Assembly: GCA_025980665.1 (NCBI GenBank)
Contig: JAICXC010000010.1
Location: 1-64,000 of the forward strand
DNA from: Bryobacteraceae bacterium
GTDB taxonomy: Bacteria > Acidobacteriota > Terriglobia > Bryobacterales > Bryobacteraceae
DNA length: 64,000 nt
Direction of reading: 5' to 3'
Positions 1 to 64,000 of the stretch are shown here, one piece after another. The notes beneath the pieces were generated by a model that was not told where the DNA came from, made no database searches, and saw only the letters and a list, made by a program, of their open reading frames with translations. Position 1 is the first letter of the stretch. Every line of letters starts with the position of its first letter. The translations under genes and the position numbers were made by a program.

Positions 1-1
1 C

Positions 2-712
2 GTCAAGCGCGCTCCCTACTCCATCATCCTGCTGGATGAAATCGAAAAAGCGCACCCGGATGTCTACAACATCCTGCTGCAGGTGTTTGAAGACGGCCAG
101 TTGACCGATGGGCTCGGCAACACGGTGGACTTCAAGAACACCATCATCATCATGACTTCGAACCTGGGCGCGCGCTTCCTTGAGAAGCGCAATCCCATGG
201 GCTTCTCCGCAGCCGGCGGCCTGCCTGCGAAAGTGGAGGATCAGGTGATGACGGAGGTCAAGAAGGCCTTCAATCCCGAATTCCTGAACCGCCTGGACGA
301 GATCATACTCTTCACTTCGCTTTCGGACGACGATCTGTTGAAGATCGTCTACCTGCTGACTGAGCAGATCAACAAGAATCTGGTCGCCAAGCAGATCAAG
401 ATCAAGATTCGCGAAGATGCGGCTCGCTACATTCTGGAGAAAACCTGCACTGACCGCAGCTACGGCGCGCGGCCGCTGCGCAGGGCTCTTCAGAAATACA
501 TCGAAGATCCGCTCAGCGAGGCGCTAATCCAGGGTTCCCTGGCCCGGCCCGCCGAGTTCGAGGTCTACTTGGGCGAGGGCGGGATTTATTGCCGCCAGAT
601 GCAGCCCGTTGGCCAACTAGAGCCGCAGCCTGTCGCCGCGGGCGAAGGCGCCCCGCCGGCCGAGGAAGCTGCTCCGGTCGCGCCAGGCATCCCGCTGTAC
701 ATGTTCGAATAG
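2..712 (+). CDS. clpC: ClpC/ClpB-type AAA+ unfoldase, C-terminal part (5' end outside window)
   Basis: This is the last ~236 residues of a Hsp100/Clp ATPase. The frame is open to the left edge. The visible part begins at the Walker B motif of the second AAA+ module (IILLDEIEKAHPDV), followed by the sensor-1 stretch (TIIIMTSNLGA), the sensor-2 arginine region (DRSYGARPLRRALQ) and the C-terminal D2 small domain. Such proteins unfold substrates for ClpP (ClpC) or disaggregate proteins (ClpB). The NTVDFKN/TSNLGA wording fits ClpC somewhat better, but the discriminating N-domain and middle domain are outside the window. The last ~35 residues form a Pro/Ala/Glu-rich tail, probably disordered. The next gene is on the opposite strand, so this is the end of its transcription unit. 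Confidence 0.85.
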   Translation, partial: VKRAPYSIILLDEIEKAHPDVYNILLQVFEDGQLTDGLGNTVDFKNTIIIMTSNLGARFLEKRNPMGFSAAGGLPAKVEDQVMTEVKKAFNPEFLNRLDEIILFTSLSDDDLLKIVYLLTEQINKNLVAKQIKIKIREDAARYILEKTCTDRSYGARPLRRALQKYIEDPLSEALIQGSLARPAEFEVYLGEGGIYCRQMQPVGQLEPQPVAAGEGAPPAEEAAPVAPGIPLYMFE

Positions 713-729
713 AGGGATACCGCCCCCTC

Positions 730-1026
730 TTACCCGAGGTCCTGCGGAAACCGGCGTGCTCCGTGCAGGAAAGCAAGGATCAATATGCTGTCTTCCCGGA
801 TTTCATAGATTAGCCGGTAACTCTTCACAAAGAGTTCTCGGATTCTTTCGTCAGTCAGTTCGGGAACTACGCGGCCTATGCGGGGAAACTTTGTCAATGA
901 CCGGCTGGCGAATCTGGCCTCAGCAACGAGCGCTGCTGCATAGCGACTCGAATCGCGCGCGATAAAGTTAGCCGCTGATTCCAATTCTTGCCATGCTGAA
1001 TCGGTCCAGGCTACTCGTCGAGCCAC
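730..1026 (-). CDS. RelE/ParE-family toxin
   Basis: A 98-residue protein with the layout of ParE/RelE plasmid-stabilisation toxins: a helical hairpin (WTDSAWQELESAANFI), then the beta-sheet core with RIGRVVPEL, RELFVKSYRLIYEI and ILAFLHGARRFP. The (Y)RLIYEI and C-terminal H-x-x-R-x-F pattern is typical of the ParE branch, whose members poison DNA gyrase; RelE members cleave mRNA at the ribosome. Which target applies here cannot be told from sequence. The start is GTG and lies inside the end of the upstream antitoxin gene (16-nt overlap), so the two are translationally coupled. Gene order is antitoxin then toxin, as is usual for this type II class. Confidence 0.85.
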   Translation of the reverse strand: MARRVAWTDSAWQELESAANFIARDSSRYAAALVAEARFASRSLTKFPRIGRVVPELTDERIRELFVKSYRLIYEIREDSILILAFLHGARRFPQDLG

Positions 1027-1199
1027 CGTTTCATCCGAGTTTCGACTTGATCTTGATCGATGACCTTGCCTTCAGCTGCTTCCGCTTTGCCCCGTTCCAC
1101 GCGCTCGCGAACATAGATGGAGTATTGAACGTCTTCCCAGGTCGCATCGTCTGGGAGGGCGTCGAGTATCTTTCGGATCTCTTCCTTGGTGTTCGCCAT
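1011..1199 (-). CDS. Antitoxin partner of the ParE-type toxin
   Basis: A 62-residue, charged, mostly helical protein directly upstream of and overlapping the toxin gene. It begins MANTKEEIRKILDALPDDATWEDV, matching short antitoxins of ParE-type modules in which an N-terminal helix pair precedes a toxin-binding helix (about residues 28-62, rich in Glu/Arg/Lys). I see no clear ribbon-helix-helix or AbrB DNA-binding domain, so DNA binding by this protein is an inference from family behaviour. A GAGG ribosome binding site lies 6 nt before the ATG. Expected role: sequester the toxin and, with it, repress the promoter immediately upstream. Confidence 0.75.
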   Translation of the reverse strand: MANTKEEIRKILDALPDDATWEDVQYSIYVRERVERGKAEAAEGKVIDQDQVETRMKRWLDE

Positions 1200-1205
1200 C
1201 GATAA

Positions 1206-1246
1206 CCTCTGTATGCCAGTATACGATTGCCTCCTCGCTTCAGCTG
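1206..1246 (-). promoter_or_regulatory. Promoter and candidate operator of the toxin-antitoxin pair
   Basis: On the minus strand a TATACT -10 box (1218-1223) lies about 19 nt before the antitoxin ATG and is followed by a GAGG Shine-Dalgarno (1206-1209). The -10 is embedded in an imperfect inverted repeat, GTATACTGGCATAC (1211-1224). The expected -35 position carries only a poor match. An inverted repeat over the -10 box is where autoregulating antitoxins usually bind. The assignment is inference from position and symmetry. Confidence 0.45.
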
Positions 1247-1272
1247 AGTTGGCCGCGCTACCCTAGTTTCTA

Positions 1273-2799
1273 ATGTCTGACCGCCTCGATGAACTGCGCC
1301 GACGCCATACCCGCGCCGAAGCCGGAGGCGGCGAAGAGCGTCGCGAACGTCAACACGCGGAAGGCAAGCTCTCCGCACGCGAGCGCATTGATCTGCTGCT
1401 GGACGAAGGTACCTTCGTCGAGACCGACAAGCTGGTCCGCCACCGCTGCAACGATTTCGGCATGAATGAGCAGGTGATCGACGGCGACGGTTTTGTCACG
1501 GGCTACGGTCTGATCCACGGCCGCACGGCTTACGTCTTCGCGCAGGACTTCACAGTGTTCGGCGGGTCGCTCTCAGAGACCAACGCCAAGAAGATCGTCA
1601 AGATCATGGATCTGGCGCTCAAGACCGGCGCGCCTGTGATCGGCCTGAACGATTCCGGCGGCGCGCGCATCCAGGAAGGCGTGCTGTCACTCGCCGGCTA
1701 TGCGGATATCTTCCTGCGTAATACGCTCGGCAGCGGTGTGGTCCCGCAGATCTCGGCCATCATGGGACCCTGCGCCGGTGGAGCGGTCTACTCCCCTGCC
1801 CTGACTGATTTCACATTCATGGTGGACGGCAGCAGCTATATGTTTATCACCGGGCCGGACGTGATCAAGACGGTCACTCACGAGGACGTTACCAAGGAAG
1901 AATTGGGCGGCGCGGTTACGCACAACACCACCAGCGGCGTCGCGCACTTCCTGGCTCATGGTGATGCGGAGTGTCTCCAGATGATCCGCGAGCTGTTGAG
2001 CTATTTGCCGCAGAACAATCGCGACGAGGCTCCGCAACACGTAAGTACAGATCCCGTTGATCGTGAGGACGTCGCTCTGGATTCCGTTGTGCCGGCGGCG
2101 TCGAATCTCCCTTACAACATCAAGGACGTCATCCGCCGCGTGGTGGACAACGGTAAGTTCTTCGAAGTCCAGGAGCGCTGGGCGCGCAATATCGTCATCG
2201 GCTTTTCTCGCATGGACGGCCGAACTGTCGGCATCGTCGCGAATCAGCCTGAGCATTTGGCGGGCTGCCTGGATATCGATTCCTCCGTCAAGGGCGCTCG
2301 CTTTGTCCGGTTTTGCGACGCCTTCAACATTCCGATCCTGACCTTTGAGGACGTGCCCGGATTCCTGCCCGGCACCGCCCAGGAGTTCGGCGGCATTATC
2401 CGGCACGGAGCGAAATTACTGTACGCCTTTGCGGAAGCGACCGTGCCCAAGATCACCGTGATCACTCGCAAAGCCTATGGCGGCGCGTATTGCGTAATGG
2501 GATCGAAGCATCTGCGGTGCGACGTGAATCTCGCGTGGCCTACGGCCGAGATCGCCGTGATGGGAGCTGAGGGCGCCGTGAATATCTTGTACCGGTCTTT
2601 GCCCGAGGCAGACCAGCGCGCAAAAACTCAGGAGCTTCAGGAACGCTTCGCTAACCCGTTCGTCGCCGCTGAACATGGATTCATCGATGACGTCATCGAG
2701 CCGCACCAAACCCGGCCCCTGGTGATCCGGGCGCTGCGGATGCTCGCCACTAAGGTGGACACCATGCCACGAAAGAAGCACGGCAACATCCCACTGTGA
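1273..2799 (+). CDS. pccB: Acyl-CoA (propionyl-CoA type) carboxylase, carboxyltransferase beta subunit
   Basis: 508 residues, the usual size for the biotin-dependent acyl-CoA carboxylase beta subunit. Both crotonase-like halves are complete. The N-terminal half has GDGFVTGYG, the acyl-CoA-binding [12 protein letters not shown] and the oxyanion-hole loop [10 protein letters not shown]; the C-terminal half has [31 protein letters not shown] and [16 protein letters not shown]. It transfers CO2 from carboxybiotin to an acyl-CoA, most likely propionyl-CoA to methylmalonyl-CoA; acetyl- or methylcrotonyl-CoA are alternatives that sequence alone does not settle. No biotin carboxylase subunit is nearby, so the alpha subunit must be encoded elsewhere. 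The methyltransferase gene starts 19 nt downstream on the same strand. Confidence 0.9.
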
Positions 2800-2818
2800 G
2801 TCGCATCTGAGGCAAAGC

Positions 2819-3928
2819 ATGCAGCCGAGCTTCCTCCAGCGCTATCTCCAAACCTTTCATCGCATCGACGGTTGGTTCGATTTTGATGCGGCTTTGCTGT
2901 TCATGAAGTACAACCAGCTCGCGTTCAAGGACAGTGAACGAGGCAACGTGCTCGAGATCGGGGTGCATCACGGCTTATCGGCCATCGCAATCGCCGCGTT
3001 GAGAGGTGCCGGAAAGCAATTCACGGCCATCGATCTGTTCGAGGATCAGCAGAAGAAGAACGTGTCCGGTTCAGGCTGCGGAGACCGCCGGCGATTCGAT
3101 AACAACATGCGCGAGTTCTACCAGGACTCGGCATTTGTTCGTCCGATCGCACGCCAATCGGGGGAACTTACGCCTTCAGACCTCGGTTCGGGATTTACCT
3201 TCAGTCACATCGACGGAGGCCACTCGCCTGAAGAGGTTTATCATGACCTCAAACTCTGCCATGACATTTCGGTGGACGGCGGCTTGATCGCTCTCGATGA
3301 CTATTTCAATCCCGAACACCCCGGCGTCTGCGAAGGTGCTGTGGAGTTTTCTCTGCGCCATCCAGACTGGCTGCGGCCGTTGGTCGCGGGTTACAACAAG
3401 GTCCTGTTTCAGAAGCCGCGCGACAAGGCCTCCGATCTGAATGCGTCGTTCGTCAAGGCGTTTCCGGGTCTCGAAACCAAAACCGTCCGCATGTGGAAAT
3501 CGCAGGTGATTCTCCTGGGGACTCCGCTGCGGGACCGTATCGATCTGTACACATCCACACCGGAGAACCTTGTGCGATTTGGCTCAGCCGGCGTGCGAGC
3601 CCGACTCACGCCCACCGTCAAGAGTATTCGCGCTCGTCCAGGTCAGCAGATCGAGATCGAAGTAAAAGTGGAAAACGTTTCTTCCGAAGATTTCCCCGCC
3701 GGTGAGGGTGTTTTCGGATTGTCCTACCATCTTCTCGAGCACGACAATCCACGCTCATGGTTCTCGACATCGATGGCGCCCAAAGAACACGTTGTCCGGC
3801 GCATCTCCGTAATTACTCCAACCGCTCCTGGCAGGTACCAACTTGAGGTCGATCTGGTCTGGGAAGGCGTCATGTGGTTCAAAGACGTCGGCAACCCGAC
3901 CGCGATGATCGCGCTCCTGGTCGAATAG
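2819..3928 (+). CDS. Class I SAM-dependent methyltransferase with C-terminal beta-sandwich domain
   Basis: Residues ~40-215 form a Rossmann methyltransferase of the Methyltransf_24/CmcI-like type: motif I VLEIGVHHGLSA (from residue 44), an acidic FTAIDLFED that ends strand 2, FSHIDGGHSPEEVYHDL and LIALDDYFNPEHPGV. Residues ~255-369 look like an immunoglobulin-type beta-sandwich (IEIEVKVENVS...GRYQLEVDLVWEGVMWF), resembling carbohydrate-binding modules attached to polysaccharide export and modification proteins. This suggests methylation of a glycan or glycolipid; the substrate is inferred. A GAGG site lies 8 nt before the ATG. The next gene starts at the base directly after the stop codon, so the pair is translationally coupled. 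Confidence 0.75.
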   Translation: MQPSFLQRYLQTFHRIDGWFDFDAALLFMKYNQLAFKDSERGNVLEIGVHHGLSAIAIAALRGAGKQFTAIDLFEDQQKKNVSGSGCGDRRRFDNNMREFYQDSAFVRPIARQSGELTPSDLGSGFTFSHIDGGHSPEEVYHDLKLCHDISVDGGLIALDDYFNPEHPGVCEGAVEFSLRHPDWLRPLVAGYNKVLFQKPRDKASDLNASFVKAFPGLETKTVRMWKSQVILLGTPLRDRIDLYTSTPENLVRFGSAGVRARLTPTVKSIRARPGQQIEIEVKVENVSSEDFPAGEGVFGLSYHLLEHDNPRSWFSTSMAPKEHVVRRISVITPTAPGRYQLEVDLVWEGVMWFKDVGNPTAMIALLVE

Positions 3929-5944
3929 ATGGAATCGTCGCGGCAGCGGTTCACCATACTCTCGGCCTATGTTGTCGTGATCTTCGCCGTCAATGCATAC
4001 GTATGCAAGCCGCTTTTCAATCTCGAATTCAGCCAAAGGATGGAGTCGATCGAAGGCTCCTACATGTCGATCGCCCGCTGGGCGGCCGCCAACTGGTCCG
4101 ATCTGACATGGTTCCCGCTGTGGTTCAACGGGATGCCGTTCCAGAAAGTGTATCAGCCGGGATTCCACTTCACCGTCGCTGGATTGTCGACGCTGCTGGG
4201 CTGGACTGCGCAGCATGCATATCATTTTCTGACGGCGATCACCTATAGCGCAGGTGCGTTGACGCTGTTCTGGCTATGTTACGCCGCCAATCACGACCGT
4301 GTGCAGGCGCTAGCTGCCGCGTTGTTCTATTCGCTTATCTCACCTGCCTGTTTCCTGGTCCCATTGATTCGGGCCGATGCCGGTGGTTGGTTGTCGCCCC
4401 GCCGATACCAGATACTCGTGCATTACGGTGAGGGCCCGCACATCAGTGCGGTGGCCCTGATCCCGATTGTGATCCTGCTTCTGCACGGCGCAGTGTCCCT
4501 CAGGAATCGTGTATGCATCGCGCTAGCACCCTTCGCCCTGGCAGCCGTGGCGCTAACAAACTGGCCCGGGTCGATGGGCCTGACGATGGCGGTGCTGGCG
4601 TACTGTCTCTCGCAAATCGGGGCATTCCGTATTTCGAGCTGGCTGGCCCTGGTCGCAAGTGGTGTCGCTGCGTACTTGATCGCCTCTCCGTGGCTCCCTC
4701 CTTCGGTGATCTCCACTGTTATTAGGAACGCTCAACAATCCGACGGGACATCGCTGGGTGCAACACAGCTCTGGCCTCGGCTCATTCTGGTAGCTGCATG
4801 CGCCGTGCTTTTGTTCGTATTCAAGCGGACAAGCGCGAAAACGAATGTGAACTGGGGGCTGCGATTCTTCGCGTTCTTCACGTTGCTTACAGGCGCGGTT
4901 TCGCTGGGCTACGAATGGTGGGGATGGCGATTGTTGCCTCAAGCCCACCGGTTCCAGGTTGAGTTCGAAATGGCTTTCGCCGCCACACTCGCCTACCTGC
5001 TGATCTGGAGTATCCGCAAGCTGCCGCACCGGATCCAAATCATCACCGCGGTGCTGCTTGTAGCATTCGGAGCCAGGCAACTGCTGCACTACGCTCGCTA
5101 CGCGCAGCGCCTGACCCAGCCCATAGAGATCACCTCGACCATCGAATACCAGATGGCCAAGGCGTTCGAAGCGAACTTTCGGGACCAGCGCGTATTCGCT
5201 CCCGGCAATGTTTCCCTGTGGATGAATATGTTCACCGATGTGCCGCAGGCGGCCGGCTGCTGCGACCAGGGCATTCCGAATCAGGAGTATCGCATCGCTG
5301 TCTACACCATCTACACCGGCCAGAACGCAGGCGCTCGGGACGCAGAGATCTCTTTGCTATGGCTGCGTGCCTATGGGGCGAACGCGATCGGAATGACAGG
5401 CCCTAACAGTACGGAATTCTTCAAGCCGTATTGGAACTGGAAGAAGTTCGACGGCGTCCTTCCGAAACTGTGGCAGCGGGGCGAAAACGTTATCTATCGA
5501 GTGCCTCGAAAGTCGGCAGATCCGGTTCGCGTCATCCCGAAGTCCGCTATCACTTCGCGCGCGCCAGAGAACGGACTCGACATCGAGCCGATTCAACCGT
5601 TCGTGAGCGCTCTCGAAGATCCAAGCATGCCTGCTGCAAGGTTTCGATGGGTGAATCGCCACGAGGCGGTGATCGACACGGAAACGAGCGCCGGCCAGGT
5701 GATCTTTCTCCAGCTCAGCTACGATGCGGGATGGAAAGCGATCGCGGATGGAATGGTGCTTCCGGTAATGACGGATCCGTTGGGGATGAGTTATGTCGAG
5801 CCGGTGAAGCGCGGTCGGGTGCAACTGCGGTTGATCTACGATGGCGGCTCGGAGGTTGAGCTCACGCGCGTATTTCCAGGATTGGGACTTATGCTGATTA
5901 CCGCGCTCGTGCTTATGCTGCCACTTTATCGAAGAAGCGCTTGA
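3929..5944 (+). CDS. Large integral membrane protein, GT-C glycosyltransferase-like
   Basis: 671 residues with roughly 10-12 hydrophobic segments over residues 10-400 and again near the C-terminus (GLGLMLITALVLMLPLY), plus a ~230-residue soluble domain between (about 410-640). An early periplasmic loop contains EGSYMSIARWAAANW...LWFNGMPFQKVYQPGFH. This fits the architecture of GT-C membrane glycosyltransferases and the related YfhO/6-pyruvoyl-tetrahydropterin-synthase-like membrane family; the exact family is not certain. Direct coupling to the upstream methyltransferase suggests that both act on an envelope glycan, the membrane protein transferring a sugar from a lipid carrier. Its last 32 nt overlap the end of the converging coxG gene. 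Confidence 0.65.
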   Translation: MESSRQRFTILSAYVVVIFAVNAYVCKPLFNLEFSQRMESIEGSYMSIARWAAANWSDLTWFPLWFNGMPFQKVYQPGFHFTVAGLSTLLGWTAQHAYHFLTAITYSAGALTLFWLCYAANHDRVQALAAALFYSLISPACFLVPLIRADAGGWLSPRRYQILVHYGEGPHISAVALIPIVILLLHGAVSLRNRVCIALAPFALAAVALTNWPGSMGLTMAVLAYCLSQIGAFRISSWLALVASGVAAYLIASPWLPPSVISTVIRNAQQSDGTSLGATQLWPRLILVAACAVLLFVFKRTSAKTNVNWGLRFFAFFTLLTGAVSLGYEWWGWRLLPQAHRFQVEFEMAFAATLAYLLIWSIRKLPHRIQIITAVLLVAFGARQLLHYARYAQRLTQPIEITSTIEYQMAKAFEANFRDQRVFAPGNVSLWMNMFTDVPQAAGCCDQGIPNQEYRIAVYTIYTGQNAGARDAEISLLWLRAYGANAIGMTGPNSTEFFKPYWNWKKFDGVLPKLWQRGENVIYRVPRKSADPVRVIPKSAITSRAPENGLDIEPIQPFVSALEDPSMPAARFRWVNRHEAVIDTETSAGQVIFLQLSYDAGWKAIADGMVLPVMTDPLGMSYVEPVKRGRVQLRLIYDGGSEVELTRVFPGLGLMLITALVLMLPLYRRSA

Positions 5945-6338
5945 TCATCATCTTCGCTGTGCCGTCGATCAGGCGCTGGCCGACGGCCGCGATGGTTCCA
6001 CCGACCTGCACATCGCCTTCGTAAGAAACATCGGTACCGGCGTCCTTGGGTGTGAAGTTCAGGTCTCCCTCGCCCTTCATGAAGCCGATCTTGCCCGAGC
6101 CTTCCACCATCAGCTTGAAACTGTTCGGAGGATTCTGCTGGGTGATGCGAACCTTTCCGTCAAAATTGCCGGACAGGCTAGCCATGGCCATCTTCATCTT
6201 CATGCGGTACTCGTCTTCGCCGATCTTTTCGAGGCTCTCGCAGCCCGGCATAGCGCCGGCAAGGACTGCGGGGTCCTGGAGCCTCTGATACGCTTGCTCG
6301 GGTGGCAAAGGAAGAAAATACGATCCGGAAATCTTCAC
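5913..6338 (-). CDS. coxG: CoxG-like protein (SRPBCC fold, CO dehydrogenase subunit G family)
   Basis: 141 residues of the START/SRPBCC-fold CoxG family: the N-terminal GSYFLPLPPEQAYQRLQDPAVLAGAMPGCESLEKIGEDEY is characteristic (seen here in pieces such as PAVLAGAMPGCESL), followed by the beta-sheet core ending in IGFMKGEGDLNF and SYEGDVQVGGTIAAVGQRLI. In CO-oxidising bacteria CoxG recruits CO dehydrogenase to the membrane or delivers quinone. This copy ends right after the last core helix (TAKMMIKRFFDKVAA) and lacks the long C-terminal extension of some CoxG proteins. It is the last gene of the coxS-L-M-G operon, 14 nt after coxM. Confidence 0.85.
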   Translation of the reverse strand: MKISGSYFLPLPPEQAYQRLQDPAVLAGAMPGCESLEKIGEDEYRMKMKMAMASLSGNFDGKVRITQQNPPNSFKLMVEGSGKIGFMKGEGDLNFTPKDAGTDVSYEGDVQVGGTIAAVGQRLIDGTAKMMIKRFFDKVAA

Positions 6339-6352
6339 GTTATGCGATCTCG

Positions 6353-7207
6353 TTATGCAATGCGGCCGAGAGCCGTGGCGAGCGCTTTCGCCGCATACAC
6401 CGCGGTAAGATGAAGCCGGTATTCGGCCGATGCGTGCAGATCCGAGTTTGCATCTATGCCCTGCCCCACTAATGCCGCGACCGCCTGAATCTCAGCCGGC
6501 GAGCCGCTTCTGCCTTCCAGAGCTTTTTCCGCCTCTTTAGCCCGGAAGGCCCGGTTTGAAAGGCCGGTGACGCCGATGCGAGCCAGTGTGACTTTTTCGC
6601 CTTGCTTGCGGACCCGAACCGCCACGCCAACGATGGCGAATCCGCTGGCCGGCTGGAGCACCTTCTGATAGTTGGTTCCCGTGCCGTCTCCATCGATAGG
6701 CACGATCACTTCGCGCACAATCTCGCCTGGCTCGAGTGCCGTAGTAAACGTATCGACGAAGAAGTCTTCCGCCGATACAGTCCGTTCCGATTTCGCGCCC
6801 TTCAAGACAATCTTGGCTTCGAGCGCCTGGAGCGCCGCGGGATAGTCCGCCGAGGGATCGGCATGCGCCACGCTGCCGCCGATGGTTCCCATATTGCGCA
6901 CCTGCACGTCCCCGATATGGGCCGCAGTCTCCGCCAGTAGCGGGCACTTGCCGCGCAGCAAGGGCGAGCTTAATACGTCCTGATGCGTGGCCGTCGCGCC
7001 GATATGAATGGCGCCACCTTCCTCCCGGATGTAATTCAAGTCTTTGATGCGGCCGAGATCCACCAGATGTTCGGGGGACGCCAAGCGCAGCTTCATCATG
7101 GGAATCAAGCTCATGCCGCCGGCCAGCGGCTTCGCGCCTTCGGCCAGCAGACCTAGCGCTTCGTCCAGCGTCTTGGGAGCCGAGTATTCAAATTGTTGGG
7201 GAATCAT
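6353..7207 (-). CDS. coxM: FAD-binding medium subunit of a CO-dehydrogenase-like molybdenum hydroxylase
   Basis: 284 residues with the two FAD-contacting motifs of the family: AGGMSLIPMMKLRLASPEHL (about residues 30-50) and NMGTIGGSVAHADPSADYPA (about 107-126), followed by the CO_deh_flav_C domain. It relays electrons from the Fe/S subunit to quinone or another acceptor. No four-cysteine insert is present, unlike the second FAD subunit of this window. It overlaps the end of coxL by 4 nt (ATGA), showing translational coupling. Confidence 0.9.
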   Translation of the reverse strand: MIPQQFEYSAPKTLDEALGLLAEGAKPLAGGMSLIPMMKLRLASPEHLVDLGRIKDLNYIREEGGAIHIGATATHQDVLSSPLLRGKCPLLAETAAHIGDVQVRNMGTIGGSVAHADPSADYPAALQALEAKIVLKGAKSERTVSAEDFFVDTFTTALEPGEIVREVIVPIDGDGTGTNYQKVLQPASGFAIVGVAVRVRKQGEKVTLARIGVTGLSNRAFRAKEAEKALEGRSGSPAEIQAVAALVGQGIDANSDLHASAEYRLHLTAVYAAKALATALGRIA

Positions 7208-9540
7208 GCGTTGCTCCCTGCGGATATCAGTTTCCAGAGTTTCTCGGGAGTCAGTGGCATATCCAGATGCTTCACACCCAATGGCGACAGCGCATCGACC
7301 ACCGAATTCACCACAGCCGGCGATGCCCCGATGGTTCCGGCTTCACCGACTCCTTTAACTCCCAAAGGATTAACTGGCGTCGGAGTGACGGTATGGCCGC
7401 TTTCGATCCACGGCATCATGTGCGCGCGCGGCATGGTGTAATCCATAAACTCGCCAGTCACGAGTTGGCCGTTATCGTCATAGACTGCCTGCTCCCATAG
7501 CGCCTGGCCGATTCCTTGGGCCACGCCTCCATGCACCTGTCCGTCGACGATCAGCGGATTCAGAATGTTCCCGCAATCGTCGATCGCGATGTAACGCCGG
7601 ATAGAAACATTGCCGGTATCCCGATCGACATCGGTGACCACCAGGTGCGCTCCAAAGGGAAACGTGAAGTTCGGTGGCTCCCAGAAGTGGGTCGCCAACA
7701 AGCCGGGCTCCGTGTTCGGCGGCAACTTCATTGCCCTGTACGCCGCCGCTGCGATTTCCTTGAACCCGACCGATTTGCCCGTCTTGTTGTCGGTGCACTG
7801 ACCATTCGCCAACGTGACGTCTTCCGATTCGAGCAGCATCGCGCCGAACTTTTTGACCTTCGCCTTCAGATCCTGCAAGGCATAGTACAAAGCCGTGCCG
7901 CCCACTGCCGTCGAGCGGCTGCCGAAAGTGCCGATGCCGTACGGTACCAGAGATGTATCGCCGTGCAGGACCAGTACGTCGTCGATACCCACGCCTAGCT
8001 CATCGCCGGTGATCTGCGCAAACGTGGTTTCCTCACCCTGGCCGTGCGGGGAGATCCCTGTAAGCACTGTGACCTGGCCCGACGGCTCGATCTTGACCGT
8101 GGCGCTTTCCCAGCCACCAGCGGGTGTAGCCGGGGAGGGACCGAACGCGCAAATCTCGCCATAGGCGCACAACCCGATGCCCATGAGCTTGCCCTGTTTG
8201 CGAGCCTCGACTTGCTCTTTGCGGAGCTGGTCATAGCCGGCCATCTCCATGGCCTTCTTGAGCGGCGCTGAATAGTCGCCCGAATCGTAAACCAGGCCGG
8301 TGGCCGTGGGGAAAGGAAATTCCTCATTGCGGACGAAGTTCTTCAACCGGATCTCGGCAGGATCCATCTTGAGCTCGGCCGCGACCATATCCACCATGCG
8401 TTCGATGCCGTGCGTTGCTTCAGGACGTCCCGCACCGCGGTACGCATCAGTAGGCGTGCAATTGGTGAATGCGCCTACGATATCCGCCTGAATATTGGGC
8501 GTGCGGTACAAGCCTGGCATCATCAGGACGCTTAGCGTCGGGATGGCAGGAGTTAATACGGTAAAGTACGCGCCCAGATCCTGAATGATTTTGAGCTTGA
8601 TCCCAGTTATGGTGCCATCACGCTTTGCGGCGATCTCATAGAAGTCCACGTGGCCGCGCCCGTGAATAGTGCACAGGAAATTCTCCCGGCGTGACTCGAT
8701 CCATTTCACCGGCTTCTGCAGCTTCATGGAAATCCAGGCGAGCAGGATCTCCTCGGCGTAAGTCTGGATCTTGGCGCCGAAGCCGCCCCCGACCTCGGGA
8801 GCCACCACGCGGAACCGGTTCTCTTCCAACCCGAGAATCTGCGCAACCAGTGAGCGCACCAGGTGCGGAGCCTGGGTGGACGTAAACAGGTTCATGCTGC
8901 GATCCGCAGCATGCCAATCCGCCACCACGCCGCGGGTTTCCATGGAATTTGGAATCAACCGCTGGCTAACGATGCGCTGCTTCACAATCACGTCGGCTTC
9001 GGCAAACGCCTTGGCGACGTCGCCACCTTCCTGGTGGAACGTGAAGGCGACATTATCGGCCCACTGCGGATGCACCGCATGAGCGCCGGGGGCGAGCGCT
9101 TTCTCCGGATCGGCCACAGCGGCTTCCGGCTCGTAATCGACTTCGATCAGCTCGGCACCGTCGCGAGCGACGTAGCGGTCGGTGGCAACCACCACGGCAA
9201 CCGGGTGTCCAACGAGATACACGCGATCGATCGCGAGCAAGTTATGATGCGGAACGCGCAGCCCCGGCAGCGATGCGCCACAGGGTACGGCGCCAGCGTT
9301 CTTTGTATCCTCACCGACGAACACGGCATGGACGCCTTTGAGCGCCTTGGCCTTACTAATATCGATGGATCGGATCTTGGCGGCCGCGTGCGGGCTTCGC
9401 AAAATGGCCGCGTAGAGCATCCCCGGCATCTTGATATCGTCCACATAAGTGGCGGTGCCCGTAATGAGGCGGGGATCTTCACGGCGGCGAATGCGCTTGC
9501 CGACCAGCTTTTCAGTCTTGGTAATGGTCGTGGTGGCCAT
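7204..9540 (-). CDS. coxL: Molybdopterin-binding large subunit, form II CO dehydrogenase-like
   Basis: 778 residues, full length for the xanthine oxidase/CoxL family. It starts GKRIRRREDPRLITGTATYVDDIK and contains the Mo-cofactor loops GGGFGAKIQTYAEE, GISPHGQGEETTFAQI and GVKGVGEAGTIGASPAV. The active-site loop at residues 366-372 reads AYRGAGR, the signature of form II (BMS-type) proteins. Proven aerobic CO dehydrogenases (form I) have AYRCSFR there, with a copper-binding Cys. The Cys is absent here, so CO oxidation is unproven and the substrate may be another small molecule. The gene begins 3 nt after coxS and overlaps coxM. No CoxD/E/F maturation genes are nearby. Confidence 0.9.
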   Translation of the reverse strand: MATTTITKTEKLVGKRIRRREDPRLITGTATYVDDIKMPGMLYAAILRSPHAAAKIRSIDISKAKALKGVHAVFVGEDTKNAGAVPCGASLPGLRVPHHNLLAIDRVYLVGHPVAVVVATDRYVARDGAELIEVDYEPEAAVADPEKALAPGAHAVHPQWADNVAFTFHQEGGDVAKAFAEADVIVKQRIVSQRLIPNSMETRGVVADWHAADRSMNLFTSTQAPHLVRSLVAQILGLEENRFRVVAPEVGGGFGAKIQTYAEEILLAWISMKLQKPVKWIESRRENFLCTIHGRGHVDFYEIAAKRDGTITGIKLKIIQDLGAYFTVLTPAIPTLSVLMMPGLYRTPNIQADIVGAFTNCTPTDAYRGAGRPEATHGIERMVDMVAAELKMDPAEIRLKNFVRNEEFPFPTATGLVYDSGDYSAPLKKAMEMAGYDQLRKEQVEARKQGKLMGIGLCAYGEICAFGPSPATPAGGWESATVKIEPSGQVTVLTGISPHGQGEETTFAQITGDELGVGIDDVLVLHGDTSLVPYGIGTFGSRSTAVGGTALYYALQDLKAKVKKFGAMLLESEDVTLANGQCTDNKTGKSVGFKEIAAAAYRAMKLPPNTEPGLLATHFWEPPNFTFPFGAHLVVTDVDRDTGNVSIRRYIAIDDCGNILNPLIVDGQVHGGVAQGIGQALWEQAVYDDNGQLVTGEFMDYTMPRAHMMPWIESGHTVTPTPVNPLGVKGVGEAGTIGASPAVVNSVVDALSPLGVKHLDMPLTPEKLWKLISAGSNA

Positions 9541-9543
9541 GAT

Positions 9544-10014
9544 CTAAGCTCCTGCGGCGCGGGCTGCGGCTCTCACCGCGTTCACGATGTGCTGGTACCC
9601 GGTGCAACGGCATAGATTGCCGTCCAGGCCATGCCGAATCTCTTGATCGGTAGGGTTGCGGTTGCGATCCAGGATCTGCTTGGTGGTCATGATCATACCC
9701 GGAGTACAAAAACCGCACTGCAGACCGTGCTCATTCCAGAACGCTTCCTGGATCTTGTGGAGTTTGCCGTCGGCGGCCATGCCTTCGATGGTCAAAATCT
9801 TGGCGCCGTCGCACTGAATCGCGAATATGGAGCAGCTCTTGATGGCTTTGCCGTTCAACTCCACGGTGCAAGCGCCACATAGCGACGTCTCGCAGCCGAT
9901 GTGCGGGCCGGTCAGTCCGACAACTTCGCGGAGGTAATGAATCAGGAGGAGTCTCGGCTCTACTTCATGGGAATACGTAGTCCCATTGATACTTACGTTT
10001 ATGGTTTCTGTCAT
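9544..10014 (-). CDS. coxS: [2Fe-2S] small subunit of the CO-dehydrogenase-like enzyme
   Basis: 156 residues with both [2Fe-2S] clusters of the molybdenum hydroxylase family: the plant-ferredoxin type [21 protein letters not shown] and the helical type CGFCTPGM...[10 protein letters not shown]. It passes electrons from the Mo centre to FAD. I place the start at ATG 10014 because GGAAG lies about 8 nt upstream; a GTG three codons earlier is an alternative. There is no signal peptide, consistent with a cytoplasmic complex. It is the first gene of the operon, with a 195-nt divergent gap to the next gene on the plus strand. Confidence 0.9.
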
Positions 10015-10209
10015 GACGCTCACTTCCGGCAGAGGATACCGGGCGTCATTGAAGATACCAAACTCGGGGGCGAATGTGGGAATCTCCTAAAACCGCACGA
10101 CGATCCGTGCCGCTCCGATTGCATCCCCTGCAGAGATCTTTCGCCAGGAATCGGTGTCGGGATACCGCCCGTTCAAGAGCTCTGCAACGATAGCCGTCAT
10201 AATAACAGC

Positions 10210-12666
10210 GTGAGGCGGGACACGCTCCTCGATTTCTTCGCGGACCTAGCCGATCTCCCGAATCAATTCCTCATCTATGACGACGGCTTCCGCATTGAGC
10301 AGCGCACCTATCGGCAAACTGCGCAAGCCGCGCGCGGTTTAACCGTGCGGCTCCGCGAAGGCGGCGTTCGCAAAGGCGACAAAATCGTCATCTGGAGCGA
10401 AAACCGCCCCGAATGGATCGCAGCGTTCTGGGCTTGTCTGCTGGCCGGCGCGATCGTGGTCCCCGTGGATTACCGAGCTTCATCCGCATTTCTCCTGCGC
10501 ATCCGCGATAAAGTCGGTGCCCGCATCGTGTGGATTGGCGATGAGGTCCTGTGGCCTGAGGACGCCGAACCCCGCCCCTGGAAGCTTTCCGATACCGATT
10601 GGGCAGACACGCGGACGGTTTCCGCGGAATCCGTCAATCGCGACGATATCGCCGAAATCGTATTCACCTCCGGAGCGACGGCCGATCCCAAAGGCGTGAT
10701 CATCACGCATCGTAACATCCTCGCCAACATCGTACCGGTCGAAACCGAGATTCGAAAATACCGGCGCTTCGGCGGACCCTTCTTCCCTCTTCGCTTCCTG
10801 AACCTGCTGCCGCTGAGCCACATGTTCGGGCAGGCCATGGCGACGTTCGTCCCGCCGATGCTTCCGGGCGTAGTGGTGTTCATGCGGGGATATAGCCCGG
10901 AAGAGATTATCCGCCAGATTCGCGGGCGGCGGATCTCCGTACTGGTATCGGTGCCCAAGATTCTCGAGATCCTGCGCGAGTATGTCGTGCGGCAGTTTCC
11001 CGAAGCTGCCACGGCGTTGCCTTTAAACGCGCGCTGGCCGCGGCGATGGTGGCACTACCGCCGAACTCATCGCCTGTTCGGATGGAAGTTCTGGGCGTTC
11101 GTAGTGGGCGCCGCGCCGCTGGCCCCCGATGTGGAGGAATTCTGGTCACGCCTTGGGTTCCTGACGATCCAAGGCTACGGGCTGACCGAGACCGCGCCGA
11201 TCGTCACGCTCAATCATCCTTTCCACACACGCCAGGGCACCGTCGGCAAGCCGATTGGCGGGGTAGACGTGAAGATCGCACCCGATGGCGAGATTCTCGT
11301 TCGCGGCGAAAACGTGAGCTCAGGTTATTTCGGGCAGACAGTAGGAAACTCGTCCGAAGGCGGCTGGCTGCACACGGGCGACATCGGCGAATTCGACTCT
11401 GAGGGCAGGTTGTCGATCAAAGGGCGCAAGAAGGAAATGATCGTCACCCCGGAAGGTTTGAATGTCTTTCCGGAGGATGTCGAGCGCGTGCTGGACCGAA
11501 TTCCCGGCGTCAAGGAATCGGCGGCTGTCGGGAAGGATCGTGTTCACGCGGTTCTTGTTCTAAAACCCGGAGCCGACCCCGACGCGATCGTGCGCGCCGC
11601 GAACAGCAAGCTCGAAGATCATCAACGCATACAAGGAGTGAGCCTTTGGCCGGAACACGAGCTTCCGCGCACCGAAGGCACCGGCAAGCTGAAGCGCGCT
11701 GCCATCTGGCAGTGGGTGGACTCCGGAGGCCATCGAGACCGTCGGGAGCGGGTTGAGCCCACACGAATTGGGAGCGCGATAGAGCAACTGATGGCACAGT
11801 ATGCGCGTGGCCGCACGCTCACGCCCGAAACGACGCTCGAAGAGCTGGGCCTCAGTTCCCTGGAGCGGGTGGAAGTGATGATCCAGTTGGGCCTGAACGA
11901 GCCGGATTTCCAGGCGGCCCGGACCGTGGGCGATCTATCCTCCATCCGTGAACATCCCACGGTTGCAGCTGCGATCCCGGCGCAGGATATTCCAAGCTGG
12001 CCCCGAGGACGCGTTGCTTCTTTCGTGCGCGACATCGGGTTGGCGCTGGTGATTCTGCCCCTTGCTCGGCTGTTCGCCTGGCTACGGATCGAAGGCCGCG
12101 AAAATCTCGAACACTTGGAAGCTCCGGTCATTTTCGCATCCAATCACCAGAGCCACTTCGATGGACCTGCGATTCTGATGGCACTGCCCTATCGCCTGCG
12201 GCGGCGCGTGGCGATTGCGGCCTCGCGCGAATTCTTCGCCGGGCACTTCCATCCCGACAATTTCTCGCGCTGGCGAAGATTCACTAGTGGCCTTAGCTTT
12301 TTCCTGGCTTCACTGTTCTTCAATATTTTCCCGCTGCCCCAGCGCGAGGCCGGCGCCATGGAAGCCCTGCGCTATGCCGGACGCCTGATCAGCCAAGGCT
12401 GGAATGTGTTGATTTTCCCGGAAGGCGATCGCACGGATGCAGGCGAGATTCACCCCTTTTACCCTGGCGTGGGGATGATGGCCTCGCGGTTGGCAACACA
12501 AGTGATTCCCGTGCGCCTGGAGGGCCTCGAACTCATCCTCCACAAGACTTGGCGCATGGCCAAGCCGGGCCGCGCGAGAATCCGCTTTGGCGCGCCTCTA
12601 AGTTTAGATGGCGACGATTACACGTCGCTGGCGGCGCGGGTCGAACGCGCGGTCCGCGATCTCTGA
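10210..12666 (+). CDS. Trifunctional fusion: acyl-AMP ligase, acyl carrier domain, PlsC-type acyltransferase
   Basis: About 818 residues. Residues ~1-515 are an ANL adenylating enzyme: TSGATADPKGVIITH (phosphate loop), GYGLTETAP, LHTGDIGEF and the catalytic KGRKKEMIV hinge. Residues ~520-590 look like an acyl carrier domain, with LEELGLSSLERVEV and the likely phosphopantetheine Ser at 550. Residues ~620-818 are a glycerolipid acyltransferase with the NHQSHFD box (H646-D651) and FPEGDRTDAGEI. A plausible reaction is activation of a free fatty acid, loading onto the internal carrier, and transfer to a lysolipid. Domain order is the reverse of E. coli Aas. The frame is open far upstream but runs antisense through coxS; GTG 10210 is the first start codon in the divergent gap and lacks a clear Shine-Dalgarno. 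Confidence 0.8.
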   Translation: MRRDTLLDFFADLADLPNQFLIYDDGFRIEQRTYRQTAQAARGLTVRLREGGVRKGDKIVIWSENRPEWIAAFWACLLAGAIVVPVDYRASSAFLLRIRDKVGARIVWIGDEVLWPEDAEPRPWKLSDTDWADTRTVSAESVNRDDIAEIVFTSGATADPKGVIITHRNILANIVPVETEIRKYRRFGGPFFPLRFLNLLPLSHMFGQAMATFVPPMLPGVVVFMRGYSPEEIIRQIRGRRISVLVSVPKILEILREYVVRQFPEAATALPLNARWPRRWWHYRRTHRLFGWKFWAFVVGAAPLAPDVEEFWSRLGFLTIQGYGLTETAPIVTLNHPFHTRQGTVGKPIGGVDVKIAPDGEILVRGENVSSGYFGQTVGNSSEGGWLHTGDIGEFDSEGRLSIKGRKKEMIVTPEGLNVFPEDVERVLDRIPGVKESAAVGKDRVHAVLVLKPGADPDAIVRAANSKLEDHQRIQGVSLWPEHELPRTEGTGKLKRAAIWQWVDSGGHRDRRERVEPTRIGSAIEQLMAQYARGRTLTPETTLEELGLSSLERVEVMIQLGLNEPDFQAARTVGDLSSIREHPTVAAAIPAQDIPSWPRGRVASFVRDIGLALVILPLARLFAWLRIEGRENLEHLEAPVIFASNHQSHFDGPAILMALPYRLRRRVAIAASREFFAGHFHPDNFSRWRRFTSGLSFFLASLFFNIFPLPQREAGAMEALRYAGRLISQGWNVLIFPEGDRTDAGEIHPFYPGVGMMASRLATQVIPVRLEGLELILHKTWRMAKPGRARIRFGAPLSLDGDDYTSLAARVERAVRDL

Positions 12667-12673
12667 GTACCGT

Positions 12674-13117
12674 CTATAGACGTCTCGCGGAGCCTGCAAG
12701 CGTCTCTTCGGCAGCGGGGATGTCGCCACCGAGCGATACCACCCTGGCGCGCTGGCCCTCGGTCAGGCGCTGCAACAACAGTTCCTGGTTATTGCGGAAG
12801 CGAACCGCATCCCGGTGGCGCCCGGCATCCATGCCGATCTGGTGGAAGACAACTTCCTCCTCACCTCTCAGCCCGAGTCCGGATTGCAGCCGCGGCGGGA
12901 TGTCGCGCAGAACAAGCTGCGCACCCGGCGGAATGCACACGGCACATGGCACCTGCCGCAGACTGAACCAGGAACGCCAGCCACGCAATTCCGGGCGCTG
13001 CTCCAACTCCGCTGGCGATGTAAATCCAAGAGTTCCTGTAGGAAAGCGATAGACAGTGAGGTCTTCCCCTTCTACCGCGAGCCGACTTCTTACTTCCGCG
13101 AGAGAATAGTCACACAT
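12674..13117 (-). CDS. Conserved hypothetical protein (MCDYSL family)
   Basis: 147 residues of unknown function. It begins MCDYSLAEVRSRLAVEGEDL, an N-terminus I recognise from short hypothetical proteins in several phyla that also carry a central AVCIPPGAQLVLRDIP strand pair. No catalytic motif, membrane segment or signal peptide is visible. The ATG has a GGAG about 10 nt upstream. Two cysteines (2 and about 60) might bind metal or form a disulfide; that is speculation. It is the downstream partner of the GlcG-like gene on the same strand, 48 nt away. Confidence 0.6.
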   Translation of the reverse strand: MCDYSLAEVRSRLAVEGEDLTVYRFPTGTLGFTSPAELEQRPELRGWRSWFSLRQVPCAVCIPPGAQLVLRDIPPRLQSGLGLRGEEEVVFHQIGMDAGRHRDAVRFRNNQELLLQRLTEGQRARVVSLGGDIPAAEETLAGSARRL

Positions 13118-13165
13118 AAGGGCGTCTCCAATAAAATAGACACCCTGCGGCGAAGGTTCGTTTCG

Positions 13166-13588
13166 CTAACCTTGCGAGAGCATTTTATCCAGTTCCTCCG
13201 CGCCGGCTTTGGCGACGATTCCGTCTTGCGGAGAGCTCGCTCCGCTCACTCCGATGGCCCCGACAATTTTCCCGTAGGCCATGAGGGGGAGCCCTCCTTC
13301 TACGGGGACGGCATTCGCGAGCGCCATCATGACGATACGTCCACCGGTTACCGCATCTTCGAGCGCCTTAGTGGGACGCTTGAACAGCAAAGCGCTACGT
13401 GCCTTTTGGACCGACACTTCCTGGCTTGCGAGTTGCGCATCATCCATGCGCTGAAGAAACATGAGGTTACCGCCGTCATCGACGATGGCGATGAACATGT
13501 TCCACTTGTTTTTGATCGCCTCTTGTTCGGCTGCGGCCACGATGCGCTTGGCGGCCGCGAGCGTCAGAGCTTTTTTGTCGGCGAGCAT
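13166..13588 (-). CDS. GlcG/HbpS-family heme-binding-like protein (DUF336)
   Basis: 140 residues matching the GlcG/HbpS family throughout: LTLAAAKRIVAAAEQEA, FIAIVDDGGNLMFLQRMDDA, SQEVSVQKARSALLF, and the C-terminal IVGAIGVSGASSPQDGIVAKAGAEEL. Family members bind heme or small organic ligands, or lie beside glycolate, diol and dehydrogenase genes. There is no signal peptide, unlike secreted HbpS. Function here is not determined by neighbours. Confidence 0.8.
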   Translation of the reverse strand: MLADKKALTLAAAKRIVAAAEQEAIKNKWNMFIAIVDDGGNLMFLQRMDDAQLASQEVSVQKARSALLFKRPTKALEDAVTGGRIVMMALANAVPVEGGLPLMAYGKIVGAIGVSGASSPQDGIVAKAGAEELDKMLSQG

Positions 13589-13861
13589 GGCGTGTTCGCT
13601 CAGTGTAGCAGGGACCTGTATTCGCGTGACATCGAAGTACTTCGACCAGCTGTGCTCGCGCTTGGAACTGTAGCGGCCTCCTCCGGAGTCAGGAACTCAC
13701 GCTGGATTTGCCCAACCATTTCGTCCGGTGCTCCGGGTCCTCTCTCAAGGCTACGCCGACACTGTTTTCGGGTCCGCTCGTCCGCGCCATATCTCGAACA
13801 TCCTAAAAGCTATACCTTCTGCATACGGGGACGCCACCGTGGCGCTGCCGGACCAAAGATT
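13589..13861. other. Divergent intergenic region between the GlcG-like gene and the M20 peptidase
   Basis: 273 nt. It must contain the promoters of both divergent units. I see no gene, no strong -35/-10 pair and no notable repeat. The open frame of the peptidase continues through it but has no signal-peptide-compatible start. Confidence 0.5.
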
Positions 13862-15268
13862 ATGATGGTTCTCATGAGAATCGCAGCCTGCGTTGTGCTC
13901 CTCACCGGCATCGCCGCTGGTCAAGCACCTCCTATCGACTGGAAAGCCCAGGAGGCTGAGATCCTGCGCCACTACAGCGCCCTGATCCAGATCGATTCGA
14001 GCAATCCACCCGGAAATGAGACGGCGGTAGTCAACTACCTTAAGAAAATTTTCGACGCCGAGGGGATTCCGGCACAGGTTTTCGCGTTAGACCCCGCCCG
14101 GGCCAACCTAGTGGCGCGGATTAAGGGCAACGGCAGCAAGCGTCCTATCCTGATCATGGCCCACACCGACGTGGTCGGCGTGCAGCGCGAGAAATGGCCT
14201 GTGGACCCGTTCGGGGCGATCCGCAAGGACGGGTATGTCTGGGGTCGCGGCACCGCGGACGATAAAGACAAGCTGGCCGCGAATTTGATGTTGATGCTGC
14301 TGCTGAAGCGCACCGGCACGAAGCTCGACCGCGACGTGATCTTCCTGGCCGAATCGGGTGAGGAGGGGACCACCAAGCCGGGAATCGAGTTCATGGTGAA
14401 TCAGCACTTTAGCCAGATCGAAGCCGAGTTCTGCCTCACCGAAGGCGGAGGCGCAACTCTCAGCGGCGGGCGTGTCACGGCCGTGACCGTCTCGACGACT
14501 GAGAAACTGCCCCGCCGGATCCGGTTGGTAGTGAACGGGACGTCTGGGCACGGATCGATCCCCCGTACGGATAATGCGCTGGTGCACCTGTCGGCGGCGG
14601 TTGCAAAGATCGGCACCTGGGAGACTCCGCTGCGCATGAACGATACCACCCGAACCTATTTCGAAAGGCTGGCCGGCATCAGTTCGCCGGAAGTGGCGGC
14701 GCGTTATAACGGACTGGCCGATCCCCGCCGCGGTCCCGCGATCCAGCGCTATCTAGCCGAGAACGAGCCGATGCATTATTCCATGCTGCGGACCTCGGTG
14801 GTCCCGACCATCCTCAACGCCGGATTTCGGATGAACGTGGTCCCTTCGCAGGCGGAAGCGACGATCGATGTCCGCATGGCGCCCGGCGAGGATGACAAAA
14901 CCTTCTTCGATCAGATGCAGCGCGTGATCGGCGATCCCGCTGTGAAGATCGAGCGTTTGACGGACGGCGACCGGCCCCCGACGCCTCCGTCGCGCCTCGA
15001 CACGGACATGTTCCGCGCGCTGGAGACCGTGAGCAAACGAATGTATCCCGGGTCGGTGACGCTGCCGACCATGCTCACCGGCGCGACCGACATGGCGTAT
15101 CTGCGGGCGAAAGGAGTCCAGAGCTATGGCATCGGTCCGGCGGCAAGCGACACGGATCGGACCAACTACGGCGCGCACAGCGACGTCGAGCGGCTACTGG
15201 AATCGTCGCTCTACAGCTTTACCCGGTTTACCTGGGAATCGGTGATGGAGGTATCGGCTTCGAAATAA
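13862..15268 (+). CDS. M20-family metallopeptidase, secreted
   Basis: About 468 residues. A signal peptide (MRIAACVVLLTGIAAGQA) points to export. The M20 dinuclear zinc site is visible: MAHTDVVG, YVWGRGTADDKDKLAA, ESGEEG and a C-terminal NYGAHSDVE; an M20 dimerisation domain lies between about 215 and 370 (VNGTSGHGSIPR). The family cleaves dipeptides, C-terminal residues or N-acyl amino acids. The frame is open about 1 kb further upstream, but only from 13862 is there a start followed by a signal peptide; ATGs at 13862, 13865 and 13874 are all possible. Its stop overlaps the start of the dimethylargininase gene (TAATG). Confidence 0.85.
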   Translation: MMVLMRIAACVVLLTGIAAGQAPPIDWKAQEAEILRHYSALIQIDSSNPPGNETAVVNYLKKIFDAEGIPAQVFALDPARANLVARIKGNGSKRPILIMAHTDVVGVQREKWPVDPFGAIRKDGYVWGRGTADDKDKLAANLMLMLLLKRTGTKLDRDVIFLAESGEEGTTKPGIEFMVNQHFSQIEAEFCLTEGGGATLSGGRVTAVTVSTTEKLPRRIRLVVNGTSGHGSIPRTDNALVHLSAAVAKIGTWETPLRMNDTTRTYFERLAGISSPEVAARYNGLADPRRGPAIQRYLAENEPMHYSMLRTSVVPTILNAGFRMNVVPSQAEATIDVRMAPGEDDKTFFDQMQRVIGDPAVKIERLTDGDRPPTPPSRLDTDMFRALETVSKRMYPGSVTLPTMLTGATDMAYLRAKGVQSYGIGPAASDTDRTNYGAHSDVERLLESSLYSFTRFTWESVMEVSASK

Positions 15269-16029
15269 TGCTGCGAGCGATAACACGAGAAATCAGCCCG
15301 GCGATTGCGAACTGCGAGCTGGAATTCCTAGATCGCGAGCCTATCGATTTGACGCTGGCCGTCGAGCAGCATCGGCAATATCAGGCGTGCTTGGCGGAAC
15401 TCGGGGTTCACGTTGAAGTACTGCCTTCGGGAGCGGACATGCCGGACGGGGTCTTCGTGGAGGACCCTGCGATCGTACTGGATGAGATCGCGGTGATCAC
15501 CCGCATGGGCGCGCTGTCGCGGCGAGGCGAGGGCGAGACTCTGGCGCGCGCGCTGGCAAAATATCGTGAGTTGCGTCACATCGAGGAGCCGGGAACACTC
15601 GAAGGCGGCGACGTGATGTGCATCGGTAAAACGGTTTACGTAGGATACTCGAGGCGGACTAACGTCACCGGTATCCAGCAACTCGCGACGATGCTCCATC
15701 CGCTGGGGCACTTTGTCGTGCCGGTGGAAGTGCGCGGTTGCCTGCACCTTAAAACCGCGTGCACCTACATCGGCGACGACACCGTTCTGGCGAACCGCGC
15801 CTGGATGGATGCCGACGCACTCTGTAGTGTGAAGATTCTCAACGTCCCAGAACCTCGGGGTGCGAATGCACTGCGAATCGCCGATACTGTTCTGCTACCG
15901 GCGGCGTTCCCCCGGACGCGTGAATTGCTGGTGAACTCGGGTTTCCAAGTGCGCGCAATCGACAACTCGGAAATGCTGAAGGCCGAAGCGGGCGTAACCT
16001 GCACCAGCCTGCTGTTTGAAACAACCTAA
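15268..16029 (+). CDS. ddaH: Dimethylargininase (N(G),N(G)-dimethylarginine dimethylaminohydrolase)
   Basis: 253 residues of the guanidino-group-modifying pentein family. Visible are the substrate-binding PDGVFVEDPAIVL, the catalytic His region CLHLKTACTYI and the nucleophilic Cys near the C-terminus (AGVTCTSLLF, Cys 245). DDAH hydrolyses methylated arginines to citrulline and methylamine; close relatives hydrolyse arginine itself. The start codon overlaps the stop of the M20 peptidase by one base, so the two are co-translated, suggesting that the exported peptidase frees a guanidino substrate which this cytoplasmic enzyme degrades. The last 4 nt overlap the converging spermidine-synthase-like gene. 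Confidence 0.85.
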   Translation: MLRAITREISPAIANCELEFLDREPIDLTLAVEQHRQYQACLAELGVHVEVLPSGADMPDGVFVEDPAIVLDEIAVITRMGALSRRGEGETLARALAKYRELRHIEEPGTLEGGDVMCIGKTVYVGYSRRTNVTGIQQLATMLHPLGHFVVPVEVRGCLHLKTACTYIGDDTVLANRAWMDADALCSVKILNVPEPRGANALRIADTVLLPAAFPRTRELLVNSGFQVRAIDNSEMLKAEAGVTCTSLLFETT

Positions 16030-18443
16030 AATCGCACCAGGGATCCTTGCAGCGCCGCAATCGATTCCGGCGAGCCAGTGAACATATCCGACGGGAATTG
16101 GCGTACGCGACCAATCTCGCTGGCGATGGCGCTCGCACTGAAATTGTTCACACCCATGCCCGCCAGATATTGCAGTCGCAGGTCAATATCGCGATTGATT
16201 TGCGCGTTCGCGAGCCATGGCCGCAGGTCCGATGCACGGCCAAGATAAGTATCCAGGAGGCTCAACGCGTTCGGGAACCCGACCTGTTGCAACGACGCAC
16301 GCACTTTTGCATAGTCCGGACGATCTAGGCGAGCCTGCAACGCGTCCACGTCGATCTTAGTCGGCTCGACCTGGCCTAGCAGGACCACGTCGTAACCCTG
16401 ACCGTTGTTATCGTTGGCCCAAATAGTTCCGTTGGGAAACACGTCGAAAAACGTGGCGATCTCGCTCTTAACCGTGTCCGGATCGCTTTCATAGAGCGGC
16501 ACCCATTGCGTGATCACGCCGCCCGGCTTCAGATGCCGCTTGCACTCTTCAAAATATTCTTTCGAGTAGAGCGTCGCCGCGCCTTTCACCCAAGGATGAA
16601 TCGGATCCGAAGTAATAATGTCGAACTTCTCCGCGGTAGTCAGCACGAAGTGGCGCGCGTCGTCATAGTGGATGTAGGTGCGGGGATCGTTCAGCACATG
16701 GTAGTTTTCGTCGCCGAAATACCGCGTGGCCGCCGGCGGAATCAGTTTCTCTATCTCGCAGATGACGATCCTCATGATTTCGGGATACGTCGTGAATGAT
16801 CCTGCCGTGACGCCCGCGCCAAAGCCAACGATCAACACCGAGCGTGGATCCTTATCGACCAGCGCGGAAATATGTCCCAGCATGCGCTGGAGCCGCATAT
16901 CGAAAGGTTCGGTCGAAGCTTCTACTTTTCCGCTCACGTGAAAATAGCGCTGACCGCTCGGAAGCTGCGAAATCACTATGGAAGAATTCATTCCTTCGCC
17001 GATGTACAGCGGCTGACCCGCGTCGGTTGTCGTGATGCTCCGGCGGCCGTACGCCAGCGACAGCCAGGGAACTTCGTCCGCCGACCAGATGAGCAGAGAG
17101 ATTGCCACACAACCAGCAACAATGTATCCCGCTGCAACTTTCCCCAAATAAGCGAGTGCGGTCACCGCAGCGATTGCCGAGAGGATCATCAATGCGCGCT
17201 CGGCATCTTGGGTGCCCACCAAAGGGATGATTACGATGCTGAACGCCAGCGCCCCGAGAATCGCACCCACCGTATTCGCCGCGTAAGTCTCGCCTGCCAG
17301 GCGCCCTGGATCTTCGCCCGGCGCCGCGACCGCCGCGAGCGCTAGCGGAAAGCTGGCTCCCCACATGAGCGTGGCGGGCAGGACCGCCCAGAGGCTGCGC
17401 GCCAGATCGACCTGGAAAGTAAACCATGGGCTGCTGGAAAGAATTGGATTCACTGGCCAGTACGGTATCGAATCGGCCAGCATGAAGGCGGTCCAGGCGA
17501 TGCCGGCAGCCGCCAGAAACTGGCACAGCCCCAGCGCAATCCGTGGCCGCGCGATCGATCGTGCAAGCAATGCTCCCACACTGCTGCCGATTCCCAAACC
17601 GATCAGGAATACAGCGAGAATCACAGAGAAGGTATACACCGTGGCGCCCATCATGGTCGCCAACAGCCGCGTCCAGACCACTTCGGCGCCCAGGGCGCAC
17701 ATGCCGGAAATCCCGATCACGAGATACACAGTCTTGGCATCCGCCGATCTCATGGGGCCTGAGGCGGAAGTCGCGTCGCTGGTTTTCAAAATCGTCGGGC
17801 TGTACTCAGTCGATCTTGCCAGCAGCAACGCGAGTCCGCCGACCGCGGCATTGATGAGCACTGCGACATAGGTCGTGAATGCCATGTCGTAGACGCGCAG
17901 CAGATAGAATCCGGCGACCAGGCAGCCTGCCACCGCGCCCGCGATGTTCCCGCCATAGAAGAATCCGAGCCACGAGATGCCGCTGGGCGTGGTCTCGATC
18001 CAACGCGCGATCGCCGGGAGCGAGGCGCCCATCAAAAGTGTCGGCGGCAAGAGGCAGATCGCCGCCACCACGGCTCTTAGAAACACACCTTGCAGTCCGA
18101 TGCTGGCAACGGCGGCGTAGACCCGGTCTAGAACCGGAATTAGCCAAAGCACCAGCAACCCGAGCACTCCGATTCCGAGCTCAAGATAGGCGTAGACACG
18201 CAGCGGATGATGCCGCATCGAAATCTTTTTAGGAAGCAGGATACTGCCCAGGCACATCCCGCCCATGAAGGTCCCGAGCAGTGCGCCGAGCGATACCGCG
18301 GACGAACCGATGGCCAACTGCAGCAACTGAAACCAGACAATCTCGTAAATCAGGGCTGCGCAGCCGCTTCCGAGGAACAAGATCAGCAGGATGGCGAGAT
18401 ACGGCCGCGAGACACTTTGTTGTTGTTCCATGTAAACGGTCAT
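16026..18443 (-). CDS. Fused membrane transporter-like / spermidine synthase-like protein
   Basis: 805 residues. The first ~440 hold about 12-14 hydrophobic segments in two repeats (e.g. PYLAILLILFLGSGCAALIYEIVWF), the MFS-like half of the spermine/spermidine-synthase-domain membrane family. The C-terminal ~350 residues carry a Rossmann domain with SVLIVGFGAGVTAGS, VICEIEKLI, YDDARHFVL and FDIITSDPIHPW, the aminopropyltransferase/methyltransferase fold. Whether it makes polyamines is uncertain, since many such fusions lack the polyamine-site residues. The start may be ATG 18443 or ATG 18431 (MEQQQS). It is divergent from acuI with only 14 nt between the outermost possible starts. Confidence 0.75.
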   Translation of the reverse strand: MTVYMEQQQSVSRPYLAILLILFLGSGCAALIYEIVWFQLLQLAIGSSAVSLGALLGTFMGGMCLGSILLPKKISMRHHPLRVYAYLELGIGVLGLLVLWLIPVLDRVYAAVASIGLQGVFLRAVVAAICLLPPTLLMGASLPAIARWIETTPSGISWLGFFYGGNIAGAVAGCLVAGFYLLRVYDMAFTTYVAVLINAAVGGLALLLARSTEYSPTILKTSDATSASGPMRSADAKTVYLVIGISGMCALGAEVVWTRLLATMMGATVYTFSVILAVFLIGLGIGSSVGALLARSIARPRIALGLCQFLAAAGIAWTAFMLADSIPYWPVNPILSSSPWFTFQVDLARSLWAVLPATLMWGASFPLALAAVAAPGEDPGRLAGETYAANTVGAILGALAFSIVIIPLVGTQDAERALMILSAIAAVTALAYLGKVAAGYIVAGCVAISLLIWSADEVPWLSLAYGRRSITTTDAGQPLYIGEGMNSSIVISQLPSGQRYFHVSGKVEASTEPFDMRLQRMLGHISALVDKDPRSVLIVGFGAGVTAGSFTTYPEIMRIVICEIEKLIPPAATRYFGDENYHVLNDPRTYIHYDDARHFVLTTAEKFDIITSDPIHPWVKGAATLYSKEYFEECKRHLKPGGVITQWVPLYESDPDTVKSEIATFFDVFPNGTIWANDNNGQGYDVVLLGQVEPTKIDVDALQARLDRPDYAKVRASLQQVGFPNALSLLDTYLGRASDLRPWLANAQINRDIDLRLQYLAGMGVNNFSASAIASEIGRVRQFPSDMFTGSPESIAALQGSLVRF

Positions 18444-18457
18444 GATCTAAACGGTCT

Positions 18458-19462
18458 ATGATACCCACAGTGACGACCTTCACGGCGATTTTAGTTACCC
18501 AAGACGACGGAAAGACTTCGGCATCCATTCAAAAAGTGGAGCGCTCGGCGCTTCCACCCGGAGAAGTTTTAGTCCGGATTGCCTACTCCAGCTTGAATTA
18601 CAAAGACGGCCTGGCCGTGACCGGAAGGCCCGGCGTGATACGGACCTTTCCGATGATTCCGGGAGTCGATTTTGCGGGGACGGTAGAAGAGTCATCCTCG
18701 CCCGACTTCAAGCCGGGCGACGAGGTGGTCGTGACCGGATGCGGAACGTCGGAAACCATGTGGGGCGGATACGCGCAACTCGCGCGGTTGAATGCCGAAC
18801 ACATCGTTCCGCTTCCCAAAGGAATGACGCTCGTTCAGGCCATGGGAATTGGAACGGCCGGCTTCACCGCGATGCAGAGTTTGCTCGCTCTAGAAAAACA
18901 CGGACTGAAGCCCGGCGACCGTGAAGTGCTGGTGACCGGCGCAGCGGGCGGAGTCGGCAGCCTGGCAATCGCGCTGCTGTCGAATCTCGGGTATAAGGTG
19001 GTGGCCTCTACGGGCCGGCCGGAGTTGCACCACTATCTGCGAAGCCTCGGCGCGACAGACATGGTGAGCCGAACCACATTGGCTGCGCCCTCCAAGCGTC
19101 CTCTGGACAGCGAGCGCTGGGCGGCGGCCATCGATTCCGTGGGCGGCGACACTCTGGCGGCGGTACTGCGATCTCTAGCGCAGCACGGGAGCGTGGCTGC
19201 GTGCGGACTTGCCGGTGGTGCTGCGCTCAACACCACCGTGTTTCCGTTCATCCTGCGCGGCGTAAACCTGCTGGGGATCGATTCATCGAAGGCGACGAAG
19301 GAGTTGCGCCTGGAGATCTGGTCACGGCTGGCGAACGATCTGCCCGTGAAACTCGTAGATTCCTTGACCGACGTCGCGCCGCTGGGCAAAGTGTTCGAGC
19401 TGGGCGAGAAGATTCTCGCCGGGCAGATTCGTGGCCGCATGGTCATCGACGTAAACGCCTGA
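18458..19462 (+). CDS. acuI: YhdH/AcuI-type NADPH-dependent acryloyl-CoA reductase/quinone oxidoreductase
   Basis: 334 residues of the zinc-free medium-chain dehydrogenase family, YhdH/YhfP branch. Features: SSLNYKDGLAVTGRPGVIR, FPMIPGVDFAGTVE, GIGTAGFTAMQSL and the nucleotide-binding VTGAAGGVGSLAIALL. AcuI reduces toxic acryloyl-CoA to propionyl-CoA, consistent with a propionyl-CoA carboxylase subunit elsewhere in the window, though they are 16 kb apart. ATG 18458 is used; GTG 18470 is an alternative that would leave a more normal divergent spacing. larA follows after 16 nt on the same strand. Confidence 0.85.
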   Translation: MIPTVTTFTAILVTQDDGKTSASIQKVERSALPPGEVLVRIAYSSLNYKDGLAVTGRPGVIRTFPMIPGVDFAGTVEESSSPDFKPGDEVVVTGCGTSETMWGGYAQLARLNAEHIVPLPKGMTLVQAMGIGTAGFTAMQSLLALEKHGLKPGDREVLVTGAAGGVGSLAIALLSNLGYKVVASTGRPELHHYLRSLGATDMVSRTTLAAPSKRPLDSERWAAAIDSVGGDTLAAVLRSLAQHGSVAACGLAGGAALNTTVFPFILRGVNLLGIDSSKATKELRLEIWSRLANDLPVKLVDSLTDVAPLGKVFELGEKILAGQIRGRMVIDVNA

Positions 19463-19478
19463 TGGTAGATTCAAAGTA

Positions 19479-20747
19479 ATGCGCGCTTCGCTCGCCTTTG
19501 GCCGGACGGGCCTTGAGATTGATCTGCCCGATTCGCACGAATATAGCGTTCTCAAATCGCCATCGATCGCGGCGCTGGCGGATCCGGTGGCATCGATCGA
19601 GGCCGCCCTGGACCGCCCGGTCGCGGGTCCGTCGCTAGGGGCGCTAGCAGCTGGCAAACATACAGCAGCGATTTCGGTCTGCGATATCACACGCCCCGCG
19701 CCGAATATCGTCGTTCTCCCGCCCCTGCTGCGACGTCTGCAAGCGGCCGGCATTCCGAAAGAAGGCATCCGCATTCTGATCGCCACCGGCCTCCACCGCG
19801 CGGCGACACCGGCTGAGATCAGGCACATCGTGGGCGAAGACATCGCCGCAAATTTCGAGGTCCTCAATCATGACGCGCGCAACGCGGCCCAGCATCGCCG
19901 CCTCGGGACCACGAAATCAGGCACGCCCGTATTCGTAGACGAGCGCTTCATCAGCGCGGATCTGCATCTATCCCTGGGATTCATCGAGCCGCACTTGATG
20001 CTCGGATTTTCCGGGGGGCGCAAGCTGATCGCGCCGGGCCTGGCCGCGGAGGCGACCATCAAGGAACTGCACAGCTCGCGCTTCATGCGCGATCCGCGGG
20101 CGCGGGAAGGATCGGTCGATGATAACCCTTTGCACGCGGAACTGCTCGAGATCGCGCGGATGGCCCGGCACGACTTCATCGTCGATGTTTCACTAACGCG
20201 CGACCGAAAAATCGCGGCAGTATTCGCGGGCGACCCAGAGGCGGCACATCGCGCGGGCTTTAAGTGGGTTTCAAAGGCGCTCATGCAGACCGTCGATAAA
20301 CCGTTCGACTCGGTGATCACCACCGGCGCGGGCTTTCCCCTCGACATGACGTTTTACCAGAGCATCAAGGGAATTACGGCCGCTTCGCAGATCGTCCGGC
20401 AGGGCGGGAACATTCTCCTGTTCGGAGCGTGCGATGAAGGCGTGGGCGCGCCGGAATTCACGCGCATGGTCTGCGAGCACACGTCAGACACGGAATTCCT
20501 CAAATCGATCGAAGGCGTGCCGGTCACGATCGACCAGTGGCAGCTCGAAAAGCTGGCGCTGGCGACGCAAAAGGCCAAGGTGTCGTATTGCGTGCCGGGC
20601 GTACCCGAGCAATTCATCGCCGGACTGTGGGGTCCGGGATTTAGGAATCCCTCCGAAGCCGTTAAGGCGCTGTTTGCGGAACTTCCCGCGAGCAGCCGGA
20701 TTGCCGTGGTCCCGGAAGGTCCGTACGTGCTCGCGGAAGTTGTTTGA
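19479..20747 (+). CDS. larA: Nickel-dependent lactate racemase-family protein (LarA)
   Basis: 422 residues of the LarA family. The catalytic histidines are present (TGLHR, H106; EPHLMLGF, H172), as is the lysine that anchors the nickel-pincer nucleotide (SGGRK, K182); the family signature SVCDITRPAPN near residue 70 is also clear. LarA homologues racemise or epimerise 2-hydroxy acids; which acid is used here is unknown. The pincer-cofactor genes larB, larC and larE are not in this window and must be elsewhere for it to work. It lies 16 nt after acuI and is probably co-transcribed. Confidence 0.85.
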   Translation: MRASLAFGRTGLEIDLPDSHEYSVLKSPSIAALADPVASIEAALDRPVAGPSLGALAAGKHTAAISVCDITRPAPNIVVLPPLLRRLQAAGIPKEGIRILIATGLHRAATPAEIRHIVGEDIAANFEVLNHDARNAAQHRRLGTTKSGTPVFVDERFISADLHLSLGFIEPHLMLGFSGGRKLIAPGLAAEATIKELHSSRFMRDPRAREGSVDDNPLHAELLEIARMARHDFIVDVSLTRDRKIAAVFAGDPEAAHRAGFKWVSKALMQTVDKPFDSVITTGAGFPLDMTFYQSIKGITAASQIVRQGGNILLFGACDEGVGAPEFTRMVCEHTSDTEFLKSIEGVPVTIDQWQLEKLALATQKAKVSYCVPGVPEQFIAGLWGPGFRNPSEAVKALFAELPASSRIAVVPEGPYVLAEVV

Positions 20748-20753
20748 AGCTCC

Positions 20754-21659
20754 TTACCGCTGGTTGAAGAGAATTTTCCTTGCCTCCGAATCCGGCGCGA
20801 TTTCCACCGGCAGCAGCTTGCCATCGCCGTTGAGATCCAGGCGCCGCAACGCCGCCGCCGCATTCTGGATCTCGCTGGCTGAAATTTCGACGTCGTGGTC
20901 GGTATCGAGCGCCGCGAGCACCGGACTATAGGCCATGAAAATTGCCCGGAAGCGTTCCACTTGGTCGCGAGACCATTCGATGTGTCCGTGTTCATCGCCC
21001 ACGGTGCCATTGTCGCCGCGGCAGTCTGGAACGTATCCGGCACCCAAGCAGAAGCCGCACTCTTCGGCAGTCAACTTGCCGTCGACGTCCAGGTCGAGTT
21101 GCTGGAGCGCGGCCGGGGCAGCAACGATTTCATCCGCGGAAATCACATAGTCGTGGTTCGCGTCCAGCGCGCGGAGAACATAGATGATCTTGAAATACTT
21201 AGATGCAAAGTTGCGCCACGGGTCGACGGCTGGCGCCGGGACTCGTACGGTGGCCTCGGGAACCGCGGGCTCAATCGAGGAGCGCGTCACGCTCAGCACT
21301 CCGGATCTCGGATCCGGTGATCCGATGAGAAACTTGATCGGACGAGCTCCGTTAGTTGCAGCGAAGACCAGAGCACAAAAGAAGATCGCGCTCAGTGCTG
21401 CGCCTTGAACCAGTGCGGAGCGGCGGGGATGGTATGAATCCAGTATCTGAAACATGCCGCAGGGATTCGCCACAGTCACCTGGACCGCTTGTTGTTGTGG
21501 ACGTAAGGCCCATTGGCGCATCAGCGACAGCAGGACGTCGCCGAGAAGCCAAAAGGATCTAGCCTCATCGAAAATCGCCATCATCTCTTCGGCGAACCGC
21601 TCCCGGAACTGTCGCGGATGAAGACGGAGCAAGAAGGCATAAAGAGATCGCATGATCAC
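20754..21659 (-). CDS. Membrane protein with four EF-hand calcium sites, coupled to PadR
   Basis: 301 residues. The N-terminus (LYAFLLRLHPRQFRERFAEEM) closely resembles the start of ADOP-type ABC permeases that sit behind PadR regulators in Acidobacteria. A single membrane segment follows at about 115-132 (ALSAIFFCALVFAA). The periplasmic part holds two EF-hand pairs with canonical 12-residue loops: DANHDYVISADE, DLDVDGKLTAEE, DTDHDVEISASE and DLNGDGKLLPVE. No FtsX/MacB permease domain is present. The ATG overlaps the padR stop by 4 nt, so both are co-translated. A calcium-binding or sensing role is inferred from the loops. Confidence 0.75.
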   Translation of the reverse strand: MIMRSLYAFLLRLHPRQFRERFAEEMMAIFDEARSFWLLGDVLLSLMRQWALRPQQQAVQVTVANPCGMFQILDSYHPRRSALVQGAALSAIFFCALVFAATNGARPIKFLIGSPDPRSGVLSVTRSSIEPAVPEATVRVPAPAVDPWRNFASKYFKIIYVLRALDANHDYVISADEIVAAPAALQQLDLDVDGKLTAEECGFCLGAGYVPDCRGDNGTVGDEHGHIEWSRDQVERFRAIFMAYSPVLAALDTDHDVEISASEIQNAAAALRRLDLNGDGKLLPVEIAPDSEARKILFNQR

Positions 21660-22000
21660 GCGTTTCCTGGCCGGCCCGCTTGCAGATGCAACTTCGCGTC
21701 GTGGATCACCGACTCAAGGCGCGCGATTTCCGCTGTAAGTACACCCCTGCCGAGAGCCGTGAGGCGATAGTACCGGCGCCGCGAATCGCCAGTACGTCCG
21801 CGTTCCTGAACCACACCTTGACCGAGAAGCCGCTGTAGATTGTCGTACAGCGTCCCGGGACCCAGCCTGTAGCTCCCTTCAGACTGCCGCGCGATCTCTT
21901 GCATAATGGCGTAACCATGCAAATCCTCCCCGGCGAGAGCCAGCAGAATATGCAGCGTCGCAGGGTTCAGTGGAAGGAATTTGGCAGCCTGATCCCTCAT
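21656..22000 (-). CDS. PadR-family transcriptional regulator
   Basis: 114 residues with the PadR winged helix: LNPATLHILLALAGEDLHGYAIMQEI, GSYRLGPGTLYDNLQRLL and the wing RRYYRLTALGRGVL. There is a short C-terminal helix, as in the compact PadR-s2 subgroup that commonly precedes ADOP ABC permeases in Acidobacteria. It is the first gene of a two-gene unit with the EF-hand protein and probably controls its own promoter. The PQQ dehydrogenase is transcribed divergently 124 nt away. Confidence 0.9.
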   Translation of the reverse strand: MRDQAAKFLPLNPATLHILLALAGEDLHGYAIMQEIARQSEGSYRLGPGTLYDNLQRLLGQGVVQERGRTGDSRRRYYRLTALGRGVLTAEIARLESVIHDAKLHLQAGRPGNA

Positions 22001-22012
22001 ATGTCGGATTCC

Positions 22013-22042
22013 GTTATATCATGATCCGAGTGAGCAGATCAA
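22013..22042 (-). promoter_or_regulatory. Promoter of the padR/EF-hand unit
   Basis: On the minus strand TTGATC (22037-22042) and TATAAC (22013-22018) are spaced by 18 nt, a good sigma-70-type match. The expected transcription start is only about 6 nt before the padR ATG (22000), so the mRNA would be leaderless or nearly so. No strong Shine-Dalgarno is visible. Assignment is by motif only. Confidence 0.5.
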
Positions 22043-22124
22043 CGGGCCTATGACCTGGACCCCGCCCATGACGGCTGTGTTAAGATAACCGGCGGCAGGG
22101 TTCCCAAACAGAGGTGGAATTTTT

Positions 22125-23777
22125 ATGACCAAGTGTGTCGTTACGTTCGTTGCGCTGACTGGATTCGCGTTCGCTCAAGGCCGTGGAGGACCCGCAAACC
22201 GGGAAGCTCCCGTAACCGACGTTCCTTTCGCGCGAATCCTCAAACCCGAGCCACAGAACTGGCTGAGCTACTCGGGCGGCACGATGAGCCAGCGCCATAG
22301 CGCGCTCACGCAGATCACGCCGGGAAATGCCAAGGATCTGACACTGAAGTGGGTCTTCCAGACGCGCACACTCGATAAGCAGGAGAACACGCCGCTGGTA
22401 GTGGATGGAGTCATGTACACCATCCAGAGTCCCAATGACGTGATCGCGCTCGATGCCGCCACCGGTAAAACGATCTGGACCTACTTGCACAAGCCCGCGC
22501 CGGGAACCGTGAATCCCTGCTGCGGCAACCTGACTCGCGGCGTGGCGATCCTAGGCGATAAACTGTTCCTGGCGACTCTCGATGCGCAGATGATCGCCAT
22601 CAACGCCAAAACCGGCAAGGAACTGTGGAAGACCGACGTCGCCGATTACAAGCAGCAGTATTCCATGACCGCCGCTCCGCTGGTGGTCAAGGACAAAGTG
22701 ATTACCGGAGTCGCCGGCGGCGAGCACGGAATCCGCGGGTTCATCGTCGCCTACGATGCCAATACCGGCAAAGAACTCTGGAAATTCAACACCGTCCCCG
22801 GACCCGGCGAGGCAGGCTACGAAACCTGGCTCGGCAAAGATGGCAAGCCCAACGATTCTTACCTCCACGGCGGTGCGCCGATCTGGGTAACAGGCTCCTA
22901 CGATCCGGAGACCAATCTCACCATGTGGGGCACCGGCAATGCCGGCCCGGATTGGGATGGCGACGCGCGGCTAGGCGATAACCTCTACAGCTCCTCGGTG
23001 GTCGCGCTCGACGCCGATACCGGCAAGCTGAAGTGGCACTATCAGTTCTCGCCGCACAACGAATTCGACTGGGACGCGACGCAGGTCCCCGTCCTGGCCG
23101 ACGTCCAGATTCAAGGCCGGCCGCGCAAGGTCATGCTGTGGGCCAATCGCAACGGCATGTTTTACGTGCTGGATCGGACCGACGGGAAATTCATCATGGG
23201 CAAGCCCTTCACCAAAGTAAACTGGGCCACTGGTTTCGATGAAAAAGGACGGCCAATGGCGGCGCCTGGTATCAAGCCGACCAAAGAAGGCACGCTGGTT
23301 TATCCCGGCAACCAGGGCGGGACCAACTGGTACAACCCATCCTTCAGCCCAACGACCGGCCTGTTCTACATTCCCGCATGGGAAAACAGCTCCAGTACGT
23401 ACGTGAAAGGCGAGGAGCCGCCTGAGTTCCACGAGGGCCAGAGCTTCACCGGCGCCTTCCCGCGTGGAGGAGCTACCACCGATGACGTCTACAGCGCCAT
23501 CGTGGCGATGGATCCGAAAACCGGCGATAAGAAATGGTCGTTCCGACTATCTGCGCCTTCGACGGAAGGCGGCGTTCTGACCACGGCGTCGAATGTGTTG
23601 TTCGCGGGAGGCCGCGACGGACAGTTCGTCGCGCTCGACGCGCGCGACGGCAAACTGCTGTGGGAGACGAATCTGGGACCCTCAGTTTCGGCCGGGCCCA
23701 TTTCCTTCCAGCTGAATGGCAAACAGTACGTCAGCATTCAGGCTGGCAGCGCACTGTACACGTTCGCGCTGCGGTAA
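22125..23777 (+). CDS. PQQ-dependent alcohol dehydrogenase-like quinoprotein, periplasmic
   Basis: 550 residues: signal peptide (VVTFVALTGFAFAQG), then an eight-bladed beta-propeller with repeated blade motifs (GKELWKTDVADYK, NTGKELWKFNTV, GKLKWHYQFSPHNEFDWD). The adjacent cysteines C132-C133 (NPCCGN) match the vicinal disulfide over PQQ in methanol/ethanol dehydrogenases, and GKLKWHYQFSPHNEFDWD supplies active-site acidic residues. No C-terminal cytochrome c domain is fused, so an external electron acceptor is expected. A strong GAGGTGG ribosome binding site precedes the ATG. The alcohol used is not predictable. Confidence 0.85.
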   Translation: MTKCVVTFVALTGFAFAQGRGGPANREAPVTDVPFARILKPEPQNWLSYSGGTMSQRHSALTQITPGNAKDLTLKWVFQTRTLDKQENTPLVVDGVMYTIQSPNDVIALDAATGKTIWTYLHKPAPGTVNPCCGNLTRGVAILGDKLFLATLDAQMIAINAKTGKELWKTDVADYKQQYSMTAAPLVVKDKVITGVAGGEHGIRGFIVAYDANTGKELWKFNTVPGPGEAGYETWLGKDGKPNDSYLHGGAPIWVTGSYDPETNLTMWGTGNAGPDWDGDARLGDNLYSSSVVALDADTGKLKWHYQFSPHNEFDWDATQVPVLADVQIQGRPRKVMLWANRNGMFYVLDRTDGKFIMGKPFTKVNWATGFDEKGRPMAAPGIKPTKEGTLVYPGNQGGTNWYNPSFSPTTGLFYIPAWENSSSTYVKGEEPPEFHEGQSFTGAFPRGGATTDDVYSAIVAMDPKTGDKKWSFRLSAPSTEGGVLTTASNVLFAGGRDGQFVALDARDGKLLWETNLGPSVSAGPISFQLNGKQYVSIQAGSALYTFALR

Positions 23778-23779
23778 GA

Positions 23780-24628
23780 CTACAGGATTTCGGCCGCTAT
23801 ACGCTTGGCGGTAACCGGAGTCAGCAGGATTCCGTTGCGATAGTGTCCGTAGGCCAACCACACGTTGGTCCCCGCGACACGGCCAATATGTGGTTCGCCG
23901 GTCGCCGAGCGCGGCCGAAACCCGATCCAGCGTTTCACCGGCGTGGCGTGTTTAAGCGGCGGAAATAGCTGCGCGGCGCGACGATGGATATCCTCGCAGA
24001 TCGCGGCATCCACCGTGCGATCGAAACCAATATCCTGTTCGTTCGATCCGGCAACCAGGAACCCGTTAGACCGCTGGAGCACGTAGGTATCCCCGCGGCG
24101 ACGCACGGGCCCTAGCGCTCCCGGCTCCAATTGGAATCCGATCAAGTGACCCTTGATGGGAATCACTGCAGGCAGCACATGGCCGGTGACGCGGATCTTA
24201 TCCGACCATGCACCTGCCGCAATCACCACGGCCCCATATTTCCGCGGATGAACCGTCGTTACATGTTCCCGCACAATCCGCACCATGCGCGATTCGCATG
24301 CGCAGCGGAGCGCACGTAGTAAAGCTGCGGGATCCACGATTCCTTCCTCGGGAGCGAACATTCGAAAATCGGTGTCGATCCCGGTCTCCGTCCGAAGCTC
24401 TTCGACAAAGGACGGATAGAGCCGCATACTTTCGATCCCCAGGTCCAACCAGACGGACGGCTTGTCGAATTCGGCGCGAGGGGAGAGCATGCCCGCGCCG
24501 GCAGGACTCGCTTCGCCACCCAAATTCCCGGCGTCGGCAATAGTAACTTGCGCACCCTTCCGCGCAAGCCGCCAAGCGATGGAACTGCCGATGAGCCCGC
24601 CGCCAACAATCAACACCTCGTCCGGCAT
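23780..24628 (-). CDS. thiO: FAD-dependent amino-acid oxidase, ThiO/glycine oxidase-like (short form)
   Basis: 282 residues of the DAO family: GGGLIGSSIAWRLARKGAQV (FAD Rossmann), GGEASPAGAGMLSP, VVIAAGAWS and the C-terminal VKRWIGFRPRSATGEPHIG and YGHYRNGILLTPVTA. These match ThiO, which oxidises glycine to dehydroglycine for thiazole synthesis. At 282 residues it is about 80 shorter than typical ThiO, the region after the first Rossmann part being trimmed. No other thi gene is close. It is the last gene of the operon starting with the molybdoenzyme small subunit, 3 nt after pobA, so a catabolic role is an alternative. Confidence 0.7.
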   Translation of the reverse strand: MPDEVLIVGGGLIGSSIAWRLARKGAQVTIADAGNLGGEASPAGAGMLSPRAEFDKPSVWLDLGIESMRLYPSFVEELRTETGIDTDFRMFAPEEGIVDPAALLRALRCACESRMVRIVREHVTTVHPRKYGAVVIAAGAWSDKIRVTGHVLPAVIPIKGHLIGFQLEPGALGPVRRRGDTYVLQRSNGFLVAGSNEQDIGFDRTVDAAICEDIHRRAAQLFPPLKHATPVKRWIGFRPRSATGEPHIGRVAGTNVWLAYGHYRNGILLTPVTAKRIAAEIL

Positions 24629-24631
24629 TAA

Positions 24632-26776
<2,145 letters not shown>

Positions 26777-26780
<4 letters not shown>

Positions 26781-28885
26781 GCGAGCACCCCCAGAATCTT
26801 GTCGCGAGTTATAGGAAGACTCTTGACCCGCCGCCCGATCGCGTTATAAACCGCATTGGCTACCGCCGCGACCGTAGGAATGATGGTCGGCTCGCCCAGC
26901 GTCTTTGCTCCGAAAGGTCCGTACGGCTCGTCGGTCTCCACCCACACCACATCCACCAGCGGCGCATCAAGATGCGTCATAATGCGCGCGCCGTAGTATC
27001 CAGCATTGAGCGGCTGCCCCGACCGTTTGTCGTACAGCAGCTCTTCGTGCAGCGCCATGCCGATCCCCTGAATCGCGCCGCCCTGAACCTGGCTCTGCGC
27101 CGTCAGCGGATTCACCACGCGGCCGCTATCGTGCGCCGAAACGAATCTGGTCACGATCACGTGGCCGGTTTCGATGTTTACTTCGACCTCAGCAAAATGC
27201 GCGGCGAAAGAATTGCGGCTTGCTCCTTGCAGCGGGGGCGGATTGGTCGTGGCCATCGCCGTCAGGACGTCGGTGCCCTGGGGCGTACCCTTATCGGCGA
27301 TCTGCTTCTTCAAATCGCGCACTGCCTCGATCACTGCCATGCCGGTTTGCACCGTGGTGCGGCTACCCGATTCGCCGACTGAGTACGGACAGGTGTCCGT
27401 ATCGCCCCACACGACGGTCACCTTCTCGAGCGGTACACCCAATTCCTCGGCGGCAATCAGCCCCATGGTAGTCTTCGCGGCGGTTCCGATGTCAGTAACG
27501 CCGACGTACAGATGATATTGGCCTTGCCCGTCCAGACGCACCACGGCGCTGCTGCGGCCCAGACCCGAGCCGAACATACCCATGGCCATGCCCGCGCCGC
27601 GTTTAACGGGCCCCGTGCCCGAACCCGCCTCAGGTTTCCAGCGCTTCTTCCACTCGAATTTCTCCGCGCCTCTCCGAATACAGTCCTCGAGCCCAATACT
27701 CGTATAAGGAGTCTGGTCGCGAAACTTCCGCGTCATGTTCTTGAGGCGGAATTCCACCGGATCCATCTTGAGCGCGTAGGCCACATCGTCCATCAGCGAC
27801 TCGATCCCAAACACGCCCTGTGGATACGCCGGCGCTCGATAATTAGCCGCAACCGCCGTGTTGGTATACACCGGCGAAACCGACGTCTCGAGGTTCGGAA
27901 CCTGATAAATTTCCGTTCCCGAAAGATCGCACGAACCCTTACGATAAGCACCTGCGCCCGTGAGCGCCGTCATTTGGATCGCGGTCAGCGTCCCATCATT
28001 TTTCACGCCGGCTTTGTAAGATTGGCGGCTGGACCAGCGCCCGTGCACCGCAACGAAGTCCTCTTTGCGCGTGAATTCGAGTTTCACCGGCGCGCCCGCC
28101 TGCTTGGCGAGCATTGCGGCCATCAGATCGGAATCCTGGCACTGGTTCTTGTTGCCGAACCCGCCGCCCATGTATTCGCTGATCACTCGAACGTTGTCGA
28201 CGTTCAGTTTCAAGTCGCGGGCGATATCGGTGCGGCAATTGGCGATCCCCTGGGTCGCGGCATGAACGGTCAGCTTATCGCCCGACCACGCCGCGATGGA
28301 CACGCGCATTTCGAGCTGCGCGTTGTTGTGATGCGCCGAGGTGAAGTTGTCTTCGAACACGTGGTCCGCGGCCTTGAGCCCGTCGGCGACATTTCCACGC
28401 TTATAGGTCTGCGGCGCCGGCTGGCGCTGATTATTAAGCGAGAGATTGCCTCCCTCGTGGATCACCACGGCGCCAGGCTTAAGGGCTTCTTCCACGTCGG
28501 TCAGGAACGGCAGCACCTCGTAATCGACTTCGATCAGGTACGTCGCATCCTCAGCGACGTGCCGGTCGACGGCAGCGATCGCCGCCACCGGATCGCCCGC
28601 GAAGCGCACGGGATTGTTGAACAGACGGCGCTGGTTAAGCTGATCGCCGCTGCTCCAGGTGATGTCGCAGTTCGCATGCGTGAGGATCGCCTTCACGCCC
28701 GGCAGCGCCATGGCCTTGGAGACGTCGATCTTGCGAATCCGCGCATGCGGATGCGGGCTGCGCAGAACCCGCGCATACAGCATTCCTGGGAGATGAATGT
28801 CGCTGGTGTATTTCGCGGCGCCGGTAACTCTTTGGAGAGCATCAACACGATGCGTCCCATGGCCGACCGTCTTGAGGGGCGTCAT
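26777..28885 (-). CDS. Molybdopterin-binding subunit of an aldehyde oxidoreductase-like enzyme
   Basis: 702 residues of the xanthine oxidase family large subunit: HRVDALQRVTGAAKYTSDIH at the start, MGGGFGNKNQCQDSD, VGVTDIGTAAKTTMGLIAA and GAKTLGEPTIIPTVAAVANA with the likely catalytic Glu close to the C-terminus. The loop equivalent to the CoxL signature reads NYRAPAYPQGVFGIE, which is not CoxL-like and fits the YagR/PaoC aldehyde-oxidoreductase group better. The gene overlaps the 2Fe-2S subunit and the FAD subunit by 4 nt each. With PobA downstream, an aromatic aldehyde such as 4-hydroxybenzaldehyde is a reasonable but unproven substrate. Confidence 0.85.
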
Positions 28886-29472
28886 GCCTTCCCTCCCACG
28901 GCCATCACCGCCTCAACATAGTGGTTGTAATTGGAGCAGCGGCACAAATTGCCCGTCATGGCGGTGCGAACTTCATCCCGCGTCGGCCGCGCATTCTTCA
29001 TCAGCAGTGCCTTGGCGATCATCAACTGCCCCGAGGTGCAATAGCCGCACTGCGGTGCGTCATGCTCGATGAAAGCTTCCTGCAGCGGATCCAGCTTGCC
29101 GTTCTTGGCCAGGCCCTCCACCGTCTGGATCGAGCACCCATTCATCCACACCGCCAGCTGGCTGCAGGAATACAGGGGCGTGCCGTCCACCAGCACAGTG
29201 CAAGCGCCACACTCACCGCGATCGCAACCGATCTTGGTACCGGTAAGCTCCAGGTGATCACGCAGCAGCTCGACCAGCGTCCAGCGGTCTTCCACTTCTA
29301 GCCGGTGATCGACGCCATTGACGCTGAGCTTGATCGTGGTCCGCGGAACGCTAGGGTTAACAGCGGATGCAGGGGTCTGTTTTTGTTGTGCTTCGACCGC
29401 CGGTATCGCTGCAACTGCCACGATTCCAGCACTGGTTCCCTCGACAAACTTTCGCCGCGAGATCTTCTTCAT
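28882..29472 (-). CDS. [2Fe-2S] small subunit with Tat signal, aldehyde oxidoreductase-like
   Basis: 196 residues. The N-terminus MKKISRRKFVEGTSAGIVAV contains a twin-arginine motif and a hydrophobic stretch ending near VEAQQ, so the assembled complex is probably exported folded to the periplasm, as for PaoABC. The two [2Fe-2S] sites follow: GCDRGECGACTVLVDG with a later Cys, and CGYCTSGQ...CRCSNYNHYV. It is the first gene of a five-gene operon (2Fe-2S, Mo, FAD, pobA, thiO-like). In PaoABC the FAD gene comes second; here the Mo gene does. Confidence 0.9.
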   Translation of the reverse strand: MKKISRRKFVEGTSAGIVAVAAIPAVEAQQKQTPASAVNPSVPRTTIKLSVNGVDHRLEVEDRWTLVELLRDHLELTGTKIGCDRGECGACTVLVDGTPLYSCSQLAVWMNGCSIQTVEGLAKNGKLDPLQEAFIEHDAPQCGYCTSGQLMIAKALLMKNARPTRDEVRTAMTGNLCRCSNYNHYVEAVMAVGGKA

Positions 29473-29510
29473 AGCGTGAACTCCACGCTGATTCTATCAA
29501 AGAAGAGGTG

Positions 29511-30566
29511 TTACGCTGTCTGTGCCGTCACACGAGACGGTTCGGCGGTGACGGGTTTGGCTGCTGCGTCAGGTTTCGGCAGTCCGATCTTCTCTCGCAG
29601 CCCGGCATCGATACGCTGCCGGATCTCGGGATGCTCCTTCAAGAACACTCTGGCGTTATCGCGACCCTGGCCCAGCCGTTCCCCCGCAAAACTGAACCAC
29701 GCGCCAGATTTCTCGACTACGCCCTGCTCCGCCCCCAGGTCGATCAGGTCGCTTTCACGCGAAATGCCTTCGCCGTAGAGAATGTCCACCTCAGCCTCGC
29801 GGAATGGAGCCGCGATCTTATTCTTCACAATCTTGACCTTGGTGCGATTCCCGATCAGCGTGTCCCCGTCCTTGATCGCGGACATGCGCCGTACTTCCAC
29901 GCGCACCGACGAGAAGAACTTCAAAGCGCGGCCGCCGGTGGTCGTTTCCGGATTGCCGAACATCACGCCGATCTTCTCGCGGATCTGGTTGATGAAGATC
30001 ATGCACGCATTGGCCTTGGCCACCGCCCCCGTAATCTTGCGGAGCGCCTGCGACATCAGGCGCGCATGCAGTCCCATGAAGCTGTCGCCCATCTCGCCTT
30101 CAAGTTCCGCTTTGGGGACCAAAGCCGCCACGGAGTCCACCACCACGACATCGATTACGCCTGAGGAAATCAGCGCGCTGGTGATCTCGAGCGCTTGCTC
30201 GCCATAGTCCGGCTGCGAGACGATCAAGCTGTCGATATCCACACCCAGCTTTCGCGCGTAGGTGGGATCGAGCGCGTGCTCGGCGTCGACGAACGCAGCC
30301 GCGCCGCCCGCCGCCTGCGCCTGCGCGATTACTTGCAGCGCCAGCGTGGTTTTTCCAGACGATTCCGGCCCGAAAACCTCTACCACGCGCCCTCTCGGGA
30401 ATCCGCCCACGCCCAGCGCCGCGTCCACTGAAATCGATCCCGTCGAAATCACCGTGACCGGCAGCGCGTTGCGGGAGCCCAGCTGCAGCACGGAACCCTT
30501 GCCAAACTGCTTTTCCATCTGGATAAGCATCTGCATGATCAGGCGATTCCGCTCGGTTGGCTGCAT
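29511..30566 (-). CDS. recA: Recombinase A
   Basis: 351 residues, complete RecA: Walker [20 protein letters not shown], Walker [14 protein letters not shown], the L1/L2 DNA-binding loops ([19 protein letters not shown] and [20 protein letters not shown]) and a C-terminal domain ending in an Ala/Pro/Thr-rich tail. It forms filaments on single-stranded DNA for homologous recombination and SOS induction. The 65-nt gap to lolA contains neither an E. coli-type nor a Bacillus-type LexA box that I can see, so SOS control is not evident. A 20-nt palindrome lies in that gap. Confidence 0.98.
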
Positions 30567-30610
30567 GGATAGTGGTGTACGGAACCAGCAGAAATTCTCA
30601 GGTGTTGTAG

Positions 30611-30630
30611 GGGTCGGGCATGCCCGACCC
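30611..30630. repeat. Perfect 20-nt palindrome between lolA and recA
   Basis: GGGTCGGGCATGCCCGACCC is self-complementary over all 20 bases. It begins 1 nt after the lolA stop codon (minus strand) and lies 44 nt before recA. It can form a strong stem-loop but has no T-tract on either side, so it is not a classical intrinsic terminator. A REP-like dispersed element, an mRNA 3'-stabiliser or a protein site are possibilities. Confidence 0.6.
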
Positions 30631-30631
30631 G

Positions 30632-31279
30632 CTAATGCGTCAGATCGTCCAATTCGACGCCCTTGGGCGGAGTGAACTGGAACAATGCGTCGCTCAGCGG
30701 CGGATTCTTCTTTTCACCTTCGAACGTGAACACCATCCGGTCGTTGTTCTGCATCTTCACTTCAAGCCTGCGCATGCTGGAATCCGGAGCCACCAGAAAC
30801 GTCACGTCGGTGTACGGAAATTTGTCCGACTTGGGCAAAGCGGTAATCAGCAAACCACCGTCTTGCGGTTTGGTGTGGTATTCGCCGAAGTCCCGGTCGA
30901 AATTCACGTCGCCGAGCAGGAAGGCCAGGGGCGCTTTCATGTCGTCGCTTTCCTTCATGCTCATTTTTTCTGCGCGGTGCTCGTCCGGATAGTAGGAATA
31001 GATGAACTTGCCGTCGGAGATGAATAACACTCCCGACGTGTACTCCCAACGCATCTTGCCCTTTTTGCGCAGGTATAGAGTGCCCGAATCTGTCTTGGTT
31101 CGTCCGCGCGAGGTCACGCTTTCCGTAAATTTCACCTGCAACGTCTGGAGCTTGTTGTAGTGGTCTTCCACATTCTTCAACATCCGCTGGAAATCCACGG
31201 TCTCAGCCGCGCCCGTGGGTATCCCCGATGCCAGCGCCAGCATCGCAGCCCACAAACAAAGACCAGTCTTATTCATCAC
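30632..31279 (-). CDS. lolA: Outer-membrane lipoprotein carrier protein LolA
   Basis: 215 residues with a signal peptide ([18 protein letters not shown]) and the LolA fold: [51 protein letters not shown], and the C-terminal strands [17 protein letters not shown] and [12 protein letters not shown]. LolA carries lipoproteins across the periplasm to the outer membrane, confirming a diderm cell. It is upstream of recA on the same strand with a palindromic hairpin between them. Confidence 0.85.
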
Positions 31280-31368
31280 TAACTCCTTGGATGTATTGGG
31301 ACATTGCCTCGTTACCTAAAGTTCCTCCCGCTCCCGGCCGACCATACCCACCAGGAGCGAATGTACCG

Positions 31369-31656
31369 ATGGATTACATGTCCGGCCTCAGCGGCGTAGT
31401 CAGCATTGTGTCGTTCGCCATCTTTGCCGCGGGCGTGATGAAAATTTTCCAGATGGCGGCCACCCTTTCTGAAATCAAGGATATTCTCGCCGCCAACAAG
31501 CTCCATACTCCCGTACCTTCCGCTGCCGTTTCGTCTATTGGCCTGCCTGTGCCAATCTCCTCCGCTCAATCCGGCGAAGAAATGCTTCGGGCCGCTCTGA
31601 GGGAAATAGATTATCCCGTGGACCCCGCTTCGATTGAGCTCGGGAATAAGAGCTAG
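31369..31656 (+). CDS. Small membrane protein, unknown function
   Basis: 95 residues from ATG 31369, which has AGGAG 11 nt upstream; an in-frame ATG at 31291 would add 26 residues but lacks a ribosome binding site. One membrane segment is clear near the N-terminus (VSIVSFAIFAAGVMKIF), followed by a short helix (MAATLSEIKDILAANKL) and a soluble tail with Pro/Ser-rich linker and EMLRAALREIDYP. Layout resembles small signal-anchored accessory proteins. I do not recognise a family. It diverges from lolA and converges on the beta-propeller gene. Confidence 0.5.
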   Translation: MDYMSGLSGVVSIVSFAIFAAGVMKIFQMAATLSEIKDILAANKLHTPVPSAAVSSIGLPVPISSAQSGEEMLRAALREIDYPVDPASIELGNKS

Positions 31657-31680
31657 GCTCTCCAGTTAAACCGCCCGCGT

Positions 31681-32778
31681 CTATACTGCCCGTACGACTA
31701 CGCTCACTGGCCGCGAACCCACCGGAATCATCGCACGCAAACCGACCGGACTATAGCGATTCTTTTTCTGAGCGATCGCAGCCACGCTCAGGATTGCCAT
31801 GTCCCCTGACTTCCGATTGAGCACTAACGCGAACTGATCGTTGTCCATCACGCGGATAAATCCCGGATCGCTTCCCACAGGGACAACGGCCATGACCTTG
31901 CGCGTCGCGATACTCAGAATGCTCACATCGCCGGACGTGGGGCTGGCGACGAACAGCAGATCTTCCGACACATCCATGGCTCCCGGAGCGTGGCCTGCCA
32001 GTACCGTGTCGCCGACTTGAGGAGTGAAATAGGGATACACGACCACCACCGCATCCATCCCCTCCCCGGTCACGAATAGCTGGCCTCGATCGCGGCTGAA
32101 GCAGAACTGATCGGGGCGCACGGAAATCGGCAGATGCGTGATCAGTCGCTGCGCCGCCACGCTGTATGCCGAAAGCAGCCGCTCCCCCCGATTCCCCGCC
32201 AGCAGGGTTTTGCCCTCGTCGTGGAACTGTACCGGGCCATAATCCCCTTGGCCCAGCGGCCCGCTCAAGCGCCGCGCTTCTAGATCGACTAAATGAAGCG
32301 CTTGCGCCGAACTAACCGCCGCGGTCTTTCGATCCTGAGACACCGCGAGGCCCACCGGTTCCTCTGGAAGCGGTAACTTCCACGACACCTTGAAGTTATC
32401 GAGGTCGACCGCGATCAATGAACGTGGCTCGCGTGCCAGAACGTACAAAGACCGCTCATCGGCTGCCAGCGCCATTGTAATCGCTTGGGACGCTAGGGCC
32501 ACTTTGCGCGAAAGCCGGAGGGTATCGATCTGGATTTCGTGCACCGTGCCGTTTTCCGGCGTTAGAGCGTACACCGAGGGGCGTTGCGCCGCCGCCGTGA
32601 CTTCCGTGGGCGCCCCCTCCAACGGGATGTGCCGGGCAACCGCCAGGGCGCCTAAATCGACCGCCGCGACCGCCCCACCCTCCTGGTTGGCGATGAAGGC
32701 ATAGCCCCGGAATGTTTCCTGGGGACGGGTACAGGCAGCCGCTAAAGGCAGTGCCAAAATGGTACGGCGGGAGATCAC
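31681..32778 (-). CDS. YVTN/beta-propeller repeat lipoprotein
   Basis: 365 residues from GTG 32778 (MISRRTILALPLAAACTRP): a twin-arginine-like SRR followed by a hydrophobic core and a lipobox LAAAC, so probably an exported lipoprotein. The rest is a seven-bladed propeller built of ~40-residue YVTN-type repeats (GYAFIANQEGGAVAAVDLG, LYVLAREPRSLIAVDLDN, LLFVASPTSGDVSILSIAT). Such proteins bind cell-surface partners or act in electron-transfer-associated complexes; no catalytic site is visible. A longer frame with ATG 32808 exists but would place ten extra charged residues before the signal. Confidence 0.7.
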   Translation of the reverse strand: MISRRTILALPLAAACTRPQETFRGYAFIANQEGGAVAAVDLGALAVARHIPLEGAPTEVTAAAQRPSVYALTPENGTVHEIQIDTLRLSRKVALASQAITMALAADERSLYVLAREPRSLIAVDLDNFKVSWKLPLPEEPVGLAVSQDRKTAAVSSAQALHLVDLEARRLSGPLGQGDYGPVQFHDEGKTLLAGNRGERLLSAYSVAAQRLITHLPISVRPDQFCFSRDRGQLFVTGEGMDAVVVVYPYFTPQVGDTVLAGHAPGAMDVSEDLLFVASPTSGDVSILSIATRKVMAVVPVGSDPGFIRVMDNDQFALVLNRKSGDMAILSVAAIAQKKNRYSPVGLRAMIPVGSRPVSVVVRAV

Positions 32779-32885
32779 TGATTCCAGTCTAGCGCGCTGA
32801 AAACACAAAACCTTGCCCGTATCTAGTCCTTATGGTACCTTCAGAGGTACGCTTGGCCTGAGCTGACCTCCTGAAAAGACCCTAG

Positions 32886-33929
<1,044 letters not shown>

Positions 33930-33975
33930 CGATGTTGAATAATAAAGACGTGGAATAAAATCCCGAGTAGTTGTT

Positions 33976-35157
33976 ATGGATTTGATTCTCAATCGCTACC
34001 GCAACCTTACGGCCCTGGTGGCGGCGATTCTCGTCCAGTTGGTGCTGCTGGCCTACCAGGTCAAGAGCAATCAGGAAATCCGCCTGATTCGCGTCTGGGC
34101 GGTCACCGCCGTAACGCCTTTGGCGCGATTGCTCGAAGGCAGCCGTAGCGGCACCGTCAATTTCTTCAAGGATTATTTCGTACTGCTGGACGTACGCGAC
34201 CAGAATAAGCGTCTCCAAACCGACCTGAATCGCGTCCAGCTCGAGAATCAGGTCCTTCGTTCCGAACTGGATACGGCCGAGCGTGGCAAGGCCCTCTCCG
34301 TGTTTCAGGAACAATCGCAAATGAAGACGGTGGCGGCGCGCATCATAGGGAATTCGCCCGGATCGAACGGCCGCGTGGTCCTGATCGATCGCGGAACCGG
34401 TAGCGGCATTCAGCCCGGCATGGCGGTGATCACACCGGACGGGATCGTCGGCAAGATCGTCAGTTCTTATCCCACAGCCTCCAACCTGCTCCTGATTACC
34501 GACCCCACTTTCGCCGCCGGCGTGCTCTCGCAGAAGAACCGTGTTCACGGGACGCTGAAAGGCACCGGCAACAGCAACGTCATTGTGGACTACGTCCAGA
34601 ACGAACAAACTGTCGAGGTCGGCGAGTGGTTTTATACCGCCGGCGACGATCGCGTCTTTCCTAAGGGCCTGCTAGCGGGAACTGTAACCGCCGTCCGCCC
34701 GGGACGCACGGTCAAGGAGATTTTCCTGAATCCCAGCGGATTGCAGCATGGCCTCGAAGACGTGCTCGTGATCCTAGAAGGCGATCACAAGCCCATTCCC
34801 GATTTGCCCCCCGCCAACCAATCCGTTCATCTCCAGCCCCTGCCTCCCGCTGAGGGCGACCCCGCCAACCCCTTAAATACAGCCCACAACGCATCCACCA
34901 ACAACGGTGGAGCGGAAACCGATCTGGACCGTGAAGTGGAACGCACGCGGCGGATCGGCGAGGACCAGAAGCATGTTTTTGGAGAACGTGGCCGAGGTGC
35001 GCCGGACTTCAATCGCGTTCCCGACCCCGCGGCGACGCATCCCGCGCCGGCAGCACCTCCGCCTGCAAAACCAGCAGCCGCGGTTCCACCTACTGCTTCA
35101 GCGACTCCTTCGGCCATCCCTTCGGCAACCCCTTCCGCAAACCAGCCGCGTCCATGA
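33976..35157 (+). CDS. mreC: Rod-shape-determining protein MreC with long Pro/Ala-rich tail
   Basis: 393 residues. Residues ~10-30 form the membrane anchor (LTALVAAILVQLVLLAYQV), ~70-105 a coiled coil (NKRLQTDLNRVQLENQVLRSEL), and ~110-275 the paired beta-barrel MreC core (VVLIDRGTGSGIQPGMAVIT, LLITDPTFAAGVL). MreC links MreB to PBP2 in the periplasm. Residues ~280-393 are an unusual extension: a charged helix (DLDREVERTRRIGEDQKH), then a Pro/Ala/Thr-rich tail. The start of mreD overlaps by 4 nt. Confidence 0.93.
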   Translation: MDLILNRYRNLTALVAAILVQLVLLAYQVKSNQEIRLIRVWAVTAVTPLARLLEGSRSGTVNFFKDYFVLLDVRDQNKRLQTDLNRVQLENQVLRSELDTAERGKALSVFQEQSQMKTVAARIIGNSPGSNGRVVLIDRGTGSGIQPGMAVITPDGIVGKIVSSYPTASNLLLITDPTFAAGVLSQKNRVHGTLKGTGNSNVIVDYVQNEQTVEVGEWFYTAGDDRVFPKGLLAGTVTAVRPGRTVKEIFLNPSGLQHGLEDVLVILEGDHKPIPDLPPANQSVHLQPLPPAEGDPANPLNTAHNASTNNGGAETDLDREVERTRRIGEDQKHVFGERGRGAPDFNRVPDPAATHPAPAAPPPAKPAAAVPPTASATPSAIPSATPSANQPRP

Positions 35158-35693
35158 GCGATATTTCCGCTGGATTCAGCGAACCGCCTCGCAGAACTAA
35201 AACCGCGAAATTCAGGTGGATCACTCTGGTCGGAGTTCCGCTCGCCGCCATTCTGTTTCAGGTGTACGTGCCGCGCTTTTTCACCTACCTGGCGTACCTG
35301 GAAATGCCGCTACTGGTGACGGTCTACTTTTCGTTAAGGCGCCGCTCCCCGCCCTTCGGAGTGCTGTTCGGCATGTGTATCGGGTTGACCCAGGATGCCC
35401 TATGGCCCGGACCCAGCCATCCTCTTGGGATGTACGGGATTGTCAAGACGCTGGTCGGATATTTCGCCGCCTCCGTCAGCCAGCGATTCGAAGGCAGCAG
35501 CGCCCTGTTGCGGCTGGTGCTGGCGTTTTTCTTCTTCTTTTTCCACCAATTTTTCTATTGGGTGTTGGCTCGCGCACTACTGGGCGAGGCGATCTCCTTC
35601 GAACCCATCCAGACCCTGGTGCTGGCGGTACTGAACGCAGCAGTCGCCGTACCTTTGTTTCGCATCTTAGATAAACTGGATGTTACGGACTAA
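35154..35693 (+). CDS. mreD: Rod-shape-determining protein MreD
   Basis: 179 residues with five or so membrane segments: VGVPLAAILFQVYVPRFF, LEMPLLVTVYFSLRR, FGVLFGMCIGLTQDALWPG (the typical MreD G-x-x-x-D-A motif), LVLAFFFFFFHQFFYWVLA and VLAVLNAAVAVPLF. MreD completes the membrane part of the elongasome with MreC and PBP2/RodA. Position between mreC (4-nt overlap) and mrdA (30-nt gap) is canonical. Confidence 0.9.
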   Translation: MSDISAGFSEPPRRTKTAKFRWITLVGVPLAAILFQVYVPRFFTYLAYLEMPLLVTVYFSLRRRSPPFGVLFGMCIGLTQDALWPGPSHPLGMYGIVKTLVGYFAASVSQRFEGSSALLRLVLAFFFFFFHQFFYWVLARALLGEAISFEPIQTLVLAVLNAAVAVPLFRILDKLDVTD

Positions 35694-35723
35694 TCTGACG
35701 ATAGTTGTAAGGGAAGGTGCCCG

Positions 35724-37586
35724 GTGAGCGATCCCGACCGCCCGGAAAAAGTCTCTTCGACCCGCCTGTTTCGCGACGATACAAAGTTCGCGCTGGGTCG
35801 TATTGCCGTCTTCCAGTATGCCGCCGTGGGCGTGTTCCTTTTTCTGATCGCCGGATTCTGGGTGCTGCAAATCCGCGACCATGAAGCCAATAGCACGCTG
35901 GCCGAGCGCAACCGTATCAAGACCGTCCCGCTGCTCGCCCCGCGCGGCAAGATTCTCGACCGCGATGGCCGCGTGATCGTGGACAACCAGCCCGCCTTCG
36001 TCGTTCAACTCACACAGGAAAACCTAAAGCCCGAGCACTTGGCTCCCATCGCCGAAGGCCTCCATCTGGATCTGGACGAATTGAAGGCCACAGTGAGGCG
36101 CTACGCGGCCGGAAAGCGCTACAGTCCCATCCCCATCAAGCGCGACCTTTCTCCGGCCGAGCTGACGTTTATCGATTCCCATCGCGATCCTGGTACGTTC
36201 CCCGAGCTGGAGCTGGTGCAGGAGCCGCGCCGCCTGTATCCGCAAAATGGCCTCGCCGCGCATGTGATCGGCTATGTCGGCGAAGTCAGCGAAGCCGAGC
36301 TCAACTCCTCCGAGTTTGCCAGTTACTCCCAAGGCGACCTGGTCGGCAAGTCGGGGCTGGAGAAACAGTACAACGAAATCCTGAAAGGCGTCGACGGTCA
36401 AAGACGTGTCGTGGTGGACGTCGCCGGCCGCGAACACCAGGTGCTTGAGAGTGCCGAAGCCACCCCCGGCCAAAACCTGCAATTGACCATCGATCTGGAC
36501 CTGCAAGCCGTCGCCGAGCTGGCGCTCGAAGGCAAGAAAGGCGCAGTGGTCGCACTTGACCCCCACGACGGCTCGGTGCTGGCCATGGTCAGCCGTCCGG
36601 CTTTCGATCCGAATCTCTTCGCCGCGCACATTAAAGCCGCCGACTGGAAAGCGCTGACGTCCAATCCGGAGAATCCGCTGATCAACCGGGCCATCCAGGC
36701 GCAGTTCGCACCGGGATCGACCTTCAAACCTCTAGTTGCGATAGCGGGGCTTGAGACCGGGGCCGTCGATGATAATTTCAGCGTCCACTGTGGCGGGGGC
36801 GCGAGTTTCTACGGCCGGTACTTCAAGTGTTGGGAAAAGCGCGGGCATGGCGGCGTAAATATGCACGCCGGAATTGTCCACTCCTGCGACGTTTATTTTT
36901 ACACCATCGGCAACAAGATCGGGATCGACGGCATCGCGGAATACGCCGAGCAGGCCGGTATCGGCAAAAAGACCGGTATCGATCTCCCCGGCGAAGCCGA
37001 AGGATTGATGCCATCCTCCAAGTGGAAGCTCCGAACCCAGCGAGAAAAATGGTATGCGGGTGAAACCATTTCCGTCGCCATCGGACAGGGAGCGGTGACG
37101 GTCACTCCGATTCAGCTCGCCAGCGCCATCGGCGGAATGGCCAACGGCGGCGTGTGGTTCAAGCCTCATCTGGTGAAAATGGCTGCGGCGCCGGATGCGG
37201 CGCGAAAAGAAAACTGGAATCTCGATAACATTGCCAAAGTCGTGTTCGGGATGTATGGCGTCGTGAACGAAGGGGGAACCGGCGGTTCTGCGGCAATCCC
37301 CGGAATCACCGTGTCCGGCAAGACCGGCAGCGCCCAGCGCGTCTCCAACGATTTCAAGAAGTCAGGCAAGGCTGACGCCGACGACAAAGATAATGGCTGG
37401 TTCGTTGCATTCGCCCCGCGCGAGAATCCCGAGATCGTGCTGGCCGTGCTTCTTGAAGGCGGCGAGCACGGCGCCTTGGCTGCACCCACCGCACGCGATG
37501 TCATCAAAGCCTATTTCGACAAGAAGACCCGCTTGTCGAAGCTCACGCAGCCCACCTTGGCCCTCATCCGCCATCCCGGCCAATAA
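35724..37586 (+). CDS. mrdA: Penicillin-binding protein 2 (elongasome transpeptidase)
   Basis: 620 residues from GTG. One N-terminal membrane anchor (IAVFQYAAVGVFLFLIAGFWVLQ), a PBP dimerisation domain with RGKILDRDGRVIVDNQPAF, and a class B transpeptidase domain. The catalytic motifs are complete: STFK (S332-K335), SCD (S387) and KTG (K533-G535). It crosslinks lateral-wall peptidoglycan with RodA. Normally mrdB/rodA follows directly; here a stem-loop and three TadE/G-like genes lie between them. Confidence 0.95.
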   Translation: MSDPDRPEKVSSTRLFRDDTKFALGRIAVFQYAAVGVFLFLIAGFWVLQIRDHEANSTLAERNRIKTVPLLAPRGKILDRDGRVIVDNQPAFVVQLTQENLKPEHLAPIAEGLHLDLDELKATVRRYAAGKRYSPIPIKRDLSPAELTFIDSHRDPGTFPELELVQEPRRLYPQNGLAAHVIGYVGEVSEAELNSSEFASYSQGDLVGKSGLEKQYNEILKGVDGQRRVVVDVAGREHQVLESAEATPGQNLQLTIDLDLQAVAELALEGKKGAVVALDPHDGSVLAMVSRPAFDPNLFAAHIKAADWKALTSNPENPLINRAIQAQFAPGSTFKPLVAIAGLETGAVDDNFSVHCGGGASFYGRYFKCWEKRGHGGVNMHAGIVHSCDVYFYTIGNKIGIDGIAEYAEQAGIGKKTGIDLPGEAEGLMPSSKWKLRTQREKWYAGETISVAIGQGAVTVTPIQLASAIGGMANGGVWFKPHLVKMAAAPDAARKENWNLDNIAKVVFGMYGVVNEGGTGGSAAIPGITVSGKTGSAQRVSNDFKKSGKADADDKDNGWFVAFAPRENPEIVLAVLLEGGEHGALAAPTARDVIKAYFDKKTRLSKLTQPTLALIRHPGQ

Positions 37587-37593
37587 AATACAG

Positions 37594-37612
37594 AGGGCGG
37601 CTCCGCCCTTTC
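37594..37612 (+). terminator. Short GC-rich stem-loop after mrdA
   Basis: AGGGCG and CGCCCT pair around a 4-nt loop beginning 7 nt after the mrdA stop, followed by TTT. The U-tract is short, so termination would be partial; it could separate the elongasome operon from the tad-like genes. The next 230 nt up to 37852 hold no gene; the stretch is pyrimidine-rich and is probably the leader or promoter of the tad-like operon. Confidence 0.45.
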
Positions 37613-37862
37613 ACCTACTCTGGTTTACCTATTTTGGTTCTAATGTCTCCTCCGGCTTTCCCGCCGCTAAGACATCCAGATGGAATTTCTTTGCTCCCGC
37701 TCTCCAAAGTAACCACAGCTTCCCCTAGAACGGCATAGAACAGGCCTTTGGGCGTCTTTATGCTCCGGTACTTTCACCCGCCTCCTTAGGGGTTTTGTCC
37801 TAGTGTCAAATGTTCTCTTTTATCAAACAATTGAAGGTGGAGCAGTACATCGGAGGCGGACT

Positions 37863-39071
37863 ATGCTACGAAAGATCCAAAGCAGCATCGCAATTAAACG
37901 ACGCGATGCCGGGAACCAGGGTAGGGAGCGCGGTTTTGTGCTCATCACCATGGCAATTACAGTCATTGCTCTGGTGGGTGTCCTCGGCATGGCTGTCGAT
38001 ATTGGAAGAATGTTCATCGCCAAGAATGAGACCCAGGCATACTGCGATTCCGCCGCCCTCGCGGCTGCGCTGGCGCTCGATGGGACCACCGGAGGAATCG
38101 CTAACGCCAAAACCGCGGTCACCAATTCCACCAACACCTGGAATCTCGATACCACCAAAGTCAGCAGTCCCACAGTCACGTTCGCGACCGCTCTGGCGGG
38201 ACCCTGGGACACCAATCCGAATCCCGCGACGGGGTACATCTATGCGCGCGTTTCCGCGACCGTGCCACTGTCGATGTATTTCCTCCCGGTGATCGTCAAT
38301 CAAAATTCACAGAACGTGACTTCCTCGGCGACCGCGGGTCAAATTGCTATTACCTCGTTCCCTCAAGGTCTCTCGCCGTATACTGCCGTCAGCACGGTCA
38401 ACACGCCACCGAACTTTGGACTAGTCGTCGGGCAGTCCTACGACATCCAGTGGCCTGCGGTTTCAAACGGAGCCAACTGCGACCCACTCAACGTAGCAAA
38501 AATTGATAACTGCTTCATCAAGCCGCCGTGTCCCGACGATACGTTTGCATCCAAGCAAGCGGTGCTCAATAACTGGGCCTCCGCCAATAGCGGCTATTGG
38601 GGAGCAAGCTCCAATAGCACGATCGAGCAAGAAATTGTTGATCTCAATAATCAGACTACTCCGGTGGCCGTCGGCGACAATATTATGCCTGTCCTCACGA
38701 ATGGGGACAAGCAGTCCCAGGCCGGATATCTCGATGAACGCGTGAACCAGGACGTAAACCTAACCGATAACGTCCCCGGTGTCCCGAACGGGTCAAACGT
38801 GTATCCGGCAGGCACGTACTTTGGCGACCTTCACAATGGCCGGCGGCTGCTTCCCGTGCCCATCGTGGATCCAACCGACCCGACTCACACAACCGTGCTC
38901 GGATTTGGACAGTTCCTGCTTCAATCCAACGGGAAAAGCGATTATTACAAGAAAGCCACCAACGGCAACGATCCCTACTGCGCGGTATATGCAGGCTCCT
39001 GGGACATTGGGAGCATCAGTTCTGGAGCCGGGGGATCTACTGGTGCGACGCGGGTCAAACTAGTCCAATGA
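37863..39071 (+). CDS. TadG-like pilus-assembly-associated protein
   Basis: 402 residues from ATG 37863, preceded by GGAGG at about 8 nt; the frame is open further upstream but without a ribosome binding site. The N-terminus has the TadG layout: GRERGFVLITMAITVIALVGVLGMAVDIGRMFIAKNETQAYCDSAALAAALAL, i.e. one membrane helix then the conserved D-x-G-R and C-D-x-A-A-L-A-A-A motifs (quoted here in fragments). The remainder is a periplasmic, Asn/Thr/Ser-rich beta domain. TadG proteins are associated with Flp/Tad pili. Two TadE-like genes follow with 4-nt overlaps. Confidence 0.75.
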   Translation: MLRKIQSSIAIKRRDAGNQGRERGFVLITMAITVIALVGVLGMAVDIGRMFIAKNETQAYCDSAALAAALALDGTTGGIANAKTAVTNSTNTWNLDTTKVSSPTVTFATALAGPWDTNPNPATGYIYARVSATVPLSMYFLPVIVNQNSQNVTSSATAGQIAITSFPQGLSPYTAVSTVNTPPNFGLVVGQSYDIQWPAVSNGANCDPLNVAKIDNCFIKPPCPDDTFASKQAVLNNWASANSGYWGASSNSTIEQEIVDLNNQTTPVAVGDNIMPVLTNGDKQSQAGYLDERVNQDVNLTDNVPGVPNGSNVYPAGTYFGDLHNGRRLLPVPIVDPTDPTHTTVLGFGQFLLQSNGKSDYYKKATNGNDPYCAVYAGSWDIGSISSGAGGSTGATRVKLVQ

Positions 39072-39538
39072 AACACTGGGTTCACAAAGCTTTCCCGCTC
39101 CTGCGTAATCGCAAGGGCAGCGTCATGGTGGAGTTCGCCATTGGTGCGGGCGTAATGCTCGCGGCATTCACTGGGACGTTTCAGTTCGGCTACACCTTTC
39201 TCCAGTACAACAATCTGGAAAATGCGGTTGCCCGGGGCGCCCGCTACGCTTCGCTGGTTCCTTACGATTCACCCACCGACAAGCCTTCCGCGGCATTTAA
39301 GACCGCTGTTCAGAACATGGTGTTGTACGGGACTCCGACTGCCGGGAAAACGCCGGTGCTGCCGGGCCTGACAGCGGCCAACGTCAACGTGGTCCCCAAT
39401 TTTGGGACACTCGGAATCCCTCTCACCATGACGGTCTCGATCAGCGGCTACACCATAGATTCGATCTTTGCGAAATCCGCGCTTACCAACAAGCCTCAGG
39501 TTATGTTTGCCTACCAAGGGATCTGGTCACCGATATGA
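39068..39538 (+). CDS. TadE-like pseudopilin
   Basis: 156 residues. RNRKGSVMVEFAIGAGVMLA shows a class III/IV prepilin-type cleavage context: Gly followed by a mature N-terminus with Glu at +5 and a hydrophobic helix. After it comes the TadE pattern LENAVARGARYASLV. A periplasmic beta-rich domain ends in NKPQVMFAYQGIW. Such minor pseudopilins are processed by TadV/PilD-type peptidases and assist Flp pilus assembly. It overlaps both neighbours by 4 nt. Confidence 0.8.
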   Translation: MKHWVHKAFPLLRNRKGSVMVEFAIGAGVMLAAFTGTFQFGYTFLQYNNLENAVARGARYASLVPYDSPTDKPSAAFKTAVQNMVLYGTPTAGKTPVLPGLTAANVNVVPNFGTLGIPLTMTVSISGYTIDSIFAKSALTNKPQVMFAYQGIWSPI

Positions 39539-39984
39539 TGAAACCTACGACACATAGGAGCATTTCCCGCCGCCGCCGCAGCAAGGGCGCGGTGCTCGTG
39601 GAGATGGCGCTGATCTACCTCGTCTTTGCGTGCCTGCTCATCGGGGCCTTCGATTTCGGGCAGTTCCTATTCGTTCATCAGGCATTAGTGGAACGGGCCC
39701 GTTATGCGGCGCGCTGGGGCGCGATCAACGATCCGACGAATACTGCCTCCATCAAGAATATGGTTCGCTACTTCCAGGCGGCGGATCCACCTGCGGGAAC
39801 AGCCTCCTACTTTAACCTGACCGACGCAAACATAACGGTCGCGAATAATGGCTCTGGAACCGATCAGAATCGCCTGGACCTCACCATCTCGGGCTATTCG
39901 TTTACGGTATTGTCCCCTTATATCGGCGGTAATTTGCCTGGGATCCCGGTTACGATTTCTGTTCCGTTGGGTCTCTACAATTAG
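39535..39984 (+). CDS. TadE-like pseudopilin (second copy)
   Basis: 149 residues. SKGAVLVEMALIYLVFACLL again fits Gly/+5 Glu prepilin processing, followed by GAFDFGQFLFVHQALVERARYAARWGA, the TadE signature (Q-x-x-x-x-x-R-Y-A-A-R). It is a paralogue of the preceding gene rather than a recent duplicate, since the periplasmic parts differ. No major pilin, TadA ATPase, TadB/C or secretin gene is in this window, so the machine they serve must be encoded elsewhere. The rodA gene starts 62 nt later. Confidence 0.8.
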   Translation: MMKPTTHRSISRRRRSKGAVLVEMALIYLVFACLLIGAFDFGQFLFVHQALVERARYAARWGAINDPTNTASIKNMVRYFQAADPPAGTASYFNLTDANITVANNGSGTDQNRLDLTISGYSFTVLSPYIGGNLPGIPVTISVPLGLYN

Positions 39985-40046
39985 CCTTCATCAGGAATCC
40001 CTAGCCCCGTGGGCGGCGGCCGCGGGGTTACACTGTAGATTCAAGC

Positions 40047-41141
40047 ATGGCCCGTTACCGCTCATTCCGCGATTTGGACTGGTCGCTCCTCGCCATTACC
40101 CTGATTATCTGCGGACTTGGGATCCTCCAGATCTACTCCGCCACCCAAAATACGAAATGGTCTGACGCGTGGTGGAAGCAAGCTGTCTGGGTCCTGGTGG
40201 CCATCGGGATCATGTGGGTGGCCTCGTCCATCGACTATCACACGCTGCTGGGGCAGGTTCCCATCCTCTACGGACTCTCGATCGTCGCGCTCCTAGCGAC
40301 CTTTGCAGTCGGGAAGATCGTCTTCGGCTCGCGCCGCTGGATCCGCGTTCCTGGGGTGGGGTTCAACTTTCAGATCTCGGAATTCGTTAAACTAGTGATA
40401 ATATTACTGGTAGCACGCTACCTCTCGGAGCTGAAACGCGACGAGGTGGGACTGCGTGACCTGTTGAAACTAGGAGTATTAGTCGGAATTCCGACGGCGC
40501 TGGTGATGGCTCAGCCAGACTTGGGCACGTCGCTGACGTACCTGCCGGTTCTGGGCGTCGGGATTCTGTTGGCAGGCATTCGATGGCATTATCTGGCGGC
40601 AATAGCCGTGGCGGGCGGGCTGACGATCACCGTCGGTTATCACTTTCTGCAGGATTATCAGAAAGCGCGGCTGATTTCGTTCGTCGATCCCTCCCAGGAT
40701 CCGAAGGGACGCGGCTATCAAGTGATCCAGTCGAAGATCGCGGTCGGGGACGGCGGCCTGTGGGGCCGAGGTGTCACGCACGGCACCCAAACTCAGGGCG
40801 GGTTCCTGCCGGTTCCGCACACCGATTTCATTTTCTCGGCCTTTGCCGAGGAACACGGGTTCGTAGTTGTAGTCGTAGTGCTCGGGCTTTATTTCTTATT
40901 GCTGATGCAGATCGTGCAGAATGCTCAAATGGCTCCGGATCGCGCAGGCATGTATATCTGCATGGGCGTGGCGACCATGTTGTTGTTTCATTTGCTGATC
41001 AATGTGGGCATGGTAGTTGGCAATATGCCAGTGACGGGGATTCCCTTGCCGCTGATGAGTTACGGCGGCTCGAATCTGTTTTCGATTTTTATGATGCTGG
41101 GGCTGGTAAACAATGTCCGGCTCCGGCGGTTTACGAGTTGA
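40047..41141 (+). CDS. rodA: RodA/FtsW-family peptidoglycan glycosyltransferase
   Basis: 364 residues with about ten membrane segments. SEDS-family motifs are present: SRRWIRVPGVGFNFQISEFVKL, DLGTSLTYLPV, KIAVGDGGLWGRGVTHGTQTQGGFLPVPHTDFIFS (the extracellular loop, quoted in overlap-free pieces below 20) and GIPLPLMSYGGSNLF. RodA polymerises lipid II together with PBP2. It is separated from mrdA by 2.46 kb containing the tad-like genes. Confidence 0.95.
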   Translation: MARYRSFRDLDWSLLAITLIICGLGILQIYSATQNTKWSDAWWKQAVWVLVAIGIMWVASSIDYHTLLGQVPILYGLSIVALLATFAVGKIVFGSRRWIRVPGVGFNFQISEFVKLVIILLVARYLSELKRDEVGLRDLLKLGVLVGIPTALVMAQPDLGTSLTYLPVLGVGILLAGIRWHYLAAIAVAGGLTITVGYHFLQDYQKARLISFVDPSQDPKGRGYQVIQSKIAVGDGGLWGRGVTHGTQTQGGFLPVPHTDFIFSAFAEEHGFVVVVVVLGLYFLLLMQIVQNAQMAPDRAGMYICMGVATMLLFHLLINVGMVVGNMPVTGIPLPLMSYGGSNLFSIFMMLGLVNNVRLRRFTS

Positions 41142-41438
41142 GTTTGGTTATAGCGCACAGCCGGGGCGCCCTTTGGGCCGTGGCGTTGTGCGCGATTAGA
41201 TTAACGTACGGACCTGCGTGTTGTGTAGGCGTGGGGACGGAAGGCGTCTTTCGGTAGAAGATTTTAAGAGTTTTCGGGAAATGCGATGGGGTTGTTGCAA
41301 TGCCCCTTTTTCCGGCAGCTTTGTTTGGGTTGGTCGAGTCGGGAGTGTTCGAGTTCGGACTCCACTTCGTGTGACGAGACAGCCGCATACTCCGAATCGC
41401 CTCAGTACTGTCCCACCCTTAGCCGGGTCGTGTAGCAC

Positions 41439-41464
41439 CCCGCGGAAAAGCCGCGGGAGGGAGG
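41439..41464 (+). promoter_or_regulatory. Stem-loop abutting the RNase E/G ribosome binding site
   Basis: CCCGCGG (41439-41445), loop AAAAG and CCGCGGG (41451-41457) form a 7-bp GC stem. Its 3' arm runs directly into the Shine-Dalgarno sequence GGAGGGAGG, 7 nt before the ATG. The whole 41142-41470 leader (329 nt) contains no gene; another imperfect GC hairpin occurs near 41163-41188. RNase E of E. coli is autoregulated through its 5' leader, so a similar role is a reasonable inference. Confidence 0.4.
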
Positions 41465-41470
41465 CTGAGG

Positions 41471-44155
41471 ATGAGCAAAGAACTGGTGATTTCGTCCAAT
41501 CGGCACGAAACCAGAGTGGCGCTGCTCGAAGACGATCAGTTGGTGGAGGTTTACTTCCAGCGAGCCAACGAATACTCGCTCGCCGGGAGTATCCACAAGG
41601 GCCGCGTGACCCGCGTGCTTCCAGGCATGCAGTCGGCCTTCGTCGATCTGGGCCTGGAGCGCGATACGTTCCTGTACGTATCGGATTTCCTCGAAGAAGA
41701 GCATGAGGATATCGATCGGGTCACCGGCGACGAACGCCCTCCTCGCGAGAGCCGCGAGAACAATCGCGATCGAGATCGGGGTAGAGACCGCGATCGGGAG
41801 CGAGACCACCGTCGTCCCGCGATGCGTCCTCCGCAGGAACCCCCGGCTGCCGTTTCGACCACAAGCCTCCCGGCTCCCGAAGCTCCCGTGTCCGAGATCG
41901 AGCCTCCCGCTGCTGCACCAGAAGCAGCCGGGACATTGCCCGCCCAAGATCGCGCGGGGGACCGGCCCGCCGACCGGGGAGCCGAGGACCGCGACAGGCG
42001 AGGACGCCGCTCACGCCGCCGCCGCAATCGCGGACGAGGATTCCCAGAGTCGAAATATGCCGAGGTCGGGCCCGCCGTTGCTCCCGTTGCCGCCGAGCCT
42101 GTGGAGACCGAGCCCGCCGTTACTGCCCCTTCAAGTCAGGGGCAATCGCGAGCCGAAACTCCGCTGATTCTGCCGGGAGAGTCTCTAGCCAAGTATCGGG
42201 GCGGCTCGCAGACAGCGCCGGTCGAACACTTTACAAGGCCGGAATCGGTGCCACCGCCGCTACCGATTCAAGAAGAATTGAACGGGGAAGAGCTGGACGT
42301 TCAGATAGAACAGAAGGTATTCGAGGAGCCGATTCACTATCCACCTGAGAACGCGCTTCCCGACGCTCCCGCGCACTCGGCTCCGGATGGCTCGCTCTCT
42401 TCCGATGCTGTTCCGGTGGAACCGCCGCCGTTGCCGCTTCTGTCAGAAGAAGCCGTCAGCGCGCAGGAAGCGGAAGACTTGGAAGACGCCGCCCAGTCCG
42501 GCCCCATAACCGCGCCCATGCTCGACGAGGACGAAGACCTCGATATCCAGGCGATGATCCTGGGCGAAGCCACCGCGGAAGATAGCGACGACGAAGAAAC
42601 CGTTCCCGCCGATATGGAGGCCGATCTCGAAGGCGAGCCCGATGCTCCTGCCGCTGGTTTAGCCGGAGAAGCCGGCGCCACGACTGAGCCGGTCAGTGGT
42701 ACCGCGGAAGTTCGCGAACGCGGCGGGCGCTTTCCGCATCGCGTGTCCCGCCGTAATCGCCGCCGTGGCGGCCGCGGTGGGGACCGGCCCGACAATCGCG
42801 GTCCTCGGGAGCAAGGTCCGCGTGAACAAAGCACGGCGGAACAAGCCGCGCGTCCCCCGCGGGAACAGGGTCCCGAACAACGGGAACGAGGTCCCCGTCC
42901 CGAAGGCGACCGGCCTCACGGACGCGAGCGTATTCTATCCGCGCAAGTGCAGCAGATTTCGATCGCCGACCTGCTCAAAGAAGGCCAGGAGATCATCGTC
43001 CAGATCGCCAAGGAGCCCCTGGGCCAGAAGGGTGCGCGCATTACCTCGCATATCGCTCTGCCGGGACGGTTCGTGGTTTACATGCCGACGCTCGAGCACA
43101 TGGGCGTCTCCCGCAAAATCGCCAGCGACGAAGAGCGCTTCCGGCTTAAACGCATTCTGCAAGGCAAGCGTCCCGGTCCCATTGGCGGATTCATCACCCG
43201 CACCGCAGCCGAGGGCCGCAGCGAAGAAGAGATCGCGGGGGACATGGAGTTCCTCTATAACCTGTGGGCCGACATTCGCAATAAGGCCGAAAAGAAGCCT
43301 GCACCGGCACTGCTGCATCACGACCTCGACATCGTACAGCGTATCCTGCGCGACCAGCTGGGCGACAGCTTCAAGGCCATCTGGATCGACAACGAAGAAG
43401 CCTATGAGAGCGTTCTCCGCTTCGTCGAGCGCTTCCAGCCCGCGCTTGTCGGCAAAGTGAAGATGTACACGCGCGAGGCGCCCATCTTCGACGCCTTTGG
43501 CGTGACCAACGAGCTCGAAAAGGCCCTGCGTCCCAAGGTGTGGCTCAAGTCCGGCGGCTATATCGTGATCAACCAGACTGAAGCGCTAGTGGCGATCGAC
43601 GTCAACACCGGCAAATTCGTGGGCAAATCCAATCGCCTGGAAGATACCATCGTCAAAACCAATACCGAGGCGATCAAGGAAATCGTCCGGCAGGTTCGCC
43701 TGCGCGACTTGGGCGGCATCATCGTCATCGACTTCATCGACATGGACGAACGCAAGAACCGCCAAAAAGTGATGCAGGCGCTCGAAGAAGCCATGCGTGC
43801 GGATCGGGCTCCTTACAAGATTCTTCAGTTCAATGACTTCGGGCTGGTGGCGATCACCCGTAAGCGCGTGAAGCAGTCACTCGAGCGAACCCTGTGCTCG
43901 CCTTGCCCCCACTGCGATGGAGCTGGTTATATCAAGAGCGTCCAGACGGTCGTGAGCGAGATCCTGGCGGAGGCCCGCAAGATGGCATCGAGCGTTGAAG
44001 GTAAAGAAGTTGTTCTGCGCGTTCACGCCGATGTAGCCAAAGTGCTGAAATCGCATCAAAATAAGTATCTGGAAGAACTGGAAGAGGTGCTGCGGCGTCC
44101 CGTGCTCATTAAGAGCGACTCGCAATTGCACCACGAGAAGTTCGATCTGGCTTAA
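41471..44155 (+). CDS. rng: Ribonuclease E/G with a ~400-residue insert in the S1 domain
   Basis: 894 residues. The S1 domain starts normally (GSIHKGRVTRVLPGMQSAFV, then FLYVSDFLEEE) but is interrupted at about residue 84. An insert to about 490 is Arg/Asp-rich (NRDRDRGRDRDRERD), then Pro/Ala/Glu-rich and acidic, then Arg/Gly-rich. The S1 fold resumes at QISIADLLKEGQEIIVQIAK. The catalytic DNase I-like domain follows with AIDVNTGKFVGK and IDFIDMDERKNR (metal-binding Asp pair), and the zinc-link CSPCPHCDGAGY. There is no long C-terminal scaffold. Without the insert the length equals RNase G (~490). It processes rRNA and degrades mRNA. Confidence 0.93.
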   Translation: MSKELVISSNRHETRVALLEDDQLVEVYFQRANEYSLAGSIHKGRVTRVLPGMQSAFVDLGLERDTFLYVSDFLEEEHEDIDRVTGDERPPRESRENNRDRDRGRDRDRERDHRRPAMRPPQEPPAAVSTTSLPAPEAPVSEIEPPAAAPEAAGTLPAQDRAGDRPADRGAEDRDRRGRRSRRRRNRGRGFPESKYAEVGPAVAPVAAEPVETEPAVTAPSSQGQSRAETPLILPGESLAKYRGGSQTAPVEHFTRPESVPPPLPIQEELNGEELDVQIEQKVFEEPIHYPPENALPDAPAHSAPDGSLSSDAVPVEPPPLPLLSEEAVSAQEAEDLEDAAQSGPITAPMLDEDEDLDIQAMILGEATAEDSDDEETVPADMEADLEGEPDAPAAGLAGEAGATTEPVSGTAEVRERGGRFPHRVSRRNRRRGGRGGDRPDNRGPREQGPREQSTAEQAARPPREQGPEQRERGPRPEGDRPHGRERILSAQVQQISIADLLKEGQEIIVQIAKEPLGQKGARITSHIALPGRFVVYMPTLEHMGVSRKIASDEERFRLKRILQGKRPGPIGGFITRTAAEGRSEEEIAGDMEFLYNLWADIRNKAEKKPAPALLHHDLDIVQRILRDQLGDSFKAIWIDNEEAYESVLRFVERFQPALVGKVKMYTREAPIFDAFGVTNELEKALRPKVWLKSGGYIVINQTEALVAIDVNTGKFVGKSNRLEDTIVKTNTEAIKEIVRQVRLRDLGGIIVIDFIDMDERKNRQKVMQALEEAMRADRAPYKILQFNDFGLVAITRKRVKQSLERTLCSPCPHCDGAGYIKSVQTVVSEILAEARKMASSVEGKEVVLRVHADVAKVLKSHQNKYLEELEEVLRRPVLIKSDSQLHHEKFDLA

Positions 44156-44174
44156 ACGAAAACAGGAGGAAGAC

Positions 44175-44834
44175 ATGTCTTTGCGCATTAACGACGTAGC
44201 TCCCGATTTTACGGCCGAAACTACCCAGGGCCCGATCAAGTTTCACGAATGGATTGGAGACGGCTGGGCCATTCTGTTTTCGCACCCCAAAGACTTTACT
44301 CCCGTATGCACAACCGAGCTAGGCTACATGGCAGGGCTCGAGCCTGACTTTAAGAAGCGCAATACCAAGATCATCGGGCTCAGTGTCGATCCCGTCGACA
44401 GTCATGGCAAATGGGCCGCCGATATCGAAGAGACGCAGGGCCACAAAGTAAACTATCCGATGATCGGCGATCCGCAGTTAAAGATCGCCAAGCTCTACGA
44501 CATGCTTCCGGCCGATGCCGGCGAGACGTCGGATGGCCGCACGCCAGCCAACAATGCCACCGTGCGTACGGTATACGTGATCGGGCCGGATAAGAAGATC
44601 AAGCTGATGCTGGCCTATCCCATGAGTACCGGGCGCAATTTCGACGAAATCGTGCGCGCCCTGGACTCGATGCAGCTCACCAGCAAAATGGGCGTATCGA
44701 CGCCGGTGAACTGGAAACCCGGCGAAGACGTGGTTGTTCCCTCGGCGTGGCCGGACGACGAGGCCAAGAAGAAGTTCCCCGGGGGCTGGAAGACCCTGAA
44801 GCCCTACTTGCGGCTGGGGTCGCTGCCGAAGTAA
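44175..44834 (+). CDS. 1-Cys peroxiredoxin (Prx6 type)
   Basis: 219 residues, Prx6-subfamily length, with the peroxidatic motif DFTPVCTTELGYMAG (Cys 45, the only cysteine). The C-terminal dimerisation extension contains PVNWKPGEDVVVP and FPGGWKTLKPYLRL. It reduces hydrogen peroxide or lipid peroxides in the cytoplasm, needing an external thiol or ascorbate as reductant. A strong AGGAGG precedes the ATG, suggesting high expression. A stem-loop (44837-44858) follows the stop. Confidence 0.93.
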   Translation: MSLRINDVAPDFTAETTQGPIKFHEWIGDGWAILFSHPKDFTPVCTTELGYMAGLEPDFKKRNTKIIGLSVDPVDSHGKWAADIEETQGHKVNYPMIGDPQLKIAKLYDMLPADAGETSDGRTPANNATVRTVYVIGPDKKIKLMLAYPMSTGRNFDEIVRALDSMQLTSKMGVSTPVNWKPGEDVVVPSAWPDDEAKKKFPGGWKTLKPYLRLGSLPK

Positions 44835-44836
44835 CG

Positions 44837-44858
44837 CGCGAAGTCATCCCCCTTCGCG
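44837..44858 (+). terminator. Stem-loop after the peroxiredoxin gene
   Basis: CGCGAAG and CTTCGCG form a 7-bp stem with an 8-nt loop beginning 3 nt after the stop codon. No T-tract follows, so it may be a factor-dependent terminator or a 3'-end stabiliser rather than an intrinsic terminator. Confidence 0.35.
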
Positions 44859-45057
44859 TAGTAGGCGCTGTGGGGCCCAATTGTGGTCACTCGTCTACCA
44901 ATCGCGGTTACTCCGTAGAATGATTACTTTCGTTTTTGCTGCCGTGAGCGTTCACGAATCATACAATCCAACGGTATCCCGGTAGTATTATGGAGAACGT
45001 CATCGCGGAACGACACAGGGATAGCTCATCACCTGAGTCGAAAGTCGAATAATACGG

Positions 45058-46317
45058 ATGCTTGTTGCAAATGCCAAAGCTGCTGCCCGGGCCGCCCTTG
45101 AGTTCGTCAACGCGTATAGCAAAGAATCAAGAGCTGCATTAGCTGTAGCTCGATTAGAGCGACGACTTCCGCAAACGATGCCTTTCCCCGCTCGCCGGCA
45201 TCTGGACGCCGCCGTCGCATGGATTGCCAGAGCCCAGGACGTTAGTAACACCGGTGGGGTCGCTTGGGGTTATCGAACGCGGCGTCCGGTCCGCACGACG
45301 TACCCCATGGGGTGGATCGGCCCGTATCCGGAGACGACGGGTTACATTATCCCGACGATGCTCCGCTATGCGGACGTAACGGGGGATAAAGACGCGCTTG
45401 AAAGAGCCCGGCGCATGACGGAATGGGAGATGTCTATTCAACTGGCGGATGGCGGGATCCAGGGAGGGATCTACGGCTCACAGCCGGTGGCATCCAGCAC
45501 CTTCGTTACGGGACAGGTTCTATTTGGATTCGTCTCAGCGTTCGAGCGCTTCCACGATGAGCGCATACGGACGGCGGCAATCCGCGCGGGAGACTGGCTC
45601 CTCGAATGTCTAGATGAGACCGGCCGGTTCGTTCGTGGGCACTCTCATTTCTGCGAACCAGGGGCAAAGGCATACGAAGCTCGCACAGGCCTTGCGCTTG
45701 CGGAACTCGGGGATCTGGTGCGCGAGCAAAAGTATCGCGATGCCGCCTCAAATACAGCAGATTACGCGTTGAGCACACAACAGCCGAATGGCTGGTTCGC
45801 GGAAAACGATCTCGATTTTCACGATCAGCCGCTCACTCATACTATCGGATACGTTCTGGAGGGATTGCACGGAATTGGCGTCCGCCTCGGCCGGCAGGAC
45901 TGTATAGATGCGGTCGAGCGAACGTTGCGTGCGATTCTGCCGTTGATTCAATCGAATGGGTACTTGTCAGGCCGGCTCCGCAAGGACTGGACGCCGGCCG
46001 TAGACTTTGTGTGCCTTACGGGATCGTCCCAGATCGCCGGTGTATTCCTGCGCATGTATCTGCAAACCGGAAAACGCGAATACTTCCAGGCAGGCCGCAA
46101 CCTTCTGGGATTCGTATGCTTCACCCAGGAACTGACGCCTAATATCCCCGGCGTCGACGGCGGGATTCGAGGCTCCTATCCGTTTGGGGGCCAATACGGG
46201 CAATGGTGCGTCCTGAACTGGGCGACTAAGTTCTTTGCGGATTCCGTGGCGGACTATCTTGTGGCTGAGGACAAGGCCGGGCGCGCAGGGAACGTCCTTT
46301 CGCCGCAGCATGAATAG
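45058..46317 (+). CDS. (alpha/alpha)-barrel protein, terpenoid-cyclase/glycosidase-like fold
   Basis: 419 residues, mostly helical, built from repeated helical hairpins typical of (alpha/alpha)6 barrels: ETTGYIIPTMLRYADVTGD, ALERARRMTEWEMSIQLADGG, FVTGQVLFGFVSAFERFHD, LTHTIGYVLEGLHGIGVRL. The central cavity is lined with Trp, Tyr, His and Asp residues (e.g. GGVAWGYRTRR, NGWFAENDLDFHDQP). Relatives include squalene-cyclase-like, epimerase and unsaturated-glycoside-hydrolase proteins of polysaccharide loci; the reaction is not predictable. No signal peptide. The next gene starts before its stop (8-nt overlap). First gene of a four-gene cassette. Confidence 0.65.
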   Translation: MLVANAKAAARAALEFVNAYSKESRAALAVARLERRLPQTMPFPARRHLDAAVAWIARAQDVSNTGGVAWGYRTRRPVRTTYPMGWIGPYPETTGYIIPTMLRYADVTGDKDALERARRMTEWEMSIQLADGGIQGGIYGSQPVASSTFVTGQVLFGFVSAFERFHDERIRTAAIRAGDWLLECLDETGRFVRGHSHFCEPGAKAYEARTGLALAELGDLVREQKYRDAASNTADYALSTQQPNGWFAENDLDFHDQPLTHTIGYVLEGLHGIGVRLGRQDCIDAVERTLRAILPLIQSNGYLSGRLRKDWTPAVDFVCLTGSSQIAGVFLRMYLQTGKREYFQAGRNLLGFVCFTQELTPNIPGVDGGIRGSYPFGGQYGQWCVLNWATKFFADSVADYLVAEDKAGRAGNVLSPQHE

Positions 46318-47335
46318 TGATCAAATGCTGGCAGAATTCGTTCGTGGCGATCGCGACCACGAGGAGCTGCTGAACCGACTCGGGGAGGCGAACCCGTTCT
46401 GCACAGTAGAATACGCGAAAGCGATGCAGGCCCTCGGACGGGAGGTCTGGATCGTCGGGCTCCAGTCGAAACCATCCATATGGGACGCAGCGCTCGGTTG
46501 CATCAGGAAGGGGAGGCTGTCGGTAGAACTCGAGTTCCCCTCCTCGCCGGCGATCGCGCGGGACCTCCGCTTCTGGGAAGTTGTGGACCGTTTGTGCGAA
46601 CGGGCCGGAGTTACGGATCTCATCGCGGACAGTTTCGGCTCGACACCATTTGAACTCCCAACCCTGCGGGGGGAGCTTTCGCGAAACATGCGACAAGAGT
46701 TTGTCCTGCGGTTGACGGACACCGATCTGCCGTCGCTGCTTGGCTCCAATCACAAACGAAATGTGAAGAAAGCCCAGAAGGCTGGAGTGACGATCCGGCG
46801 CACCCGCGAAAGGCCGGAGTGGCTATCCGATCATACGGCCTTAATGAGCCACTCCGCTGCGAGGCGGACCGCACGGGGCGAGTCGGTTTCCATGAGCACG
46901 GATAGCATATCCTACCGCGCGCTCATGGAGAACGGAGCCGCTGAGTTATTTCAGGCGGTTTCAGGAACGAATGTGCTCTCGTCGGTTCTCGTGTTGCTTT
47001 CGCCGCGCACTGGGTACTATCACTCGGCGGGCAGCAGTCCGGACGGCATGGAAATGGGTGCATCACACTTCCTGATGCATGGAATCACCAGAATTCTCAA
47101 GGACGAATGCCGGGAAACGTTCAACCTGGGCGGTGCCGCGGAAGGCTCTTCGCTCGCCAGATTCAAACTCGGCTTTGGTCCGGAGAGGCTCGTACTGCCG
47201 GCGGCGGCTTGTTACGTCGGCCCGACATGGCGACGCAACATCATTACCCTGGTCGAGCTCGCCAGGAAGAGTTCCCGGAAATTCCGCCGGTCGACGCCGG
47301 ACAGCGAACCTCGGGACACGCATGGGAGCACATGA
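46310..47335 (+). CDS. FemAB-like GNAT acyl/aminoacyltransferase
   Basis: 341 residues from ATG 46310. The C-terminal half carries the Acetyltransf_6/FemAB-like domain: LGSNHKRNVKKAQKAGVTIR (typical of FemAB and BioF2-like transferases), SSVLVLLSPRTGYYHSAGSS and HFLMHGITRILKDECRETFNLGG, ending FKLGFGPERLVLP. Family members add amino acids from tRNA or acyl groups to peptidoglycan precursors or exopolysaccharide intermediates. The gene overlaps the barrel gene by 8 nt and the next gene by 4 nt (ATGA), indicating one co-translated operon. Substrate unknown. Confidence 0.75.
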   Translation: MNSDQMLAEFVRGDRDHEELLNRLGEANPFCTVEYAKAMQALGREVWIVGLQSKPSIWDAALGCIRKGRLSVELEFPSSPAIARDLRFWEVVDRLCERAGVTDLIADSFGSTPFELPTLRGELSRNMRQEFVLRLTDTDLPSLLGSNHKRNVKKAQKAGVTIRRTRERPEWLSDHTALMSHSAARRTARGESVSMSTDSISYRALMENGAAELFQAVSGTNVLSSVLVLLSPRTGYYHSAGSSPDGMEMGASHFLMHGITRILKDECRETFNLGGAAEGSSLARFKLGFGPERLVLPAAACYVGPTWRRNIITLVELARKSSRKFRRSTPDSEPRDTHGST

Positions 47336-49116
47336 GACCCGCCCTCTTGTTGGGAGATGAGCCTCGCATCGTGGTTCCGGTAGCCCGCTCTCTATGGCGG
47401 CGAGGAATACCCGTGTCGGTCGCCACGCTCGAAACGGACTCGCCGCCTCTCCAATCACGAGCGATAGAGCGATTTCACCGGCTGATGGTTGAAGACCAGG
47501 CCGAGAGCCCAATCGATCGCTTGCTGAGGATCATTGACACCGAGGGGGCGGACTGGCTCCTGCCGACCAGCGACTCGAGTCTGCTTTTTGTGGCGCATCA
47601 CTACGCCCAGTTGAGCCCGTCGATCAAGCTGGCATGCCCCGATGCCCAGACCATCCTGACGGTTCTAGACAAAAACCGCACAATTGATGCTGCTATCCGC
47701 TGCGGCATTGAGGTCCCCCGTACTTACAGAATCGAATCGCTTGCCCACCTTCACGAGGAACGCGGGAGCTTGCGGTTCCCCTTAATCGCGAAGCCAGCCC
47801 ACAAGCAGGCGGTTGTATCCTTTAAGCTCCGGTACTACCGCGAATGGGTCGAACTCGAGCGGGAGTTCCTGCTGGACTCCGATTTCGGCCGGAAGCACAT
47901 ACTCCAGGAATACGAACCCGGTGAGGGGGTTGGCATCGAAGTTCTAATGGCGGGTGGTTGCCCAAAGATTCTGTTCGCCCACCGGCGAATCCAGGAGTAT
48001 CCCAGCACCGGCGGCGTAAGCGTGGTAGCAAGAAGTGAGGAGTTGTACCCGGAACTGGTGGAGAAATCCATCACACTACTGCGTGAAATCGGTTGGGAAG
48101 GACTGGCTATGGTGGAGTACCGGTATGACCGTGATTCCAGACGTGCCACGCTGATGGAAGTAAATGGGCGCGTCTGGGGCTCCATCGGCCTATCGGCCGC
48201 GGCCGGAATTGACTATCCATTTGCCGCCTGGCAGCTGGCACACGGACAGGATGTGCCGCAAGCCAATTACCAGCCCGGAGTCCGAGCCCGATGGACCGCC
48301 GGCGTCATGCTGCGCCTTTACGATCTGTTCGTGAACCCTCGCACCGACGGAATGCCGAGGCCATCCACTTTTCGAGAGTTCTTCCTGGCGGTGAAGGTCT
48401 TCTTTCCAGGCACGCGCGACATGCTCTGGGCTTGGGACGACCCGCGACCCGCGATATCCGAACTGTTATCGACCGGAAAGCGGCTGGCCCGTCAACCGGT
48501 GAAGGCGCTCATTAGCAGCGTCCTGCCGAAAACGATCGTCTCCTTTCTGCGGATATGGCGTTCGCTGGAGAAGGGAACCAAAGAGATCTACGCGCGGCGT
48601 CAACTCCGCCGGATAGCTGTGACCAATCGGCCGCGATTGCCCGTGAAGGTCCAGTTGGTCTTGTGCGTCTGCCACGGGAACATCATTCGAAGCCCCTTCG
48701 CCTCGGCGCTGTTGGCACGGGCAGGCTTTCGATCTGTGTCTGCTGGTTTGAACGCGCAGCCGGGCCGCGGAGCGGACGCGCGAGCGATTCGCATCGCTAG
48801 GGAGTTCGGCGTCTCCCTTGCAGACCACATGGCCAGCCCTCTGACCACCGCGATGATCGATGACGCCGACGTGATTTTCGTCATGGACGGAGTCAACGAA
48901 GCGCGACTCCTGCGCCGCTTCCCGCAAGCATGCCAAAAAACGCTGCTGCTAGGCAGTTTCGCGCCGCAACGGCAGGTTGCGGACGAGATACCTGATCCAT
49001 ACAATGAAGACGACAACGCCCTCCTCCGCTGTTATGAGGTAATCTCCGGCTGCGTGACGCAGGTTTCGACTAGCCTTAGCTTGGCAGAGAACCGCGGGAA
49101 GGTTAGCAGAACGTAA
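47332..49116 (+). CDS. Fusion of ATP-grasp ligase and low-molecular-weight protein tyrosine phosphatase
   Basis: 594 residues from ATG 47332 (GGGAG 5 nt upstream). Residues 1-390 are an ATP-grasp enzyme of the carbamoyl-phosphate-synthase-like group: a pre-ATP-grasp Rossmann part (ALLLGDEPRIVVPVARSL), FPLIAKPAHKQAV, HILQEYEPGEGVGIEVL and the metal-binding LMEVNGRVWGS. Residues ~440-594 are a low-molecular-weight phosphatase with a complete active site, CHGNIIRS (C447, R453) and the acid loop IPDPY (D555). ATP-grasp enzymes join a carboxylate to an amine; LMW phosphatases usually reverse tyrosine phosphorylation on capsule regulators. The fusion in one chain is unusual. It overlaps both neighbours. 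Confidence 0.85.
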   Translation: MRPALLLGDEPRIVVPVARSLWRRGIPVSVATLETDSPPLQSRAIERFHRLMVEDQAESPIDRLLRIIDTEGADWLLPTSDSSLLFVAHHYAQLSPSIKLACPDAQTILTVLDKNRTIDAAIRCGIEVPRTYRIESLAHLHEERGSLRFPLIAKPAHKQAVVSFKLRYYREWVELEREFLLDSDFGRKHILQEYEPGEGVGIEVLMAGGCPKILFAHRRIQEYPSTGGVSVVARSEELYPELVEKSITLLREIGWEGLAMVEYRYDRDSRRATLMEVNGRVWGSIGLSAAAGIDYPFAAWQLAHGQDVPQANYQPGVRARWTAGVMLRLYDLFVNPRTDGMPRPSTFREFFLAVKVFFPGTRDMLWAWDDPRPAISELLSTGKRLARQPVKALISSVLPKTIVSFLRIWRSLEKGTKEIYARRQLRRIAVTNRPRLPVKVQLVLCVCHGNIIRSPFASALLARAGFRSVSAGLNAQPGRGADARAIRIAREFGVSLADHMASPLTTAMIDDADVIFVMDGVNEARLLRRFPQACQKTLLLGSFAPQRQVADEIPDPYNEDDNALLRCYEVISGCVTQVSTSLSLAENRGKVSRT

Positions 49117-49937
49117 TGATCAAGCGGTTGAAGGGGCTCGCGGCGCGCATAGCGGACACACGGTTGGTGCGCAGTCTGGTTGTACACCTCGTATATCCGA
49201 CTATCGTCCGGTGTTTGCTACAGGAGGTGCAGCCGGACAAGGATTCTCCATCCGGATTGGCCGAAGCCTTTGGGTGGAAGGCGCATGCCCTTCTGGTGAA
49301 GAACGAGGAACTCGCCGACGGGAAAAACTGCTGTGCCGGAGCGTCCGAATCAACGAGCGAAAGCAGGGGGCGCCTACTTGATGTCGTGCTGGAAAGCGCG
49401 GCGTCCGCACCAGGGGATGTCTTCGAATTCGGTGTGGCCTCGGGGGACTCCTTCCTCACATTCCTGGACCGATGCCCGGATCGCCAGGTTTACGGTTTCG
49501 ATTCGTGGGAGGGACTCCCAGAGAAGTGGTGGACCCGGCCAAAAGGGGCCTTCAGGGCGACGCCACCGGAGTTTAAGAATCCAAATGGACATCTGATCAA
49601 GGGCTGGTATAACGAGTCGGCGCCGCGTTTCTTCGACGATTGGCACGGTAACATCGCCATTTTGCACATTGACTGCGACCTTTACTCATCTACGGCGACG
49701 GTCTTTCAGCACGCGATTCGATATTGCCGGGCAGGTACGGTCGTCTTGTTCGATGAGTACTGGAATTACCCAAAGTTTGCAGAGCATGAGTGGCTGGCAT
49801 GGCGGAGGACACGCGCCGCGTTCTCCATTAAAGCGGAATGTATCGGCTACGACGGGCGTCGGGCTGCGTTTCGAATCCGTGAGATCGCTTCCCCCGGGCT
49901 AATGTCGGATCGTAGGGCAGAACCGACCACCGTTTAA
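49116..49937 (+). CDS. TylF/MycF-like SAM-dependent methyltransferase
   Basis: 273 residues. Methyltransferase motifs resemble TylF/MycF macrolide-sugar O-methyltransferases: DVFEFGVASGDSFLTFL, QVYGFDSWEGLPEKW, ILHIDCDLYSSTATVF (metal-binding Asp) and VVLFDEYWNYPKF. TylF relatives methylate sugar hydroxyls and are frequent in surface-polysaccharide clusters. The start codon overlaps the stop of the fusion gene (TAATG). Last gene of the cassette; a 538-nt gap follows. Confidence 0.8.
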   Translation: MIKRLKGLAARIADTRLVRSLVVHLVYPTIVRCLLQEVQPDKDSPSGLAEAFGWKAHALLVKNEELADGKNCCAGASESTSESRGRLLDVVLESAASAPGDVFEFGVASGDSFLTFLDRCPDRQVYGFDSWEGLPEKWWTRPKGAFRATPPEFKNPNGHLIKGWYNESAPRFFDDWHGNIAILHIDCDLYSSTATVFQHAIRYCRAGTVVLFDEYWNYPKFAEHEWLAWRRTRAAFSIKAECIGYDGRRAAFRIREIASPGLMSDRRAEPTTV

Positions 49938-50475
49938 CTGTCAGGTCGTCTGCTGCCATGTCGCTGGAGCTGATGCGCGTCGTGGTCGGCGCGTGTTCTC
50001 GATCGGACGCGCCGCGATTCCGCGCTATGTTGGTGTCAAAACCGCGAACTACCATGCTGCCGAGACACTGGCGGTCCTGGAATTGGAGGATGGTGAAGCG
50101 GAGATTTCCGGGGTCGAAGCCGCTCGGGCGTTCCACGGCCAAGGCCTGTATGGATACGCGATTCAGGGTCTCGCTTGCTTAGCCCGTGATCAGGGAATTT
50201 GGCGCATTAATATGAAAGCTCTGGAGGGAAGGCTGGCTTTAGCCCAATCGATTCGGTCCGCCTGATTCATCCTCCGCTCATGCCATCACGCACGCTCATC
50301 CGACGCACGCTGTCGAAGGCCCCGAAGAACTAGAAGCCCGGAATCAGCTTTGCGATTTCAAACAGGCGCCCGCGGCCATCACAGCTTGTACGCGGTTTTT
50401 GCCCATATAGGCAACGAGCTTAACGGATGGCATCCCGGCTTACTTTATTAAGGCGCTGTTTAGGGCTGCGGGCAC
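49938..50475. other. 538-nt stretch without a confident gene
   Basis: It lies between the TylF-like methyltransferase and ylxP. It holds the doubtful 90-codon plus-strand frame at 49993-50265 and, on the minus strand, a 29-codon frame at 50344-50433. No tRNA, inverted repeat of note or insertion-sequence end was seen. As the right-hand border of the four-gene cassette it may preserve traces of the insertion or rearrangement that brought it in. Confidence 0.4.
49993..50265 (+). CDS. Possible small hypothetical protein in a 538-nt gap
   Basis: A 90-codon frame from GTG 49993 with codon use like the neighbouring genes (e.g. GVKTANYHAAETLAVLEL, FHGQGLYGYAIQGLACL). I recognise no family, and there is no convincing ribosome binding site. 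It may be a real small gene, or a remnant of something inserted after the cassette. The rest of 49938-50475, including 50266-50475, shows no gene I can support. Confidence 0.25.
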   Translation: MFSIGRAAIPRYVGVKTANYHAAETLAVLELEDGEAEISGVEAARAFHGQGLYGYAIQGLACLARDQGIWRINMKALEGRLALAQSIRSA

Positions 50476-50763
50476 CTACGCCAGCCACTCGACCGTAACA
50501 TCCACGAGTATCGGACCTAACAGCGCGGCAGCCTCGCGCTCCGCACTTTGCAGGATCTTCTCCGCGTACGGCTTGTCGGGAGATACGGTCACCGCCGCCA
50601 CCAAAGCGTGCTGCCAGGAGTCCTGGTAATCGATCTCAGCCACAGCCACATTGCATCGAGATCGCAGACGATCTTTCAGCCCTTTTACAAAGTGCCTTTT
50701 GTCTTTGAGAGAGTGCGACCCTTCCAGGCGCAGCTCAAAAGTGATAACGCCTACCGCAGGCAC
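50476..50763 (-). CDS. ylxP: DUF503/YlxP-family protein
   Basis: 95 residues of the DUF503 family: VGVITFELRLEGSHSLKDKR, HFVKGLKDRLRSRCNVAVAEI and the C-terminal LVDVTVEWL. YlxP-type proteins are encoded beside infB/rbfA and are thought to assist ribosome maturation or translation. It begins 1 nt after the infB stop, as the last gene of rimP-nusA-infB-ylxP. rbfA and truB, which often follow, are not here. Confidence 0.88.
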   Translation of the reverse strand: MPAVGVITFELRLEGSHSLKDKRHFVKGLKDRLRSRCNVAVAEIDYQDSWQHALVAAVTVSPDKPYAEKILQSAEREAAALLGPILVDVTVEWLA

Positions 50764-50764
50764 G

Positions 50765-53680
50765 TTAGGCTACGGCAGCGGTCTCGTCGCGCTCGGTGGC
50801 GAACGCCTCGATCACGTCGCCAGGCTTGAGGTCGTTATAGTTGGCGATCGAGATACCGCACTCGAAGCCGGCCTTGACCTCGCTGGCGTCGTTCTTGAAG
50901 CGCTTGAGCGAAAGAATCTTCCCGGTGTGGACGATTTTGCTGTCGCGCAGCAGCCGTATTTCGTTATTGCGGCCGATGACGCCGTCATTCACCACGCAGC
51001 CAGCCACGGCACCCACCTTGCTGATGCGGAACACCTCGCGAACCAGCGCCCGGCCCTTGTAAACTTCCTTGAACACAGGATCCAGCAGCCCGGTCATGGC
51101 GCGCTTCATCTCATCTACCAGTTCATAGATGATGGTGTGGTTCCGGATATCGACCTTCTCTTGCTCGGCCAGAGCCTGCGCATTGCGCTCCGGCCGGACG
51201 TTGAAGCCGATGATGATCGCCGCGGAGGTTGTCGCCAGCAGGACATCGCTCTCGGTGATCGCGCCTACCGCCGCACGCAGCACGCGGATCTTGATTTTGT
51301 CGTTGGAGAGCTTCTGCAAGGTATCTGAGAGCACCTCGGCCGTGCCGCCCACGTCGGTCTTGAGGATGATGTTGAGATCCTTGACTTCGCCGGCCTTCAA
51401 CTGATCATGCAGTTGATCCAGCGTCAGGCGGGTGTTGCGCGACATGGATACTTCGCGCGCCTTCACCTCGCGATACATCACGATCTGCTTGGCCTTGGCC
51501 GTGTCGGTAACCGCTTGGAACGTCTCGCCTACGTCCGGAACAGACTCCAGGCCCAATACTTCGACCGGCGTGGATGGCTCGGCTTCGCGAACCGGCTCTC
51601 CACGATCGTCGAACATCGCGCGGACTTTTCCGAATACCGATCCGCAGATGAAATGGTCGCCTACACGCAAGGTGCCGTTCTGCACCAGAACGGTGGCCAC
51701 TGGACCGCGCGCGCGATCGAGCTTGGCTTCGAGCACATTGCCCATGGCAGGGCGCGCCGGACTGGCCTTGAGGTCGAGAAGGTCGGCCGAAAGCAGGATC
51801 ATCTCGAGCAGCAGGTCGATACCTACTTTAGTCCTGGCGGAAACCGGAACCATGACAACATCCCCGCCCCAATCTTCGGCCAGCAGGCCACGATCGGCGA
51901 GCTGTTGCTTGATGCGCTCCGGCTGCGCATCACCCTTATCCATCTTGTTGATCGCCACCACGATCGGCACTTTGGCTGCCTTCGCATGGTCGATCGCTTC
52001 GACCGTCTGCGGCATCACGCCGTCGTCGGCCGCCACCACGAGTACCACGATGTCGGTGACTTTGGCTCCGCGGGCGCGCATGCGAGTGAACGCTTCATGG
52101 CCCGGCGTGTCAATGAACACAATCTTGCGGCCGTTTTTCTCGACGCGATAAGCCCCGATATGCTGGGTAATTCCGCCGGCTTCTTTGTCGGCCACATGCG
52201 CCAGCCGGATGGCATCGAGCAGCGATGTCTTGCCGTGATCGACGTGGCCCATAACGGTGACCACGGGAGCGCGCCTTACACGGTCCTCGTCGATTTCCGC
52301 CTGCTGGATCTCGTGTGTGGCCTCTTCTTCGTAGCTCACCTTGTTGGTGGAAGCTCCGAAATCACGCGCCAGTTCCTCGGCCAGCTTGACGTCCAATGTC
52401 TGATTGATGGTGGCGAAAATCTTCTTATCGAAGAGGCGCTTCACCACCACGTTGCCCTTAATCCCGAGCTTTTCCGAAAGTTCTTTTACGGTGATGCCTT
52501 CCGCGATAGTGATTTCGCGATCGATGGGCGGCGGCTCAAAGGCCTGCTGCTTGCGCGAAACCTGGCGGATACGACCCTCTTCCGGATCTGCATCGCGCCG
52601 GCGGTCGCGAGATCCGGGCTTAATGGCATGGCGACGCCCTGGATCGGCTGGCAGCGGAGCAGGTTCCGCGCGCAGGGGCGAAGTCGGATGCATCGGACGG
52701 CCGCGCCCACGCAGGCCACCGGGGCCGCCGGGGCCTCCTCCTTGGTAACCTCCGGGACCTTGGCCCGGGGCGCGCATCATCGGCTGACCCGGACGAATGG
52801 GACCACGATAAATCGGCTGGCCGGGAACCGGACTCGCGGGGCGCGTCGGCATTCCCGGACGAGGCGCTCCCGGCATCGCTGCACCGGGCGGGCGTGTCAG
52901 TTTCGCGACTAAGTCCGGGCGCGGCGGAACAATTGGGCGCGCAGCCGGCTGCCCAGCAAGATTCGGTTTGGCTGGCGGACGCAGCGGACTACCACCGCCC
53001 ATGGGAGCTCCCGGCAGGATGGTCGCCGACGGAGGAGCAGCGGGCCGAGGCATGGGACGGGGGGGCGCCGGCATGCTGGGAATCGTTCCCGCACTAGCCT
53101 GCGTAGGTGGGGCCGGATGCCCCGGAGGAGGCATGGAGGGCCGAGGTTCGGACGACGCGCCCGGCAAGGGCTGACGCGGACCCGAAAGAATCTGTCCTGG
53201 TCTGGGGGCCGGTGGAGAAGGCCGGGCCGGAATCGGAATGCCACGCGGGGCGACGGGGGGCGCGATCGGCCGTTCTGAGACATGCCCAGGAGTGTGTCCT
53301 GGCTGTCCCGAAGCAAGCGGCGGGCGCAGCGGAGCCGATCGTGGAGCCGGAGGCGGAGCAGCCTCGGCGTGAACCTCACGAGCTGCCGGTTGCGGAGTTT
53401 CTGCTACCGCTTCATGCTTAGGAGCCGAGGGCGGGCGCGAAGGCTCAGCGGGAGCTTCAGGCACACGCTCAACTGCAGTTTCCTTTTCAACCGCTGCGGA
53501 GCGAGACGATCCGTTCGCTTCCTCGGCCAGCCGGCGCTTGATCTCTATGGCGACAGGTTCATCGACCGAGCTGGAGTGGGTTTTCTTTTCAGTGACGCCC
53601 AGCCCGGGGAGCATGTCGAGGATCACGTTCGGTTTCACCTCGAGCTCGCGCGCCAGCTCGTTAATTCGAATTTTGACCAT
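50765..53680 (-). CDS. infB: Translation initiation factor IF-2
   Basis: About 971 residues from ATG 53680 ([17 protein letters not shown], the usual IF2-N start); a GTG ten codons upstream is less likely. After the N-terminal helix comes a Pro/Arg/Gly-rich linker (about residues 75-370), a second IF2-N domain ([20 protein letters not shown]) and the GTPase core: [25 protein letters not shown] and SARTKVGID. Domains II, III and the fMet-tRNA-binding C2 ([16 protein letters not shown]) follow. It places initiator tRNA on the 30S subunit. The linker's low complexity produces long false frames on the other strand. Confidence 0.97.
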
Positions 53681-53718
53681 ACTGTTTGCCCCGCCGTCCA
53701 ATTCCGACACCGGGGTTG

Positions 53719-55161
53719 TCAGATTAAACCCTGCTCCTTATCCAGAGCCCCCGCGCCAGCCGGAGCCTCTGTAATGTCTATCGTAACAGATTGCTCTTGC
53801 GCCGCTTCCGCTTGCTTCTCTTCGGCGAGTCCGCTTTCCGCGGCCGGCGCCGGCTCCGCGGGTGCATTTTCTCCCTCGCCACCCGATTCAAACTGGCCGT
53901 AATAGCTCACCACGGCCGATTGGATTTTTTCCACCATCTCGACGCCTATGCCGGGGATTTCTTCCAGTTGCTCAGGAGTCATTCCACCCAGCATTTCGAC
54001 GGTGGCTACGCCCGCTTCCATCAGCTTCTCGATCAAGGTATCGGGGATCCCGTGATCGGCTAGAACAGAAACCGGAGCGCCTGGAACCACCAGCGCTTCC
54101 ATCTGCGATTCCACTTCCTGACGCTTCTCTTCCTCGCTCTTGATATCGATCCGCCAGCCCAGAAGCTTGGCCGCAAGGCGCACGTTCTGGCCTTTCTTGC
54201 CGATGGCCAGCGACAACTGGCTATCATCGACAATCACTTCCATGTGCTTGCCCACCGGGTCCAGAATCGAAACCCGCGAAATCTTAGCCGGGCTCAGCGC
54301 ATGAGTGGCGAAGACCACGGGATCGTCATTGTATTCGATGATGTCGATCTTCTCTCCGCGCAATTCGCGAATAATTGATTGCACGCGCATGCCCTTCATG
54401 CCGACGCAGGCGCCGACGCTGTCGACGTCGCGATCCCGGCTGGATACGGCGATCTTGGTCCGCTCCCCCGCTTCCCGGGCGCAGCCTTTGATGACCACCG
54501 TGTTGTCGTAAATCTCGGGAACTTCCTGCTCGAACAGGCGCATGACCAATTCCGGCGCCGCGCGCGATACGATCACGCCCGCATTCTTACCGGCCTTTTC
54601 CACACTGCGGATCACGCATCGAATGCGATCGCCCACACTGAAGCTTTCCAGGCGCGACTGTTCTTTCTTGAGAATCCGCGCTTCGGTCTTGCCCAGGTCA
54701 GCCACCAGATCGGGACCTTCCAGGCGCTTTACTACGCACGTCACTAGCTCCCCAACCCTGCCGGAGAATTCGGAATAAATATTTTCGCGCTCGGCTTCGC
54801 GCACCTTTTGCAAAATAACCTGTTTGAAGGTTTGGGCGGAGATACGGCCCAGAGCGTCCAACGGCTTAGCAGTGCGGATTTCCCCACCGACCTCGATTTC
54901 CGGATTGAGCTTCCTTGCGTTGTCGAGCGAGATTTCCTTATCCGGATCGGTGACAGGGTCCGTCACTTTCTTCACGCCGTAAATCTGGATCGCTCCTGTC
55001 CCGTCTTCCATTTCCGCTACTAACTCTTCATTGGCGTGGAAATGTTTACGAGCGGCCACCAGCATGGCGTCTTTTACTGCATCCCGAATAATTTGCGGAT
55101 CGATTCCTTTCTCCTTGCTCAGGATCTCGATGGACTGATAAATATTGCCCAGGCTGGTCAT
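53719..55161 (-). CDS. nusA: Transcription termination/antitermination factor NusA
   Basis: 480 residues. NusA N-domain ([20 protein letters not shown]), S1 domain ([22 protein letters not shown]), KH1/KH2 domains ([24 protein letters not shown] and [24 protein letters not shown], quoted as recognition fragments) and a C-terminal helix-hairpin-helix segment ([20 protein letters not shown]), then an acidic Ala/Glu tail. NusA binds RNA polymerase and tunes pausing and termination. It is 27 nt after rimP. In E. coli NusA represses this same operon at leader terminators. Confidence 0.97.
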
Positions 55162-55188
55162 GTCAGTTAGTTGCTCCGATTCGGGGGA

Positions 55189-55659
55189 TTACCACTCGAA
55201 CTTGAGATTGGCCCTCTCCACCAGTTCCAAGGGGAACTGGACGCTCCTGCCAGGAGAAGGCTCGAGTGTGATGATTCCTTCGGCGAAACTCCGCAGCGCG
55301 CCGATCCAGGTCTTCTGGTCTTCGACCGGCTGGCGCAGGACGATTTTCACCTTGTGGCCCACAAACCGCTCGAATTCCTGAGGCTTGGCCAGCTTACGCT
55401 CGACGCCGGGCGAGCTCACTTCCATGGTGTATCGTCCGCCTGGAATCACATCTTCTACGTCCAGGATAGTGCCCACGTTTTGCGTGATGTACTCGCAATC
55501 GGCATGCGTGACACCTTCCGGCTTGTCGATGAAAATGCGCAGAACCCTGGTACCGCCGCCGCCCAGCATCTGGACATCGACGACTTCCAGCGCCTTATCG
55601 GCGCCGACACGTTCGGTTATTTCCCGCACTTTTTCTACGATGGTCGCCCGGTCCGCCAT
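55189..55659 (-). CDS. rimP: Ribosome maturation factor RimP
   Basis: 156 residues with both RimP domains: an N-terminal alpha/beta domain (VGADKALEVVDVQMLGGGGTRVLRIFIDKPEGV, a run typical of the family, here described only by its GGTRVLRIFIDKPEG core) and a C-terminal Sm-like barrel (YTMEVSSPGVERKLAKPQEF, VGHKVKIVLRQP). It binds free 30S subunits and assists late assembly. First gene of rimP-nusA-infB-ylxP, preceded by a leader of about 90 nt holding a terminator-like hairpin. Confidence 0.93.
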   Translation of the reverse strand: MADRATIVEKVREITERVGADKALEVVDVQMLGGGGTRVLRIFIDKPEGVTHADCEYITQNVGTILDVEDVIPGGRYTMEVSSPGVERKLAKPQEFERFVGHKVKIVLRQPVEDQKTWIGALRSFAEGIITLEPSPGRSVQFPLELVERANLKFEW

Positions 55660-55708
55660 GTTTCACTTCCCGACCCATCACTCGACTCAAGCAAGGAATC
55701 CGAGCAAT

Positions 55709-55731
55709 AAAAAAGTGGGCTTTCGCCCACT
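55709..55731 (-). terminator. Intrinsic-terminator hairpin in the rimP-nusA leader
   Basis: Read on the minus strand: AGTGGGC, tetraloop GAAA, GCCCACT, then a run of six T. This is a textbook intrinsic terminator, oriented toward rimP and located 50 nt upstream of its ATG. No minus-strand gene lies upstream to be terminated (the next gene on the right is on the plus strand). A -10-like TATACT at 55755-55760 would start transcription about 17 nt before the stem. A leader attenuator is the simplest reading. Confidence 0.7.
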
Positions 55732-55883
55732 GCCACTGCTCGTCCCTAGAACTTAGTATACACCCTCGCTTAAAACAACCTCCGCGGAGGCCCGCCAGGA
55801 GCGGTATTGCGACAAAACGAACTCAGGAACTCACTGAAACCAAAGGGATCAAGAATATATACTGGGGCAGAGGAATCCGGGTG

Positions 55884-56747
55884 ATGCGAACCACGATTCT
55901 CGCCAGTTTACTGATTTCCGCACAACTGGCCGTGTTCGGTCAGGGCGCGGCCGCGCAGGCGGCGCCGATCGGTCCCAAATTCGAAGTTGCTTCGATTAAA
56001 CTCGCTGCTCCCGACGAGCACTTCATGTTCGGCGTTCGTCCTATGCCGGGCGGCGGAATCAACGCCGCCAACGTGACTCTAAAACTGCTGATCAAGATCG
56101 CTTACGGCCTTGAGGATTTCCAAGTTCTCGGCGGGCAGGGATGGATCGAGACCGCGCGCTACAACATTGAAGCCAAGCCCGATTCGCCGGTGGGTCCGAA
56201 CGAGTGGAAGGAGATGCTCAAAAATCTCCTGGCCGACCGCTTTCAGCTCGTCTTCCATCGAGAAACCAAGGAGCTTCCCGTTTACGCACTGGTGCTGGCG
56301 AACAAGGACGATAAGCCGCGTCCGGGGATGGTCGAATCGAACGAAGGCAGTTGCGCCGCGCGCGATCCGTCGAAGCCGCTGGGGCCTCCGGGTACGGGCC
56401 AGCCGCCGTTCTGCGGCAACGTCTTGGGGGGAGCATCGATATTGACCGCGACTGCGGCGACCCTCGGCGACATCGCCCCGATGCTGTCGCGAACCGTCGG
56501 CCGCAAGGTGATCGATAAAACCGGTTTGACCGGCAAATACGATATCACGCTGAAGTACACGCCCGACGAAAATCAGCTCGCGATGATGGCGCCGCCGGGC
56601 GTGCCGCCGCCTCCGGCGCCCGCCGACGCGTCCAGTCCCTCCTTATTCACAGCGCTTCAGGAACAGCTCGGATTGAAACTCGAACCACAGAAAGCGCCGG
56701 TGGAGATTTTCGTCATCGACCGGGCGGCTAAGCCCTCGGAAAATTGA
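55884..56747 (+). CDS. TIGR03435-family secreted protein (first copy)
   Basis: 287 residues from ATG 55884 (GAGG upstream; a GTG one codon earlier is possible). A signal peptide (ILASLLISAQLAVFGQGAAA) is followed by the TIGR03435 pattern: PKFEVASIKLA, LKLLIKIAYGLEDFQVLGG, LKNLLADRFQLVFHRETKELPVYALV, LSRTVGRKVIDKTGLTGKYD and a C-terminal LGLKLEPQKAPVEIFVIDRA (quoted in fragments). The family is highly expanded in Solibacter and relatives; its function is unknown. A second copy, on the other strand, lies 1.8 kb to the right. Confidence 0.85.
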   Translation: MRTTILASLLISAQLAVFGQGAAAQAAPIGPKFEVASIKLAAPDEHFMFGVRPMPGGGINAANVTLKLLIKIAYGLEDFQVLGGQGWIETARYNIEAKPDSPVGPNEWKEMLKNLLADRFQLVFHRETKELPVYALVLANKDDKPRPGMVESNEGSCAARDPSKPLGPPGTGQPPFCGNVLGGASILTATAATLGDIAPMLSRTVGRKVIDKTGLTGKYDITLKYTPDENQLAMMAPPGVPPPPAPADASSPSLFTALQEQLGLKLEPQKAPVEIFVIDRAAKPSEN

Positions 56748-56829
56748 TACGGAGCCTGGTCCGCTGGATTCCGTAACGCAGTTGGCTGGCCGCGCGTCCC
56801 TAACTCGATAGGGTTTGAGGGGTAAAACG

Positions 56830-57273
56830 ATGAAAAGGCCGCTGATAGTGTTCTCGGTATTGTTCGCCGCCGCACTGTCTGGATTCGCCGCGCTGGGCGG
56901 CTCCGAGGAATCGGTGATAAACGACCAGGTTAGGTTCCAGGCGAGCCGAAGGATAGTGCCGGAGCATGGTTATCGCATACACGAAATCAGCCGCGGCGAT
57001 GGCACCTTGATAAAGGAGTACGTGTCGCTCGACGGAAAGGTGTTTGGCGTGTCCTGGAAAGGGCCAACACTCCCGGATTTATCGCAGTTGCTGGGATCGA
57101 GCTTCGTGGAGTTTAAGAACAGTGTGCATCCCAGGGCGGGCCGGCGCAAGACGGCTGTGGTCCGCAACAGTGACCTGGTTGTGGAAAGCACGGGACACAT
57201 GCGAGCGTTTCAGGGGCGCGCATACCTTAATTCGCTGCTGCCGCCGGGCATAACGCAAGAGGTCGTACGGTGA
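56830..57273 (+). CDS. DUF2844-family secreted protein
   Basis: 147 residues from ATG 56830, which has GAGGGG about 8 nt upstream. A signal peptide (PLIVFSVLFAAALSGFAALG) precedes a domain matching DUF2844: VPEHGYRIHEISRGDGTLIKEYV, GKVFGVSWKGPTLPDLSQLLG and FQGRAYLNSLLPPGI (fragments). DUF2844 proteins are commonly followed by a DUF3443 gene, as here, with a 4-nt GTGA overlap. The function is unknown. A periplasmic pair is likely. Confidence 0.75.
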   Translation: MKRPLIVFSVLFAAALSGFAALGGSEESVINDQVRFQASRRIVPEHGYRIHEISRGDGTLIKEYVSLDGKVFGVSWKGPTLPDLSQLLGSSFVEFKNSVHPRAGRRKTAVVRNSDLVVESTGHMRAFQGRAYLNSLLPPGITQEVVR

Positions 57274-58517
57274 GGCGCGGCGTCGCAGCCGCCACAGTCG
57301 CTCTGATGGTGGTGAGTCTCGCCGCCTGCGGTGACGGAAACAGCAGTAGTTCGAGCGAAACCACTTCCGCGCCGCCCCCCGTGAATAATGTTCAACCTGT
57401 GATCGTGGACGCGGGTCCTTTGGTCAACGGCCAGTCTCTCGGTGACGAGGATATTCTCTTCACTACTGTGACGATCTGCATCCCCGGTACGGTCACTTGC
57501 CAAAGCATCGACCACATCGCGGTCGACACCGGTTCCAGCGGTTTGCGAATCGTGGCGTCGCAGTTGGCCTTGGCTCTGCCAAACAGCATGAATTCCAGCG
57601 GCCAGCCGATCGGTAACTGCGTCCAATACGCCGACAACAGCTACCAATGGGGACCAATTGCCAAGGCGGATATAAAGATGGCCGGTGAAGTGGCTTCTGC
57701 GATTCCGATCCAAGTGGTGGGAGCCGAGAATTTCCCGGCGCCTCCGGCGGATTGCACTGCCGGCGGGACGCCCGCGCAAACCGTGTCCGATCTAGGTGCT
57801 AACGGCATTCTGGGCGTCGGTCTGTTTCGGCAGGATTGCGGCCCAGCGTGCGCTTCCACGGCTTCCCCTCCCGCCATTTATTTTAGTTGCGCGTCGTCGG
57901 GGTGTTCCATCGCCTCCGTCAGCGTCACGGAACAACTGCAGAATCCTGTATGGATGTTTCCGCAAGATAATAACGGCGTGCTCATCGTCCTTCCTCAGAT
58001 CGCGGCCGGCGGCGCGCTATCCGTGCAGGGTTCGATGCTATTCGGCATCGGCACGCAATCCGACAATACGCTTGGTAGCGCGCAAGCTCAGGCGGCGGAC
58101 GGTTTTGGCAACTTCACCACCACGTTCAACGGCACGAAATACTCCAACAGCTTCATCGATAGTGGCTCGAATGCGCTATTCTTCCTGGACTCGGCGACTA
58201 CGGGATTTCCCGATTGCAGCGCAGGCAGCCAAGCGGTGGGCTTTTATTGCCCTGACTCCACGGCCAACTTCACGGCGATCAATAGCGGACCGAATCCAAG
58301 CGCATCCACCACTCAGGTGTCGGTAAATGTCGCCTTCTCGATCGCGAACGCCGTGTCTCTCTTTAACAATTCGGTAAACACCGCGTTTAACAATGTAGGC
58401 GGAGCGAACCCTGGCGCGTTCGATTGGGGACTGCCCTTCTTTTTCGGGCGCAACGTTTTTATCGGGATCGAAGGACAAAGCTCGGCGGCGGGCAAGGGGC
58501 CGTATTGGGCCTATTGA
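57270..58517 (+). CDS. DUF3443-family lipoprotein with pepsin-like motifs
   Basis: 415 residues from GTG. A lipoprotein signal (VALMVVSLAACGDG) is followed by a Ser/Thr/Pro linker, then the DUF3443 domain. Two motifs stand out: HIAVDTGSSGLRIVASQL near residue 90 and NSFIDSGSNALFFLDSA near residue 295, about 200 residues apart. Spacing and D-T/S-G-S wording resemble the two catalytic Asp motifs of bilobal aspartic proteases. Several cysteines (CIPGTVTC, DCGPACAS, CASSGC) suggest disulfides. Translationally coupled to the DUF2844 gene. Confidence 0.75.
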   Translation: MRRGVAAATVALMVVSLAACGDGNSSSSSETTSAPPPVNNVQPVIVDAGPLVNGQSLGDEDILFTTVTICIPGTVTCQSIDHIAVDTGSSGLRIVASQLALALPNSMNSSGQPIGNCVQYADNSYQWGPIAKADIKMAGEVASAIPIQVVGAENFPAPPADCTAGGTPAQTVSDLGANGILGVGLFRQDCGPACASTASPPAIYFSCASSGCSIASVSVTEQLQNPVWMFPQDNNGVLIVLPQIAAGGALSVQGSMLFGIGTQSDNTLGSAQAQAADGFGNFTTTFNGTKYSNSFIDSGSNALFFLDSATTGFPDCSAGSQAVGFYCPDSTANFTAINSGPNPSASTTQVSVNVAFSIANAVSLFNNSVNTAFNNVGGANPGAFDWGLPFFFGRNVFIGIEGQSSAAGKGPYWAY

Positions 58518-58526
58518 CCGGCCGTG

Positions 58527-59414
58527 TCAGTTCTCCGTCGGGATCTTTTCGGCGCGATCGACCACGATCACGTCAAGGTTCCCCTTGGTGGATGTGAGCT
58601 TCAGTCCGAGCTGTTTTTCGACGGCGGAAACGATGTCCGAGCCGGGATCGCTTGCCCCATTCCCGTCCTGCGGGGAGAATGCGGGCGGTAACGGGATTCC
58701 GGACAGGTCCGGCGTGAATTCGAGGATGAAATCGTACTTGCCGGTGAGCCCCGTCTTGTCGATTACCGGGCGGCGCAGCGTTGCCGCCAGCCGGCTCGCG
58801 ATGTCCGGTAGCGACAGCGCCTTGGCGACCATACGCGCGTTGGCGCCGTTGGCGGTAGGAAATATGCTGACAATCGCACCGCTCCCGTTCATTTGCGGAA
58901 GGCCGTTCGTATCGACTTTTAGCGGTCCTGCATTCGGCGTGAACGGCTCAATATTGGGATCTCCGGTCTCCTTTAGCTTGGAGCCGCCCTTCGCCACCGT
59001 TAGCTCCGCTACCGGGAGCTCTTTCGATTCGTGGTGCAACACCACGCCGAAGCGTTCCTTCAACAGGTTCTGCCACATCACGTTGACTTGAGCCTTGGTC
59101 GCTCCGGTGGGAACTTTAGCGATGATGTCGTAACGCTCCGTTCCAAGCCAGTCCGGCGCAGTGACCTGATTGGTCTGGACATCATAGGCAGTCATCAGAA
59201 TGTTTCTCAAGGCCGCGTTGGTCCAGGTGATTTGTGCGGGGTCGGCGGTTCCGGGACCGCCCCGCGGCGGGCCGTAGAATACTCGTGCGCCAGGTTCCGG
59301 CGGAGGAGTGCGTTTCACCGAAGCGACTTCGAACGTTAAATGGTCCGGGGTCTGTCCCACAGCGGACAGCGACAAGAAGAAGACCGTTGCGGCGATCCAA
59401 AGAGTCTGGCGCAT
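58527..59414 (-). CDS. TIGR03435-family secreted protein (second copy)
   Basis: 295 residues. Signal peptide (LWIAATVFFLSLSAVGQ) then the family pattern: LTFEVASVKRTPPPE, LRNILMTAYDVQTNQVTAP, WQNLLKERFGVVLHHESKEL, LAATLRRPVIDKTGLTGKYDFILEF (fragments) and the closing LDVIVVDRAEKIPTEN. It is diverged from the copy at 55.9 kb (different central region), so not a recent duplication. It converges on the DUF3443 gene (9-nt gap) and diverges from the trehalase gene (42-nt gap). Confidence 0.88.
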   Translation of the reverse strand: MRQTLWIAATVFFLSLSAVGQTPDHLTFEVASVKRTPPPEPGARVFYGPPRGGPGTADPAQITWTNAALRNILMTAYDVQTNQVTAPDWLGTERYDIIAKVPTGATKAQVNVMWQNLLKERFGVVLHHESKELPVAELTVAKGGSKLKETGDPNIEPFTPNAGPLKVDTNGLPQMNGSGAIVSIFPTANGANARMVAKALSLPDIASRLAATLRRPVIDKTGLTGKYDFILEFTPDLSGIPLPPAFSPQDGNGASDPGSDIVSAVEKQLGLKLTSTKGNLDVIVVDRAEKIPTEN

Positions 59415-59456
59415 TTGATGACTAGACGAGCGCCTCCCCTAGTAGTTTGATGCATT

Positions 59457-61079
59457 TTGGAAAAGGTTGTGAGATTACTATCAGGATGGAGACTGGTTTT
59501 GTCGAGGTTCCATAAACCAGCACCGGTGGCGGCTGCGGCTGTTCTTCTGGCTCTATCGGCTGGGGCACAAAGCCTGCCGATCGCCGATTACATTATGCAC
59601 GCCTGGACTGTCCTTACACGATCGAACAGAGATTTAGCAGCCGCGGCGGTAGATCCGAAGTTTCGCGTGGGCCCCAGCGGGCGCTGGCCGGTCTATGTTG
59701 CGCGAACCGAGAACCTGGAACGAATCGAGCGCGAACTGCGTATGCAAATGCCGGCCAGCGGTTTCGCCCAAATCGACATCCGCCGGCTGCCCGAAGATCT
59801 TACGCGCATCCGGGAGCAAGGGTTGCTGTATCTGCCAAAGCCATACGTGGTTCCGGGTGGAAGATTTAATGAGATGTACGGATGGGATAGCTACTTTATC
59901 CAGCTTGGCTTGCTGCGGGACGGCGAGATCGAACTGGCCAAAGATATGGCGGACAATTTTGTTTACGAGATCCGGCAGTACGGCCAGATTCTCAATGCGA
60001 ATCGCACGTATTACCTGACACGGTCGCAGCCCCCGTTTCTGACGGAGATGCTGCTCGAGGTCTACCGCAAAACGGCGGATCGGAAATGGCTGGCAGAATC
60101 GGTGGACGCAGCCGCGAAATACTACGATTACTGGATGCGCGAGCCCCACCTGACGCCGCAAACGGGATTATCGCGATACATGGACCTGGGAGAGGGACCG
60201 TCGCCCGAAGTGTTGGCTTCGGAAATAAACGATACGGGCCATACCCACTATGACTTGGTTCGGGAGTACTTTCGGACACATCCTGTAGAGGCATACGATG
60301 TGTCGCGTTTTTACGATCGGCTGCGCAATGAGCTGACACCAGCCTTTTACAAAGCCGACCGGTCGATGCGGGAATCGGGCTTCGATCCTTCCGCGAGGTT
60401 CGGACCTTTCAACGCAGATATTGTCGCCTATGATCCCGTGTGCTTGAACTCGCTTCTCTATGTGATGGAGAAGGACATGGCGGAGATCTTACAGATCGTC
60501 GGCCGGGAGACAGAAGCGCCGGCTTGGCGGAAGCGGGCGGAAGAGAGAGCCGAGCGAGTTAACCGGCTCATGTGGGACGCCCGCGACGGAATATATTACG
60601 ATTACAATTTCGAGCAAAAGCAGATCCGGCGGTATCCGTTCCTGACGACGTTCTATCCTCTATGGGCGGGAATTGCGAGCGCGGGTCAAGCGGCGCGCGT
60701 GCGGGAGTCGCTAGGAAAGTTCGAACGGCCGGGCGGGCTGCGGACCAGTACGAATCACAGCGGGGACCAATGGGATGCGCCATTCGGGTGGGCTCCCCTG
60801 CATCTGATCGCGGTCGAGGGTTTGCGGCGATACGGATATAACAATGATGCCGACCGCATCGCGGAGAAGTTCTTGAGCATGGCGCATCACGAGTTCCGCC
60901 AGACCGGCACGATTCTGGAGAAGTACGACGTGGAGTGGCGAGCTGCTGATATCCGAGGCGAGGTTCGCTACGGATACAGTTCGAATGAAGTGGGTTTTGG
61001 ATGGACGAACGGCGTATTCAAGGTGTTGCTGGATGAACTGTCGCCGGCGGGCCGAGCCAAAGTCCTTGGAGAACGCTGA
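59457..61079 (+). CDS. treA: Periplasmic trehalase (GH37)
   Basis: 540 residues. Both trehalase signatures are present: PGGRFNEMYGWDSYF (signature 1) and QWDAPFGWAPLHL (signature 2). The catalytic acid is in SGFDPSARFG and the base probably in ILEKYDVE. A hydrophobic segment (VAAAAVLLALSAGAQ) about 25 residues in suggests export. The enzyme hydrolyses trehalose to two glucoses. The start is unsure: TTG 59457 opens the frame, GTG 59469 is an alternative preceded by AAAAGG; neither has a strong ribosome binding site. Confidence 0.92.
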   Translation: MEKVVRLLSGWRLVLSRFHKPAPVAAAAVLLALSAGAQSLPIADYIMHAWTVLTRSNRDLAAAAVDPKFRVGPSGRWPVYVARTENLERIERELRMQMPASGFAQIDIRRLPEDLTRIREQGLLYLPKPYVVPGGRFNEMYGWDSYFIQLGLLRDGEIELAKDMADNFVYEIRQYGQILNANRTYYLTRSQPPFLTEMLLEVYRKTADRKWLAESVDAAAKYYDYWMREPHLTPQTGLSRYMDLGEGPSPEVLASEINDTGHTHYDLVREYFRTHPVEAYDVSRFYDRLRNELTPAFYKADRSMRESGFDPSARFGPFNADIVAYDPVCLNSLLYVMEKDMAEILQIVGRETEAPAWRKRAEERAERVNRLMWDARDGIYYDYNFEQKQIRRYPFLTTFYPLWAGIASAGQAARVRESLGKFERPGGLRTSTNHSGDQWDAPFGWAPLHLIAVEGLRRYGYNNDADRIAEKFLSMAHHEFRQTGTILEKYDVEWRAADIRGEVRYGYSSNEVGFGWTNGVFKVLLDELSPAGRAKVLGER

Positions 61080-61087
61080 CTGCGGCT

Positions 61088-61423
61088 CTAACCCGAACGA
61101 CGGCGCATGCCTGTTCTGGCAATGAATTCCCGAAGGACCTCCTGGTACTTGGCAGCGGCCAATTCCAACTGGTGGTTGGCGTCAAACAGCGCTGTCATCC
61201 CTTCGGGGCCTTTGAGATGGGATGCTTCCGCTTGGGCCTGTAACGCGCGTTTATAAGCGTCGCGAGCCGCATTCAGGGCGGCATTCGTTTCGGAGAGACC
61301 CGCGTCAGAGGATTGCGGCGGTTTCCGGGTAGGTGCTTCGTTTTTGTCTGAACAGGCAATGCAGAGGGGCGAACCGTTCACGTATAGTTCGGTTTCGGCA
61401 GCGCAAGTGACACATCGTGCCAT
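61088..61423 (-). CDS. Small zinc-ribbon protein, unknown function
   Basis: 111 residues from ATG 61423 (MARCVTCAAETELYV); the frame is open nine codons further. Two CxxC pairs (CVTC and CIAC, 20 residues apart) make a probable zinc ribbon. After a Pro/Ser/Asp linker comes a long helical segment (ALNAARDAYKRALQAQAE and HQLELAAAKYQEVLREFI) that could form a coiled coil. I do not recognise a named family. It converges on the trehalase gene and diverges from the BNR-repeat gene. Confidence 0.6.
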   Translation of the reverse strand: MARCVTCAAETELYVNGSPLCIACSDKNEAPTRKPPQSSDAGLSETNAALNAARDAYKRALQAQAEASHLKGPEGMTALFDANHQLELAAAKYQEVLREFIARTGMRRRSG

Positions 61424-61518
61424 GGAGGACGCTTGCACAAAATATATCACTCCTCAATACTGCGGGCCATCGTCTTTTGGCAGTATGAAAGCGATTGGTA
61501 GAATCAAGTGGGACTCCC

Positions 61519-62676
61519 ATGAAGATTTTTTTTATTCTGCTGCCTGTCACCTTGGCTGTATGCAGCTTCGCGCAAGCGCTTAAACCAGTGGCCGTGCCGA
61601 ACCCGTCGGTTGCTGGAAGCATCCAGCCAAACTGGGCCGTCGCGGCCGACGGAAACGCCCTTCTGAGCTGGGTGGAACCCACGAAAGGCGGCGGGTATAC
61701 GTTACGTTACGCCGCACGTAAGGGAGCTGCGTGGTCGGAAGCGCGCACCATCGCGACCGGCCGTCCATTCTGGCGTCATCCGGCAGAAGTGCCCGGGCTG
61801 GTCAGCCTGAGCGACGGGACGCTGCTCGCCCAATGGGTCGAAAAAGGGAAGGATTCCAGCGAAGAAGAAACCATCTATGTCTCGAGTTCCGCCGATGGCA
61901 TTAAATGGACGACACCAGTGATCGCGCACCACGACCGCAGCCCTGTGCAGCATGGATTGGTTTCCATCGCCGCAAGCGGTCCCAAGGAGGCTTCTCTGTT
62001 CTGGCTCCAGGCGCTGAAGGGCGAAGACGGCCCGGTTTCGCTGATGCGGACGGTGGTGGGCGCGGACGGAAAAGAGATCAAAGAGGAAGAGCTGGATAAA
62101 GATACGTGCTCGTGCTGCCCCACGTCAGTGGTTAACACGTCAAAAGGTCTGCTGGTGGCCTATCGCGACCATACTCCTAAGGACATCCGCGACATCGCCG
62201 TGCTTCGCCTGGAGAGCGGGAAGTGGTCGGCATCGAAGATTCTGTATGCAGACAAATGGGAGATCAATGCGTGTCCGGTGAACGCCGCATCCGCCGCGGC
62301 CAAGGACAACCGGGTCGCCATCGCCTGGTATACCGAAGCGAACGATACTCCGCGAGTGCAAGTAGTGTTTTCATCGGATGCCGGCACCACATTTTCAAAG
62401 CCGACCAAAGTAAACCTCGGCGACACTCTGGGTTATGCGTCGACGGCACTCAGCAGCGACGGGGGCGCGTTTGTTTCCTGGATCGAAGAAGGCGCCAACT
62501 CGGCTAGCGCTCAGGTTCGCTTGGTATCGCCGGCAGGTGTCGCGGGACCTGTGTTGAAGATCGCGGAAGGGCCGCGGACGAGCCTGGGATATCCCAAGAT
62601 CGTGCGCGCGGGAAACGATACGTGGATCGCCTGGGGGGACGCCAAGAGCGGCGTCAAAACGGCGCAGCTAAAGTAA
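61519..62676 (+). CDS. Secreted BNR/sialidase-like beta-propeller protein
   Basis: 385 residues from ATG 61519. Signal peptide (KIFFILLPVTLAVCSFAQA), then a six-bladed propeller with BNR-type Asp-box repeats such as SSADGIKWTTP and SSDAGTTFSKP. A Cys-rich loop, DTCSCCPTSV (around residue 200), is conspicuous and may bind metal. The sialidase catalytic Arg triad and nucleophilic Tyr are not recognisable, so sialidase activity is not supported. It precedes tRNA-Val by 32 nt. Confidence 0.7.
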   Translation: MKIFFILLPVTLAVCSFAQALKPVAVPNPSVAGSIQPNWAVAADGNALLSWVEPTKGGGYTLRYAARKGAAWSEARTIATGRPFWRHPAEVPGLVSLSDGTLLAQWVEKGKDSSEEETIYVSSSADGIKWTTPVIAHHDRSPVQHGLVSIAASGPKEASLFWLQALKGEDGPVSLMRTVVGADGKEIKEEELDKDTCSCCPTSVVNTSKGLLVAYRDHTPKDIRDIAVLRLESGKWSASKILYADKWEINACPVNAASAAAKDNRVAIAWYTEANDTPRVQVVFSSDAGTTFSKPTKVNLGDTLGYASTALSSDGGAFVSWIEEGANSASAQVRLVSPAGVAGPVLKIAEGPRTSLGYPKIVRAGNDTWIAWGDAKSGVKTAQLK

Positions 62677-62708
62677 CGCGTTGAATTAACCCGGTAGAAT
62701 ACCAAGAG

Positions 62709-62785
62709 GGGCGCGTAGCTCAGTTGGTTAGAGCACCTCGTTTACACCGAGGGGGTCCGGGGTTCGAATCCCTGCGCGCCCACCA
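62709..62785 (+). tRNA. tRNA-Val (anticodon UAC)
   Basis: A complete 77-nt cloverleaf. Acceptor stem GGGCGCG pairs with CGCGCCC; D-arm GCTC...GAGC; anticodon stem CCTCG/CGAGG with loop TTTACAC, anticodon TAC; T-arm with GTTCGAATC. The discriminator A and CCA end are encoded. A run of six T at 62792-62797 may end the transcript. Confidence 0.97.
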
Positions 62786-62787
62786 CT

Positions 62788-62979
62788 TCACTTTTTTCGC
62801 GGGCGGCGGTTGGTTGTGAGCAGCAACAGGGCTCCCGCGCCGATAGCAACGCCGCCATAGAAAGCCCAGCGAATGTCGCCGGTCATGAAGCTGCCGGGAA
62901 GAATGTTGATCCCCTGCAGAAACCAGATGGCGCCGAACAGCACCAGCAGTCCACCGAAAATGTTCCGCGCCATCTTCAT
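62788..62979 (-). CDS. Small two-helix membrane protein
   Basis: 63 residues with two membrane segments (IFGGLLVLFGAIWFLQGINI and WAFYGGVAIGAGALLLL) joined by the short loop LPGSFMTGDIR. The GxxWFLQGxxxLPGSFMTGD pattern is shared by many small hypothetical membrane proteins in Proteobacteria and other phyla. Function unknown. It ends two bases from the 3' end of the converging tRNA-Val gene. Confidence 0.7.
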   Translation of the reverse strand: MKMARNIFGGLLVLFGAIWFLQGINILPGSFMTGDIRWAFYGGVAIGAGALLLLTTNRRPRKK

Positions 62980-63079
62980 CTAATTCCACGCATCCCTTGA
63001 GTGCTCTCCATTGTAAATCGGAGTCGAATGAAAGGGATGGTATGATCGAAAATTACGTCTCAGCCAAGGAGTTTTTAAG

Positions 63080-63517
63080 GTGAGCATTCCAAGCATCCTT
63101 GTGATCGAAGATAACGTGGCGGATCGGGAGTTACTACGCTACGCTCTGGATGATCTGGGGGAGCCTTATCACTTCGAAGTCCTTCCCGACGGCGAGGCAG
63201 CATTGGCTTTTATTGACGATCATCGCTTGGGCCGCCGCAAAAATGATCCCTGCATTATTCTGCTGGACCTGCATCTGCCCAAGTACAACGGAATCGAAGT
63301 TCTCACGGCAATCCGAGAAGAACCGATTCTGAATCACATCCAGGTATTCATACTCACGTCGGATGCGAGCCCAGCGGAACGCGCTCGAATCGCCGCATTA
63401 GGGGCGGTTTGCTGCTTCAAACCATCGGACCTGGCGGCGATAAAGGCTTTAGCGGCGGATATTTTGGCGGCTTGCAAGGAAACCGGTCGGCGGCTTTCCA
63501 CAACTGCGCTGGGTTAA
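63080..63517 (+). CDS. Single-domain response regulator (Rcp1-like)
   Basis: 145 residues from GTG, consisting only of a CheY-like receiver. The acidic pair (VIEDN), phospho-acceptor D63 (ILLDLHLPKYNG), the Thr/Ser switch (FILTSDASP) and the Lys (CCFKPSD) are present. An Arg-rich insert loop after helix 2 (DDHRLGRRKNDPCI) and the LPKYNG sequence place it with Rcp1-like regulators paired to phytochrome or hybrid kinases. No kinase or output domain is in the window. Upstream, 63001-63079 forms the leader. It converges on the last gene with 4-nt overlap. Confidence 0.88.
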   Translation: MSIPSILVIEDNVADRELLRYALDDLGEPYHFEVLPDGEAALAFIDDHRLGRRKNDPCIILLDLHLPKYNGIEVLTAIREEPILNHIQVFILTSDASPAERARIAALGAVCCFKPSDLAAIKALAADILAACKETGRRLSTTALG

Positions 63518-64000
63518 TTCCGATGCAGCAGTTTGTGCCGGACCAGGTGCTTGATGTCCGGTTTGAACTCGCTCCAGAGATTGCCCTGGGCGAATCCTAA
63601 GAGATTTAGCCCGGCGAGGTTCCACGCCCCCGGACGATTAGAAATATTTCGCCCCGGATGGACGGTATTGATGACGAACCCGCTGCCCATGGCGGCGACA
63701 ATGTTGGCATACGCGATATCGTCGCCTCGAGGATTTTCGAGAACCACCGTGCTCAAGAGCGCGTGGCCGGTTCGCCTCCATACGTTATGGCTGTAAGAGG
63801 GCCTGTATCGCAAATCTTCGTGCAGCACCGCCGCAGCTCCACTCTGGAGACCGTACGTTACCACGCGTTGAGTGAAGGAGGCTATCATATGGTCGGTGAA
63901 TCCGTCCACGCCGCGGCCCCAAACGTCGCTCGGGCTGATCAACTGAAAGGCCGAGGACATTACTGAACTGGCGTACGGCTGCACCCTGGTTAAGGTTTTG
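63514..64000 (-). CDS. Hypothetical envelope protein, C-terminal part (5' end outside window)
   Basis: The frame is open to the right edge (more than 161 residues visible); a GTG at 63984 could start a short version, but the sequence before it is in frame and looks coding. The visible part includes DVWGRGVDGFTDHMIASFTQ, LHEDLRYRPSYSHNVWRRTG and NIVAAMGSGFVINTVHPGRN. The E-D-x-R-Y near helical segments recalls a group of acidobacterial outer-envelope hypothetical proteins (LHEDPRYF-type motif); this link is from memory and not a named family. Function unknown. Confidence 0.6.
   Translation of the reverse strand, partial: KTLTRVQPYASSVMSSAFQLISPSDVWGRGVDGFTDHMIASFTQRVVTYGLQSGAAAVLHEDLRYRPSYSHNVWRRTGHALLSTVVLENPRGDDIAYANIVAAMGSGFVINTVHPGRNISNRPGAWNLAGLNLLGFAQGNLWSEFKPDIKHLVRHKLLHRN

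Follow-up and report, generated by a model that had tools for sequence, protein, structure and literature searches.

The exopolysaccharides (EPSs) of exosortase/PEP-CTERM bacteria matter for flocs and biofilms, and to our knowledge their chemistry is poorly resolved. As described in the available portions of the reports, psc1 of Rubrivivax gelatinosus is an exosortase (XrtA/EpsH)-PEP-CTERM-associated EPS cluster (PMC3684757), and the floc clusters of Zoogloea and Aquincola are exosortase-PEP-CTERM-associated EPS clusters too (PMC9012009, PMC9850573). The gene table of psc1 contains FemAB-like, AsnB-like, glycosyltransferase, deacetylase and flippase genes; an ATP-grasp enzyme is not named in that report, nor is a tyrosine phosphatase in the available portions of its gene table (PMC3684757). 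The cassette studied here, which lies in a window of 64,000 nt (the whole stretch of DNA that was analysed), differs from psc1-type clusters in that it consists of four tailoring genes alone, the models used having detected neither GT2 or GT4 nor flippase genes in the window.

Layout and insertion site of the cassette

All four genes are on the forward strand. The first, g1 (45058..46317), codes for a 419-aa alpha/alpha-barrel protein, g2 (46310..47335) for a 341-aa Fem-fold (double GNAT) transferase, g3 (47332..49116) for a 594-aa ATP-grasp/LMW-phosphatase fusion, and g4 (49116..49937) for a 273-aa TylF/CalS11-like sugar O-methyltransferase. Successive genes overlap by 8 nt (46310-46317), 4 nt (47332-47335) and 1 nt (49116), so that the coordinates and overlaps of the original prediction were recovered exactly, and its view of the genes as one coupled unit is borne out. 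Since g1 to g4 are matched by protein families or homologues elsewhere, the frames are not due to chance. A foreign base composition was not seen, the G+C content of the genes being 0.58-0.60 and that of the window 0.593, and a viral source was rejected because a pattern scan of viral contigs revealed no g1 relative. Promoter-like and terminator-like sites were not in excess of shuffles.

On the left, the cassette is bordered by a peroxiredoxin gene with a 1-cysPrx_C domain (44175..44834, forward strand), a 92% identical copy of which is present at the matching site of genome G014, followed by a junction of 223 nt (44835..45057; G+C 0.516). On the right, a 538-nt junction (49938..50475), containing a 90-aa ORF with neither a Pfam nor an NCBIfam match, leads to a ylxP-like DUF503 gene (50476..50763, reverse strand), which is adjoined by a long minus-strand ORF judged by eye to be IF-2. 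Neither g1 nor the cassette was found in the 22 same-genus genomes searched. In this set, peroxiredoxin and ylxP share one contig in G012, G014, G019 and G020 only, and the empty-site argument therefore rests on these four; in nine more genomes with a strong peroxiredoxin match, the two genes are on separate contigs. The ylxP-like gene and the adjoining ORF align in all four readable genomes, the cassette site is occupied by other genes or by nothing, and neither junction gave a blastn match to the site. These observations agree with the inserted unit that had been proposed. No pair of border repeats linking both junctions was detected within 44600-50700.

Domain content of the four products

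The domain labels originally assigned to g2, g3 and g4 scored above Pfam cut-offs, and the barrel of g1 was seen in its predicted model (pLDDT 93.9). Comparison of the g1 model with solved structures (Foldseek, pdb_via) returned cellobiose 2-epimerases and GH88/GH105 hydrolases, at 10-14% identity; C5-epimerases were absent from the fold matches listed. AGE and cellobiose 2-epimerases employ two catalytic histidines, and GH88/GH105 unsaturated glucuronyl hydrolases a catalytic Asp. The g1 family differs from these enzymes by an invariant residue set of its own, Y90, E92, Y96, Y206, H261, Y265, C319, Q325, Y380, K391 and D395 (49 rows; the alignment took 48 of 80 loci, leaving out near-copies and short or long sequences), where H261 is the sole near-invariant histidine, the residues being read from the alignment and the inner helices assigned by helix order, not from coordinates. 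Pfam C5-epim_C, the model for D-glucuronyl C5-epimerases, is matched at E 0.01 by 25 of the family's 49 aligned members, and one (L100) scores 27.3 bits; for the window's g1 it is the sole domain match and, at 19.2 bits, falls below the cut-off of 23.3. The family comprises at least 589 matching stretches in one collection (and fewer genes, for two patterns may match one gene), and no dedicated model for it exists in Pfam or NCBIfam. The family is widespread and associated with EPS clusters; g1 itself may be an epimerase, a lyase or a hydrolase that acts on a sugar or uronate.

The g2 product passed the cut-offs of Pfam Acetyltransf_6 (35.0 bits, cut-off 22) and FemAB (30.5, cut-off 24). It did not reach that of TIGR03019, the XrtA-associated FemAB model (10.7 bits, cut-off 260.35), and at 0.01 the window's g2 is matched by neither the PEP-CTERM-associated FemAB nor the FemX-type NCBIfam model. 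In the g2 alignment (20 of 23 g2 frames, with near-copies and short or long frames left out), the former is matched by 17 of 21 sequences (best E 7.6e-143), and the latter by 11 of 21 (best E 3.9e-9). A solved-structure search with g2 yielded no chain at 0.1. The predicted fold is a Fem fold, whose nearest solved counterparts are peptide synthases solved with streptothrisamine, with FemX within about 1-2 Z units. This fold agrees more closely with transferases that depend on tRNA than with those that use CoA, and g2 is, judging by this model, a probable aminoacyl-tRNA-dependent N-acyltransferase. It differs from the aminoacyl-tRNA-dependent transferases FemX and Sbb17 in sequence (14-18% identity) and in the EPS association of its family.

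The g3 product consists of an N-terminal ATP-grasp ligase, a basic linker and an LMW protein-tyrosine-phosphatase at 443-577. The N-terminus passed the cut-offs of ATPgrasp_Ter (41.2 bits, cut-off 29.1) and CPSase_L_D2 (28.6, cut-off 19.8), and the C-terminus that of LMWPc (79.7, gathering cut-off 23.2); a solved-structure search retrieved no ATP-grasp chain at E 0.01. LMW protein-tyrosine-phosphatases are marked by a CX5R[ST] loop and a DP motif, and g3 contains the loop CHGNIIRS at 447 and DPY at 555. The phosphatase module resembles AmsI/Wzb, and such a module is elsewhere fused to GT4. A fusion with the domain order of g3, alignable along almost its whole length (2-580, 26% identity), is encoded by plasmid pVa1 of Vibrio alfacsensis (NZ_CP032095.1). 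There, the gene adjoins a GNAT gene and flippase genes and is part of an island of PEP-CTERM and EPS genes; within the 31.7 kb covered, blastp at 0.01 detected no counterpart of g1, g2 or g4.

The g4 product exceeded the Pfam gathering cut-offs of TylF (42.7 vs 23 bits) and Methyltransf_24 (45.2 vs 26.3), and resembles natural-product sugar methyltransferases. The g4 search model was built on one sequence.

Exopolysaccharide context of the relatives

The g1 loci surveyed were the best 80 of at least 589 matching stretches, and many of them end at contig borders. ORFs were read by eye, as one calling method produced shadow frames in G+C-rich DNA and the other missed genes at mid-G+C loci, some of the window's genes included. 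EPS markers were found in 67 of the 80 loci, an exosortase no more than 10 kb from g1 in 28, g2-like genes in 22, and ATP-grasp genes in 19. An overlap between g1 and g2 is also present in L063, L085 and L107; assuming a TTG start, L102 has it too. Sequences from these four loci entered the g2 model, and those from L063 and L107 the GT4 model, while the GT2 model drew on L062; matches in the five loci are thus partly there by construction. The families of g1, FemAB-like and ATP-grasp proteins are found together with EPS genes, which in many cases are of the exosortase/PEP-CTERM type. The original prediction proposed to score adjacency of the four genes in other genomes; 0 of the 80 best g1 loci contain the full set, and a conserved four-gene system was thus not found among them. 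The prediction's view that the cassette matches no known pathway is not supported: the location of homologues inside EPS clusters, which it named as refuting evidence, is largely the case for g1 (67 of the 80 loci).

With the models used, no GT2, GT4 or flippase match was obtained in the 64-kb window; elsewhere in the genome, an EPS assembly cluster with glycosyltransferase and flippase genes is located on contig C200. The two host exosortases are on contigs C58 and C70, and none is on C204, the contig of the window.

In the open-licence literature, at least three of ATP-grasp, FemAB, polysaccharide and exosortase were nowhere treated together, and the combinations of C5-epimerase, exopolysaccharide and exosortase, and of Fem-like, streptothricin and aminoacyl-tRNA, were not found. 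For ATP-grasp/phosphatase fusions, ATP-grasp was not named among the matches listed. In the available portions of the sources, exosortase and ATP-grasp appear together in an aminolipid context only, and squalene oxidase repeat and exopolysaccharide in corynebacteria only.

Proposed role and alternatives

We think it likely, though not strongly so, that the cassette is a detached EPS-tailoring operon, inserted between peroxiredoxin and ylxP and acting in trans. Since g1 relatives are mostly in EPS clusters, some beside g2 and ATP-grasp relatives, the cassette looks more like an uncommon combination of familiar parts than like a new pathway. The surface decoration originally suggested is the best-fitting role, and the cassette probably decorates EPS with amino acids and methyl groups. 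Its products would be cytoplasmic (no signal peptide was seen by eye) and may act on nucleotide- or lipid-linked sugar precursors of the EPS made by the C200 cluster. The steps, whose order we infer as we do the action in trans, would be as follows: g1 would yield a reshaped sugar or uronate residue, its reaction being the most conjectural; g2 would move an amino acid from aminoacyl-tRNA to an amino sugar; one more amide bond would come from the ATP-grasp half of g3; and g4 would give an O-methylated sugar. The phosphatase half of g3 may dephosphorylate an EPS protein, such as a tyrosine kinase of the Wzc type.

The barrel, Fem-fold transferase and ATP-grasp proteins are tailoring families that recur in exosortase/PEP-CTERM EPS clusters, and because the operon isolates them, what they do together is amenable to testing in separation from the assembly machinery. 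We tentatively raise the possibility, itself doubtful, of a movable EPS aminoacylation module, in which a barrel-prepared sugar would receive an amino acid by Fem-fold aminoacyl-tRNA transfer, be extended by ATP-grasp, and have its decoration coupled to polymerisation control by the fused phosphatase. If so, tRNA-derived amino acids would be present on many exosortase-type EPSs; tRNA-dependent EPS aminoacylation is the novel, testable point.

It is unlikely that the cassette makes a small aminoacylated, methylated sugar metabolite by streptothricin-like logic, with EPS genes merely the ancestral source of its parts. The streptothrisamine-bound synthases nearest to g2, the likeness of g4 to natural-product methyltransferases and the lack of linked GT2, GT4 or flippase genes are consistent with such a product, but g1, g2-like and ATP-grasp relatives are found among EPS genes, the phosphatase module is of the AmsI/Wzb kind that is elsewhere GT4-fused, and the unit, being four genes alone, has no transporter or carrier. 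That the cassette is a decaying leftover from an EPS cluster since lost, with no role today and preserved by chance, appears improbable: its orphan position, sporadic presence and the same missing genes would suit decay, whereas the four frames are open, their overlaps intact, and the phosphatase, ATP-grasp and SAM/metal-type motifs kept (the control for the g3/g4 motif analysis was for the most part of the same genus, with some stretches overlapping). Fem-type modification of peptidoglycan precursors, another option of the original prediction, is not favoured and very improbable, for despite the FemX/FemA fold of g2 and the FemX-type matches in its alignment, the PEP-CTERM-associated FemAB model matches more of the same sequences, and the g1 and g2 family neighbours are mainly EPS genes. 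Least probable is a terpene/prenyl-cyclase-like g1 in an operon making a glycosylated or aminoacylated lipid; against the squalene cyclase model TIGR01787, the window's g1 scores 10.6 bits (curated cut-off 322.7), though at E 0.01 that model is matched by 40 of the family's 49 aligned members.

Domain organization of the cassette

The four open reading frames of the original prediction were confirmed on the plus strand, together with their overlaps of 8, 4, and 1 nt: g1, encoding an alpha/alpha-barrel protein (positions 45058–46317), g2, a Fem-fold transferase (46310–47335), g3, an ATP-grasp/phosphatase fusion (47332–49116), and g4, a TylF/CalS11-like sugar O-methyltransferase (49116–49937). 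In Pfam, g2 matched Acetyltransf_6/FemAB, g3 matched ATPgrasp_Ter and the low-molecular-weight protein-tyrosine-phosphatase domain (LMWPc), and g4 matched Methyltransf_24/TylF, all over cut-offs. No Pfam cut-off was reached by g1, whose top match was C5-epim_C (E 9e-4). In the gap to the right of g4, a plus-strand 90-aa ORF (49993–50265) had no Pfam or NCBIfam match.

The g3 product carries the ATP-grasp motif EVNGR at 276, the phosphatase loop CHGNIIRS at 447, and DPY at 555. The top LMWPc relative with a solved structure is AmsI, with Wzb entries just behind. The loop of Wzb-type enzymes has the form GNICRSP; LMWPc modules with a GNIIRSP loop were found in the C-terminal part of g3 (48660–49060) and in loci L050, L051, L052, L059, and L012. 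At least 127 of 297 phylum genomes contained a g3 match, mostly to one domain only. Among the matches listed, ATP-grasp and LMWPc lay no more than ~2.5 kb apart on one contig in genomes G229, G245, G252, G260, and G274. An ATP-grasp–LMWPc fusion alignable over positions 2–580 was present in three Vibrio alfacsensis plasmid records. Four phylum loci (in G229, G260, G274, and G188) join the LMWPc module, with a basic linker and a GNIIRSP loop as in the window, to a GT4 glycosyltransferase. In pVa1, the Vibrio record read, the ATP-grasp–LMWPc fusion adjoins flippases, an Acetyltransf_6 protein, and PrsT of an XrtA/PEP-CTERM system. The GT4 fusion of G229 neighbors heparinase II/III, polysaccharide deacetylase, and ATP-grasp genes identified by Pfam; inspection by eye added AsnB-like, glycosyltransferase, and nucleotide-sugar dehydrogenase genes.

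Exopolysaccharide genes around g1 relatives

A profile scan of genome contigs with g1 yielded at least 593 pattern matches, at least 589 of them relatives, and the best 80 loci (1.43 Mb) were retained and scanned with gene models built in part from the same loci (g2 from L063, L085, L102, and L107; GT4 from L063 and L107; GT2 from L062). Among these best 80 of at least 589, GT4 genes were found in 48 loci, the flippase Wzx in 46, AsnB-like genes in 42, exosortase in 28, GT2 in 23, g2-like genes in 22, ATP-grasp in 19, deacetylase-like genes in 10, heparinase-like genes in five, UDP-sugar dehydrogenase in three, and formyltransferase in two. Eight loci had no match, and five had g2-like or ATP-grasp genes only. 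In a rough control of 269 kb, the sole matches were two exosortases placed there on purpose.

Under the original prediction, conserved adjacency of all four genes across distant genera would support a system, whereas homologues that lack such neighbors, or that always reside in a known capsule or exopolysaccharide (EPS) cluster with assigned roles, would refute it. The full set occurred in none of the best 80 of at least 589 g1 loci, nor did LMWPc or g4 homologues, and at least one EPS marker of any kind was present in 67. Overall, the observation is confirmed and the earlier interpretation is partly supported. On the same strand and within 300 nt of g1, g2-like genes were found in 10 and ATP-grasp genes in nine of these 80 loci; both families occurred somewhere in the locus in six.

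Chosen neighbors of g1 in phylum members matched, by Pfam, AsnB, heparinase II/III, formyltransferase, an aminoglycoside-acetyltransferase-type protein, Wzx, GT2, sugar epimerases, and a FemAB-like gene; two haloarchaeal plasmid homologues had sulfatase, glycosyltransferase, and UDP-sugar genes nearby. A tree built from 49 g1 proteins placed the window protein with acidobacterial MAG proteins L062 and L063 (support 100/100); the nine rows in which g2 stands beside g1 were spread over several separate branches. The two genes overlap by 14 nt in L063 and by 1 nt in both L085 and L107; in L102 the overlap is 4 nt if a TTG start is used, otherwise they are 5 nt apart. In L062 (11340–12650), the closest g1 relative among the matches listed, the next gene is DUF4910/DUF2172, not g2. 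L128 contains a tandem pair of g1-like matches (4208–6709).

The Rubrivivax psc1 table places a FemAB-related PEP-CTERM-associated gene alongside AsnB-like, deacetylase, glycosyltransferase, and flippase genes; its transposon-insertion mark is on several glycosyltransferase and AsnB-like genes and the flippase, with the FemAB gene unmarked (PMC3684757). Two asparagine synthetase genes are described in Zoogloea and Aquincola EPS clusters (PMC9012009), AsnB-like and deacetylase genes in a Thauera cluster (PMC4784049), and PEP-CTERM/EpsH is linked to EPS loci (PMC9850573, PMC1569441). In the searches of open-licence papers, neither the four-gene unit nor tRNA-dependent aminoacylation of an EPS was found described.

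Host EPS genes and the probable insertion site

In the host assembly (89% complete), the single strong Polysacc_synt_3 flippase match is on contig C200, surrounded by three GT4 genes, a FemAB-like gene, a Wzy_C protein, a deacetylase-like gene, an AsnB-like gene, and UDP-GlcNAc 2-epimerase. Two exosortases lie on contigs C58 (L195, 6616–7542) and C70 (L196, 10375–11199), with no other EPS genes detected by the models used in the 20 kb read around them. Given these locations, the best reading of the cassette is a detached tailoring operon that, we infer, acts in trans.

The position of the cassette is best explained by a local insertion into a variable site. A g1 homologue was absent from all 60 relatives searched, including 22 same-genus genomes, and present in seven other genomes of the 297-genome phylum sample. 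The flanking peroxiredoxin and ylxP-like genes share a contig in four same-genus genomes (loci L191–L194), on which the insertion argument rests because the flanks are on separate contigs in nine further genomes that match the peroxiredoxin strongly. The flanks are ~0.9 kb apart in G014, with a formylglycine-enzyme-like gene between them, ~4.9 kb in G012 (other genes, including one that matches CytoC_RC), ~2.5 kb in G019 (a MacB/FtsX-type permease gene), and ~0.1 kb in G020. Window positions 44836–50474 gave no blastn alignment to these four stretches. Foreign G+C was not seen in the cassette genes, and no repeat pair linking both borders was found. The contents of the site, differing or almost nil across the four genomes, resemble those of a local insertion spot. 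The G020 peroxiredoxin gene (L194, 2194–3834) lacks ~190 bases of the window copy and matches in two frames.
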